Source: Lunularia cruciata (taxonomy: Eukaryota; Streptophyta; Marchantiopsida; Lunulariales; Lunulariaceae). From it: a stretch of DNA of 64,000 bases. The position numbers were made by a program, and so were the translations under genes. The stretch is from positions 2,790,001 to 2,854,000 of the forward strand of contig OX419760.1 of NCBI GenBank assembly GCA_948567375.1, in the 5' to 3' direction. The notes beneath the pieces are model-generated. The model did no database searches. It had not been told where the DNA came from and was given only the letters and a program-made list of their open reading frames with translations. Positions 1-64,000 of the stretch are shown here, in pieces. Position 1 is the stretch's first letter; each line of letters opens with the position of its first letter.

Positions 1-475
1 AAAATGTTATCTTGGACTTATCCTCTTCCTTGATTGGAAAATGATGATACCCTACTCAAGAATCCAAAGTATTGAAGACCTTTGCATGCCCAATCATAGC
101 AAAGATCTCCTGTGGTGTAGGCATGGCATACCAATTAGCCCTAGTCTATCACTTGATAGGATGGTAATCTCCACACATTTGCCTATTTATGTAAATGCCA
201 TGCATATCCTTCTTGGTTGGCATCACTATAGCTAAAGTATACTCTCTATGTGAAATCTCTACTAATCAATCTCAAAAAGGTCTCTACTTTGGCTCTAAAT
301 CAATGTTCTCTCTATGTGACTATATTTATAGGGATATCAAAAAACTGGTGTATAAATAATAGATCCTTTCAAAGTACCCAAATCCTTCATATTGAAGGAA
401 AAACAACTTGTGTAGCTTCTCAAGAACCTCCAAACTCTTTGTCTTTCCCCTCTTGTAAGCTTGGATCTAAACTGT
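1..475 (-). pseudogene. Reverse transcriptase, N-terminal part (gypsy)
   Basis: The minus strand reads CGDYHPI, then YAMPTPQEIFAMIGHAKVF, NTLDS, GYHHFPIKEEDK. These match the conserved gypsy RT blocks usually written CGDYRPLN, YPMPTPEEIFD, FSTLDLRSGYHQ and IKEEDK. Upstream, around 370-470, CFSFNMKDLGTLKG and TPVF match the linker just before RT. Several in-frame stops and at least one frame change are present. The catalytic YxDD box lies beyond the left edge. Confidence 0.8.
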
Positions 476-889
476 AGCTCCCAAGTATCCTTTGTAATTG
501 ATGTAAGAGTGGAAGATGTATTGATTGGTTGCTACACTAGGCCCTTGGAAACAATAATGTCATGCATCCAACCACTAGAGTTCCCAACCTTAGTATGGAA
601 AACTCCCTCTACTCTGGTTGTAAGCTCAATATGGGTCCTAGCTGCATCCCAAATAGACCAAGAGTGTAACCTAAGTAGACCAAGCTTACTTGGATGGACC
701 CCAAATAGACCACTCTCACCAATAGCCATTGGTTGTGTCCTAAGAATACCTTGCTCACTTGGTACATTGCTCCCAATATGTGCTTGAATCATCTTGATAG
801 GCACTGAGCTCACAAGTGTTCAAGTGGTGATGCCTATCAAGTGCATCCTATGTTGCTATGCCAAGTTAAGATTGACAATCCAGGTCAAA

Positions 890-1860
890 TAGTTCAGGTC
901 CATAGCTTGACCTAATACCTAGATGCCTCTAACATTACTATAACAACAATAATACTAATACCCACCAATCACCCAGTCCCTCTCATTGATATTGAGCTCC
1001 ACCAACTAGAGTAACTATGAGTCCCAAACAAGTCCGAGACCTCCCTCTCAAAAAGCATGGGAGCATAGGAAACTCATAAGTATGGGTAAATCAGCTTTGG
1101 GTTATCTAACAAGGTTCACCACTACCATAGATGACCTATCAACCACTACCACCATCTAAGACTAGCACCCAACATCCAAAATGTCATCAATAGTAAGGTG
1201 GTCTAGTCATTGAATCCCATCATAAGCACATTATAGAACCTCTCTAGGTAAGAGGTTTGTCCACCAAAGACAAAGATGATGAGCCCATGATCCCACTCTG
1301 GCTACATCCAACAACATGGCAGGTCTCATCCAAGAATAGATCTAATGTATACTTGCTACCACTTGGGTGCAAAAATCAACTATCAAAGGGACATTATCCA
1401 AAATGTAAGCCAAAGAAACAGATTGATGAACCAAGAGATGTCATAGTGTATGTAACATCTCCCAAGACACACCAGAATTGGGATCCTAGAGACTCTGACC
1501 TTGGCCAACATGGGTACATCTCTAACATGACATCCAAAAATCACCAAAGGAATGGGATCATGTCTCCAAATCCTACATTCCCAACAAGGAAATGTCTACT
1601 AGTAGGTTCTTCTAATAACCCTTCATTAATGACATTGGTAATAACTTAAGATACCAATAGGCCAAATATACCATATGATGTAGAGAAACTTTCCTAGCAA
1701 TCTCATCTCTCTCCACATACAAGTACCTTTGTACTTGTATACCCACTTGTAATACCATAGCTAATCTAGTGCTAATCCCACTAAACAATTCCAATAAACA
1801 TACCCCTTCTACTGGATATTGCCAAGCAATGAGTGTGGTATTTAAAGGTGACAAGGTAAT
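890..1860 (-). pseudogene. Cytosine-5 DNA methyltransferase domain inside a gypsy polyprotein
   Basis: The family transfers a methyl group from S-adenosylmethionine to cytosine C5 in DNA. Motif I (AdoMet binding) reads LELFSGIST (1777-1794 for LELFSG). It is followed by a motif II region YLYVERDE. The catalytic motif IV region (1456-1534) reads SC*RC...GQGQSL*DPNSGVSWEML, the usual PCQG...GQGxGLxDPRSGLFWEM layout, with Pro to Ser and Gln to stop. A block near 1,270-1,310 (WDHGLIIFVFGGQTSYLE) resembles the AHRLRxxWTN segment. The domain ends with LGQAMDLNYLTWIV (LGQAMD at 898-915), the motif X equivalent. It lies between protease and RT on the same strand, so it belongs to the element and is not a host gene. 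Frameshifts and stops inactivate it. Confidence 0.83.
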
Positions 1861-2239
1861 AGACTTTAGAGTCTCATCCTCACATTGGTCTCTTGGTGGT
1901 ACAAAGGCTCCACTCCAAGCCTATTGCACCAACTGATCTACATGTTGCTACAATGCTTCCTCAGAACTTCACCATGGAACATCCAAGGTGGATAGAACAA
2001 TCTCACTTGTACTCAAAATTTAAGTGATCTCCTCTAGTACTAGAGTATCCTTTGCATGGGAATTCCCTTCCAATAAGTCACCAAGCCAAGTAATGGAACC
2101 ATTGAAAGCTTAAATTGATGCCATGGTCCTTTATTGTAGTGAGCACTACTAAAGCATATTGGTAGATAATATACCCATCCCTCACTTGACTACAAACCTA
2201 GCCTATAAGAGTTTGTCTCTTCCCAATAGTAAATATTGA

Positions 2240-2620
2240 AACCCATGGAGTATAACACTACTCCACCAACTAGTATATCATATGACTCTACTACTATTGC
2301 AATGGCCTAAGCTCTCACCCTAGAGCTACCAATCAAATGGCCATGCTAAAGTTAGACAATGAGCTCTCCATATATGATGTATTGTATAGAACTATCTCCT
2401 AAAGATATCTAGATTTGAAATGGATACCTCTCTACATTGGTCTTCTATAGCTCCAAACCAACACCTATAGCCTTCCCAAAATTTAAGGGTTGTACACCAA
2501 AATCTAATAAGACCCAAAGTTTTGTATAGAATTTCCTTGAAGGTCACACCAAATGGAAAATCCCTCTCTGGTTATCCAATAGGACAACTCTAGGTATGAA
2601 TTGAGCTTGCTCAAAGGCAA
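2240..2620 (-). pseudogene. Retropepsin-like aspartic protease remnant
   Basis: Minus strand near 2,500 reads VLLDFGVQPLNFGKA, matching the retroviral-type protease core LLDSGAQPxxLGKA; the catalytic D is followed by F-G-V where S/T-G-A is expected. Further on (about 2,250-2,330), YDILVGGVVLYSMGF matches the YDLILGxExLYPxGF block of the same domain. Two open stretches at 2,772-2,990 and 3,018-3,206 belong to the gag-protease linker and have no recognisable domain. Confidence 0.65.
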
Positions 2621-3379
2621 GTCTAGTTGGTAACTCCTCCAATCTAGCTACTACTGCTTGCCATAAATCACTAGTCATTGAGTAGATCCATGCTCCTCAA
2701 CCAAGTCAGCTCCACTATTACCCATCAGTGCTTTAGAAGCAAGAACCCCATCATCCATACTCTCAAAAATTCTAGTAGCCAACCGAAACACTAGAGTTTG
2801 AGTCAACTTCCAATGTAAACATGTCATTGGTTGAGAACAAAGGGAAGAGCATAATCAATTGAGCTATTCCTAACATTAGGTTAGACTCAATTTGTGTAGT
2901 AGTAGGTGGTTGAATAACATGTAGTCTATCATGCTTTCTATCATAACCTACTACACTTGCACTAGGACATCTAGGAGCTATGGATGTCATTTGTAGTGCC
3001 TCAAAGAGTATGAAAGACTAGGGGAATCTTACTAGTCTACCAACCTCTTCTCTGTATATGTCCAACTTCATTAATGCTCCTCTAGGCTCTAGAGCATGTA
3101 TTGCACTTCTAGTCATTGCGGTAGATGCATCTACTTGTATTGCTTTGCAAATAAAGTCCAAGACATCTATATCACTTACATAAGAGATTGAAGCCTCAAC
3201 ACCCAAATCTTATCTCCTATGAGCTCTAGCTATGCTAGCCAATCTCTGCTCCAACTACTCAATCTGAGTAGCCATGGTTGTATCAAAAGCAAGGGCAGGT
3301 ATTGCACTTCTACCAAGTGTGGATCCTCTTCTGCCTTGTCCTCCATGACCTGGAGCTCCTCTACCACTTGCCATAGCAG

Positions 3380-4420
3380 CCCTACCACTCCGTAACTTTG
3401 AGTGAAGGTCAAAGCATTGGTCACTAGTGTGACCAAATCTATGGCAATTATCACATTATCTTTATGTTTGTTATGATACACCAGAGGTATCATAAGGCAC
3501 TCAGAGGCACTCTCTCTTGTGGTGGGATCCACCACAAGTCCAAAAGCAACACCACTTCTCATTGGCTACTATTGCCTTAAAAATGAAGGTAAAGGTCTAG
3601 CTTCACTAGGCCTTCTATTAGTTCCATAGGACCTGGGTTGACCACTTTGTCCTCAAAAGCCAACATGGCATGGTGCACACTATTGCATTCTAGAAGAATT
3701 AATAACTAAAGATGAGGTCTCCCTACCAAATAACCACTCTTCCTCAATGTGCTCAGCCAAAATAAAAATGCTACCAAAGTAGGTGAAGTAGCTTGTAATA
3801 ACATAACATCATGTTCTTTATGTTGCAACCCATTGTCCAAGATCCTATACCTAAATTGGACTGCTTGGGGCCTCAATAACTCTTTGAGTGAAACTTATCA
3901 GCCATCTCATGCAAGTGTATGCCTCACATAGGCTCTCTTTGACCTTATGTTGGAATTCTTGCAAGCTCTTCAGCTTGTCAATCATTACTCCTTGGTAGTT
4001 TTGCCTCAAGCATTGGAGAAACTCCACCATGGTGTTAAATTCCAATTATGCAATACCTCTATAGTGGTACTCCAACTAGTAGTAGCACCATCTCCAACTA
4101 GTGCACCTCTATTAGATCCACCAATGCTACTAGAGCTAGAACTTGTCAATCTACTCCCAGCACCCAAGCTTGAAGTGATAGAGATGTAGTTTAGAGACCA
4201 ATATTGTCTCCATAACGCAATCTGCTCTAAGTGAGCTCTCTTGAACTCATGATAGTAATCCATTGGTGGACCTCCAAGTGCTAAAACAACCACTTCCATG
4301 CCATGAAAGGTGTGAACAAAGTTGGGTTTTGCATCTATCATAGATCACATCAACTATCAAACTCTTGGATGAAATCATCCAACTCAATGGTACCCATTGT
4401 ACCAAAGTAGCACTTGGGGC
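3380..4420 (-). pseudogene. Gag with CCHC zinc knuckle
   Basis: Nucleocapsid-type protein of the methyltransferase gypsy element. A retrotransposon gag domain is visible at about 3,850-4,040 (FLQCLRQNYQGVMIDKL, then LKSLQEFQHKVKESL). An intact zinc knuckle lies at 3414-3455: CDNCHRFGHTSDQC, which fits C-x2-C-x4-H-x4-C. Upstream, MDYYHEFKRAHLEQIALW (around 4,210-4,270) matches the start of this gag type. The frame is broken in several places. Confidence 0.75.
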
Positions 4421-4789
4421 TTTTGGAGGCCCCATAAATCTTGTCTATGTCCTACAAAAATGGTGCATACACACCAAGTGCATTCTCAACTAAATCAAAT
4501 CATGTATCAAATTCCAAATCAGAGTCAATCTACTCCCTCACTAGGACCTAAGATACAAGCTGATATTGAGCATCACTCCAAGTAAACCCATTGCATGTTA
4601 TGATGATATCTCCTCTAGAAACCCCAAAGAACTCCATTGTGATATTGTAACTCAAATTGTAACCAAAACTACCACAAGTACCCCACCAAGGATCACCACC
4701 AAGTGCTACTATCAATTGAACACCACTCACTAATGTAGCTCTAACTATGGCAACTACACTAGGGGAAAGAGCAATTTTTAACATGCCAT

Positions 4790-6430
4790 TACAACACGCA
4801 CTCTCATGGTCTACAAGTCATCACTTTCTACCTCATTAAACAGAAGCACAAATAGTCTGACTGGTTATCACTCCAACCTCACTATTGAGAGCACACCAGA
4901 GCACCAACGCTTTAAAGTCATGGCACCTCACACAAACATGGTGCACAAATAAGAAGAAAAGAATGGAAGTGATCTAATCACAAGAAACCTAAACAAAATG
5001 TTCTTGTTCATAAATCAACATCAGATTGACTCTACCACTATTTAGCATTTGACATAATAAGAGTATCTATCTACTCCTAAGCTACCAAGATCACTAAGAT
5101 GGGATCAAATTGCCTCTCCTAATCAAAGCTACATATATATAGGTATTAGTTGACTAGGCACTAAGACAACAAGTGAAGGTAGACCTATTGGCTAGGGCAT
5201 CAGCAATAGGCTTTTTGGCCCTTTTAGGCCTTCATAGCCTCTCTAGCCCATAGCCATATGCCTTAAAGCCTCTAAATGCCAAAATTCAGCCAATGAAGCT
5301 TCACCCAACTTTTGCCAACTCAAGCACTAGCACTAGGGCAATTTGGGCAACCTCCAACTCTAGGCAACTCTAACCAATCTGATGCACCTCCTCTATAGTA
5401 TTTTGACTACCAAATCCTTTGCTAACTCTCAACTTGAGCCAAATTGGACTCTCCAAATCTGGCCAAGCTTCACTCCCAAGTTTGCCAACTTGAGCACTAG
5501 CATTAGGGCAATTTAGGCAACCTCCAAATTTGAGCAACTCCCACCAATCTGATGCACCTCCTTTATAGTTGGATGATCACTAAATCATTTGCTAACTCTC
5601 AACTTGAGCCAAATTAGAAGGATGAGGATCTCCAAATCCCTAACTTGAGGAGAGGGGTTCCTAAATCTATCTTTTATTTTTGCACTTTGAATTTAATTCA
5701 TACCAAATTGACGCTAATTTCACCTCTTGGGCTCAAATAAAACACCCATTATCTCAAATTGACTCATTCTTAGAAATTTGGCCAACACTTCTACACATCA
5801 TATGCCCCATTGCCAAATCTATATCAAATTGCACAAGGCTTTTGCACACTATCACTCTTAGGGAAATATAAGACCATGATCAAAATACTAACAATCAGCC
5901 AGACTTGGAGATACCACTAACATCCTTAGTTCCTACACTAGATTTCTCCTTGATTCTCATTTCTCTGATGTAATCAATTCATTTTCCACTCAAATCATAC
6001 TCAAATCAAATTGCTATTCTATCTTTCATGCAACACTATGCCAAAAATCATGAATTGGTTACAATCAAGCCAAACCTACTCTAGCTAAGAGGCTCTAGGT
6101 GTTTCTTATTGGCCTTTGTCTACCATAACCAAGAACTCAACAACAAAAAATTGAGCTCTCTTTGCACTTCAAAGGTACCTCTCTCTACTCGAATTAGGTC
6201 TCCAATCCTAATGGCACCACTTATGGCATATGTGATAGTGTGAAAGATAAAAGTGACAATGGGTCCCATCATGTGATCAATAGCCCTAACATAAAATTGG
6301 ACCACCAACAAATAGTCCATGAGTAACTACCAAAATACTATGACTACTAATACTATTACTCCAATGTCTAAGCAACCTAGCTTTGGCACTACAAATGTCA
6401 TGACACAAGTTTGAAGTAGATTACTTGAGG
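4790..6430. other. No gene seen; probable leader/LTR of the left element plus unassigned DNA
   Basis: AT-rich, stop-dense sequence upstream of the minus-strand gag. It should include that element's 5' leader and LTR, but no clear TG...CA ends or primer-binding site were found. It contains a tandem duplication at 5,287-5,622. Short open frames at 5,680-5,871 and 6,120-6,320 have no recognisable motif. Confidence 0.4.
5287..5622. repeat. Two-copy tandem repeat, about 170 bp per copy
   Basis: Copy 1 (about 5,287-5,455) and copy 2 (about 5,458-5,622) share the same ordered landmarks: aagcttcac, agcactagca, agggcaattt, ggcaacctcca, caatctgatgcacctcct and tttgctaactctcaacttga. They differ by scattered substitutions, so the duplication is old. 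Confidence 0.8.
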
Positions 6431-7959
6431 CATAGATTAAGTGTTGAAGGTATCCAAGTGTTAACGGGGTTTATTGTCAATTTGTCAATGACTTCTCCAA
6501 GGTTGCTCAACCTCTAATGGTACTACTTGGCAAGGGGAAGAAGTAGATGTGGGGAACTATACAAGAATTGAAAGATGCATTACTATGTCACTAATCTTAA
6601 AATGGTATGACCCAATACTTCTAATCAAGTTGGTTACAAATTCATTAGAGGTTATGATAAGAGTAGTCATAGCTACAAGAAGAATGGAATGATGGATGAC
6701 ACTCAATTTCATATTTCTCTTGAAAGTTATTATAAATAACACAACTATAATACCATCAAATGAGAAAATTTAACCGTTGTTCTTGCAACCAAGCATTGGA
6801 AGCACTATCTTAGCGAGAAGACATTTTTAATGGTATTAGACCACAAACCTCTACTTTATCTTGAGATACAAAAATATCTATCTTATTGATAGATTTGATG
6901 GGTAGAGTGGAGATAGTAGTTTAACATGAAAATCACAAATGTGGAAGACAAACTGCAAATTGAAAATTGCAAATGCATTCATCCAAATACCTATGGTAAA
7001 CAATGTGGTGGTAGAGATCAAAATGAATCCAAAATTCTAGCCAAGAATTTTTATTGCTGCAAAGACTGACCCATAGATTGTAGAAGCTTAATCATCCAAA
7101 GTCATAAGAAATACCCAAGGACTCACCTTTCATAATGGCAAGTTATTGATCCTAAATGCCCTAGATCTATGAACCACCATCTTAGCAAAATGTCATGATT
7201 CTACCATTCAAGGTCATGTTAGAGTGGATAAGACTTTAGTTGTAGTGAAATGACATTACTATTTCCCCAAGATAAGCATCAATGTGATAGAGTAAATTTG
7301 AAGCTTCTCACTTTGTCAATAAAATAAAGCTTCTAATTAGGCTCTTCTATGACTCCTTCAACCCTTCACTACTCTTACACAACGTTGAGAATAGGTCAAC
7401 ATAGATCTGGTTTATGAATTGCCCAAGATTCACCTCAAGGTTTGACTCTATTGTAGTCTTTGTAGACCAACTCATCAAAATGATTCATGTGTGTCCTATG
7501 ACCAAAGACATGACCACTCTACAATTAGCTCAACTATACTTAGCTACAATCATTTCTCACCTTTGCATGGCCTATCTCAAGTGCTCATCATTGATCAAGG
7601 CACTCAATTTACTAGTTCTAGAGAACGCTCTTTGGCATCTTCAAAACCAAATTGGCCATGTCTATGGCATCCCATCCACAAATTGATGGACAAATAGAGC
7701 AAGCTAATCACACTTTTGAGGACATTCTCTAGGGCTTCACCTTAAAGAAGCAAGAAAAGTGGGATACCTTACTTCCATTGGTGAAATTTGCCTACAATAA
7801 TTCAATATATGCATCTATACAAGTCACACCATTCTTCCTTATGTATAGAGATCACCCTTTCATTCCTCCAAGCTTGGTAAAGATACACCTAATTGCTACA
7901 AAAGTTGATGTTATCAATACTTTTATTTCTAGAATCCAACATAATGTAGAGAACACCAA
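6430..7959 (+). pseudogene. Old gypsy fragment: RNase H to integrase
   Basis: The plus strand starts with a post-RT block (FVNDFSKVAQPLM, about 6,480). A decayed RNase H stretch follows, then integrase: VFVDQLIKMIHVCPMTKDMTTLQLAQLY at 7,455-7,540, and further on VLIIDQGTQFTSS and FAYNNS...FFLMYRDHPF (7,778-7,870). The matching family blocks are VDxLSKMxHF, ISDRGxQFTS and FAYNNSxHxSTxxSPFxLxYGxxP. It is riddled with stops. It ends exactly where the LTR of the next element starts (TG at 7,960), so the next element inserted into it. Confidence 0.75.
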
Positions 7960-8445
7960 TGTAAAAGACCAACAAGAGAAATAAGAGATTGGAAGATCAC
8001 ATTGGGACTCTTGAATGAGGGAAACTCTAAATGCCTAGCATGAACTTGGGCTTTGGTATTTATAAAGAACATTCAAGACTCTTGAAAAGCTTCCTAAAAG
8101 CCACTTTCTTAGAGTGCAAGCTAAGGTAATCAAGAAGCTTCTTGAGAAACTTCCTTCTAGAAGTTGTCTATTTGGTGTGCAAGCTAAGCTAGTTAGGAAG
8201 CTTCCCAAGAAGCTTCCTTCTAAAAGTCATCTATTTGACATGCAAGTTAAGCTAGCCGGGAAGCTTCCCAAGAGGCTCCATCCTAGAAATCACTCTTGGC
8301 ATATATATTACCCAATACATAGAAGGTACCAAATAGCTTTCTAGATATTTCTAGAATATTCTTATAATTTTTAGCTAATTTGGCATATTTGCTACTTTTT
8401 TAGTCTTGACTTATGTGTTTATGAACTAAACTTCATATTGTTACA
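7960..8445 (-). repeat. 3' LTR of the minus-strand chromovirus
   Basis: On the plus strand it starts TGTAAAAGACC and ends ATTGTTACA, the reverse complement of the family's TGTAACAATATG...CTTTTACA LTR. It is 486 bp. It is rich in gaagcttc and ttctagaa palindromes and has a TATA-like tatttataaa near 8,058. The purine-rich tract aatggaggacca (minus strand) abuts it at 8,446-8,457. Confidence 0.85.
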
Positions 8446-8479
8446 TGGTCCTCCATTGCTAGTTAGTGACATCTTTGTC

Positions 8480-9850
8480 ACCACGGAAGCTTCAAACTCT
8501 TGGATGGCTATTTGTGCATTATGGAGATGAAAAAGAGGTTCTCAAGTGGTATCATGAAAGAGATACCTTTTCCAAAGGACTTTATACTTAGTATGTTGTT
8601 GGCGGCCATGTTGAATGTGATGACGTACAAGGATACAATCAACTTCATATTCCTCATGATTGGTTATAAGGACCAAAGGAAGAGGAGGTTGGACACAAGA
8701 GAAAAAGGAAGATGGATTAGATACAAAAGGTTTCAACTTGGAAACCTAAAAGATAGGGTAGATTTTCATAAGACAAGGCAAGGCAAGGCAAGTTGATAAG
8801 CAACAAGAGAAATGATTTGGGTGACATCAAATAGACCTATCCAATTAAAAACAACTCTAGAATCTTGGGTATCAAGTGGGACAAGTAGGTTACTAGAAGA
8901 AAGCATGATCTTATCACCTAGTTGAAAGGTGAGATCACAATGATGTTGGTCCATGTATTGTTTTTGATTATTTTGAGCAACAAAGAGATGAGATTTGTCT
9001 TATTGTAAGGATTGGGATATTGCGGTCAAGAAGGTGAAAGTATGAAGGACATGAGATGGAGGAAGAGCAAGAAAGGAATTTGGAACAAGTGGGTCTTGGC
9101 CAAAATTAAGGAATAAGAGAGAGAATCCAATGCTTACTTGCTTGGAGCTATTGTAAGTGAACTCAATAATTACAAGACATTCATCTTAATTGATATAGTG
9201 AACATTGATAAATGCACAAAGCATATCTTCCGAGGTGTAATTTGCATGTTTGGTTTGTCTATCAATTTGAGGATGATAGGTCATGGACAAAGTAAGCTTG
9301 GTGCCAAGTAGTTGGAAGAATGCTTGCCAACTTTTTTTGATGAATCAAGGATCACAATCAGAGATGAGTACACTAGACATCCCATTATGCTTGAAGACAT
9401 TGTTAAAGTAGATTTGGGCCAATGTTGGAGCATCCTCTATATCAAAGGTTGGTGCCAAATGGATTTATTTACTAAGCTTATCAACAAACACCACAATTTT
9501 TGTGTGACCTTGTTTTGCCTTGGATAAGGAGATGATGAAATCTAAGATCATGTATTCCCATCAAGCAGATGGGATGGGAAGTGGTTGAAGGAGTCCACTT
9601 GGTTTCTAGTTATTGGCATTGTTGCATTGGTAGCTCTCACAAGATTGAACAAAGTCTCAAACCTCTCGAGCCATGTTGGGCCACTACCAATGGTGTTGTA
9701 GGGTACCCAAGGTCTTGTCCACATCTATGTGATCAATGATTAGTAAGTCATGGGCTTCTGGAAGGTGCACAAGTTGTTGATCACCCTTGGCTAGAACATC
9801 AATTCGATTCTCAAGAAATAGAAGGCATTCCTAGAAGAGAAGGTGTTGTA
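8480..9850 (-). pseudogene. Integrase C-terminus and chromodomain, then integrase core
   Basis: On the minus strand the chromodomain region (8,500-8,740) reads EEYEVDCILVRHHIQHGRQ, HTKYKVLWKRY and HDTT. The GPY/F-type integrase C-terminus (8,766-8,954) has HHCDLTFQLGDKIMLSSSNL and FNWIGLFDVTQIISLVAYQL. The core and zinc-binding region follow up to about 9,850. Chromodomains direct integration to marked chromatin in this lineage. Stops and frame changes make it inactive. Gene order confirms the minus orientation. Confidence 0.8.
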
Positions 9851-10283
9851 TTCCTTGTTGTGTATCGCAAGATGACCTTGTACTATTTGAAAGAAGGTCT
9901 TGTTGTAAAGCGGTCTTAAACTCAATTTGGACTTTTGAGTCAATTAACATTATTGTAATTGCCATCGTTATAAAATGAAGAGTCTTCAAATCAGGTTGTC
10001 ACAATAAGGCATCAAGGATGACATGGAACCTATCGGGTTTATATTCAAGTTTGATATCAAAACCATTTAGTTGTTGCTCCCATTGATGATGTAGACTCTT
10101 CATGTGCACCAAATATAATGTCTGCAACAAGAGTTTGTAATTAGTTCACATGACCACTTGTTTCTCCAATAGATAATGCCTCTATATCTTGGTGGCATAT
10201 ACCATTGCTAATTATTCTCAAACACAAGCAAAGTAATTTCTTTCTATGGTGTTTAGATGGTAAGACACAAAGGCAATGTCATG
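9850..10283 (-). pseudogene. RNase H remnant, cut by insertion
   Basis: Aligns by eye with the RNase H part of the sister elements (22,250-22,700 minus, 26,900-27,260 plus). Shared blocks include the tagataat / ctttgtgtctta stretch that encodes the VSH segment. Homology stops at about 10,283, where unrelated giant-LTR sequence starts; the parent element resumes at 17,487. Confidence 0.65.
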
Positions 10284-10653
10284 AATTCACACTCCTTAAT
10301 CACAACACCTTCAATTCTTTCCAAACAATCTTGATTGTGATGATTCAGGCTCTCCAAAAAATGGCACTTCATTGTAAAACAACTTTGCCTCAGAATTGTG
10401 TTCTAGCTTTCCACTGAAGGCACAACTTCCTTGATTTAAATTGCTTCATATCAACTTTGTACTGCACTCACAAATGCAAAATACTACCACCACTACAATT
10501 CCTCTCAAATTTGTCAACGAATTGCTTCGATTGCACTTCACTCAAGATCAAACACACAGAATGAAGATCAAAGCTGTGGAATCCAACATCCACAGACCCA
10601 CTGACTTGCACTTCAAATTTCTCCACACACTCACAATTACAAACATAAAGTTG
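10284..10653 (-). repeat. Partial extra copy of the giant-LTR 3' part
   Basis: About 370 bp repeats the sequence at about 10,890-11,210: shared landmarks include cttgattgtgatgattcag, ctccactgaaggcacaac, cacacagaatgaagatcaa and ccaacatccacagac. It lacks both LTR ends and abuts the complete giant LTR at 10,654. It may be a leftover of a second insertion or a local duplication. Confidence 0.75.
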
Positions 10654-13600
10654 TGAGACAACCCGGTAAATATCACTTTTGCGGTAATCGGGTAAGTAAA
10701 GTTCATTCCCACAGAGATACTATTCAGAAATGTCCAAATACAAAGTCAAAAGTCACAATTGCAGTTCTTCTTGGTTTCTTCTTTAATCTCTCAGGTAGAA
10801 ACTACACCCAGAAGAGAGTAACAAGCTCACAATCTTGACAACTTGTCACGAATACACACACACATAATCACAACATAGCAAATTTTGTCCAAACAACTCT
10901 TGATTGTGATGATTCAGATTCTCCCGAAGACGGCACTTCACTGCAAAGCATGATTTTGCCTCAGAATTTTGTTCCACCCCTCCACTGAAGGCACAACTTC
11001 CTTGATCAAAATTGCTTCACATCAACTTCGTGCTGCACTCACAAATGCAAAATACCACCAACACTACAATTCCTCTCAGATCTGTCAAGGCATTGCTCCG
11101 ATGCACTTCACTCAGGATCAAACACACAGAATGAAGATCAAGGCTACAGATTCCAACATCCACAGACACACTGACTTGCTCTTCAAAATTCTCCACACAC
11201 TCACAACTACAAACCCAAAATTGACAATCGGAATTAAGCCTAAGCGACAAGCACTGAGAACAACACTTTGCTTTATCTATCTTCAGAAATATGAATACTG
11301 AATAACATAGGACTGCGAATGCTCCCTTAAGTACTGAAGCAAACGGCAGACTTGCCTACCTAGGCACCGCTTCCTAACATCTTTTCCTACCTACAGATCC
11401 CAAGTGACAATCTATCTCTTCATATTTGCTTCTTCCTATCTCAAAATCGATACTTATCCCGATCCGATGTCTACCTCATCATCGGCTTCCAAACCCGAAT
11501 GATCTTCCTAGTACTTCTCCTTCTTCGGGTATAGCTAATTCCACCAATTCTTTCACTAATTCTACGACTTCTACGCTAGGAACTACAATTGAACTCAGGA
11601 GTGACTTATCTAACTCTCTATCTCTTGACCCACTCTTCTCTACTGTGTCAATTATCAAGTCCGATGACACTTGAATTCCTATTTCTGCGACATCGAGTTT
11701 CTTCTCCACTATCACACTATTGCAAATCTTTTCTAACTCCAAATTGACTAAATCTAGTCTAAGACTAACATTGTTCTATACGTCTAACATTTTCCTATCT
11801 ATGCGTTCTCTCAATTGGATCAACAAGGTGTTCATGTCCACATCCTTGGCTTTTCTCTTCCAAGTTTCCTGCACAAGTAACTTCAACTCATGTAGGCGGG
11901 CTTCTTCCAATCTCCCATCAGCCTCCATGCTTAAGATTGCTCTCAACTTCCTGCAACTTCTCCCACTAATTCCAATGCATATCCTCAAGAGCGCTCTACC
12001 TTCAACTCCTCACGATACATCTTCAACTCGTCTTTGTACTCCGCAGTGAGCATCTTCTTCTCCTCTGCATACTGCATGCTCTACCTTTCCGTGCTCCTGA
12101 CAAGTTCTTGTAATTGTTCCTCTTCTCCTTGCCTGGCTACCAACTCTCTCTGCCATGCTTGATCTTTCAACGCTACACTCTTCTTCAAACTATCCAACTC
12201 CTGCTCCATTACGATGGTCATTGCCTTCAAATGAACATTCTCGATGCGCACATCACTCACTTCCTCCTTCATCTTGCTGAGCCACATCGCCTGTTTCGTT
12301 AATTCTCCGGCTTGCCTCTGCAATTCTTTTTCTTTTACTTTGTAGCTTTCTTGTAACATGGTAAGTGTCTTCTTTGTCAAGCCTTCCTCCCTCCAAAGTC
12401 CTTCCACTTCCTCACTTCTTTGGACTTGTTGCTCCTACAACTCCTTCACTTCACTCATCAAATACATCACTACTTGCAACTCGTTCATCCCCTTCTTGCA
12501 ATCTTGGGGAATTACCTTCCAATGATCCTTCAGTATCTCCAACAAGGGTGTGACCACCTTCGTCAAATACGATATCCCGCCAAAGTTCTCTTCCTCTTCA
12601 TCGCCATCTTTGTCTTGAGTCTTCTCCTCCATCATTGGCTCATTCATCCAAAGTCACGATCTTTGTATCTTCATTGTTTCGGTACTTTCTTCATCTGGGC
12701 CTCTTGAACTCGGCCCTGCGGGATTCTCCTCTTTCTCCTCTGGTCTTGCCTTATTCACCACCATTGCCTAACAAGCCTCACTGACCGCCACCAATTGCTG
12801 AACTTTTGGCTCCCCATTGCTATCGCTATTGCTCCTAGACTCCTCACTTTTTAAGATGAGCTCCTCTTCTTTGGATTCCTCCTCTTGCGACTCGGTTTCT
12901 TCCCCAGACTCCAATCCCGATGATATATCTTTTACAATCTTTGTAGTCTTTAAAATCAGCCGCCGAGTCTTTCTTTGCATGGGAGGTGACCTCGCTTCTT
13001 TGGGTTTGCCATGTTTCTTTGTCTTTGGACTGGTAATTTCTTCGACCTTCCATTGTCCGGTCTTTGAGAAGTATTCATCATTTGCTCAAAGATGCAGCAT
13101 ATACTGACGCTCTTCCTCATCTGCTTCTTGTCGTAAATCCGGATGCATGTGAGACCCCATACAATGACGCTCCTCTTCGGTCAACAAGTTCAATCCAAAG
13201 TAGAAATGTGCTGCAAATGGTGCAAAGTAATGCGGTGGCAAGCCCATTTGCCAATTAACCACCATCTGCCTTGTTCGGTGGTGAAAGCACTTCGCCTAAT
13301 TCACTGGAACTCCTGCAAACATTTGATGGAAGAATACGGCTTGCTGCATGTTCATGTAGGTGGTTTGTTTTGGCTTGAACATGGCCATCATTGCCTCCAC
13401 AATGCTTCTTTGGATTGGATCCTGATAGGACTCCTGCTTGTATCCATTCGTCGTTCTTGGAGCAAAAAATGAGTTGCGGATCTTTGCCATCTCCTCTACA
13501 GCATCACACTTCCAATAAAAGGTGATCCCTGTTGGCTCTCCTGCTTCTCTCCCCAATACTTACCTCCAATCCGACTCAATCCATTGAGCCGGATTGCCTC

Positions 13601-14360
13601 TCTTCCCTTCCACCTTGGGACCCTCTTCACAATTACTGGCAGCAATCTCTACCATCACTCCCAGGAAATTGAAATTCCAATTCCATGCTAAAAATGTAAT
13701 ACAAAGTCTAGTCAAGACTTCGATTCTAGCTACTACATCTACCCTTCGGATTGCAAAACCCCGCACCGCCAGCACATTGGCCACCTTCTTTGCCATGATC
13801 TGTTCTCTTGTTCTACGATGCTAGAAGATGAGAGCCTCTCCTGGACGAGACACTCTAACTCCCTCGGGGTTTTGGAAAATCTCACTCTCGATGGGCTTCC
13901 AAACACGCATTACTGCAGGACAACTACTCAAAGGGATTGGAAATTTACTCGGAACATTCAACTTTTCCCTGTGCAGTTGCAATTTTATATTACCCCGAAT
14001 CGTAGTCATTCTTCAATCAATTTCAACTTCAAATTTCTCTCTTCTGTGCAAACCCCGGTCACTATCAAGACATGCTTCTTTTGCCCCCGCTGTTTCTTGA
14101 AATGTACTTTCTTGCCATGTACCAAGGTTGTTAAATGGTCTTTGTCTCTCTTGCGCCTTCCAACCCAAAGACGGTGATCTTTGGACTTTTTCCGTTGTAC
14201 TTCTCTTTTGAGTACCTCTATCATTGGATCCGATGTCATCTTCTTTGGATGTCCTCTGAAGTTAGTTTCGTCCATTCTTTGTCCGCAATTTGACTTTTAG
14301 TGCTTACTTCTTCTCTTAAACACGACTAAACATAGGAAAACAAAAAATGTGGGTACCACA
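10654..14360 (-). repeat. Giant LTR copy A (3,707 bp), gypsy
   Basis: On the sense (minus) strand it runs from TGTGGTACCCACA (ending at 14,360) to GGGTTGTCTCA (10,654). Its length nearly equals the 3,699-bp 3' LTR at 49,038-52,736, and the order is the same: ~560-bp 5' zone, coiled-coil reading frame, then a ~750-bp zone (10,654-11,409). It follows copy B head to tail with no internal region between them, as if the two LTRs of one element were fused by deletion. It is less decayed than its surroundings, so probably younger. Confidence 0.8.
11410..13796 (-). pseudogene. Coiled-coil protein encoded inside giant LTR copy A
   Basis: Family not recognised. The start is ATG at 13,794-13,796 (MAKKVANVLAVRGFAIRRVD). 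The N-terminal globular part (13,560-13,796) has LCITFLAWNWNFNF and GKRGNPAQWIESDWR. Next (13,296-13,556) comes a block with RNSFFAPRTTNGYKQESYQD and VFFHQMFAGVPVN. An acidic Glu/Ser-rich stretch lies at 12,768-12,980. Long charged heptad-like coiled-coil segments lie at 12,081-12,407 and 11,776-11,988 (ARLHELKLLVQETWKRKAKD), with a Val/Glu-rich tail to 11,479. The total is roughly 800 residues across several frames, with few stops. The same blocks, in the same order, occur in copies B and C. No protease, RT or integrase motif is present. A structural (gag-like) or accessory role is possible; neither is shown. Confidence 0.7.
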
Positions 14361-17300
14361 AGTTGTTACTTGGAATCAAGCTCAAGCAATGAGCACTGCT
14401 TCACAAAAATATTGTTTATTAACAACTCTAAAAACTTGCAAATCCAAAATGACAATGCACCTCTTCATATCTGCCTCTTCAAATCTCAATTTTGTTTCTT
14501 ATCCAATCCGATGTCTACTTCTTCCTTGAATTTCAAACCCAATCCCGAAGTAACTTCACCCACTACTCCTCTATCCTCGGGTTTCACAACTCCTAATTCC
14601 TCTACCAAATCTAACAATTCTCTTTCCTGATCATTCCACTAGTAGGTAATCTATCTAACTCCTTATCTCCCGACCCACTCTTCTCTAATGTCTCCAATGG
14701 TAACTCTAAAGACTTCTGCACTCACACTTCATCTACTTCGGGTTTTGCTCTGACATCCTTCCGAAGTTTTTCTATCTCTAATTTGACTAAGTCTTATCTG
14801 ATTGTGATATTGTCTTCTACTTCCAATATCTCCCTATCTACACGAGTTCTTAGATTGATTAGTAAAGCATTCAAGTCTTTGTCCTTTGCATTTCTCCTCC
14901 TCATATCCTGCACCAACAACTTCAACTTGTGCAGCCTCATCTCTTTGATGCGCACACTGGCCTCTGTACTTAGCATTGCATTCATCTTGATCACAATCTC
15001 TTTTAATGGCTCCAATCTCATTTTCCTCTCTTGTTCTCAATCTACAAGCCAATCTTCTCTGTACATTGCCAATTTTGCTTCAAACTCGGCTTTCACAGCT
15101 TCCTTTTCCTTCTCTTTCTACACAATCTTTTCCTCCTAATTGCGAAGTAGCTCTCTCAACCGTTCTTCTTCTCTATACCTCACTGTCAACTCTTGTTGCC
15201 ACAGCTTCTTCTTCTCCTCTACACTCTCCATTACTCTATTGAGCTCTTGTTCTTTCTCTACTACTCTCGCCATAGCATGGATAATTTCTAGTCTTGAATC
15301 AGCAAATTGTTGCTTCAAGATTTCATATTCAGCAAGTTGTCTTTCCTTTGCTATGACATTCTACTCTATTAGTTCCTCCCGATTCCTTGCTTCTCTCCTC
15401 AAATTCTCCAACACTTGATTCTGCACTACTACATCTACTCGTAGTACTTCCTTTTCCTCCTCACCTTGGATTATACTCTTCTTCAATTCTGAGTTCTCTT
15501 CTTCTAATCGTGCTAACACCTACAACACAGTCTTTACCTCCGGACACTTGACTACATCTCCTTCTTCTTGTGCTCTAACTTTACTAATAATGGGCACACA
15601 ACCTCCCGCAAGTACTCCATTCCGCCACTCGGAGTTACCTCAACTTGCGGAGTGATGTCCTTCTTCATCTCTTCTTCACTCGACACTTGCCTTTTGAGCC
15701 ACAGTCACCGTATAGGAATGGATGCTTCACTCCCCAAACTTTCATCCTCCTCTTCTCTTACCTTACTTGGCCCTGCTCCACACTTTGCCTTTTGCCTAGA
15801 ACAAACTCCTCCTTGAATGGTAACTTTCCTTTCTTCCTGCTCTGGCACTTTGTCTTCCAACTTCGAGTTACCTTTCTCCTCCATCTCCATCATGGCTTTC
15901 TCTTCCTCAGGTACTGATGTCATCTCTCCTCCATTTTTGCTATCACTACTTGTGTCTCCACTCTGTAGTGTGAGCTCGGGTTCTTCATCTCTTTCCGAGT
16001 CTTTGGACTTGCACTCGGCTTTGCCTTCCAATTCTTCCTCCAACAATGCGATTACTACCATACATTTCCTCGGGTTTACTCTTCTAGCCTTTAGAGGTCT
16101 TACTTTCTTGATGTCTTCTTCTTCTCCTTGTCAACTCCTCTTCTTTGACTTTGGAGTACTCATGTCTAACTGCACACTCTTCCCTGTCTACGCGTAGTAC
16201 TCATCGCTGCTCTTGATCTGAAGAATGTATTGTTGCTCCTCCGCATCAACATCCTTTCTTAAGTCGGGATGGAAATGCGACACCATCCTATTGTGCTCTG
16301 CCACATTGAGCAAGTTTAGCTCCATATAGAAATGAGCTGCAAATGGCACAATGTAATACGGATGTGATTTATCCTACAAATTCCATACCATCTGTCTTGT
16401 TCTCCCATGAAAACACTTCGCCCAATTAATAGGCTCTCCTGCAAACATCTTATGGAAGAACATTGCTTGGTGCTTCATCACATAAGTCTTTCTCTCTGGC
16501 TTCAAGATTGCCATTAGAGCACTCACAATCCCTTGCTTGATAGGATCCTTGTAACTCTCTACTTTGTAACCATTCTTTGTGTGCTTTAAAGAGAAAGCAT
16601 CTCTCACCTCATGCTACTTCTCCCTTCCCTAAGAACGTGGCACCATGCTCCACGCTTGTTTCTCTTCTGAGTACTAACCTCCAATCCGACTCTATCCAGC
16701 AAGCCGGATTACCTCTCTTCCCCTCTTCCTCGGGGCCATTGAGACATCTACTCTTGATGATCTCAGTCATGAACCTTGGAAAGCTTACATTCCAGTTCCA
16801 CGCCAAGAATGTGATCCAAAGTCTGCTCAAGACTTCAATTCTTACGATCACATCTAACCTCCAAATCGCATGATTTCTCATTGCAAATTTGGAGTTCTTC
16901 TTCCCTCCTTCCATCTTTCTCTCTTCCACTCTGGGCTAGGGACTATTCTTCCTACTGATTCTCATATGAGCTCTCTCAAATTCTTCTCTACACACCAATA
17001 CGTCCTCAACTCTACTCCCTTCCTACAATCTCCTACAGGCTGACTTCTTAACGGCAAAGGAAAATTGCTTGTTATCACTTCATCTTTAGCCTGATTTTTT
17101 TAGAGTCCCGCCTTCTTCATCTTTCTTCAATTTGAGTTTCTACCAAGAAATCACACCTCCTGCATGCTCCAATCATTGTCAAGTGTCCTTCACGTGTATG
17201 ACCGCCATTTTTGAACTGTCCTTTCTTGAATGTATCGCCTCAAAGGAAAGTTCTTATATTGTCCTTGCCTTGCATTGAGCACCCCCGCTGCAAAGACTTC

Positions 17301-17486
17301 TTACTTTGGGTTGTATGCTGACAGGGCAATTCCAAGTACTTTTCCTTATGACCTAAAGCCATGTTATCTTGGGTTTCATCCCGAGGACACTTTTCTTTGC
17401 CTTCTTTGGCCATATAGGCGCAATTTGACTTCTCTATACACTTCTTCTTCCACATTTCAAAAAATACAAAAAATGTGGGTACCACA
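14361..17486 (-). repeat. Giant LTR copy B, truncated at its 3' end (3,126 bp)
   Basis: The sense start TGTGGTACCCACA ends at 17,486, flush against the chromovirus RT sequence. Only the first ~94 bp of the 3' zone remain (14,361-14,454, starting TGTCATTTTGGAT in sense); copy A follows directly. Together with copy A this looks like a 5' LTR and 3' LTR with everything between deleted. Confidence 0.78.
14455..16929 (-). pseudogene. Coiled-coil protein encoded inside giant LTR copy B
   Basis: Paralogue of the protein in copy A. The 16,609-16,929 segment has LSRLWITFLAWNWNVSF and GKRGNPACWIESDWRLVL. The 16,374-16,607 segment has KHTKNGYKVESYKDPIKQGI and MFFHKMFAGEPINWAKCF. The 15,705-16,061 segment is acidic (ALLEEELEGKAECKSK, DTSSDSKNGGEM). 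Coiled coil covers 14,794-15,318 (RLHKLKLLVQDMRRRNAKDK). Stops and frame changes interrupt it. The function is unknown; conservation of block order in three copies suggests that this protein is a normal part of the element. Confidence 0.68.
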
Positions 17487-18200
17487 CATCCTTTGGGGTA
17501 GGCAAATCACTAATGGCCTTGATTTTCTACTCTTCTATCTTGATCTCCTTTGATGAGCTCTTATGATCCAAAAAGGTAACTTCCTTTTACCAAAAGATAC
17601 ACTTGGACTTCTTGCAATAAAACTTCCATTGACACAGTCGTCTTAGGACTTCTTGCCCATGATTTATGTGTTTTGCCTTGTCTTGCTATAGATTAAAATA
17701 AAATCCAAGAACACCACCACATACCAATTCAATAGCCCATCCAACACCCAATGCATCTGATCCATGAAGATTATCAATGCATTAGTGAGCCCAAAAGGTA
17801 GAACTCTCCATTCAAAATGCCCATACCTTATGCAAAAGGTAGTCTTTTGCACATTCTCTCTATCAACGGGAATTTTCCAATAACCACTTTAATGATCCAA
17901 CTTGGAGAAATACTATACTCCACTTAATTGATCTAGCAAATCATCAATTTGAGATAAGGGATATATATTCTTCATTGTTTGTTTATTGAGGCCATAATAA
18001 TCAATACAAAAGTGAAGTCCTCCAAAATTCTTTGGTATAGATAGTATTGATTTTCCTCAAGGAGATGTACTATGTCATATGAAATCTTTCTCCAACAACT
18101 CTATAAGTGTTGTTTGAAGCTCTCCCAACTCCTTTGGTGAGAGTTGATAGATTTGTATACTCATTGGATTACTTCCTAGTAATATCTTAATCTTGGAAGG
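17487..18200 (-). pseudogene. Reverse transcriptase of the minus-strand chromovirus
   Basis: Minus strand 17,664-17,852 reads TTFCIRYGHFEWRVLPFGLT, then FMDQMHWVLDGL and YVVVFLDFILIYSK. The polymerase dyad, normally LDD, is LDF (second position 17,700-17,702), so it is catalytically dead. Minus strand 18,075-18,281 carries the linker DVFLDDLPKGLPSNHDI and YQLSPKELGELQTTLIELLE just before RT. The RNase H continuation is cut by the insertion at 17,486. Confidence 0.85.
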
Positions 18201-19937
18201 TATATCATGATTAGAAGGTAACCCCTTTGGCAAATCATCCAAAAACACATCTGCTAACTCTTGAACTATATGATCAACCATTGCTTGCTTTATGGTTGCT
18301 TTATTGATAAACTTCTCATCTTAGGAACAATTATTCTTAAGTGTCTTACTCAAAGGTGCTAGATAACCTTATCAATAATTCTTACCATGGTGTTGTACTT
18401 AAATTTATCATTGGATCCAATCAAATTGAACCTTATAATGTTCAATTCAATACAACCCTAAAACAATATCATAGTATAAAGGTGCCATTACAAATTTCAC
18501 ACACTCCAAATACTCCTTCCAAATCTTGAATATAAAAAGATGTGAGGTATAGAATGTAGATCCCGTTCTACCATCTACCATTATGAATCTATTTCCAATT
18601 ACTAGCTTGATAAGAATACCTAATTCTTTTTTAATTATATGGACATGGAATACTCCAAACTTCTAAAATTAACCAAAATCCTGTAACCATAATCAGATAG
18701 CATATCTTGTAAGTGAAACAAACTTGCATAGGTTGAACCTTCAATCTCATTAGAACTAATCAAGTTCCTAATAGGTTTTAGGGTTTAGGGTTTAGGGCTC
18801 AAACTCTCATATCAAGATTCTTTGTTTCCTTGACCATCATGTTCCACAAACTCCTTTTGGGCAATTTTTCAAGATCACCCATTCTTGAGTGTGCATTCAA
18901 CAATGTGATATCCAATTTGGTGATAAGAAAAGCAACTACCATTTTATCACAATCTTTCTTTATTTAGAATACTAAGTGGTCTACATTGGATGGTATCAAT
19001 CTCCATTAGTGCTAGTTCCTCCACTTGTATGTAATGTATTGGCAGGTTTTGTGAAGGTTGAGGGTAAACAAATTATCATCCAATAATAAATAGACCAAGT
19101 TGTCATAACCAAGGAATCAAAGTGCTTAGCCAATTTCATGGCTTCCTCCAAGTGTTTGAGCTCCCACAAGGTCACTTCAAATTTGGTGCATGACTTCACA
19201 CCCTCATAAATTGATCCAGAGCTTCACTTTCTAGTATACCTAGAATTTTCATTACGGTGTTCTAGAATTGAGTGATATAACTTCTCATAGACCCAATTGA
19301 CTTCAATTTTGCCAATCTATCTTGTTTAGATCATGTAACATTTATAGCTTGGAATCTCCTAATTATTGTGCTCTTGAATTCTTCCCATGTTGAGATTACT
19401 ACAACAAACTATTATTTGGCTTGCTCTACTTAACATTGCAACCATAGTTTTGCCAATCCATCCAATTGGCTTGAAGCTAAGAGAATTTATCTCGGTTCAT
19501 CTTGAAGATTTGTAGTTTCAAAATAACATTTATAATCAACACAAAATTCTTCACTATGCTCAAGATATTTTTGCCTTCAAATACCTTGGGCTTTGGAGAT
19601 TGGATTCACTCTTCTACTTCTCAAAATGGTGCGCTCTCTACATGTTCTTGTCATTGATGGTCTCTTTCTTCCAACAATCGAGTAAGGTGCTCAATTTATT
19701 ACTGCATACTTTAGGTAATGATAACTTTAGGTATTGTCCATAAGTTACAATCAAAAGTATCAAAGGTTCATCAAACAAGGTGATTGCATTTAGAAAATTT
19801 TGCCCAAAGCATGAAATGATGAATTGCACAAAATGATGCTTGGATAATAATACATGGATACAAAAATCCCAATGGTTTGGGAGAAATGGATTTGATAGTT
19901 CATAAATTCCATCATCCCATTTTTGCTTTGATACCAA
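18200..19937 (-). pseudogene. Gag and protease region plus primer-binding site
   Basis: Decayed gag/protease. Minus strand 18,996-19,199 (FEVTLWELKHLEEAMKLAKHFDSL, MTTWS) matches the gag block EVTMREPQNVEEAMQLVERFDSLVATTWS of the element at 23,560. Minus 19,790-20,050 includes the gag start. The primer-binding site at 19,925-19,937 is gctttgataccaa, whose complement TTGGTATCAAAGC is one base off the plant initiator-Met tRNA site. The protease is barely readable. A short (TTTAGGG)3 run interrupts it at 18,777. Confidence 0.7.
18777..18797 (+). repeat. Interstitial telomere-type repeat (TTTAGGG)3
   Basis: Three perfect copies of the plant telomere unit, preceded by one more T and a partial match. 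The sister element at 29,890-29,940 has the same surrounding sequence (caagttcc.aata..., then ctcaatatctc) but lacks the repeats, so they were added here after the copies diverged. Confidence 0.9.
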
Positions 19938-20424
19938 TATAAAATACCAAGGAAAGAAACACAAGATTGAAAGATCACATTTGGACTCTTGAATGAAAGA
20001 AACTCCAAATGCCTAGCATGAGCTTGGGCTTTGGTATTTATAGATAACATGCAAGGCTCTTGAGAAACTTCTTAAAAAGTTTCCTACAAGCCTCCTTCTT
20101 AGAGTGCAAGCTAAGATAATCAAGAAACTTTTCAAGAAGCTTTCTTCTAGAAGCTACCTATTTGGCATGCAAGTTAAGCTAGTTGGGAAGCTTCCCAAGA
20201 AGTTTCCTTCTAAAACCCACCTACTTGGCATGCAAGCTAAGCTAGCCAGTTAGCTTCCCAAGAAGTCACCACTTGGTATTTCCCATTACACATTACTCAA
20301 TACTTGGAAGTTACCAAGTAGCTTTCTAGATGCTTCTACAATATTCTTATAATCCTCGGCTAATTTTGCTTATATTCTATTTTTTAATCTCGACTAACTC
20401 ATCTATAAGCTCCATATCATTATA
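19938..20424 (-). repeat. 5' LTR of the minus-strand chromovirus
   Basis: 487 bp. Plus strand starts TATAAAATACC (TG decayed to TA) and ends ATCATTATA; in sense the start is TATAATGATATGGAG against the family TGTAACAATATGGAG. Contains the same gaagctt/ttctaga palindrome cluster and tatttataga near 20,035 as its partner LTR. Confidence 0.82.
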
Positions 20425-20821
20425 GCCAAACATAGGTTATAGATTGCTTAAAATTGATAGAAACAATATGTAGATACACATCATAAAAACATGGAGTTTA
20501 GGATTGGGTATCAAGTCTTGTTTTCCACAACCAACCTTGCATTATTTGTCCTTTGTAAGCTCAAACCTCAATTTATTGAGCCTTTTCCCATCCTTCATTG
20601 AATCAATATAGTGGCCTTTCATCTCAAATTATTGCCACACATGAAGATCCATCCAATGTTCCATGTTTCCAAATTATGTAGATATGCATCCTTACTAACC
20701 ACTTTCCTTCCATACAAGAAATTAGACCTTGTCCAACACTCATTGATATGAAATTACTCCTAATTCATTAATGAGTGTTGAAATCATATGGTTATTACTG
20801 CATCTATGGACGTGCTACATC
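20425..20821. other. Unassigned AT-rich stretch between elements
   Basis: I see no gene or domain. It starts with the possible target-site copy gccaa of the preceding element. Short direct repeats aacactcattgat and aattactcctaatt recur in the spacer of the adjoining foldback at 21,115-21,215. Confidence 0.4.
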
Positions 20822-21486
20822 TATGTTGATTTCTTCCTTAATTATGAGCAAGATCCATTTGTTCTAGATTCTCTTCTTTCTCCTTAGCCATCTAAGATCT
20901 TGCATTTTTCCATCTTCTTATCTATGTTATCCAAATTCCTATACCAAGTAAAGTCTCATTTTCTTGTTGCTCAAAGTTAGCAAAAGCAATATGTTGATAA
21001 AAATTATTGTAATCATACCTTTCAACTCAATTAAGGTCATGATTTCTTCCAATAACCTTCCAACCCCATTTGACACCCAAGTCCATAAAACCTTGTCCAA
21101 CAATCATTGACCTTGTCCATAAAACCTTGTCCAACACTCATTGACCTTATCCAACACTCATTGATAAATTAGGAGTAGTTTCATATCAATGGAACTTTAC
21201 TCATCTAATTAGGAGTAATTTTATGGACTTGGGTGTCAAGTGGGGGTGGAAGGTTATTGGAAGAAATCATGACCTTATCATTGAGTTGAAAGGTTTGATT
21301 ACAATAATGTTTATCAATATATTGCTTTTGCTAACTTTGAGCAACAAGAAAATGAGACTTTGCTTGGTGTAGGGATTTGGATAACATAGATAAGAAGATT
21401 CAAAAATGCAAGATCTTAGATGGCTAAGGAGCAAGAAGAGAATCTAGAACAAATGGATCTTGCCCATAATTAAGGAAGAAGGGAGA
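20822..21486. repeat. Long inverted repeat (foldback), arms about 280 bp
   Basis: The left arm (about 20,822-21,103, plus) encodes decayed integrase C-terminus (VMISSNNLP, FDTQVHK). The right arm (about 21,213-21,486) is its reverse complement: compare catgatttcttccaataacc at 21,038 with ggttattggaagaaatcatg at 21,250. The spacer is about 110 bp and contains tandem ccttgtccaacactcattga units. If transcribed it would form a long hairpin. Confidence 0.85.
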
Positions 21487-23559
21487 AAAACCAATACTTG
21501 CCTACTTGTAATTATTGTAAGAAAACTCAATAAGGACAAGACAAGTATCCCAATCAATGTGGTAAACATTGCCAAAGGCATGTAGCATCTCCTCCAAAGT
21601 TCAATTTGCTTATTTTTTTTCTCCATCAATTTGAGGATGATAAATTATAGATAACAAAAGCTTTTACCAAGGAGCTTAAAAAAGTGCTTGCCAAAATTTA
21701 CTAGTAAAGCAATGATCTTGATCAAAGATGAGAACACTTGGCATCCCAAGGTGCTTGAAGATGGTATCAAAGTAAATTTAGGCCAATGTTGGAGCATCAA
21801 TTGTATCCATGGTAGGTGCTAGATGAATCTGCTTGTTGAGCTTATCAACAAACACTATGATGGCTATATCACCCCATTCTGTCTTTGGCAAGGATGTGAT
21901 GAAGTCTAAGCTTCCATGTTCCTAATGGGTAGATGGAATTGGTAGTGGTTGAAGGATTCCACTCAATTTTTGGTAACTAGCTTTGTTGCATTGGCAACTC
22001 TCAAAAGATCATACAAACTCTCAAACCTCTCATGTTATGTTGGGAAACCACCACCAATGTTTTATGGTATCCAAAGTCTTGTCCACACCCATGTGACCAG
22101 CAATTGATGAATCAAGGCCACTTGAAGCCATACAAGTTGTAGATCACCTTTGGTCTAAAACATAAATCTGGTTCTCATAGAATAGAAGGCTTTCCTTGAT
22201 GAAGAAAATGGTGTATTCCTTGTTGTGTACTACAAAATGACCTTTTACCAACTAAAAGAAGGAGTCTTGTTGTAAAGCAATCTTAAACTCAATTTGGACT
22301 TTCAAGTTGATTGACATTATCATAATTGCCCTTATTATGATAGATTAAGGAAGAGTCTTCACATTAGGTTGTCATGATAGGGCATTGGGAATCTCATGGG
22401 ACTTGTCAAGTTAAGCTTGATATCAATCAATTTTAGTTGTTCTTCCCATCAATGATATTGAATTTGCATATCCTCCAAATCTAAGGTTTGCAACAAAAGT
22501 TTGTGATCAATTTGCACGATCATTTGTTTCTCTAAAAGATAATATCTCCATACCTTTATGGCATAGAAAATTGTTAGTTGGTCTTGATCTTGAGCAAAGT
22601 AATTCTTTTTTGTAGTATTTAGTTAGTGAGACACAAAGGTCATGGGATGTAAACCATTTGGAAATTTTTACTACAACACAATTTTGATGGCAAAGTTAGT
22701 AGCATCAATATCAACCACACAAGGTAGTTGAGGATCATATGATTGGAGGATGGGTCATGAAGACACCATATGCTTCATTTTCTTTAATAATTTGTTTCTT
22801 GGTGGTCCACTAAAAGCTTGATTTCTTCTACAAGAGATAGGTCAACAATACGGCCACATGAACATAATAATGGATGAATTTTCAATAAAAACTTGCTAAT
22901 CCATGAAATGCTTACACTTTTGTGGCATCCTTAAGAGTAGGCCAATTGGAAATGGCCTTGATTTTTTCCTCTTTTGTCTTGATCCCTCTTATGAGACCTA
23001 TGACCCAAGAAGGTAACTTCCTTTTGCCAAAAGGCACATTTCAACTTCTTGTAATAAAACTTCTATTAGTTGAGTCATCTTTGGACTTCTTGTATTATGC
23101 CTTCATCTTATTGTAGATTAAACTATTATCCAAGAACACCACCATGTATTGATCCAATAGCCTATCCAACACCCAATGCATTTGATCCATGAAAATTGTT
23201 GAAGCATTAGTTAGCCAAAAAGGTAAAACTTTCCACTTAAAATGCACATTCCTTGTGAAAAAAGTAGTCTTTTGCACACTTAGTCTATCATTGAGAATCT
23301 ACCAATAACCTAATCAAAGATCCAATTTAGAGAAGTATTATGCTTCACTTAATTGATCCAACAAGTCATCAATTTGATGCAAGGGACATTATTCATGGTT
23401 TTTTTAAAGCCATAATAATCAATATAGAATTGAAGTCCTCCATCCTTCTTTAGTACAAAAAGTATTGATGCTTCCCAAGAAGATGTGCTTTGTTGTATGA
23501 AATCTTTCTTCAACAACTATGTTATTGTTGTTTGAAGCTCTTCTAACTCCTTTGGTGAG
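21213..23559 (-). mobile_element. Second minus-strand chromovirus, 3' portion
   Basis: Minus-strand order: RT (22,920-23,559), RNase H (22,250-22,750), integrase (21,640-22,110), integrase C-terminus (21,213-21,400). RT at 23,095-23,277 reads VHFKWKVLPFWLTNASTIF and YMVVFLDNSLIYNK; the dyad is LDN, so inactive. No 3' LTR follows; instead the sequence enters the foldback arm. The element is interrupted at 23,559 by the plus-strand element and resumes at 29,171. Confidence 0.8.
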
Positions 23560-24020
23560 TGTAACAATATGGAGTTTAGCATCAAAGTTAGTAGGGCTAA
23601 CAAAATAGAAGATTAGACAAATTAGCCTAGACCATTCTAGAAGTATCTAAAAAGCTTCTTAGGAAGCTTCCCGGCTAGCTTAGCTTGCACCTCAAGTAAG
23701 TAGCTTCTAGAAGGAAATTTCTATCTAGAAGGTTCCAACTAGCTTAGCTTACATGCCAAATAAGTGACTTCTAGAAGGAAGCTTCTTGAGAAGCTTCTCA
23801 ATTAACTTGGCTTGCACTCCAAGAAAGCGACTCAAGCTTGAGCTCCAAGAAAGATCATACAAGGCTCTTGAAAGGATCATACAAGACTCAAGAGCCTTGT
23901 ATGATCCTTATAAATACAAGAGCCAAAGCTCATGCTAGGCATTTGGAGTTTTCCCTCATTCAAGTGTCCAAATGTGAGCTTCTATTCTCCTATTTCTCTC
24001 CTTGGTCACGGTCTTTTACA
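23560..24020 (+). repeat. 5' LTR (461 bp)
   Basis: TGTAACAATATGGAG...GTCTTTTACA. Compared with the 3' LTR (371 bp) it has about 90 extra bases at 23,797-23,887, made of near-repeats of its own sequence (cttgcactccaagaaa; gatcatacaag twice), or the 3' LTR lost them. TATA-like tataaatac near 23,909. Confidence 0.9.
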
Positions 24021-24033
24021 TTAGTATCAGAGC
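24021..24033 (+). other. tRNA-iMet primer-binding site
   Basis: ttagtatcagagc directly after the 5' LTR; the plant initiator-Met site TTGGTATCAGAGC with one G to A change. Confidence 0.85.
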
Positions 24034-25210
24034 AAGAATGGGATGGATGGAATTTATGGACGACCAAATCCACTTCCGCCAAACCATTGGGATTTTCATG
24101 TCCAGATATTACCCAAGCATGTTTCACCCAATTCATCACCTCGTGTGTTGGGCAAGATTTTTTGCATATGATCACCTTGTCTGTGGAACCCTTGATACTT
24201 CCGGGTGTAACTTATGGAGACCGATGGACGTGCTGCATCTATGTGTTAATCAATTAGATAAATTGATTGTAGTGGGATAGAGTACTAGTTATGGCGGCAA
24301 TATTGTACCTTATCCTTGCAATGCAGCAACAAATCAAGCACCTTACTTGATTGTTGGATGAACAAAAACAGCAACGACAAGAACATATAGAGAGAGCACC
24401 AATTTGAGTTGGAGAAGATCACAACCGATTTCCAAAACCCAAGATGTTTGAAGGCAAGAGTCTTCCAATAATAGTGGAGAATTTTGTATTTGACTACAAA
24501 TGTTACTTTGAAGCCACCAACCTTCAAGATGAACGGAAACAAATTCTCTTAGCTTCTAGCCAATTGGATGGTGTGGCAAAACTTTGGTGGCAATTCCAAG
24601 TGGAGAAAGCTCAATAACAATTGTTGCACCAATTTTGACATAGGCAAAATTTGAGGATGCAATACTTGGTCGATTTCAAACTATAAATGTCACCCGAGCT
24701 GCACAAGATAAACTGGCAAAGTTGAAGTAGATTGGCTCTATAAGGAGCTACATCACATAATTTCAGAACATCATCATGCAAATTCTAGATATACAAGAAA
24801 GTGAACTTCTGGGTCAATTTGTGTGGGGATTGAAAGCACAAACCAAATTGGAGGTGACCATGCGGGAACCACAAAACGTAGAAGAAGCCATGCAGTTGGT
24901 TGAGCGCTTTGATTCCTTGGTTGCGACAACTTGGTCTCGACCTTGACCCACATAAAGCCTACCAATACACTACACACAAGTGGAGGAACCGACACTAATG
25001 GAGATTGATATTATCAAACAAAGACCACTTGGTACAACAGATACAGAAAGATTGTGACAAGATGGAAGTTGTTTTTATTGTTGCCAAGTTGGACATCGCA
25101 TTGCTGAATGTCTACTCAAGAATGTGCAACTTTGACAAGTTGCCCAGATGGAGTTTGTGGAACAGATCAAAGATGATCAACAAAACAAAGAATCCTAGTC
25201 GGAGATTTTG
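24034..25210 (+). pseudogene. Gag with CCHC zinc knuckle
   Basis: It starts near ATG 24,039 (MGWMEFMDDQIHFRQTIGIF). The gag domain (about 24,650-24,945) reads DAILGRFQTINVTRAAQDKL, GSIRSYIT, ELLGQFVWGLKAQTKLEVTM and VEEAMQLVERFDSLVATTWS. An intact knuckle at 25,070-25,111 reads CFYCCQVGHRIAEC (C-x2-C-x4-H-x4-C). A few stops interrupt the frame. It packages the element RNA in living relatives. Confidence 0.82.
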
Positions 25211-25227
25211 AGCCACCTACTAGGAGC

Positions 25228-25581
25228 TTGATTAGTTCCAATGGGATTGAAGGCTTGACCTATGCAAGTTTGCTCCACTTGCAAGGTACAATATCTAATA
25301 GGGATTGTAGGATTTTGGTTGATTCTGGAAGTTCAAAGAATTGCATATCTATGCAAGTAGCAAAGGAATTGGGTATTCCTATCAAGCCAATGATTAGAAG
25401 TAGATTGATGGTGGCAGATGGTAGAAAGGGTTATGCATTTTGTACCTCACATCTTATTAATTTTAAGATTGGGAAGGAGTATTTGAAGTGTATGAGGTTT
25501 GTAGTAGCACCTCTACACTATGATGTCATTCTAGGACTACCTTGGCTTGAACGTCATAAGGTTCAATTTGATTGGACCTAA
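25228..25581 (+). pseudogene. Aspartic protease domain
   Basis: A 117-residue open stretch with the retropepsin core CRILVDSGSSKNCI (D-S-G intact), then LMVADGRKG and VILGLPWLERHKVQFDW, the usual DVILGxxWL end block. In the family it cleaves the Gag-Pol polyprotein. This domain is open throughout, unlike its neighbours, but a stop separates it from RT. Confidence 0.88.
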
Positions 25582-26550
25582 TGACAAATTCAAGTACAAC
25601 ACCAAGGTAAGAATTTCCAATTAGGTTGTCTGGCACCTTTGAGTAAGACACCTAAGAATAGTCAGTCCCAGGATGGGAAGTTGGTTGAGAAGGTACCCAC
25701 AGACCATGCCTTGAAGGGAGAGGAGCCCTAAGATGAGAAGTTTGCCAAGAAGGCAACCATGGAGTAAGCTTTGAAGAGAGGTGAGTCCCTAGATGAGAAG
25801 TTTGTTAATGAAGCAGCCATAGAGCAAGCTTTGGAGGAAGATAGGTTTGTTTTTACGGTGTGGATCAAGCTGATTGCACAAGGACAATCTGAGGAGAGCC
25901 AAGAGCCTCATCAAGCAATGGTTGATCAGATAGTTTAGGAGTTTGTGGACGTGTTTTGGATGATCTACCAAAAGGGATTACTCTTTGATTGTGGTATGCC
26001 CTTCAAGATTGAGTTATTGCTAAAGAGTACTCCAATGAGTAGACCAAACTATAAGCTCTCACCAAAGGAGTTGGAGGAGTTGCAAACAACACTTACGGAG
26101 TTGTTGGAGAAGGACTTCATATGACATAGTACTTCTCCTTGGGGAGCACCAATACTATTTGTTTTTGTATTGATTATCATGGGCTCAATAAGCAAATAGT
26201 GAAGAATGCATATCCCTTGCCTTGGATTGATGACTTGCTTGATCAATTTAGTGGAGCATGATTCTTTTCTAAAGTGGATCTTTGCAATGGCTATTGGAAA
26301 ATCTCCATTGATAGGGAGGATGTGCAAAAGATTGCCTTTTGCACAAGGTATGGGCATTTTGAGTGGAGAGTTTTACCTTTTGGGCTCACTAATGCTCCAA
26401 TAGTCTTCCTAGATCAGATGCATTGGGTGTTGGATGGACTATTGGATTGGTACGTGGTAGTGTTCTTGGATGCTATCTTAATCTATAGCAAGATAGAGGT
26501 AGAATACATGAATCACATGCGAGAAATCCTACGACGACTACAATAATGAA
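25582..26550 (+). pseudogene. Reverse transcriptase with broken active site
   Basis: The linker and RT N-terminus (about 25,910-26,150) read FDCGMPFKIELLLKSTPMSR and YKLSPKELEELQTTLTELLE. RT 26,274-26,546 reads DLCNGYWKISIDREDVQKIA, YGHFEWRVLPFGLTNAP and WYVVVFLDAILIYSK. The catalytic pair, normally Asp-Asp, is Asp-Ala (GAT GCT, 26,469-26,474). TAA/TGA stops occur near 25,730 and 26,123. Non-functional. Confidence 0.9.
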
Positions 26551-27270
26551 AATTTTACTACAAGAAGTTAAAGTGTGTCTTTTGGCAAAAGGGAGTTACC
26601 TTCTTGGATCACAAGATCTCATCAGAGGGGATCAAGATGGAAGAGGAGAAAATCAAGGTCATTATTGATTGGCCTACTCCAAAGGGTACTATAGAAGTAT
26701 GGGCATTTAATGGATTGGCTAGTTTTTACCAACATTTCATTCATTATTATGCTCATGTGGTTGCACCATTGATTGATCTCTTGTGGAAGAACTTGAGCTT
26801 CCAATGGACCACCAAGCACAAAGAATCATTCTAGAACTTGAAACATATGGTATCTTCAAGACCTATCCTTCAACCGTATGATCCTAAACTACCTTGCGTG
26901 GTTGATTTTGATGCTTCTAATTGTGCAATTGGAGCCGTGTTGCAACAAGAATTCCCAAATGGACTACATCCCATTGCCTTTGTATCTTGTTGACTAAATA
27001 TAGCTGAAATAAATTACTCTACTTGAGACTAAGAACAACTTGCAATGGTATATGCCACCAAAGTATGGAGGCATTATCTCTTGGGAAAACAAGTGATCAT
27101 GCAAATTGATCACAAACCATTGTTGCAGACCTTACACTTGGAACACATGAAGAGTCTACATCATTGATGGGAGGAACAACTCCAATTGTTTGACATCAAA
27201 CTTGAGTACAAACCAGGTCAGTTCTATGTCATCCCTGATGCTCTATCATGGTGACCTGATTTGAAGTCTC
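26551..27270 (+). pseudogene. RNase H domain
   Basis: Connection block ISSEGIKMEEEKIKVIIDWP, then FNGLASFYQHFIHYYAHVVA and FQWTTKHKESF (26,604-26,834), then CVVDFDASNCAIGAVLQQE, YATKVWRHYLLGKQVIM, IDHKPLLQTLHLEH and QFYVIPDALS up to about 27,255. The DFDAS and IDHK blocks hold conserved acidic residues. Several stops interrupt it (near 26,990, 27,029, 27,164 and 27,253). Confidence 0.82.
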
Positions 27271-28120
27271 TTCCTCTCATCACGACAGCAATTACGACAT
27301 TGTCAATTGACTCCAAGGTCCAAAATGAGTTTGGTCATCTCTACAACAAGATCTCTTCTTCCAAATAGTACATGGCCATCTTAAAACATGCAACAAGGAG
27401 TACAACACCTTCTCCTTCAAGGAAGGCCTTCTATTCCACAAGGACTGGATCTATGTTCCAGCCAAAGGTGGTCTCCAACTTGTATGCCTTCAAGAAGCCC
27501 ATGATTTACCAATAGTTGGGTATATGGGTGTAGACAAGACCTTGGGTACCCTCCAATGCCAATGGTGGTGGCCCAACATGACATGAGATGTTTGAGAGTT
27601 TGTCCAATTGTGTGAGAGCTGCCAATGTAACAAGGCCAACAACCAAAAGCTAAGTGGACTCCTTCAACCACTCCTCATTCCATCCATTCAATGGGAACAT
27701 GTGAGCTTGGATCTCATCACATCCTTGCCCCAAACAAAGCAAGGACACATAGCAATTGTGGTGTTTGTGGATAAGCTCAGTAAGCAAATCCACTTGGCAC
27801 CAACCATTGATACAATAGATGCTCCAACCTTAGCACAAATCTACTTCGACAATGTCTTCAAGCATCATAAGATGCCACGTATACTCATCTCCGACCGTGA
27901 TCCTTGATTCACCGAGAAGTTTTGGCAAGCACTCTTCCAAATACTCGACACCAAGCTTGCTTTGTCCACGGCCTATCATCCTCAAATTGATGGACAAACC
28001 AATTGTGCAAATTGTACCTTGGAGGATATGTTGCATGCCTTTGTCAATGTCTACCATACCAATTGGAATTTATGTCTTTGCAGTTGTAGAATTTGCCTAC
28101 AATAATTCTAAATAGGCAAG
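27271..28120 (+). pseudogene. Integrase, catalytic Glu lost
   Basis: The zinc-binding half ends with CESCQCNK (27,608-27,631). The core reads WEHVSLDLITSLPQTKQGHI, VVFVDKLSKQIHLAP, then RILISDRDP (both catalytic Asp present) and YHPQIDGQTNCAN. The last block is normally GQTERVN, so the third catalytic residue (Glu) is Asn here. Frame breaks and stops are few (for example at 27,906). Confidence 0.88.
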
Positions 28121-28799
28121 CACTAGATTTTCTCCCTTCTTTCTCATTTTTTGCCAAGATCCTCTTGTTCCAGATTCTATTCTTACTCCTCTTCCATCTC
28201 AAGTCCCTCATACTTCAACCTTCTTGACCACCATATCTCAATCTTTCCAACAAGCCAAATCTCACCTCGTTGCTCAAAATCGTCAAAAACATTATGCAGA
28301 CCACCATCGTCATGATCTCACCTTTGAAGTTGGTGATAAAGTCATGCTATCCTCTAGTAACCTACCCTTCCCACTTGATACCCAAGTTTCTAAACTTGCC
28401 CCTAATTGGATAGGACCCTTTGAGGTCACCCAAATCATCTCTCCTATTGCTTATCAACTTGCCTTACCTTGTCATATGCGCATCTACCATGTCTTTCACA
28501 TTTCCAAGTTGAAACCCTTTGTTCCTAACCCATCTTCTTTTTGCTCTTGTGTCCAACCTCCTCCTACTCCCATCCATATTAATGATCATGAGGAGTACAA
28601 AGTTGATCGTATCCTTGCACATTGCCACATTCAACAAGGACACCAATAACATACAGAGTACAAGGTCCTTTGGAAAGGGTATCCCCTTCATGATGCCACA
28701 TGGGAACCTCTTTCTCACCTCCAGAATGCACAGATGGCCATCCAGGAGTTTGAGGCTTCAATGATGACGAAGAAATCATCAACTAATGGTGTGGAAATA
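28121..28799 (+). pseudogene. Integrase C-terminus and chromodomain
   Basis: 28,224-28,649 is open: HHRHDLTFEVGDKVMLSSSN, WIGPFEVTQIISPIAYQLAL and RIYHVFHISKLKPFVPNPSS (GPY/F module). The chromodomain reads EEYKVDRILAHCHIQ, a stop, then YKVLWKGYPLHDATWEPLSH and LQNAQMAIQEFEA (to about 28,760), with the aromatic Y...W...W positions kept. Chromodomains of this type read heterochromatin marks. Confidence 0.88.
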
Positions 28800-29170
28800 T
28801 GTAAGAATATGGAGTTTAGCGACAAAGTTAGTAGGGCTAATGAAGTAGCAGATAAGACAAATTAGCCTTGAATATTCTAGAAGTATCTAAGAAGCTTCTT
28901 GGGAAGCTTCCCAGCTAGCTTAGCTTGCACCTCAAGTAAGTAGCTTCTAGAAGGGAACTTCTATCTAGAAGGTTCCAACTAGCTTAGCTTGCATGCCAAA
29001 TAAGTGACTTCTAGAAGGAAGCTTCTTGAGAAGCTTCTCAAGAGCCTTGTATGATCCCTATAAATACAAGAGCCAAAGCTCATGCTAGGCATTCGGAGTT
29101 TTCCTTCATTCAAGTGTCCAAATGTGAGCTTCCATTCTCCTATTTCTCTCCTCGGTCACGGTCTTTTACA
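28800..29170 (+). repeat. 3' LTR (371 bp)
   Basis: TGTAAGAATATGGAG...GTCTTTTACA. Aligns with 23,560-24,020 except for a ~90-bp gap. Followed by the target-site copy atgag. Confidence 0.9.
28875..29066 (+). promoter_or_regulatory. LTR promoter: eight heat-shock-element-like modules and TATA box
   Basis: Eight two-unit matches to TTCnnGAA or GAAnnTTC: 28,875, 28,891, 28,903, 28,945, 28,968, 29,009, 29,018 and 29,030 (start positions), all within 165 bp. TATAAATA follows at 29,059-29,066. Plant heat-shock factors bind arrays of nGAAn/nTTCn; most modules here are also simple palindromes (GAAGCTTC, TTCTAGAA), so chance amplification is an alternative. Confidence 0.5.
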
Positions 29171-30536
29171 ATGAGAGCCTATAGAGTTATTGCCAAGTAA
29201 TACTCCTACTCATAGGAGTATTAGCAAGCAATACTCAATCTTGAAGGACATGCTTTGATCAAAAGGTAATCCTTTCAAAAGATCATATGGAAACACATCT
29301 AAAAACTCTTGCACTATTTGATCAACTATTGCTTGTTGAGGCTTCTTACCTTCATCTACTTCTCCTTGCACAATTAGCTTGATCCACATAGCAAAAATGG
29401 GACTATCTTTCTCCAAAGCTTGCTCTATGGCTACTATACTGATAAAATTCCTATCTTGTGACTGACTATTCTTAAGTGTTTTACTCAAAGTTTCTTGACA
29501 ACTTAATTGGTAATTCTTATCTTGTTGTTGTACTTGAAATTGTAGTTGGATCTAATCAAATTGAACCTAATGATGTTCAAGCCAAGGTATCCCTTGAATG
29601 ACATCATAGTATAGGGGAGCTACTACAAACCTCATACACTTGGAATACTCCCTCTCAATCTTGAATGTAATAGGATATGAGGTACAAAATGCATAAGTTT
29701 CTTCCATTTGCAATCATCAATCTACTACCAAATATTGGCTTCATAAGAATACATAATTCCTTTACTAATTGCATAGACAAAAAATTCTCAAAACTCACAT
29801 AATCAACTAAAATCCTACATCAATGATAAGATATCATACCTTGCAAGTGTGTCAAACTTGTATACATCAAAACTTCAATCCCATTGAAATAAATCAAGTT
29901 CCCAATAAGTTGCTCAATATCTCTTATTGGGATTCTTTATTTCTTTGATCCTCATGTTATAAGAACTCCATTTGGGCAATGAGTGAGGTAGTCCATTCCT
30001 AGTTGGACATTTAGCACAGTGATATCCTATTTGGCAACAATAAAAGCAACCACCATTTTGTCATAATCTTTCTCTATCTATAGTGCAAAGTGGTCTTTGT
30101 TGGATGCATTAGTCTCCATCAATGTTAGCTTCTCTATCTTTGTGTGGTATGTTTATAGGTTTTTTGGAGGTCTATGTCAAAACCAAGTTGTGGCAACCAA
30201 GGAATCAAAGCGTTCAACCAATGGCATGGCTTCTTCTGGGTATTTGGGGTCTCTCATGGTCACTTCTAGTTTGGTATGTGATTTCAAGCCCTTCAAATTT
30301 ATCAAGATGAAGAGCTTGAAATCACATACCAAAATGGATTAATTTCAAGCTTCTCTCATAAGTTACAATCTGAAATATCAATGATTCATTGTACAAGATC
30401 ATCACATTCAAAAAATTCTACCCAAAGCATAAAATAATTTTTTGGTAGTATATAAACTTAAAAATCAAAATGATTTAGGGGAAATAGACTTGGGGGTCCA
30501 TAGATTCTATCCATCCTATTCTTGCTCTAATACCAA
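29171..30536 (-). pseudogene. Second minus-strand chromovirus, 5' portion: gag, protease, pre-RT linker
   Basis: Continues the element cut at 23,559. Minus 29,210-29,488 reads IFAMWIKLIVQGEVDEGKKP, IVDQIVQEFLDVFPYDLLKG (pre-RT linker). The protease region is at about 29,530-29,720. Gag-like remnants are near 30,030-30,290. The primer-binding site at 30,524-30,536 (gctctaataccaa) is the complement of TTGGTATTAGAGC, one base off tRNA-iMet. All frames are broken. Confidence 0.75.
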
Positions 30537-31065
30537 TGTAAAAGTGTGAGGAGAGAGAAAGAAGTATGGAAGACTAGAGTGGAAGATTCCATCCATCCTA
30601 TCCTTGCTTTAATACCAATGTAAAAGTCCAAGGAGAGAGATAGAAGTATGGAAGATTAGAGTGGAATATCACATTGAGACTCTCAAGTGAAGGAAACTCC
30701 AGATGCCTAGCTTGAGCTTAGCTTGAGTATTTATAGGTAACCTGGGTACAAGACTCCCATAGAGCTTCCAAGGAAGGTTCCCTCTAGGAGCCACCTTACT
30801 TGGAGTGCAAACCAAGCTAGCGACTTACTTGGTGTACAAGCTAAGCTAGCCATCAACTTGGCATACAAGTTATTCTACCCTTGGAAAGTTTTTAGAAGTG
30901 TCTCACCAAGGAGCTTCTTGGGTGCTTCTAGAATGTTCTACCTACAAGCTTTCTCAATGCTTCTAGCACATTCTTAGGCTAGTTCTACTTCCTTTTGCTA
31001 GATTTAGCTTAGACTACTAACTCATTCACTTCTACTAATTTATCTACTAACTCCATATTATTACA
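30537..31065 (-). repeat. 5' LTR of the second minus-strand chromovirus, with an 82-bp end duplication
   Basis: Plus strand starts TGTAAAAGTGTG and ends ATATTATTACA. At 30,619 the LTR start and the preceding primer-site region (ccatcctatccttgctttaa, taccaatgtaaaag) appear a second time, so about 82 bp spanning the primer site and LTR edge are tandemly duplicated. The LTR is about 529 bp with the duplication. Confidence 0.8.
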
Positions 31066-31199
31066 AACATGATCAAATTAGGACATGTTGGCATGGTGAG
31101 ATGGATGAGGAAATGGTGCTAGATTGGCATACATCTACCTTTTGAGTATTGTTTGGGACTTAGGTTTTCCCTTTCCATAGAGACAAGACCAATGCTTCC

Positions 31200-32425
31200 A
31201 CTACTTTCATTGGAGGAGTTGTTGAGGTCTCAAATCTAGAGAGTGGAGATATTGGTACAAGTCAATGAGATATTCATGATGATATCTTAATGATGGAATA
31301 TCTTTGCATAGGTGTTATAGGTAGCACAATTGGTGCTAAGGAGAGAGATTGTGTCCTTTAGTGAGCCAAGCAGTTTAGATTGGAGTGCAAACATCTTCTT
31401 TGGATATGGGAAGATTGTAGAATGTGAGTAGTACCCCTTCTATTTTAGAGACCATTGTTGGTACAACATGTTCATGAGGAGCTGGGACATTTTGGGGTAA
31501 AACAGACATATAACTTACTTTAGAGTCATTATTGGTGGTGCAACATGCAAATAAATGTATAGTAGTTTGTTGCTGTTTGTGAGCAAATTAGAGCATCATT
31601 CAATGCTCTTATGCCACAATTATTATGGTTGTGGTATAAGAGTATTTTAGGGTTAGGCATCACTGAAGTTTAGAGTTTGTTAGACCTTTATTGCTAATTG
31701 TGAGACATCATCACTATGTTTTGGTAATGGTGAAGGACCGTTCCAAGTGGATTGAGTTGGTGGCATTTTTTGATAAGTGTAGTGAAGGTATATCTTACTC
31801 ATTCTTGGATTGGGTTCTTAGTCATTTTGGTGCACCAATTGAGATCTTGACTAATCAAGGTATAGAGTTTTTGGGAAAGTTTTAGGTCATGTGTGACAAG
31901 AACTTGATTGATCACCATGTTATATGTTGAGGTCACCTTGAGGCAAATGGTTAAGTAGAGAGAGCGGTTAAAATAGTGAATAAATGATTGCATAAGTATG
32001 TTTTGTAGAGAGGCCATTTTGGAGTTGGGTCTCTAGTTACCTTAGTTTGCTATGAGCTATCTATTCAACTGGCAAGCCTTCTTAGTGTCCTTCTTTCTCT
32101 ACTACTTCCTCTATGGACAAGATCCAAATTTACTTATAACAATTTGTTGTGATGTGGCTATAGTTTTGGACTTGGATAATCTTGATGTATGGGTAAGTGC
32201 ATGTTCTCAATGGGTAGAGATCTTCTAGAGAGTGATGCTAGTGGCTTCTATCCATTTGATTATGTATATCTATAGTAGACTTCATCAATGATTATTGATG
32301 TGACTATAGGTCGCACTATCTTGAGAGTGCACAAGGTTTTGCCTTCCAAAGTCCTTATGTTGGAAGGACATGAAGGAGTTTTTTTGGAAGGATCATGTGC
32401 ACAATTATGCACAATGCTACCTCCT
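31200..32425 (+). pseudogene. Integrase of the PHD-bearing gypsy element
   Basis: Blocks on the plus strand: HEELGHFGVKQTYNLL and HYWWCNM (zinc-binding half, 31,460-31,540), then YVLVMVKDRSKWIELVAF, FLDWVLSHFGAPIEILTNQG and EFLGKF (31,711-31,885), LIDHHVIC, GHLEANG and ERAVKIVNK. The C-terminal tail at 32,260-32,420 reads FDYVYL, DVTIGRTILRVHKVLPSKVL, MLEGHEG and DHVHNYAQCYLL. TAG/TGA stops sit where Gln, Arg or Trp is expected. Confidence 0.82.
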
Positions 32426-33010
32426 TGTAATAGTTTGAAGACAGAAGAATATAAGATTGGGATTCCCAGGACTATAATGCCTCAAAAGAGCACTTTGTCT
32501 TTATTATATATTGAAGAAGACCCACTTTGAGGGAACGACACCCTTAGATTACATACACGGATTGGTGATATGCTAGTGAACTACACCCTTAGGTTAATTA
32601 CATGGATTCGTGACATATCAACCATAGTTCTATTTGGTTGATCAAATAAGTTTGACCAAAGAGAATCTTTTGGGAATCTTTTGGGAATCTTTCTATAAAA
32701 AACCTCAAAATAGAATGGAAGTAGCACCACTGAAAAGATTTTGATGAGAAAAACTAAGGGGAACAAGGCAACCTTTTCCTTTAAGGGATATAAGATTCTA
32801 TTTTTCAGGCCTAATTCTTTTGTTTAGGTCTTTAAAATTAACTTTGAAGTTTTTGGTGTGTTTTCAACCTCTATCCTATAATTAGTGGAGATTCCCTTTT
32901 GGTGACTCTTTTTTATTTGATCCACTTAGACCATCATGTATAACATCTCTAAAGATATTACTAAGCCAATTTTCACCTTTAGATAATTTGTTTAGCTAAT
33001 AAGTATTACA
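32426..33010 (+). repeat. Solo LTR of the ~600-bp TGTAAT...ATTACA family
   Basis: 585 bp, TGTAATAG...GTATTACA. It splits a coding block of the gypsy element: CYLL before it, LPNIDGT after it, as in an uninterrupted CHLPNIDGT. Flanking 5-mers ctcct (32,421-32,425) and cttcc (33,011-33,015) sit exactly where a duplicated CTTCC should be, with two changes. Relatives: 44,399-44,997, 46,644-47,161 plus 52,737-52,831, and 59,979-60,310. Confidence 0.85.
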
Positions 33011-33190
33011 CTTCCAAACATTGATGGCACAATGTACTTGAACGCTTGCAATGTATGTTATATGGCTTTGGGTGGAGCTACTACCATATTGATGTGTGAT
33101 AGTATTTTGAGAGGATTGCATATGGTAGGGTACTCTCTCCTTCACGGTGGTTCCTTAAGTGCAATGGCTATGTCTTGGATGTACTTGATA
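33011..33190 (+). pseudogene. PHD-type zinc finger downstream of integrase
   Basis: The frame reads LPNIDGT, then CNVC (33,047-33,058), LMCDSILRGLHMVG (33,092-33,130), a one-base frame change, then LSFTVVP, a stop, and VQWLCLGC. This is the PHD layout C-x2-C ... MLLCDGCxRGxHMxCLxPPLxxVPxGxWxCPxC. Six of the eight zinc ligands of the C4-H-C3 set remain; the fourth and sixth Cys are lost. PHD fingers read histone H3 tails; a role in targeting integration would parallel chromodomains, but that is inference. Confidence 0.72.
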
Positions 33191-33346
33191 TTATAGCTAG
33201 TTCACTCCTTGTGATATAGATTGCAAACAAACTACTAACAATGGAGGCTTGATAGCACCCGGCCTTGTGATCTTTGGTCATCATAGGACATATAACATGC
33301 TTGGAGTAGATGGCTATCTACAGGTAGAGGGACCTAACTGCCAACT

Positions 33347-33960
33347 AGGGGGGCAATTGTGGATCTTTGGAGTTCATGTGTGACTTTCTATATGACTTGT
33401 GCTTTTATAGTATATGATATGGACAACAATATATGTTGTGTAACAATGTATAGATGCATGACAACTATCGTGACATTTGCAACACCAAAGCAAATTTGTT
33501 AGGACATTAGAGTGTTAGTTTTGGTAGTCACCATAATATCAATAGTCTCTCAATGATTACTTAGTGGTGGCTAAATATAGTATTAGGTTAACTGATTGCA
33601 CCATTGAAGCTACAATTTGCAACATCTGTTGGATCATTAAGTTCAGATTTGGGTATTCATGAATGCTCTAGAGAAGTATATGTCATAGTGTAGCTCTAGA
33701 GAAGTATATTTGAAAGTATAGCTCTAGAGAGCTCAAATTTCTATGTGGAGTTTTTGAACTCTCCATTATGGTGGATAGAGGTTGGGAAGTGTCACCTTAA
33801 TTCTCTTATCTAGAGTGGGTGTGCCTTGACAAATCCATAGGATTTTACATAGTGTTTAATATTCTACAAAAGTCCATGTTAATTTGGCATATTAGTTATA
33901 GTATTACTCATTCGTTTCAAATATTTCTAAATTGGAAAATATCGAAATATCCTTACATTT
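33347..33960 (+). repeat. Polypurine tract and 3' LTR start
   Basis: aggggggca (33,347-33,355), then TGTGGATCTTTGGAG at 33,358, the usual tract-to-LTR junction. The right end is not defined; low-complexity transposon sequence gives way to host-like sequence near 33,960. Three spaced copies of gctctagagaagtata-like sequence lie at 33,665-33,740. Confidence 0.6.
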
Positions 33961-34308
33961 TTCCAACATCATCTTAAAGTCGAAAATTTATTAGTTTTCA
34001 CTTTCTTCGAAGCTCGTCCTCTTTTTTTAACCGAGTATCCCTCTTGTTAAACCCCATGTTGATACATTCTTTACGTTTATCAAAAGACTGTTTAATTAAA
34101 GTAAAAGAGTTCCCAACGAAATATAGAACCCGAGATCTCCCTGGGGTAATTTTAAAAGACAAGACAATCGTTATCTCTTCAATTCCTAAGTATTGTAATG
34201 CCTCGTTTCGAACGCAGTAAAGACTGACTGACACACATAGTCAAAGCCCAGGTTTCGAAGAGAATAGGAGAGCAATCACCTCAAGTGATGTTCTTTAGGA
34301 TGTTCCAG

Positions 34309-34364
34309 TTGTATGTAGATCGTACTACTTACATAGTTGTATGTAGATCGTACGACTTACATAG
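34309..34364. repeat. 28-bp direct tandem repeat, two copies
   Basis: Copies 34,309-34,336 and 34,337-34,364 start ttgtatgtagatcgtac and end acttacatag; they differ at one position, so the duplication is recent. Confidence 0.95.
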
Positions 34365-34907
34365 CCCGGATATCTTAGGTGCGAGAGGACAAATTTCTCA
34401 TATATATACTCTATTGGAGTTTAGTCCCATGTTACTTTTTTGTCTCTCCTTTGTACGGGCTTGATGGGTCTTCTCATCCTTCGTTTTCCCTACGCGGTCA
34501 GCTTTTGGTTTCGAAGCACTTTGAACATCCGAAATTTGTCATAACGATAGAACCCTTTATAGGGCACATTAGTCCCGCCGTGGTTACGGCACGACACGAA
34601 AGAGCTGGCCGGTAAGACAGCTCATGTCTTGTCTTGTTATAGAAAACGTGGAAACTTTTGACATGGCAGATGCACATCACATTACAACTTTGGATGCCAA
34701 GCCATGTGCTGGAGATAATACACGTTGGAAAGTGCTCCTCGATTCAACGCATGGACAACTCCGGAATGTTTGGTGATCCTCGAGGATCCATGTTGTCCTT
34801 AGACCACTGCAGTGCCAGCTTAGACCTTGTACCGAGGCGCCTGAAGGGAATGTTCTTGTGACGTATGCCGATGTAGCCCAGGCAGGACTTATGCTGTTCA
34901 CTATATT

Positions 34908-34998
34908 GACACGTGTCTATACGGCATAGGTGGATAGTTCACGTACGTAACACACTCCCGTTCATCCACTAAGGTCACGAGTCTTCCAACGCATGCAT
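34908..34998 (+). promoter_or_regulatory. ABRE-like and RY-like motifs upstream of the AWPM-19-like gene
   Basis: GACACGTGTC at 34,908-34,917 is a palindromic G-box containing ACGTGTC, an ABA-response core. GCATGCAT at 34,991-34,998 contains the RY core CATGCA bound by ABI3-type B3 factors. They lie about 750-840 bp before the ATG. Both motifs are short enough to occur by chance. Confidence 0.4.
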
Positions 34999-35747
34999 CG
35001 GCAGCGACAGACATGGACTTGTCTAACAACCAAATAACCATTTCAAATCAGCATCGATTCTGGAGACGGAAAGGAAGGGATCCAGGTGGCGTCACCGCAT
35101 CCCGCGGCTCTCGCTTCAGGCCTAGCCAAGTCTACGAAGTAAGTATGCTGTAGACATTATAATTAAACTAAAATGACAGTAATGGGTACTCTGGCTTCAT
35201 TCGATCAAGAATCGACGGGTGTCTAACTTAATTCTTTATTTGACATAGTTAAATCCTTCAATACTGCCCTAATGAGGAGGGTGCAGTTAGTTATCCAGTT
35301 CAAGTGAAGCTCGAGAACCCTGGCGTCAGAGGAGGGAAGTGAGCACAGATTCCACGAGCATCTCACAAGGTGTGGACACATTTAGCGGCTTTGAGAGATG
35401 ACTGACAAAGTAGATATTACTGTCATTGACTCCGCGTTACAATGAGGATCATAACCAAGAAATCGCGGCGGCTCTTTTGCGAGGGATTTCATAGCTGGAC
35501 GAGAGAACGCATTGGATGGAAGGAAAGCTTCGTGCAAGTGACGTTATTAACCCTTGACAATTGGACTTCATATGGCGGATTCAGCTCCAGACATTCGTAT
35601 CATTGCCCACTTCGTAAGTGTCTTACTGATTTTGCAGCAGTTTGCAAAGAGTGAGGTGTCGAATTTCGAGCCGATTGCAATCAGGTCGCTAGATTGCAAC
35701 ACTTGTTTGTGCCTGACACCTATTCCCGACCAAGACACAGTTTTGAA

Positions 35748-36191
35748 ATGACCAAATTTGAGAAGAACCACCTGTTAGGACTTCTAGTCTTGATTCTTGT
35801 GTTAGATTTCATTGTCCTTGCTATTGCCGGCTGGGGACTCGATCAAATCATTGATGGGACATTTGACGAAGGAAATGGAGCCAGTCTGTACGTTATTGTG
35901 TTCGCCTTGATATCTGGAATGGTCACTTTGGCTTCCGTTGCGGTGGGGCTTCTGCACTTCAAGCATTTCAGAGGAGAGACTTTAAGTGGTGCATCTACCA
36001 CGTCTATCATTGCTTGGTTGCTTCTGTTTCTCACGTTCGGAATTGCTTGCAAGGCAATTGATACTGGTTACGAGAAATCGAAGATGAAAGCGTTGGAAGC
36101 TCTCATCCTCATCCTGACGTTCTTCCAGACCGCGTACGTCGCTGTGTTGCACGCAGGCATCTTCAATGCCAGTTACGGGCTGGGATATTAG
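35748..36191 (+). CDS. AWPM-19-like (PM19-type) membrane protein
   Basis: An intact single-exon frame of 147 residues. Four hydrophobic segments lie at about residues 8-28, 46-68, 82-102 and 116-136, the topology of the plant AWPM-19/PM19 family. Family blocks include the first segment FIVLAIAGWGL, GNGASLYVIVFALISGM after it, IIAWLLLFLTFGIACK, and ALILILTFFQTAYVAVLHAG near the end. The usual length is 150-190 residues. I chose Met at 35,748 (MTKFEKNHLL) because it sits just before the first membrane segment; an upstream in-frame Met at 35,694 would add 18 polar residues. In other plants these plasma-membrane proteins are ABA- and drying-induced and some transport ABA; transport here is not shown. 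It ends GIFNASYGLGY. Confidence 0.9.
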   Translation: MTKFEKNHLLGLLVLILVLDFIVLAIAGWGLDQIIDGTFDEGNGASLYVIVFALISGMVTLASVAVGLLHFKHFRGETLSGASTTSIIAWLLLFLTFGIACKAIDTGYEKSKMKALEALILILTFFQTAYVAVLHAGIFNASYGLGY

Positions 36192-37097
36192 TTGCTAAGG
36201 GTACTAGAGAGGCTCGCACAACGCCTTTGGGCCTTATTACACGATCATAAAGGGAAAGGCCTCGTCGGGTTGAAGTGTGTACACTATTTTTTCCTTTTAA
36301 TTAATTCTTAGGAGCGAGATCACCAGCTCGCAGTTTCCCTCTTCGCCAAATGCTGCCCTATCGTGGGGAGCCCTTTGCCCGCACAATTCTTTTGCGAAGT
36401 CTTTCCAGACTTTACAGTTATAATTAGCAGCCTTGGAATTTGAAGGTTGTTCCTGTGATGTATAAGGAGGATTCCAGGGACAAGACGAATGTTTCTGGGT
36501 CCGATGTTTACCGCGACAGAAAATTATTCGTAGACACCACATTTAGAGTGTTCCTTGGTTAGTGGACTATCTTTTATCCAGGTTTAAGTGAACATCTGTG
36601 GATATCAATCACATAGTTTACCAAATATTGCCGTATTGGAAAAGAGAACCGCACCGATTCTCTTGCCTTGAGCGGAGTTGTGTTACATTGTTTGGACCCT
36701 TATTGATAAAGCAGTGGCATTCAAGTGTCCGAAAAGAGAGAAAATGACGGGATTGTTCTGCTTTATCTCTGTATTGCTCTCTCTGTACTTCCATTTTGAG
36801 GAGTTTCGGATTACTTTTGTAATCCCGGACGAGAATGAATATCTGGCCATCGATTTACTTTATTCTAAGCAGTGGGTTGCTCAGGTCGGAATAATTGTAG
36901 CAACTTTTCACTTGTGGAATGTGGAAAATACACCGGGGTGAACCTGTGTCTGTTGCAAAAGATTTTTCTGATGCTCGTGTGTCTGCTATCAGTATCAGTG
37001 TTGGTATTTAACTTGTAATTGATGTCCAATCTCCGTATGCCATGTTGTTTGTATCCAGGACACTGACTGCAATCTCCATGGGACAATGTGTGTCCAG
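36192..37097. other. 3' flank of the AWPM-19-like gene and 5' flank/first intron of the polymerase gene
   Basis: No convincing gene. The frame at 36,678-36,941 has no homology I recognise. The missing first coding exon of the polymerase (the HV before DIDCFYAQ) should be here or further upstream but was not found. A short direct repeat, tccaggacactgactgc (37,054) and tccaggacattgactgc (37,093), overlaps the first identified splice acceptor. Confidence 0.45.
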
Positions 37098-40000
37098 GAC
37101 ATTGACTGCTTCTACGCCCAGTCGGAGGAACTAAGATGCCCAGCTCTCAGGGATCGTCCCGTTGGAGTCACTCAGGCACGTTAGTATCTCGTCTAAATTG
37201 TGTCAGTCCTTTCAATTGCTGTTAGTAGCAGTCCTTGTTAACTTGCAAGACCCACGAACAGGGTCACAGGAGGGACTTCTGATGTATGGAACTCCCACCG
37301 ATCCGCACGTAAGAGAGTACGCTTACTTCAGACTTTGACTCTTACTGTCCAGCAGAAGTTCTTGGTGGTTACTTGCAATTATGTCGCGCGCGGTTTAGGA
37401 GTTCCAAAGATGGTAGCTATAGACGAGGCCAAAAGAAAGTGAGTTCTTATACTTTGCTTGTTAATCAGGACCGACTCTAGAACTTGGTTGTGGAACTCTT
37501 GCTTTTCATTGGCTTTTTAAGCCCTTTTGCGCAGTTAGTTACTGTTAACATTTGAAGAAACATGCCCACCCCTAAACTTCCCTGGTAATGGCCTTATCCA
37601 GGCTTCCAAGTCTGATCTTAGTGAATGGAGAAGACTTAACTCCATATCGAAGAGAAAGCAAACAAATAATGGGTGTTCTGAGACGCTACGGCGTTGTTCA
37701 AAGGTACATGTCTGCTCCTTCTCAAATATAAGGAAATGAGTGGCTCACGAGCTTAGTTCCTCATGAAGCAACACAGTTGTCATTTGCAACTTCTGTGAAT
37801 TGCTTCAGAGACATCCAATGTTAGATTCGTAATGATGGAGAAGCAGGAAGTGGCTGTAGGGTCTCTGCATTGTCGGGTTCGAATTTATCGCTTCTGCTAT
37901 AGCTCGGTAACTTCTGAACTTGGTCTCCATTCCCAGGTCTGGATTGGATGAAGGGGCCGTGGACATAACTACTCAGGTGAAATCTCGGCTGCAATCGGGG
38001 ACACCAGCTCTTCGCTTCTCAGGCCACTTTCTAGGCTGGGACGCAGAGGCAGCTGATATTGGGTCCAAGTCGGATGGCACCTTTATCAATCTCGAAATGT
38101 CAAAACTCGACTTCTCTCAAATTTCACCTCTGGATACTGCTTTACTGGTCGGAAGTCAAGTAGTGGCTGAAATGCGATCAGCCATCGAGAAAGAAACTGG
38201 GTTTCATTGCTCCTGTGGAGTCGCGCAGAATGTGAGTTTTCATGAAGGGACTCCTTGTATCCTTTGTCTTTCGATGGACCGATCAACTATCCAGTACATC
38301 AGAAAAAAAAACATCATCCACTCCGCTCCCGCATTGCGCCACTCTTCCCGTCCTCAACTAATTCCCTCCTTATTATTTTCACTCGCTCTTTGCCTGCTTC
38401 ATGGTTCATACTTGATGTTCGATCTCCAGTGTTCCTGCCCGACTCCAGACTATAGCTTATTTTCTTCGTTCACGCGGTGCTTATAGGTGGTCAATTGCCC
38501 AATGTATATTTCTTGAATTCTGTTGCCCAGCCGTTACCGAAAACACGTTGTTTAGTAGTTCTTTATATATAGAGTTATATATGTTTTTGTTCTCGATATG
38601 TTGCAATTATGCCTTTGCTTCAGGTTACATTCGATGAATTCTACTTTAGAGATTTACCACTATTCTCGTATTGAGTATATCTTGGTTACCTTTCATATGC
38701 ACTTAATGAGTTCTGGATCACTCGTTCCTAGAACGGCTTCTGCTCTCATCTACCAATATCCAGTACATCTTGATTTCCACTCTCCTTTTTCATACCCAAA
38801 TCTTGTGATTGTTTCGGTCAGTCTTGGCCCGAACACCTTACCCTCCTCTCTCACACTGCGCTCCACTTCAACTTTCCTCAACCAAAACTCATAATGTTTA
38901 GAGTTTAAACTAATGTTAATGTTTAAACTCATAAACTCATAGTTAGCGTGGTCCGATTCATGGTTCCTACCCATTCCCGACTTCTTGTTTCATTACATGA
39001 CGTTCGTTCGTAAACTGCTGATAAGTCAATGTCCGGCTCATCGGTCTTCGTTTACAAGTGGTTTACTAGTTCCTTACATGCTTTGCTTTACGTGTACCTT
39101 GCGATTAGGTTTTTACGGGATCGTACATTCTGTATTAGTCTCGGCTTATAATTTGCTTTCGATTCATTCAGTTTGTTTCCGATCATTTTCACATACACTT
39201 ACTTCGCGATTTCTTTATATGAGTTGACTCTTCGTTCTCTCCGTACACATTGGTTGACAGATTCTCTATATGTAGTTATATGTGGTCGATGCTTGATACT
39301 ACATGCTGTTTATGACTTACATTTCTTCTCCATTTCGCATGTATTTTTCAGTCAGTTCTGCTTTCATTTTATTGCCATTTCATCTGCACATCATACGCAT
39401 TTAATGAGTTCTGGATCTCCCGTTCCTCGAACGGCTTCTGTCATCATATATTCATATCCAGTACATCTTGAGTATATCTTACTGTGAGGACACTCTTTCA
39501 TTCTTTACTCTGATGAGGCCAAATCTTGGGACTTATTCAGGTTGAAAGGTAATGTTGGTTGAGGTTCCCACTTTCTGTTGTGAGTTTATGAAATGAAAAC
39601 CTATGCCTGACTAGTTGTTTTGTTCGTGCAGAAAATGCTAGCCAAGCTTGCAAGTTCCTTGAATAAACCAAATAAGCAAACTTGCCTGCTTAGTGGTGCA
39701 GTGGACCGCTTTCTTGCGCCTTTGCCTGTACATAAGGTTCGTACTGCATGTTGCGTGCTTATAATATTATCGTATACAATCACTTGTTTATGTGTTGCCG
39801 CGCTATGAGAAAGTTATCTTCAACCACCAAGGTGCTTAACGGCGCGAATGATGCAATGACTCAGATTCCTGGTGTAGGGCGACAAATGGAGTCAGTCCTA
39901 TCCGACCTTGGGGTGGAAAGAATAACCGACTTGAAGAAAATCTCCCTGTGTGAGCTGTCTGAAAGGTCTGATTCTCCGGAAGGTCTTCTTGCTGAACAAA

Positions 40001-42199
40001 CTGTTGCGATGTCAGACCAGGTCGTTCATGAGGAAGTTGTAATCAGGTTCCCGTAAATATGTTGTGTTCTTTGCAGATTTCCGAAGCGTCCGACATAGTT
40101 CTGTGGACGGTTCACTTGGTTTGTAACGCGTGTTCTAGGTGTAATTAATGAAGCGACTTTTTTAAGAAATTGGTCCTACAATGGAAGGAGTAATTATGTC
40201 AGCTGTTCCTCATAGCTATAGAAGCCGTTGTGGTTGAAAGTTTCTGGCTCTCAAACTCAAGACTTAATGCCGTACGGATGTGTGTTGTCCTCTTAGACTA
40301 GGAGCTCGAGTCGCTCAATTCCTGCAAGATGCCTGTAGAGGTCAAGATCATACGCCTGTGCTGGACAAGGGACCTCCGAAATCCATCACTGTCGAGGACT
40401 CGTTCAGAAACTGTCGAACTTTGCAACAAGCTGAGGTATATAAACTCCCCACTAAAAGTCATCTTAGCAACCATTTGTCTTAGCAGCATTAGCAACCATT
40501 TCCTCTTTGGGCAATATCCACTCCAGCTAATATAGTTTCCACGTTCCGCAGGGAATTCTGCGCGTTTTGGCACCAGATCTGGTAAGGCGTTTAGATGAAG
40601 ATAAAGAGGAAACTGGACGAAGGCCCAGATCTTTTACTGTCAAGTGGCGGGTCCACGGGACGAAGTGGTGGGTAAGCTCTCACACCACGGTATTGGTGTT
40701 TTCCCCCCCGGACCTTAAGCATGGTGACAAACGTTTTAATGTGGTTTTTGCTTATCGGACCAGTCAAATCCTGTGACCATGAAAGGACATTGATTCTATC
40801 GGCTGTTTGATCTTACAGGAACTTCGTAAGTGTTTCAACTGAGATGCCTGTGGAGCTGCTTCTAGCCTCCGTTCCGCTGGAGAAGCGGGCTGCAGTTGCA
40901 GTTGATGTTGCATCAAAGCTTCTCTTGAGAAACGTTGGCCAGTCCTTTCATCTTGTTGTACTGAACATAGGCGCAACAAACTTTTCAAGTGAATCTACAA
41001 TCAGTAGACATGGTGTTCGTGATATTCGTTCCTTCCTACAAGGTCCAGGGAATTCCTCAGGGAAAGAAGTGAAGTTCATCAGTAAAAGGGATGCACGGGC
41101 CCGTCGGGAGAGCTTCAAGCCTATGGTCGAACTTTCTGCTGGAACAAAGCGTGGACTTAATCTACTCCTTCGAGCAGATAGGAGAACCTCCTCAGATTTA
41201 GATATCTTTGGCAACGGCCAACTTGTCGAGGACTCTCATCTGTCAAGCAGTGAAGGTAAATTTGTCAAAGTGTTTCTTATCAGCGTCGTCTTACTGTGCT
41301 GTTTCCCTATCTCGGAGCTAGTAGTGAGAGAAGATGCAAGTGACAGAGCAAGACCAAGTTCATGCGCAGTCTCATGTCATTAAATGCCCGTTGCAGATGA
41401 AGATGGGGGCGAGTTGGGTAATCGGTTGAGATCTGTAGTCCGATCAAATTCTTCTGCACAAGGCGAAGATGTGGAGTCAAGTTCTCCAGTTGGTGTACTT
41501 TGTCGACCTCAAAATCATCAGTGGACTCATGCACGACAAACAAAATCTTCAGATGACTCATCCTTGGCAATGACAGATCCAGTTGTTTGCTCTGTATCAC
41601 AAAATGCTCTCACTGGAGATTGGACCGATTCTAGTTATCACTTACTACGAAATCGAGGAACGTTGAGCAGGGGAAGAGAAGTAAATTTTCACTCCGGCGA
41701 TGGTCACAATGTATTCCAGAAGGTGAATACCATATCTGCTGGCGATGTGGAAGGGAATAGTGAAGAGTCTGATGGTTATAGTGTCCGAGACTCTCAAAGT
41801 GTTCTGACAGCGTCTGATAATCCCGTCATCAACTTTCCTGAACTCAATTATGCCAGAGAAGATATTCCAAATGATTTTACAAAGCACTCTGCAACAGAGA
41901 CCCAAAGTTTTCCTCACCAGAAACCTGAAAGGCACTTCGAGGAGCAGAAGGCCTGGATAATGTGTGAGGATTGTCAAGTCCCGGTTGAAGACACCGATAG
42001 AGGGAGGCAAGAACATTCTGATTTGCACTTCGCTTTGAGTTTAGACCGAGAAACCCGACGGTCCCAAATACCAACAGTTGACCTCAACAAGGCCGGTTCC
42101 TTTCACAAGAGACAGTCCACCTCTAGTTCAACAAGCTCCTATAGGAAGAAAAGTAAGACACGAAATGGTACCCTAGATGGCTATGTACTCCGTGAGTGA
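37098..42199 (+). CDS. POLI: DNA polymerase iota-like Y-family translesion polymerase (first exon missing)
   Basis: Exons: 37098-37175, 37356-37438, 37602-37703, 37937-38231, 39632-39736, 39865-39965, 40297-40435, 40552-40671, 40844-41255, 41397-42199. They sum to 2,238 nt, in frame throughout, 745 residues plus stop; human iota is similar in length. Blocks: DIDCFYAQ (first catalytic Asp), TCNYVARGLGVPKM, SLILVNGEDLTPYR, GLDEGAVDIT (second Asp-Glu pair), LLVGSQVVAEMR, KMLAKLASSLNKPNKQTCLL, IPGVG (helix-hairpin-helix), RLGARVAQFLQ, GPPKSITVEDSF, PRSFTVKWRVHG and MPVELLL (little finger). These match iota rather than eta, kappa or REV1. The tail holds a UBZ3 finger and a PCNA-box-like end. Intron 1 appears to be GC-AG. 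The acceptor before 40,844 is chosen by frame; cttacag at 40,812-40,818 looks stronger but would shift the frame. A GTGAGT at 42,192 could extend the gene. Confidence 0.87.
38232..39631 (+). other. Long intron 4 of the polymerase gene with an internal direct repeat
   Basis: 1.4 kb, starting gtgagt and ending gttcgtgcag, whereas the other introns are about 115-330 bp. Two ~85-bp direct copies lie at 38,693-38,785 and 39,391-39,471, sharing ttaatgagttctggatc, gaacggcttctg and atccagtacatcttga. A tract with two gtttaaac palindromes is at 38,903-38,930. No coding sequence recognised. Confidence 0.7.
41957..42046 (+). other. UBZ3-type ubiquitin-binding zinc finger (in the polymerase tail)
   Basis: MCEDCQVPV...RQEHSDLHFALSL: Cys at 41,963 and 41,972, His at 42,014 and 42,026, giving C-x2-C-x13-H-x3-H. 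The DLHFALSL helix matches the polymerase eta UBZ3 (DYHFALxL). Human iota uses helical UBM motifs instead. It would bind ubiquitinated PCNA at stalled forks. The far C-terminus TRNGTLDGYVL resembles a weak PCNA-interaction box. Confidence 0.78.
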
Positions 42200-44393
42200 C
42201 ATTCAGTATGAAGCCGACTCGTTATGGAAATGTTCAGTAGCACTGGCTGCATCTTTGCACGAGCAGACAGAAGGAGACAGTAATATAGTATATAGTTCGG
42301 CAGAGACTTCAACTCGCTCGAGTCAGCTAGGTAATCTCGGAGTAAAAGATCAGGAATTTTTGGTCGATTGTACAGGATTCTATGAGTTCACAATTATTCG
42401 CAGCGTACAGATGCTCAACTTTTCGAAGTCGAAAGTCCGTAATCTTTTCGAGATTCACGGCTTCTCTTGTCTTGTTGCTTAATTCCTGCTAGCGAAGCTA
42501 AATTATGTACAAGAATCATAAGTTGCGATGCGGATGATTGCAACGCTATGGTTCAGTTTACCTGTTACTACAAGTCTTCTAACACTCCTATGCTTCTTTT
42601 GATTTAAGGAAATAAGGAGTTTCTTGCAACCATTACCAGGAAGGAATTTGGCTCAAAGAACAGTGAAAACTTTCTCTCATTTTAGAGACTCGCATTCAAC
42701 CTGTCAGTTTCAGATAGGCATAAGAAGTTGTATATGTTCCACTCTCAGCTGGGAATTCTTCATACCGATTTCATTCAATCCACAACCTGTCTTCCCTCAT
42801 AGGTGATCAAGAAGCCATAATCCCATTGGTAGAAAGTCCTAACTTCTGAGTTTTGACGCATGTTATGAAATGAATAGTGGACACATTTGGCTATTTACTG
42901 CATTCTATTGGTGAGACTAAACCAGTGAGAGGTCGTTCCAACTGACAGCAATGAAGTTTTCTATGAGCACATAGGTGTCTTACTGTCAATATTTGGTGCC
43001 TGTTGTTAGGTTAACATCATAGATAATGAAATATTGAAGCGGGAGCACATCAGTTACGCTCATCCATTCGACTCTCAGGTTATCTAATTGACTTAGGATA
43101 GAAACGAGTCATGTAGTTGTCATCGAATAATTGACATGTCAATCTCTCATGTCAATTAGGCATAGCTCTTGATCTTCTGAAGCATGCAGGTGTACCTATA
43201 TAATCCCTATTCAAGAGTTATTAGAGGTTGATCGTCTGTCTTTTGTTTTCTTACATCTCAAATCAATAAAAGTTTATTCCAAAGTAAAATATTTTTAGGG
43301 AATCTGTATTTGTACCTCAGCTATTGGGTAGTTGTACCTCACCTTGAGATAAAGCCAATCAACAAGCTTCCCAATTCCAGTCTAAACTACAACGGATCAA
43401 AAAGCTTCATGAATTCAATCTAAATTACAACCGATACATTTATGAATTCGAACAAACTCTAGTTTGTAAACTCCAGTCCGCAAACTTTAAAAACTCAAGC
43501 AGGCCGAACTATGCAAAGAACAAGATGCACTAGCATGGTGCTCAGCATATAATAATATCTCCACACAAGCGACGAGGTTTCCTACCAGAGGGTATTTAGC
43601 TTGTGTCCACGGTAGAAAGCTATGTCATGACCAGATCGACCAAACGACCTACCCGACAGAGCACCTGTTGCAAAGTAGACGAAGTCCACAAACAGAAACT
43701 TTGCAATACACTCCAGTCTGCAAAGAACGAGACATGCTAGCATGGAGCACAAGACATAATAGAATTGCCAACATCAAAGTTGGTGATTTGATTTGATTTG
43801 ATTTGATCTGAACTACTTTCACCTGGCTCAGAAAGTCTAAAGACAACCCAATCCCATCATCCATCACTTCTTGCTCAGATTGCTTTGGACTTGAAAAAAA
43901 ATTGGAAAGAATATTTGAATTCTGAATTTTTTAATACTAGCATGCATCTTCTTCTTAATTGGATATACTACTTGGTTGCTTGCTTTATTTCCTTGTATGC
44001 ACGTGTTCAATAACTGAAGTGGTTTTAGAACAACATTCTTAGTGCTCTGTAATTTTTGGAAATCTCTTGTAATTCTTCAATGTATATCTCTCCTTGTACC
44101 CCAACCTTCCACGTTACTAAGCACTTGAGTGTGCTACCAATGCTATCAAAAACTTTACATTTGAAAAATGAATTTGCTTGAAAGTGTAGAGCACATGAAC
44201 CATTGGAAATAGGAAGGACATGCCAATCAAAAACAAAACCTTTACTTGCGTTCATGGTGGTAAGCCAACCAGCCAAGTGTGTGTTTATAGCACCTCTAAG
44301 CTTAGCCAAGAATGCTCTTTCAACCTAATCATTTGTAAGGAAGAGAGTAGCAATACATGGTTGTTCAACATGATTGAAAGAGAACATAACTAT
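42200..44393. other. 3' flank of the polymerase gene, no further gene supported
   Basis: It contains a short palindromic stretch near 43,130-43,160 (ttgacatgtcaat, catgtcaatta). A diverged direct repeat lies at about 43,465-43,555 and 43,705-43,765 (ctccagtc.gcaaa, tgcaaagaac, actagcatg). A (TTTGA)4 microsatellite is at 43,784-43,806. The minus frame 44,025-44,309 (94 aa) has no family I recognise. Confidence 0.5.
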
Positions 44394-44398
44394 GAAGT

Positions 44399-44997
44399 TG
44401 TAATGTTCCAAGGACAAGAGAAACCCCAAGAGGAACACAAGAGAAGAAACACAAGACTTCATTGAATACTGCAATGCCCCAAAGGAGCACCTTTTCTTTA
44501 TTATATAGCAAAGAGGATCCACTCTTGTAGCAAAGGGAGCTCCACACTTGGATCAGATATATGCACCGCTGACATTGAAGCAAGCTCCACCCTTAGATTA
44601 GTTGCATGAGTTAGTGGTATGTCAATTGTTGTCCTGTTTGGTTGGGTCAAACAAGTTTGGTTGGGGAGGATCTTTGGTGAATCTTCTTGTAGGAAGCTCA
44701 CAATAGCATGGGTAAGGTACCATTGGAAAGATCTTGACGAGGAAGATAAAGGGGGGCAATGATTTCTCTCCCAAAGTAGAAGAAATAATTTATTTTTTGA
44801 GGCCTAATTCATCCGTTTAGGCCTCCAAAATTGGTTTTGAAGTTTTTGTGGTGTTTTTGGCCTATGCACTATTAGTAGAAGTACTCTTTTTGTGACACCT
44901 CTATCTCATCTACTTAGACCATCATATAGAACATCCCTCAAGATATTACAAAGCCAATTTCCACCTCTAGATAATATGTCTAGCTAATGGTATTATA
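44399..44997 (+). repeat. Solo LTR (599 bp) with perfect 5-bp target duplication
   Basis: TGTAATGTTCC...GGTATTATA, flanked by gaagt at 44,394-44,398 and gaagt at 44,998-45,002. TATA-like tattatatag at 44,498. Same family as 32,426-33,010. The identical flanks and absence of internal sequence mark a recombined solo LTR. Confidence 0.9.
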
Positions 44998-45071
44998 GAA
45001 GTTGTAGATAATCTGGCAACCTATCCAATTGCAATACCTCTCTCTATCACAAATATTGAATTATTCACAAT

Positions 45072-45891
45072 TTGACATGCATCAGTGCTATACCACAAGT
45101 TTTTTTTGAAGAACTACAAGAACATGACACCACCAATCTCTCCATTGCACAAGACATCTACAACATTAAGCAAGCCAAAAAGCAAAAGTTGTTGAATGAC
45201 AAGACAACAATCAAAGTCTTGCTTGACATCTTGATACTCCATGAAGTCAAGCATAGTATTTGGCATGATGACACCGGCAGTCTTACAAGTGTTCCAACAT
45301 CCAATGAAACTATCCTATTTTTTGCTTTATGCAGTTTGAGACCAAAGAGTACTACACCTGATTGATGCACAAGTTGGCAACAACATTTGCTTGGCTAAGT
45401 GCCACTCGTCCAACTTATGTAACAGGTGGTGAACTAGCACTTATGAATGCCATCCCTTTAATATTTTCAAATATAGCTACTATCCTATCTGGTTTTAATA
45501 TCCAAAAAATGTGTTTGCAAAGTAGCGCTTGGATTTTCATTTAAGTGATGCTTGGAAGGAGTTCCTAAGCACATGGACAACTATCATCAATTCTCCTTTC
45601 AAAGCAAAGTATGAGAAGCACTTGGATCAGCTCTTCTAAAATGTCCTAGTAGAAGTAGTGTTTGCCTACTTGTCCACAACATAGCTTTGCTACAAAAAAA
45701 ATTCTGTTTTGGCTTGGATTTGTCATGTGAAGCATTTTGGTCATACCACCATATCAAGAGTGGAAAGTGCATTCACAATGTTAAAAAAATGGCTCAACAT
45801 GTCCATAGGTAATATGCATGGCATTTTCTTGCTTGTTGAAAGAACATGTCATAGACAAGAATGCAATGTCAATCAGACAAAAAATATGTAG
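45072..45891 (+). pseudogene. Mutator-like (MULE) transposase remnant
   Basis: 45,072-45,365 reads IYNIKQAKKQKLLNDKTTIK and VLLDILILHEV, the region before the catalytic domain. 45,362-45,544 reads YVTGGELALMNAIPLIFSNI, normally VTDRELALMNAIPLVFP, so the second catalytic Asp is Gly. 45,709-45,830 reads HFGHTTISRVESAFTMLKKW, normally HFGNTTTNRVESAHxxLK, with the catalytic Glu kept. The first-Asp block (LLMDCTYKTN) is deleted. It lies between two inverted LTR copies, but those belong to an LTR family with 5-bp duplications, so they are not its TIRs. Confidence 0.75.
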
Positions 45892-46643
45892 CATACACAT
45901 AATGGATGGAATACAACCATTCCTTATGGTTAAACACCTCCAAAAAAGTCTCTTGTCATGCAATGATCTAGTATCACAAATCTTTGTTGCTCAGTGAAAC
46001 ATGTAGCAATATGTTCATATGAATAATGTACATACCTTGTAGTCATTGCATTATAAGAATATTGGTGCAAGATCCTTCTATAACAATTTATATCAATGAC
46101 TTTGATCAGCATTGGTGGCTAGAATAACCGACATGTTGCTCAAACTGCTCTCCTTGTGCACTCATCTTTGAATGAGTCCATATCAAAGATCCAATAGCAA
46201 TATGAGATGCTTATGCCACATCAACATACTCTCTTTCTACATGTTTTTGAGGATGTTGTTGATCAAAACTTTTCAGGTCTATATATATTGATGTTTATGA
46301 CATGTGGTAGACCTACAAGATTGACAACATGATGCTTTTGAATACATCAAATATTGACATGATTTGCAATCACAATCATCACAACAACCATTGTAGATAC
46401 TACACCACTTTTTGATCTAAAAGGAAAAATGTGTCCTCAACATGAGATAGTTGCACCATTGTATGATGCATATACATTGCAATCGAGCATTCAAAATGTA
46501 GCGGTAGATGGCAATGTATTTGATAAATTAGATGAGAATGCACAAAAATATATAGTTATAACTAAATATACCTATATATATATATATATAATACATGAAA
46601 ATGTAAATAAATATAGCACAATTGGTGTGCTAGTTGAGCAAGG
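45892..46643. other. AT-rich stretch, no gene recognised
   Basis: Contains a (TA)n microsatellite near 46,572-46,591. The open frame 46,429-46,833 has no known motif and runs into an inverted LTR copy, so I do not call it a gene. Confidence 0.5.
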
Positions 46644-47161
46644 TGTAATACCATTAACGAGACTTTATTGTCTAGAGATAAAAATTGGTTTTGGTAATAT
46701 CTTGAAGTATGTTGTATATGATGGTCTAAATAGATCAAATAAAAATGTTACAAAAAGAGTACTTTCACTAATAGAGCACATGTTGAAAATACCTAAAAAA
46801 TTCAAAGTCAATTTTGAAGGCTTAAATGGATAAATTAGGCCTCAAAAAATGAAAAATTACTTCCTTCCTACGAGTGAAGGTGTCACCTTTTCCCCTCTAT
46901 GTTTTTCTTGTTGAGAGCTTCCAATGGTACCTCATCCATATTGTTTTGAGCTTCCTACAAGAAGATTCCTAAAGATTCCTTTTGGTAAAACTTGTTTAAA
47001 CAACTAGATAAGACAAGTGTTGACATGCCACCAATCATGAAACTAATCTAAAGGTGGAACCCACTAGCATGTCACAAATTCATGTATCGGATCTAAGTTT
47101 GGAGATCTCTTTGAGTGGATCTTTTTTATTATATAATAAAGACAAGGTGCTCCTTTGGGGC
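46644..47161 (-). repeat. Inverted LTR of the ~600-bp family, first part
   Basis: Reverse complement of 44,476-44,997: TGTAATACCATTA at the left end, then tatgatggtctaa, aaaaagagtactt and ctcctttggggc at the right end. It is interrupted at 47,161 by the giant-LTR gypsy insertion and continues at 52,737-52,831. Confidence 0.88.
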
Positions 47162-47700
47162 TGTAGTACCCACATTTTCTGGTTTTTTTTTGTTTTAAGG
47201 AAGAAGTGTGTTGGTAAAGCCAAAGAAGGGCTAAATGGAGAAGAAACACAAAGAATCATATGTTTTAGTGTAAACCTAAAGTCAACCTTGAGTCAAAGTT
47301 AGAAGGACTTGGGTCAGATGGATGGAAGTTTAAAGCCAAAGATAGAGGATGTCACATCAGGATGTGCAACCTAGTCCAAAGAACTTGTAACAACTTTTTC
47401 TCAAGTTTTGCCACTTAAGAAAGTATGTAGGAAGAAAGTGACTACATCAAGACCAAGATGATCTTGAAAGTGACATGAAACCAACCCATAGAATTGGTGG
47501 GTAAACATAAAATGATTGAAGAATGACCAATCAGCAAAGGACTATAAAATTGAGATTTTGACAAGGAAGCGATGCAATGTCTAGAAGGTATCTTATTCCT
47601 ATTCAAAGTCAAACCAATGGAATGCAAACTACAAGTATGCAAGAGGAGTGGGTTAGAGTCTTGGGCTTGATCTTTTATAAGCAAAGAGTGAGGAAGTACA
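47162..47700 (+). repeat. 5' LTR, only the first 539 bp
   Basis: TGTAGTACCCACATTTTCTGG... matches 49,038-49,554 throughout (gaagaagtg.gttggtaaagcc, gccaaagatagagga, aagtgacatgaaaccaaccca). Homology stops at about 47,705, where integrase-coding sequence starts, so a deletion removed the rest of the LTR plus gag, protease and RT. Confidence 0.85.
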
Positions 47701-49024
47701 TGATGTGGCCGGTATGCAGCTGAATATCACTATTTGCATACTTGCCATTGTCCTAAGGGATTGGACCCAAAGCAGAGGGCAGTTTTCCTTAGGAAGATGG
47801 GACTGTACCAACTAAAACACAACATTTTAATTGAAATAGATGAAGACAAAGTACTTTGGAGATGCTTGGAGGCATACAAAGTTGGAAGAGTAATCGAGTC
47901 CTTACACTCAAAAGCATTGAGAGGACACTATGCCTTGAAGAATACTATAAAGAAGATTCTTTCATTGGGTTACTGGTAGGCCTATGGTGTATAAGGACAC
48001 TCATGCCCATATTCAAAGTTATGATGCTTGTCAAAGAACAAGAAAGCTGATGGCTACTTCTTAGTGGCCTTTGAGACCAATTTTGCCATTAGCCCCATTT
48101 GAGAAATGGGGAATTGATTTGTGGGTCCAATTCAACCAATGACCTAATTCACGAGGAAGAGGTACATCTTGGTGTGCACCAATTATGCTACCAAGATGGT
48201 TGAAGCCGAGGTTACTTGGAGAGATGATGCGGAAATAATCATAGAATTTTTATTTTGAAACATCATTTCATGTTACTGATGTCCTCTAGAATTGGTCAAC
48301 GATTGGGAGACCTATTTTTTGAACTCCATGGTGGAAGCATTAACCAAGTACTTCCAGATTAAACATTGGAAGACAACTCCTTATAATCCAAAACCAAATG
48401 GACTAATGGAGAAGGCCAATGGATTGTTGTGTAAAATTTTGAACAAGGTGACGGTCAATTATGCCTATGATTGGGACACAAAGTTACATGTAGCTTTGTG
48501 GGCATATTAAACAACTAAAAATATTACCACCAAAAAAACTCTATAGTTCTTGACATACGGCTTGCATCTCATACTATTAGTTGAATTTGAAGTACCTTCA
48601 TATCAGATCCTTTGTGAGGAATGATTGTAAGAGGATGAAAGTAAGGATCTTTGGATACATCAACTGATGTGGTTAGAAGAGAGAAAAAATAATGCAACAA
48701 AAACTATGAAGGAAGTACAAGAGCAATGGAAAGTCATGCACAATAAGTAAATTAAGCTTGTTGTTGTTTAGGAGGGCAATTTGGTGTTGTTGTATGACAA
48801 CAACACCAAACTGCCAAATATTCTTTTCCAGGCAAGCTGCACTTAAGGTGGATGGGGCCATATCATGCGATGCACATCTATGACAATAGCTCTATTCAAC
48901 TTGCAAATCTAGAGGGCAATCCCTTTGCCACTCAAGTGAATGGGTGGAGAGTTCAAAATTATTGGACCATGTACTCAAACCTATATAAAGAACCCAAAGT
49001 TGGTGTTTTTTGGGACGTTCACAT
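47701..49024 (+). pseudogene. Integrase of the giant-LTR gypsy element
   Basis: 47,734-47,979 covers the zinc-binding region. The core reads RYILVCTNYATKMVEAE (48,150-48,210), ELVNDWETYFLNSMVEALTK and KTTPYNPKPNGLMEKANGLL (48,292-48,440), then AYDWDTKLHVALWAY. The C-terminus at 48,880-48,995 reads YDNSSIQLANLEGNPFATQV and NGWRVQNYWTMYSNLY. The blocks match non-chromodomain gypsy integrases (FVNDxGTHF, PYxPxxNGLxEKxN). Many stops. Confidence 0.82.
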
Positions 49025-49037
49025 TTGAGAGGAGGTA
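49025..49037 (+). other. Polypurine tract
   Basis: ttgagaggaggta, directly before the LTR start TGTGGTACCC at 49,038. It marks the plus-strand primer and so the true 5' edge of the 3' LTR. Confidence 0.7.
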
Positions 49038-49556
49038 TGTGGTACCCACATCTTTCATTTTTTTAAATTTTTAAGGAAGAAGTGCGTTGGTAAAGCCAAA
49101 GAAGAGCTAAACGGGGAAGAAACATGAAGAATCATGTAAACCCAAAGTCCCTCTGGTCAAAGTTAAAAGGACTCGGGTCAGACGGACAGAAGTATGAAGC
49201 CAAAGATAGAGGACGTCACATTGGGATGCACAACCCAATTCAAAGAACCTACAACAAATCTTCCTTGGATTTTGCCAATCAAGAAAGTATGTGCTAAGAA
49301 AGTGACTAAGATGATCTTGAAAGTGATAGGAAACCAACCCATAAAATTGGTGGGTAAACAGAGAAATGACTGAAGAATGACCAATCACCAAAGGAACATG
49401 AAATTGAGATTTTGATGAGGAAGCACTGCAATGTCTAGAAGGTATCCTATTCCTATTTAAAGTTGACCTAAAGGAATGCAAACTACGAGTACGCAAGAGG
49501 AGTAGGTTAGAGTCTTAGGTTTGATCTTTCATAAGTAGAGAGTGAGGAAGCACACG

Positions 49557-51985
49557 ATGGCCCCAAAGGGAAACACGCAGAGTGCGGTGAGGGGTCTTGC
49601 AATTTGTTGATTAGATGTAGTGGCAAGGATCAAAGTCTTGTCCAGACTTTGCATCACATTTTTGGCTTGGAACTAGAAGTTAAGCTTTCCAAGGTTTATG
49701 GCAGAAACAGCTGCCAGTAATTGTAAGGATGGACCCAAGCACAAGGGGAAGAGAGGAAATCCGGCCCAATGGACTGAGTCAGATTAGAGATTAGTCTGAA
49801 GTTTGATGCTTCGGAAGAAACTGCCAAGATGAGGAATTCCTTTAGTAGACCTCACACCAAGAATGGGTACAAGGTGGATAGTTACAAGGATCCAGTGCAA
49901 AGAGGGATTGTGAGCACAATGAGGGCTATGTTCAAGCCAGAGCAAACCACCTATGTAACAATGCAACACGCAATATTCTTTCATCAAATGTTTGCAAGAG
50001 AAGCAATGGACTGGATGAGGTGTTTGCACCAATGAGTAGGGCAGATGATCACAAGTTGGAGAATGAATATGTTGCCTCACTACTTTATACCCTTCACAGC
50101 CCACTTCTACTTTGGGCTGAACCTGTTGAGCTTAGAGGAGAGAAGACGGATGGTGTACTATTTTCACCCCAATTTACAAAGAGAAGCAGATGGGGATGAA
50201 TGACATTACATCAAGCGGGTTTGTGAAGGTGCTGACTATTACTTGAAGAGTAGAAAGGAGAAGATAGTGGCAATGTAAATCCCCATGCCAAGAAAGAGAA
50301 GTAAACCCAAAGGACAAATCATGCCAGTGCAGCCCCAAAAGATATGAAGACTCAATCCAAAGCCCACACCGGTGGAAGTGAAGGAATCAACCTTGGAGGA
50401 AGAATCAGAAGGAGAAATGGAGTTGATGGAAGAAGTCTTGGGAGCAAAAGAAGAGTTTACACTACGGAGCAAAGAGTCAAGCAGTGGTAGTGAAGGAGAG
50501 GCCAAAGTCCAGCAATTGGGAGAAGGGATTGCTAGAGGAGAAGAATATGAGTTCCATGAGGCAATAGACCGCATGGAAGGAGAAGAAAAGCCATGTCTAG
50601 AATTGCAAGCAGACAAGCTTGAAGATGAACGTATAGGAGAGGGCACCTTGGTCTTTCCAAGGGTGCTAAGAACAAAAAGAAGTGCTCACATGGTTGCAAT
50701 CAGACCAAGTAAAGTTGAGAACAAAGAAGAGAGCTTGGAGTGTGAAACATTGAAGATACAAAGATCACGTCTACAAGGTAAGGTGCCAATTGAGGAAATG
50801 CTTGCCAGTGATAATGACAAAAGAGACAATGAAGGAAGAGATGGTGGAGTTGAGTACCTATCAAAGATTGTTTGTCTTGTGTTGGTGCTTCTGTAGCAAA
50901 AGAAATCAAAGTTGAGGAGCCATCATCCGGAAGCAAGGGATGAGTTGGAGGTAGTGAAGAAATGGAGTGAGGAGACCTTGGAGCTAAGGAGTAAGCTAAC
51001 CCAAAGAGAGAAGGAAGCAGAAGAACTTTGGGTTGAAGAAGTTCTTTGGAGGCAAAGCTCGGATGCCTTGCAAGAGAATTTCATGAAATGCAGCAAAGAA
51101 TTAGAGGAGCAGAAGGTGTTGGTCAAGAACGTGACATAGGAAGTTGTTGATGTATGAGTTAAATTCATACACTCAAAGGCAATTGCAGCAGTGATGGAAC
51201 AAGAGCTAGAGAGTTTGAAGAAGAGAACGGTAGAGAAGGACAAAGCCTGGCCACAAGAATTGGTAAAACTTACTCGAAAGGAAGAATGATTGTTGAGGTT
51301 GCTTCAAGGAGTTGAAGGTCAGTTGGTCCAATATGGACAAGAGAAAGAGGCACTAAAGGCTAAATTCAAGAACAAATTGATGATGTATCGGAACAAAGAA
51401 GAAGCAAAGAGAAGTAAGGAAAAAGTAGTTCCAAGTGTGGAGTTAGATGCAATAGGAGAAGTCATGAAGGAGTTAAAGGTGATGTTGAGTACAAATTAGG
51501 AAAATTAGAAGAAGCAAGATTCAAGATGCCTGAGTTGAAGCTAATTGTGCAGGAAACTCAAAAGAGGAAGGCAAAGGACGTAGATATGAATCATTTGATG
51601 ATTTGCTTGAGAGATAGAGTAGATAGGAAGATGATAGAAGTAGGAGACAATGTTTTTCTTAGATTAGATTTTTTAGATCAGATTTAGATAGAGTTCATAG
51701 TGAGATGAAGAAGAATAAAAAGTCCAAAGTTGTAGAAGTAGGAGTGCAGGTGTCTTTGGGTGAGTTACCTAAGACATTAAAGAAGAGTGGGTTGTAAGAT
51801 AAAGAAGTGTATAGCTTACCCATGTTTTCAATTTTAGTTTAGAGTGAAGAAGTAGAAGAGGTAGTAGTAGTGTTAGAGAGACCCAAAGAAGGAGAAGTGA
51901 TAGGAGTAACATCGGCTTTGGAAACCAAAGTTGAGGTTGACATTGGATTCAATTAGAAACAGATTTGAGATATGAAGAGGTGGTT
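49557..51985 (+). pseudogene. Coiled-coil protein encoded in U3 of the giant LTR, copy C
   Basis: The ATG at 49,557 (MAPKGNTQSAVRGLAIC) lines up with the copy A start. Further blocks: LSRLCITFLAWN, GKRGNPAQWTESD, RNSFSRPHTKNGYKVDSYKD (49,829-50,035), AIFFHQMFAREAMDWMRC, an acidic segment 50,372-50,620 (EEESEGEMELMEEVLGAKEE), and coiled coil 50,912-51,139 and 51,290-51,499 (LTQREKEAEELWVEEVLW, EVMKELKVML). It is interrupted by stops. It lies wholly upstream of the LTR TATA at 52,062, so it would need its own promoter; tatttaa at 49,454 is a weak candidate. No homologue recognised. Confidence 0.7.
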
Positions 51986-52061
51986 TGTCATTTTGGATCT
52001 GCAGGTTGGTAAAGTTATTATAGAATGGTATTTTTGTTAGTAACTATCAAAGTGCTCTGCC

Positions 52062-52069
52062 TATATAAA
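52062..52069 (+). promoter_or_regulatory. TATA box of the giant LTR
   Basis: TATATAAA about 3,025 bp into the LTR, in ctctgcctatataaaggaag. It puts the U3/R boundary near 52,090, leaving about 650 bp for R-U5 and about 3 kb for U3. Confidence 0.6.
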
Positions 52070-52736
52070 GGAAGCATTTGTAGTGTTATGTTGTTCAATA
52101 TTTATATTTTTGAAGTTGAGTAAAGCAAAGTGTTGTAACTTAGTTCTCATCATTTCAGCTTAATTTTGAGTATCAATCCTATGTGTGTTTTTGTGAGTGT
52201 TTGGAGAATTTTGAAGTGTAAATCAGTGAGCTTGTTGGATGTTGGATTCCATAGTTTTGATTTCATTTTTTGTGTTTTATCCTAAGTGGACAACAATTGA
52301 AGCAATGCCTTGATAGATCCGTGAGGAATTGTAGTGTTGGTAGTATTTTACATTGAGAGAGCATTATGCAGTTGATGCAAAGCAATTTTGATCAAGGAAG
52401 TTGTGCCTTCAGTGGAAGCGTGGAACAAAATTCTAAGTTGAAGTCCTTTTGTAGTGAAGTAGCCTTTTTCAAAAGAATCTGAATCATCACAATCAAAGTT
52501 GGTTTGGAAAGATTTGATGGTATTGTGATTATGGAGTGTTAATTTGTGATGAGATTGTGATTAGTGCTTGTTACCCTCTTCTAGCTGTGGTTTCTAACTG
52601 AGAGATTAAAGACACAATCAAGAAGGACTGAATTGTTACTATTTATTTTGTATTTGACTATCTTTTACTTGTATCTCTATGGGAACAAACTTTACTTATT
52701 GATTACCACAAAAGTGATACTTGTCGGGTTATCAAA

Positions 52737-52831
52737 GGGGCATTGGAGTATTGAGGTATGAACCTTGTGTTTCTCTTATGTTTCTTCTCTTATGTTTCTC
52801 TTGGAGGTTCTCCTATCCTTGGAACATTAAA
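52737..52831 (-). repeat. Inverted LTR of the ~600-bp family, remaining part
   Basis: ggggcattggagtattga...ccttggaacattaa is the reverse complement of about 44,401-44,486. It completes the LTR cut at 47,161. The flanks caagg (46,639) and gaagt (52,832) are only partly alike, so its own target duplication is uncertain. Confidence 0.85.
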
Positions 52832-55800
52832 GAAGTAGAGAATCATCAAGTTGATAAAGTCTTGCTAGTGCAAATTGGATAAAGCATTTGATAAAGTTTT
52901 CTAAGAATTGTGTGGATTTGCAATAGATCTACAAGAGAACCAATGAAAGATCCAAGCAAAATCTACAAAGGTCAAACAAAATAGTTTCTACCTACATGCA
53001 GCTGGGCTACTTGTGTGATTTCAACAATATGGACCCCAAGACAAGGAAGAACATGAAGATGGGTGGGATTTGGAACATTATGGCCCACAAGTTCTTTTTG
53101 CCAAGCAATGAGGAGTTAGTCCAAGTGTTGGAAATAGTGGAGGAGATTCAAGTGGATTCAAAAGTGATCCACTTACTAATTTCCATAGACCCTAAGGCAA
53201 AATTATTTCTTATGATTGAGGATACAATATGGAAAGAATTATCATTGCCAAGAAATTTTGAAGACATCTCTTAGCATGGAGGGAATTCCAATTCAGCCTG
53301 TAATACCTATAAGGGCTGTTCTTCTTAAAAAATGTAGATAAATCATCTAGATGGGTCTGCATTAGTATGGGTTCCCAATGGCAATGGTTACATCTCTACC
53401 ACTTTATCTTTCCATGAAGAACTTCTAGTGGCTCATTGGAGGCTAGGGAAACGTGTCATATTTAAATGTGTCCCTCATGGATGCTCTCATCTGAAGTGTC
53501 ATTTATGAGGGACCATTTGATTATGCTCTCATATTTTTCACAAAGCTATGAGAATGATGTATGGGATTCAAGAAAGCATTATTGACAATAAAGACAAAGT
53601 GAAGAAAGCCTTTTACTATGTGGCCAATGTTAATGGAATTGTGTAATACTTGGCCCAAGTGCCTTCCAATTGAAGGAAAACCTCAAGGAGGTGGCTCCAA
53701 CATCTCAAATGCCAATTTTCAAGATGAAAAAATGGATAGGGAGACACTATATGAGCCCCCATATGATAGCCCAATTGGTCTTCCACTTCACCAAATGGAC
53801 TAGTATGGAGTAAGAGAATCTCTTGAAGTTGCGGATGTTGCAACTTTGGGAGAATAAGAAGTAGAGCTATAGGAACCACTCAATCTTGTAGAGGTAGAGG
53901 CTATGGGCAACAAAAGAAAGAACAAAATTATCCCAAAGAATGATATGAGGGTGTCTTCAACCTCAACAAAGGAGAAGAAGAAGTTAAGGATGACAAAGAA
54001 GCCTACCAACAATGGCAAGAAAAAAGAACCGGCTTAGCCAAAGATGAGGGACTTTGTTGCAAAAGGAAAGAAGGTAACAACAAAAGCTCTAGGAAGCCCT
54101 ACAAAGCACAAGCAAAAAAAGAAGGTAAATATCATCAACTTGGAGGATGATTAACCATAACCTAAGAGAAATATGCTTAGGGAACTAGGGTAAGGGAAGG
54201 AAGTAGGAGGATCTCTCCAAAAAGAGGTGGGTAGCATCACCAACTTGCTTTTGTTGTTGAATGAAACCATGGAAATTTTTGGCATAGTGACTTCCTTACC
54301 ACCCAAAAGCAAAGGTTTTTTATTTTCTTGGAGGTTGCTCTAATTTTGCAATTGATGCTTGAGGAAGGGCTGAGCAATTTTCAAGACACCAATGCAATGA
54401 CTAGGAGATCGTATGAAGCTTATCTCATATAATAGAACATGTTGGAGTCATCTACCCAAATGATCGACACCCTCATTAATAACTTGGTAAGCAAGGAATA
54501 CTAAATCTAGTGGTTAGATGGTTGTCTAGCTAAGCATAGAGGCTTGGTTTGGTCTCCATATTGATGGAGCTAAGATGTAGCCATTTTTCCTGTAGTGAAG
54601 CGCACTCACTATGGGAAGAACAAGAATGTGTATTATGGGAGAATTCTCATAAATCCCAAGAGGCAAAGCTTGATTGGGCAGAGAAGAAGACCAGGTGGCA
54701 GAAGGAGTCTATCACTATTAGAAAAGAGTTAGGAGAGACACTAACTCAATTTCAAGCTCTTTGGACCAACAAGGCAATTGTTAATCAATAGTTGGAAGTT
54801 GAGAAGTTGAAGACACAAGGATAGAAGGAGATCTTTGCACACTACAAGACCAAGCATTCCATGCAAAAGAGGACTCTAGGGTAGCTATAGAGAAGATACA
54901 GGAATTTTCCACAACCATTGACACTTCTCATAAGGAAGCAGAGGAATTGAAGTTATCACAATTTACACTAGAAAGCAAAGGTCATAACTTTAGAGAAGGA
55001 GAAAAGCAACTAGGAGATGCTACTAGAAGTTCTAAAGGGAAAATTTGCATCTCACCAATTGACAATAAACAAGCTCACTTTTGAGAAGGTATGGTACCAG
55101 AAGGACCTTCTCTATTACAAGGATAAAAGGAGAGAGGAGCAAGCAAAGATTGAAGCACATCAAAAGTCTAAGAATGATCTCATGCTATAGAACCAACATT
55201 TAGAGATGAGAGTAAGCAAATTGCTTTGGTTCATCAATCAGCATAAATTTACAACTCCCTTAGAGGAAAAGGCTCTTAAACAAAAGATGAGCTTGACAAT
55301 AATCAAGATGGGGACAAGTTGGAAAGATCCGTATGGGGAAGATCACCAAGAAGGGGACCCAAGGATGACAGAACAAGTCCTAATGGACAAAATCTGGAGG
55401 TAGTCTCACAAGTGGGAGTTCACTTGCATTCAAGTCTTCTAGACCCTCCACTTTGGGCAAAGCTATTGTTGGTAAGGAGAAGTCAGGTCCTAGCTCACCA
55501 AACAAAGGGAGCCCAAAGTCATCACAAGGTTCCAATAGGAAACCTAAGGGTAGTCTTGTAGGAGCAGGAGCTATGGGAGACATGTTCCCTAGGAAGGAGA
55601 TTGTTGGGGCTACGGGCACTTGCAATCTTGTAACACTTGTTGATGCATGTATGCTCTATGGGGATATTAAGTTTGGTATTGCAAGTAGTGGAGAAATTTT
55701 TTCTATATGCAGTTAAGCTAAGCTTCTACATTAGTCGTGATTAGCTAGAGTTAGTCCTAGCCAAGAAAAAGGTGACCCTATTATAGAGAAGAGAAAAGAG

Positions 55801-56515
55801 TAAGCATCACTATTTTGTCTTCTAGTGTACTGACTTGGTATTATTCATAGTTATTTGACTTTGAAGAAAGAGTTTAGAACTTTTAAGCACACAAGCCTTG
55901 TTATTGTGGATTTTTATATAGTCCAAGGATAATAGCCCATGTGAATGAATCCTTGACTTAGTTGGTAGGTGAGGATAAGACTACCTACCCATGGGATTAT
56001 TCCCATATGCTTGGATATTATTTTTGACTTTTTGACTTTATTGACTTTTAGCCTAGTAACTTGAGTTATTTTGGTAATTAGTAACTTTGGTGTGTCAATT
56101 TTTCACAAATATCTTAGCTCGGGGTGAGGAGGTACTCATCATGCTTTCATTTGCAACTATCTCTCTCTCATTGAGTTTTCTAGTCAGCAATATCTTGAGT
56201 CTTGGAGGTGCCTTGGAGTTCTAGCCTTGGAGAAGTGTGATGGAGTTGGGATTCCTTGCTTTCTCAGTCCATGATGTGCTACCTTATTAGCTACCAGTGG
56301 TTCATTATGAGTGGAAGATATGCCGGTTCACATGTTAAACCGCATAAAATTGACATAATTCTTATGCATGCTATTCTTGACCAAAATAATGAATGAATTT
56401 TTCTCCATGGAATAGCTAGATTTGTATTCTTGTTTCTCTCTCAATTCTAATTTGAATTCTTTTCTCCCAAAAATTAGTATCATATTGTTGTTTTTTTGGA
56501 GAGAGAGAAAAATAA
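52832..56515 (+). pseudogene. Uncharacterised degenerate unit with a coiled-coil C-terminal part
   Basis: Not recognised. 52,996-53,274 (92 aa) is open: YLCDFNNMDPKTRKNMKMGG, NIMAHKFFLPSNEELVQVLE. About 53,340-53,530 reads ALVWVPNGNGYISTTLSFHE and GKRVIFKCVPHGCSHLKCHL. The 53,900-54,150 part is Lys-rich. Charged heptad-like segments follow at 54,549-54,791 (WAEKKTRWQKESITIRKELG) and 54,800-55,330. The design (globular N-part, basic linker, coiled coil) resembles the giant-LTR protein, but I see no sequence match. No pol motif. 55,720-56,515 is AT-rich and may be an LTR or leader. Confidence 0.45.
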
Positions 56516-59340
56516 TGGCAAAATATGGGAAAGTAAAAAATGACAAGTTCAATAGCAAGAATTTTGGATTTTGGAAGATGCAAATTGAAGAATATGTGTA
56601 TCAAAAGAAGCAACACCCTCCTCTTGAGGCAGAAAAGCCAAAAAAGATGGAACAAAAGGAGTGGGAACTTCTAAAATTACAAGCCTTGGTGTGGTCAGAT
56701 TGACATTAGCAAGAAATGATACATATAACCTGTTCATGAGAAGACCACTTACGGATTGATTAAGACATTGTTGAATATGTATGAGAAACCTTTAGCCTCA
56801 AACAAGGTATTCTTGATTTACCAATTGGTGAACACAAGGATGAAGAAGGTGCATTAGTTCAAGACTACATAAATGATTTCAACTCAATCATTTCAAGATC
56901 AAAATATGTGAAGATCAACCTTGGTGATGAAGTTCAAGCATTGCCATTATTATCATCATTACTTGATAGTTTGGGAGCAACATTCATAGTAGAGAGTATT
57001 TCCTCAAGATCAAGTGATCTCAATTTGAGAGTATACAAGACTTGATTCTCAGTGAAGACACTCATAGACAAAAAAAATTCAGAATCATCAAGTATGATGC
57101 TAATTGTTGAGAGTAGATGCAAAAGACCTTAGCAATGTCAAAGTCAAAGAATAGTAGATTGAAATCAAGGAAGAGAAGTGAGTCAACAAGCCACCAAGAA
57201 GTACACAAAGAAATTGTGTGTTGGAATTGCAATAAGCCTGGTCACTCCAAGAACTAGTATCAAAGTTGAAAGAAGAAGGAGAACTCAATAAACATAGCAA
57301 TAGAACAAGAGGATGCACTTTTTTGCTACGTGAAGAATTCCACAAAATCTTGGGTGATAGATTTTGGTGCATTATTTCACTCTACACCATGTAAAGTGAA
57401 ATGCTTAGCTTTATTGTAGGAAACCTTGGAAAGGTTCATCTCATTGATGATAAACCTCTTTTTATCAAAGGAAAAGGCAATGTGAATTTAAAGGCCTCTC
57501 AAGGTCAGTATGGAAATTGACAAAGATCAAATATCTCCCTAGACTAAAGAGGAATTTGATTTCCATGGGTCAGTTGGATGAGGAAGGATATCAAACATCC
57601 TTTGAAAGTGTGCAATGGAAGGTTACTCAAGAAAACCTGATTTTGGCACGGGGACAAAAGGTTAGAACCCTATCTGTTATGGGAATATCAGGCCATCTGA
57701 CAATGGTTGCTGATGCAATCTATCCTTTGATCTTATGGCACCAAAGACTTGGTCACATAAGTGAGAACGGTAAGGAAAAATTAGCTGCCAATGGCAAGAT
57801 CCCAGAGTTGAAGATTGTTCAACTTTGCTTTTGCAAACCATGTATTTTGGGAAAGCAAAAGTGAGTTAGTTTCTTTTAAGGCTACAAGAGCACCAAGAGC
57901 AAGAAAGCTAGAGTTGATACATATAGATGTGTATGGCCTGACTTCAAGTTGAGTCTCTTGGAGGATCTTGCTACTACATTACCTTCATAGATGATGCTAC
58001 CAGAAGGTACACGCTTATTTTTTGAAAAATAAATCATATGTGTTCATTTTTTTCAATTGATGTATATCTGAGGTTGAAAACCAATCAGGTTTGAAGATCT
58101 AGTGCTTGAAATCAGATAGTGGTGAAGAGCATAGTAGTAATGAGTTCAAAGAGCATTGTGTAGAGAATGGGATAAAACTGATCAAAACTATCCCTAAGAC
58201 ACCACAACAAAATGATGTGGCTAAACATTTGAATAAAATCCTCAACAAGAGAGCCAGATGCATGAGACTACAAGTAGGGTTACCCAAAAAAAATATGGGC
58301 AGATGAACTCAACATAGTTTCATACCTCATAAATTGAGGACCCTCAATTCCTTTGGGATTCAAGATCATTGAGGAGGAATGGTCAGGAAAGAAGGTGAAT
58401 CTCTTGCACTTGAGAACCTTTGATTGTGTCTCATATGCAAGGATTCAAGTTTGTGATAGGAAAATTTTCATTCAAAGTTAAAGAAGTGTTTCTTCATTGG
58501 TTATGGATCAGATGACATGGGTTATTATTTTTGGAATGAGAATGACAGAAAAATTTTGACAAGTAGAGAAGTTATTTACATGATAGTATTTACATAAATG
58601 TTATGTATAAAAGTAAGCTTGGATTAGGTTCTAGAAGGACAAGCAGAACATTGAGAAGAAGTAGTGTAGGAAGACATTTCAAAGAATGATGTTGTAGGAA
58701 ATAGGAGTATGGTAGAAAATAGAGATATCATACCAGATCTGATCATGCCTAAAACTAATTTGGGGAGATCTAATAGATTACAAGACCTATTAGAGAGGTA
58801 TTTCCCATCTGTATATTAATTACTCCTAATAGAAAATGGTGAACTTGAGTGCTACTCAAAGGCCATGCAAAAGGAAGACTCATTGCAATGGGAGCTTGCA
58901 ATCAAAAAAGAGATGTCCTCCTTAGAAAGTAATCAGACTTGGTCATTGACCAAGCTACCAAAGGGAGAGAAGGCATTGCAAAACACATGGGTGTAAAAAA
59001 TCAAAGAAGAACATGATGAAAGCAAGTGGTACAAGGCCAAACTTGTGGCAAAGGATTTTCAATAGACTAAAGTCATAGACTATAATGAGATTTTCTTGCC
59101 TATAATTAAGATGACTACCATAAGATTGGTCTTGGTTCTTGTGACTGCAAAGGATTTGCATCTATAGCAATTAGATGTAAAAACAATATTTCTCCATAGA
59201 GCCTTGAGAAGGATGTCTATATGACACAAATTGAGGGTTTCAAATCATAAACAAAGGAGACATGGTCTGCAAGTTAAAGAAGAGTATCTATGGTTTGAAG
59301 CATGCTTTTCAATGGTGGTACTTGAAGTTTGAAATAATAC
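56516..59340 (+). pseudogene. Ty1/copia element, gag to early RT (truncated)
   Basis: Gag starts at ATG 56,516 (MAKYGKVKNDKFNSKNFGFW). The zinc knuckle near 57,219 is CWNCNKPGHSKN with the last Cys lost. Protease WVIDFGALFHSTP has Ser to Phe in D-S-G. The pre-integrase domain (57,517-57,864) reads YLPRLKRNLISMGQLDEEGY and LWHQRLGHISENG. Integrase (58,106-58,300) reads IPKTPQQNDVAKHLNKILNK with the catalytic Glu lost. RT start (58,930-59,160) reads WSLTKLPKGEKALQNTWV and DYNEIFLPIIKMTTIRLVLV. The order protease-integrase-RT defines copia. Homology ends near 59,330 before the RT active site; no LTRs identified. Confidence 0.85.
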
Positions 59341-59978
59341 TATATTGTACTTTCATTATATTTAATATCGCTTATGATATGAAGATCAAGAGAAATTAAA
59401 TAATTAAATAATAAAAATAACCCATCTCTACCTTGGACCAAAAAGCATTGAAAAGCATGGAAAGCATTGAAATTTTATCTTACTAATGATAGGATATTAA
59501 AAATATTGCCAAACTAAGATACCACAAAGTAAGGAATTTGGTATTTGAGGTGGTTTCTTATGAGGATAATAGACTTCATATATGCTATTCTTATTTTGAT
59601 ACCACTATGTAAGACAATATCTAAGAGATCAAGTGGGAGGATTGAAGAGAAGAGACAAACTAAGAATAAAGGATTAATAATATATATATTGAATATTGGA
59701 GATAACACAAGGCCTTTCCACTTAAGTTAGATTTATATTTATTTCTTAAATAAATAAGAGGATTGAAGAGAAGAGATAAACTAAAAATAAATAATTGAAT
59801 CATCTTTATTGAAATATTGGAGATAAAAAAAGGGCTTTCTATATATACTTGAGTTAGTTTTTTTCCTTAAATAACTTAATTTGTTAACTTTCTACCAATA
59901 AGTTACTAGATAAAAGTGCTTACACCTAACTAGAACTTCTTTCACCTAATGCATTTCACTAGAGCTAATTTCACCTAG
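59341..59978. repeat. AT-rich stretch with a two-copy repeat of about 105 bp
   Basis: Copies at about 59,633-59,730 and 59,755-59,858 share aggattgaagagaagaga, aaactaa.aataa, gaatattggagataa and cacttaagttag/cttgagttag. No gene seen. Confidence 0.7.
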
Positions 59979-60310
59979 TGTAATGTCTTTGGGACAAGAG
60001 AAATCTTGAGAAAAATACAAGAGAAACACAAGTCTTCATCCCTCAATACTGTGGGATGAAGAGGGTGTAATTGAAGTGTTTGGTCCCGTGGGACCAAACA
60101 CTTCAATTTTTTAGGCCTATTTCATCCATTTAGGCCTCCAAAATTGGCTCTGAAGTTTTCAAGGTGTTTTTGGCCTCTACTCTATTAATGGAAGTTTTCT
60201 TTTGGTGACACCTCTATCTGATCTACTTAGACCATCATATATAACATCTTTCTATATATTCCCAAGCCAATTTATACCTCTAGATAATATATCTAGCTAA
60301 TGGTATTCCA
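59979..60310 (+). repeat. Truncated LTR of the ~600-bp family, with a perfect hairpin
   Basis: TGTAATGTCTTTGGG...ATGGTATTCCA. The LTR middle (equivalent to about 44,480-44,785) is missing and replaced by the 40-bp inverted repeat at 60,069-60,108. No matching target copies flank it. Confidence 0.8.
60069..60108. repeat. Perfect 19-bp inverted repeat with 2-nt loop
   Basis: aattgaagtgtttggtccc, gt, gggaccaaacacttcaatt. Left arm 60,069-60,087, right arm 60,090-60,108, no mismatches. It sits at the LTR deletion junction. Confidence 0.97.
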
Positions 60311-61559
60311 AGTTCTTGTCAAAATTTGCAAATCACTATGATGATGTTCACTTGACCCAACTAGTCTACCCTGTCTAAGATTGCTCTTGCAATCAATCTA
60401 GCTGTAAATTTTTGCTCTTCTTGTATAGAATCTTTGACTTCCTATTAACTTTGAGTTTTCCTTGATGGAATGAGCACTCTCAATTGACATATTGCTTCTC
60501 GGTGTGATTTCTCAATGATTCATTCTATCTCAAAGTTGGAATTGCAAACTTAAGAGTCTAAGGAATTTTATGAGGCTTCTATAGTGATTGGATCACCTCT
60601 AATGAATGTTGTACTTTCTTGCTTTGCATTTAAATTCCTATGCATATCACACTGTCCTACTCTAGGAGCAGAAATGTCCTTATGAATGTGGCACTTTTTT
60701 GCACTCAGATTGAGACCATCGCACTTATCATACCATCTAGAAGTTGGAGACAAATTGTCTTTTGTGTGGTGCCATTTTGCCTTTGAATGTGAAATGGCAT
60801 AGCCATTAAGTACAATGGACCATGAAAGGTTCCTATAGCCATATTTGAATCTGTCCTCCAAGATTGTTGGTCTACAAAGAACTATCCCATAATATGGAGG
60901 AGCCCATAGACAATCACATAGTTGGACAAGAAGTCCTTAAAATCCCAGAGGAAGCTCTTCCCACAAGGATGTTCCCATAGACTTTTCCTCCATGATGGAG
61001 AAGCATGGGGTTTCTCATGGTATATTTCTTCTCTATCCCTCAATGGGAAGTAGTGCGGGCTGTATGGTCTGCACTTGGCACTATTTATACAAGATTCCAA
61101 GAGTTCTCCATCCAACATGTCCAACTAGACTGACCCATTGTCAAACACTTCTTGAAATCAATAAGGACCAAGCCATTTTTAGCAAACTTATTGGGAGATT
61201 GGCCAACCTTATCATTAGGTTTTATCATTAAGTCTTGTTTGTAAATTGGGACCTCCTGGGTTTTGGAATCAAATTAAGTCTTCTGCTTAGCTTGAGTGGG
61301 TGTACTACGTGTAGAATGCACACAAACATTTTGTTCAAATTATGCAGCACAAAAGCTCTTTCTTTTGTTGTTGTCTCCACTCCAAGAGATTAAGAGTCCA
61401 TCTTAAATTTCCCATGAGCACTCTAAGTGACGGGATTAAAAATTCTCTTGGTAAAATCACCTCTTGCATGTAGACAAGCTAGAATGGATTGTAGCTCATA
61501 GTGAGTTTTATAGTGGTGAAATAAACCCAAAGAGCACCTAGAAGATTTTTCTCTCAATC

Positions 61560-62115
61560 TATGGAGTTTATACTTACCTTTTTCTTAAGGAGTGTCAAGA
61601 GGTTTCCATTGATACTTTTGACTTGACCATTTGCCTATGGGTGGTATGGTATAGATCAGTGTTGCTAGATCTTGTAAATGGTAGTTAAATCCCATACTCC
61701 TTTCTTGATAAATTGGGATCGATTGTCCATGATAATAAATAAGTAAACACCAAACCTTGAAATCATATTTCTCTAAAAAACTTGGATAATGACCACAGCA
61801 ATTTTTTTTACAAAGGATTCAATTTCTACCAATTTGTTACAGAGTCTACAATAACAATTATATAGTGATCCCTAGTCCATCAAACTATGAGATTAACAGG
61901 TCGCACAAAGTCAAGTCCACATTTCTAGAATGTTGAGCTACCAATACAAGATGGAGGCATATTTGTATCATGATAGAGGTTTGCCAACTCTTTGGCAAGC
62001 ATCACACATATATGCATATTGGTTGGCATTTGCCAAAATAGAGGGCCACTAGTATCCAGCAATGTAAACCTTGTGTGAAGAAAGTTCACTAGAGAAGTGC
62101 ACTCATGATTCATTG
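61560..62115 (-). pseudogene. Integrase of the right-edge gypsy element
   Basis: Minus strand: CGLDFVRPVNLI, RDHYIIVIVDSVTNW (normally LDFVGPI...YIIVAVDYVTKW), and further on HRQMVKSKVSMETS (normally QANGQVEVTNKT). Multiple stops and frame changes. Confidence 0.7.
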
Positions 62116-62899
62116 AAGTGGCACATTTTTAATAATATAGGGACCTCCTCTAGTCTTATACAACACCAAAGTACTCTATCTACCCCCATTTGATAGAGAT
62201 CTCCTTTCAAAATAGTAAAAGGAAGTGCAAATATATGAAAGCTTTTGTGTTTGGCCCGTTGTAAGTCAAAGTGCATGCTTCACATAAAGAGATAGTGCAT
62301 GATTTGGATCATCCAAGATGATTGTGTAGTTATGCTTTCCCACACATAGAAAATATAAAAGTCCACGTGATTAGTGCTAAGGGAATAAACAATAGGTAGT
62401 CTAGGAATATAGGACAAGAAGCCTATGTTATCATAAGATTTTTTTGGATGGTATTTCCCAATAAAAGAAAACTCTTGTAGGAGGAGCATCCAACAGGCAA
62501 ATCTTCCTACATGGCAAGGTTTATTAATCAGATATTTGAGGGTTTCATGGTCTACATAGAAGGCAAAATTGTTATTTATTAGGTAATGTCAAAACTTTTG
62601 GACAACAAAAATCATCCTAAGACATTCCCATTTTTTTGTTAAGTAGTTTATTTCAGACAATCAAATTTGCCTATTAGCATAGTAGATTGGGTTTTCCCAT
62701 TTCTCCTCATAATACAAAGCCAAAATAGTGCCCATAGTGGTATTAAAGGTATCTACAAAAACATGAAAAATCAACTCCTAATTTGGTGCTACCAAAATAG
62801 GAGTAGTGGAATTCTTTATGGTTTGGAATGCACTCATGCATTTATCCATCCACACAAAGTTGATTGTGGTGTGCAAGAGTCACGTTAATGAAGAGGTGA

Positions 62900-63700
62900 T
62901 CTTAGCTTACATATGAACATATCCTCTGTAGTATCTCGTACAACCTAAAAAACTTTGTAACTCTCATATGTTCTCTAGGATGGGTAACTTTTGAACGACC
63001 TAGATATTTTTTGGGTCCACCATTATGCTATTTTCATAGACCATGTGACCAAGGAAAGGCCCACAAGAGAAAAAAAATAGGCACTTTTGCAGATTCAAAG
63101 ATATCCACACTTGCTTGCAAATAAGCAGAACATCTCTTAGCAAGCTGATATGGTTACTACAAGAGCTATATGTGCATATATCATCAAGATACAGCTCCAT
63201 ATCCTTCCTTATTGCACCAAAGTAGTTCATCATATAGCATTGAAATGTTGCAAGAGCATTCTACAACCCAAAGGGCATCACTCAATAGGCATAAGTATCC
63301 TACTTAGTGATGCATGTAGACTTGTATTGATCTTTTGGACCAATGGCAATCTGGTTATAGCCGGAATACCCATCCATAAATGAGGAGTATAAGCTATGGG
63401 CCACTTTGTCCAATAGTGTGTCTATGAATGGGATTGGGAATGGGTCCAAGATGGTTTGAGCATTTAGTTTCTAGAACTCCACATAGATATGTACCTTCCT
63501 TGTATCCTTTTTAGGGACAAATAAGATTGAAGAGGCCCATTTGGTCTCTCTTATGGGATAGATAATCCTACACATTAGTAGTTTATCTAGTTTATCTTGC
63601 ACTTTTAGAGAGTAATTGGGATTCAACCGGTATGGTTTGGATCTTACTAAAATGGCATTTGGACAATATAAGATGTGATGCTAGCATATTTGGGGATCCA
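62900..63700 (-). pseudogene. Reverse transcriptase with intact YLDD
   Basis: Minus strand: SSFMDGYSGYNQIAIGPKDQ, ITK, VMPFGL, NALATFQCYMMNYF, then ELYLDDICTYSSCSNHISLL and FLGHMVYENSIMVDPKNI. The YLDD box is at 63,180-63,191 and both catalytic Asp are kept, unlike the three chromovirus copies. Elsewhere the frame has stops. Confidence 0.85.
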
Positions 63701-64000
63701 CACCCAAGAGTTCCATGTAGTCATAGGAAAAGACATCTCAAAACTCTTAGAAAATGGCTTGATATGAGGGTTGATCCTTTGTGGACATGTTGGTGCTGAT
63801 CTTCACAATTTTAGGTATTTCATTTGCTTGTGAGATATCAAGATCATAAAACTTGTCTATGATCTATAAGTAGAAGGGAATGGTCTCAAACAACTGCTTT
63901 AGAGGAAGTATCATTGCAACCTATCCTCAAGTATTGTGTAATGAACTTCTTGTTCCTTTTCAATTCTCTTTGTGGATTTCTCTACAATATCAACAACAAT

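Follow-up and report, generated by a model that had tools for sequence, protein, structure and literature searches.

The retrotransposon copy at 47162-52736

The window analyzed here is a 64,000-nucleotide stretch of the Lunularia cruciata genome (C10:2790001-2854000 of the searched assembly, 566 Mb). RbcL from the plastid contig of this assembly had land plants as its best named hits among the 120 matches listed (for example Fissidens 93%, Allium 92%, Marchantia paleacea 92% and Selaginella 89%), in keeping with a land plant. Sequence features and genome comparison identified positions 47162-52736 as an old, internally deleted copy of a Ty3/gypsy element on the forward strand, flanked on either side by the same 5 bp, GGGGC (47157-47161 and 52737-52741), a perfect target site duplication (TSD). 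The element opens with a remnant of the 5' LTR (47162-47705), which corresponds to approximately the first 522 bp of the LTR, is 81% identical to 49038-49559 and contains TATAAAA at 47543-47549. The internal-region remnant (47720-49026) is a decayed integrase, recognized from genomic matches and open pieces. All 40 scored genomic candidates for 47720-49037 (window included) matched at 79-100%; an Integrase_H2C2 match was weak (E 0.046, under the Pfam cut-off), and the remainder was presumptively assigned to integrase by eye. A polypurine tract (PPT, 49027-49035) lies directly 5' of a complete 3' LTR of 3,699 bp (49038-52736), whose first bases at 49038, right behind the tract, are TGTGGTACCC. 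This order of PPT and 3' LTR is repeated at L035 and next to copy S3. The TSD and 12 other listed end-to-end or nearly end-to-end copies agree with these LTR ends, and the 3' LTR of the preliminary description, beginning after a PPT and ending at a target duplication, was thus confirmed. Most of the 5' LTR and of the internal region has been lost, and the interior that is left is the integrase remnant.

Three further features lie within the 3' LTR, all on the forward strand. The position of an upstream TATA motif (P1, 49395-49408), located by alignment of copies, is decayed in the window. It is followed by a broken copy of a gene of about 810 codons from its ATG (49557-51985), and then by a downstream TATA box (P2, TATATAAA; 52062-52069), the presumed start region of the gag-pol transcript. 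The TATA box had been noted from the sequence before; it is present, and its position is conserved among aligned copies. The long reading frame described at 49557-51985 needs to be restated: it is not open in the window, where the longest in-frame open piece is 182 aa and the ORF listing contains no ORF of at least 200 aa within these limits, and it is instead the decayed form of a frame that other genomic copies keep open.

The deletion in the window element (47690-47725) fuses the 5' LTR to integrase at the position of the start codon of the LTR gene. A second copy (L018 near 2575) breaks near the same LTR position (~522). Splicing was considered as the origin of both truncated LTRs and rejected; similar purine-rich sequence surrounds the L018 junction, which has no GT-AG signature and was therefore read as a deletion.

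Two more copies of the same block order had been proposed at 10654-17486. LTRs of the family are indeed found there on the reverse strand, where one is interrupted by a second, complete LTR inserted into it, as placed by alignment and TSD. The interrupted LTR (14361-17486) belongs to another subfamily; read from 17486, it breaks off at 14361, resumes at 10653 and can be traced to about 10280. The nested unit (10654-14360) is a complete solo LTR of a third subfamily with the TSD CAACT at 14361-14365 and 10649-10653. Elsewhere in the window, a second repeat family occupies 8000-30300 in many direct and inverted copies of 72-95% identity, for example the arms 9174-9837 and 27415-28078, or 20831-21031 and 21280-21480. 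The sole listed window ORF of at least 200 aa (41384-42199; 271 aa) matched a ubiquitin-binding zinc finger at 24.4 bits, against a Pfam cut-off of 25.6 bits.

LTR ends in young and old copies

A young subfamily was found through L018, with 38 candidates scored of 12,645. Its LTR is ~3.78 kb, its internal region ~6.17 kb and the whole element ~13.7 kb. Each of the 38 (query included) aligned over 3,733 or more of the 3,779 bp, with 89-100% identity. Five same-strand LTR pairs had starts 9.94-9.96 kb apart; a sixth (C8) was 19.7 kb apart, and the TSD check covered the five 9.94-9.96-kb pairs. We checked the flanks of these pairs and of the top five single copies by rank, taking the left flank of E5 from L022. 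Perfect 5-bp TSDs were present at 4 of 5 pairs (CCTCC, CCTAT, AGCAT and CACCC), and pair E2, among the five checked, had none. Two of the five single copies were solo LTRs with perfect TSDs (GGCTT, CCACA) and one had 4 of 5 bases; the remaining two adjoined a PPT (a 3' LTR) and a primer binding site (PBS; a 5' LTR), respectively. In the one pair compared, E5, the two LTRs were 99% identical. A PBS, which we take to be of tRNA-Asp type, was found directly behind a 5' LTR, and a PPT directly ahead of a 3' LTR. Full-length elements elsewhere in the genome thus have the same LTR ends with the frame inside, as had been proposed from the window. The paired LTRs and the TSDs confirm both LTR ends and place the reading frame within the LTR, upstream of the TATA box presumed to serve gag-pol.

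With regard to classification, direct LTR pairs of the form TG...CA with a 5-bp TSD, as expected of Ty3/gypsy, were found in 4 of 5 pairs and in the window element. The gag, read in the young subfamily, gave Pfam matches in the L018 interior to Retrotrans_gag (E 2.6e-13) and Ty3_capsid (1.1e-9), and it presumably contains CCHC motifs, which were seen by eye. In the old element L038, pieces that we take, from motifs identified by eye, to be RT-like lie upstream of integrase-like ones.

At C8 (L018:2034-8036), partial and complete LTRs of the family are nested in one another, and L022 has the array a second time, ~164 kb away. With 99% identity between them, the copies in L018 and L022 probably derive from one segmental duplication.

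The LTR unit of the window element also recurs genome-wide in older copies. With the window 3' LTR as genome query, 38 candidates were scored of 17,520 from the first look, and 68 matches were listed. Thirteen of the 68 listed matches (window included) start at base 1-3 and reach base 3681 or further, and the other 12 near-full-length ones are 75-81% identical to the window 3' LTR. For ten old copies, approximately 9 kb of flank on each side contained further matches that were either short or of 65-79% identity, and no clear LTR partner. This would fit a 3.7-kb unit that is not an LTR at all, and instead a separate transposon lying beside gypsy remnants. Such an origin is barely conceivable: it is contradicted by direct pairs at fixed spacing, by PBS and PPT at the inner edges and by one TSD around the whole, and the solo copies fit recombination between LTRs. 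L007 and L009 adjoin PBS-like sequence, and the old element C1 has an LTR on each side of a ~6.25-kb interior, 82-85% identical over their alignable parts, with PBS and PPT at the inner LTR edges and a 5' LTR without its first ~1.3 kb. Among five solitary old copies inspected by eye, one had a perfect TSD (CCCTA, L005) and four had 3 or 4 of 5 bases.

The reading frame and its selection

To follow the frame in the young subfamily, we used a 270-aa C-terminal piece as query and scored 142 places of 20,687 from the first look. No stop was present in the matched part at 66 of the 142 scored places, and 14 contained an uninterrupted frame of 856-879 codons from stop to stop (878 or 879 in 11 of the 14). 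These intact frames are known from the search table, the LTR copies that were actually read being broken; the old copies read had open stretches of up to 336 aa. The ATG homologous to window position 49557 leaves about 810 codons of the 878-codon stop-to-stop frame. A frameshift in L018 and L022 was considered as programmed recoding and rejected; it is absent from 14 of 16 other aligned copies and was consequently taken as decay.

The N-terminal part of the predicted protein, about 250 aa, is conserved and nearly gap-free between subfamilies. The middle has a basic patch and a gap-rich linker that is acidic (net charge -16 over 191 aa); a coiled-coil-like part and a conserved C-terminal region follow. 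The coiled coil of the preliminary description is moderately supported by these sequences. In one copy, heptad periodicity over 104 aa was matched by 4 of 1000 shuffles, whereas of ten sub-windows of at most 60 aa three fell under 50 of 1000 shuffles and the others were without such periodicity.

Selection was analyzed in an alignment of seventeen LTR copies. The fragment L013b, L009 (a near-duplicate of L007), the L022 copy (a near-duplicate of L018Y) and further partial flank copies were left out. The most distant subfamilies share 54-64% DNA identity, and three deeply diverged subfamilies have the same layout. Between lineages, differences in the frame were in excess at third codon positions (p 2e-2 to 2e-16 depending on pair and region), with and without removal of likely methylation-decay sites; flanking LTR DNA before and after the frame showed no such excess, with no p under 0.09. 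Within subfamilies, pairs of dead copies had no codon excess in the N-terminal part (covered in four of five pairs), and the five pairs had a weak excess in the rest of the frame (p 0.33 to 0.005). Such a faint codon signal is expected from decay after insertion, and these pairs add little independent support. NG86 dN/dS, a rough measure here with dS near saturation between subfamilies and stop-containing codons dropped, was 0.12-0.20 among L018Y, L019 and WA, 0.17-0.33 in nine other between-lineage pairs and 0.37-0.51 in four dead-copy pairs of one subfamily. Indels pointed in the same direction. Of 18 in the frame that are shared by at least 4 copies, relative to L018Y, 17 had a length divisible by three, and the eighteenth was an event of the reference copy L018Y itself; the corresponding counts were 1 of 12 for the LTR before the frame and 1 of 16 for the LTR behind it. 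Among private indels of the frame, 23 of 102 had a length divisible by three. All three tests, codon phase, dN/dS and indels, exceed what chance would give and reveal the purifying selection across copies on which the original proposal depended. Selection while the family transposed, followed by free decay after insertion, is the pattern of a working gene.

These data also bear on the possibility that the frame is a captured piece of a host gene, open by chance or in a young master copy. Plant retrotransposons do transduce gene pieces, according to the available part of one review of the field (PMC7264820). Nevertheless, this explanation is very unlikely for the LTR frame: its presence in subfamilies 54-64% identical, a dN/dS well below 1 and shared indels that keep the frame all contradict it.

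The part of the LTR behind the gene (LTR ~3000-3779; window 52000-52736) is 65-95% identical between subfamilies in 150-bp windows, and the gene 40-75% in the same comparison. This part is the most conserved overall, yet without codon signal, as expected under strong constraint (as for the RNA leader used in replication) or under exchange between subfamilies.

As for homologues, none had been recognized before, and our searches agree within the length limit of the pieces used. No Pfam family exceeded its cut-off in scans of pieces of the LTR protein (8 pieces at E up to 10 and 3 at 1, with HMMER filters dropping most matches above 0.1), and none of the open pieces scanned matched the TRP28, plant mobile domain or Athila ORF-1 models. 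Pfam also gave no backing to a likeness to plant transposon-protein domains that had seemed visible by eye. One PDB search by sequence returned nothing and the best match of another (E 0.21) was not credited. Queries of 336 and 354 aa found no match among 5.8 billion proteins, plant proteins included, in a search that sees proteins of 0.55-1.75 times the query length with exact shared words and would miss a full-length relative of ~810 aa. With no homologue found, the intact frame would encode a previously unrecognized protein.

Promoters, known systems and possible function

Two TATA motifs keep their positions in otherwise diverged DNA. The upstream one, ~160 nt before the ATG, reads TATAA in 13 of the 15 aligned copies covering the site and is absent from the window copy. 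The downstream one, about 80-120 nt after the stop, reads TA[TC][TA]TAA in 15 of the 17 copies aligned; a nested insertion cuts off one of the two exceptions. The gene is inside the LTR and conserved; to judge from the position of the TATA box it would lie upstream of the RNA start, and it is from the downstream motif that we infer its placement in U3. Some transcripts may begin at the upstream TATA, before the frame, and this second motif suggests that each LTR is a promoter-gene cassette.

The family resembles the Athila/Tat/Ogre (OTA) elements with eORF-3'F in its gypsy gag-pol, 5-bp TSD, very large LTR and sense ORF on the 3' side. The presumed tRNA-Asp type of the PBS is a further likeness. 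PBS type and large LTR are only consistent with membership in the OTA non-chromovirus clade. According to the accessible portion of a survey (PMC6317226), the LTRs of large plant non-chromovirus elements can reach about 5 kb, several tRNAs serve as primers, tRNA-Asp among them, and the 5' or 3' part of the element may hold extra ORFs of heterogeneous kinds. A second source places additional ORFs in the internal region, and phrases such as "within the LTR" are absent from its main text (PMC7264820). The extra ORFs of OTA elements are thus internal or in the 5' or 3' part in the available portions of these papers (PMC6317226, PMC7264820, PMC11963269), whereas here the ORF is inside the LTR. A gene in this place is present twice per element and once per solo LTR. 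By contrast with eORF-3'F, a sense ORF between pol and the 3' LTR, the LTR here lies directly behind the post-integrase PPT.

An ordinary extra ORF (eORF-3'F, "env-like" or other) might have been engulfed by the LTR after priming shifted to the purine tract behind pol, and its expression might depend on the 3' end of full-length or spliced RNA, as for other 3' extra ORFs, and not on a separate promoter. In agreement with such a shift, the LTR begins straight after integrase and PPT with no spacer, at the place where sense extra ORFs sit in other elements, as far as the accessible text describes them (PMC7264820), and a short purine-rich stretch behind the gene stop in many copies is a candidate older PPT. 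However, the genomic matches obtained with LTR-derived queries included no element with the gene outside the LTR, and the conserved TATA upstream of the gene favors separate transcription. We consider this account, taken whole, somewhat unlikely; as a statement of origin it is compatible with our best explanation.

That explanation, which we hold to be fairly probable, is a Ty3/gypsy family whose ~3.7-kb LTR contains a real gene of ~810 codons upstream of the presumed gag-pol promoter, with a promoter of its own and a role as regulator that we infer. There would be two transcripts: gag-pol would be read from the genomic RNA, and the LTR gene from a short RNA. Having its own promoter, as the conserved upstream TATA suggests, the gene could be expressed from any LTR, solo LTRs included. 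Because it lies within the LTR, it would be doubled at every new insertion and would survive LTR-LTR recombination. Its product would regulate the element in trans, most likely by binding or opening the chromatin of the element itself, as an anti-silencing or transactivating factor.

A structural or replicative role was also considered, in which the LTR protein would be a Gag-like, particle-associated or movement-type coiled-coil protein and not a regulator. The coiled-coil-like and conserved C-terminal regions would suit such a protein. On the other hand, the LTR protein matches neither Gag nor any other Pfam family, and a gag with a capsid-like domain and presumed CCHC motifs is already encoded by the element. 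Since gag lies in the interior of the young subfamily, and RT and integrase pieces in that of an old element, these functions do not call for the LTR protein. We regard a structural function as unlikely.

Three known systems are relevant to the regulator reading. The LTR of MMTV is exceptionally long and its 3' LTR encodes Sag, making this accessory protein within an unusually long LTR the nearest layout analogue in the accessible part of the source (PMC3026287). Unlike the present family, MMTV is an animal retrovirus with a 1.3-kb LTR, and the likeness is one of layout, not of protein sequence. VANDAL is a DNA transposon, unlike the element with the LTR gene. Its Arabidopsis VANC protein is described, in the portion of the source available, as a trans-acting anti-silencing factor encoded by a plant transposable element, and so provides a precedent, by analogy and not by sequence, for a plant element factor that counters silencing (PMC5735166). 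Retand, a non-chromovirus gypsy element, has its TRP28 ORFs close to the 3' LTR as an extra gene, and their author proposed a regulatory role for them; in the available text they are antisense and in the internal region, and the LTR protein here is without such a Pfam match (PMC11963269). Judging from architecture and analogy, our best guess is that the LTR protein is a regulator, possibly an anti-silencing one as VANC is for VANDAL.

Searches of open-access papers with exact phrases found no plant LTR with a conserved protein gene. As far as these searches show, there is no plant precedent for a Ty3/gypsy LTR that contains an accessory gene under selection. A stronger form of the proposal is tentative and, in our opinion, rather doubtful: each LTR would be a self-contained cassette of promoter, gene and the element's poly(A), the solo LTRs would form a dispersed reservoir of expressed anti-silencing or transactivating genes, and this would be, by the searches made, the first accessory gene in a plant LTR, one kept across several deep subfamilies.

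The usual view of LTRs is that they are regulatory DNA, and that solo LTRs are inert scars. A conserved LTR gene means that every insertion brings two gene copies and that the gene outlives the element when its LTRs recombine, so that a lone leftover LTR could in principle produce the LTR protein. Repeat annotation that masks LTRs hides a protein family of this kind. With the Lunularia elements, it could be examined in a natural system whether retrotransposons maintain regulators of their own that act in trans, a question left by the extra ORFs of plant elements.
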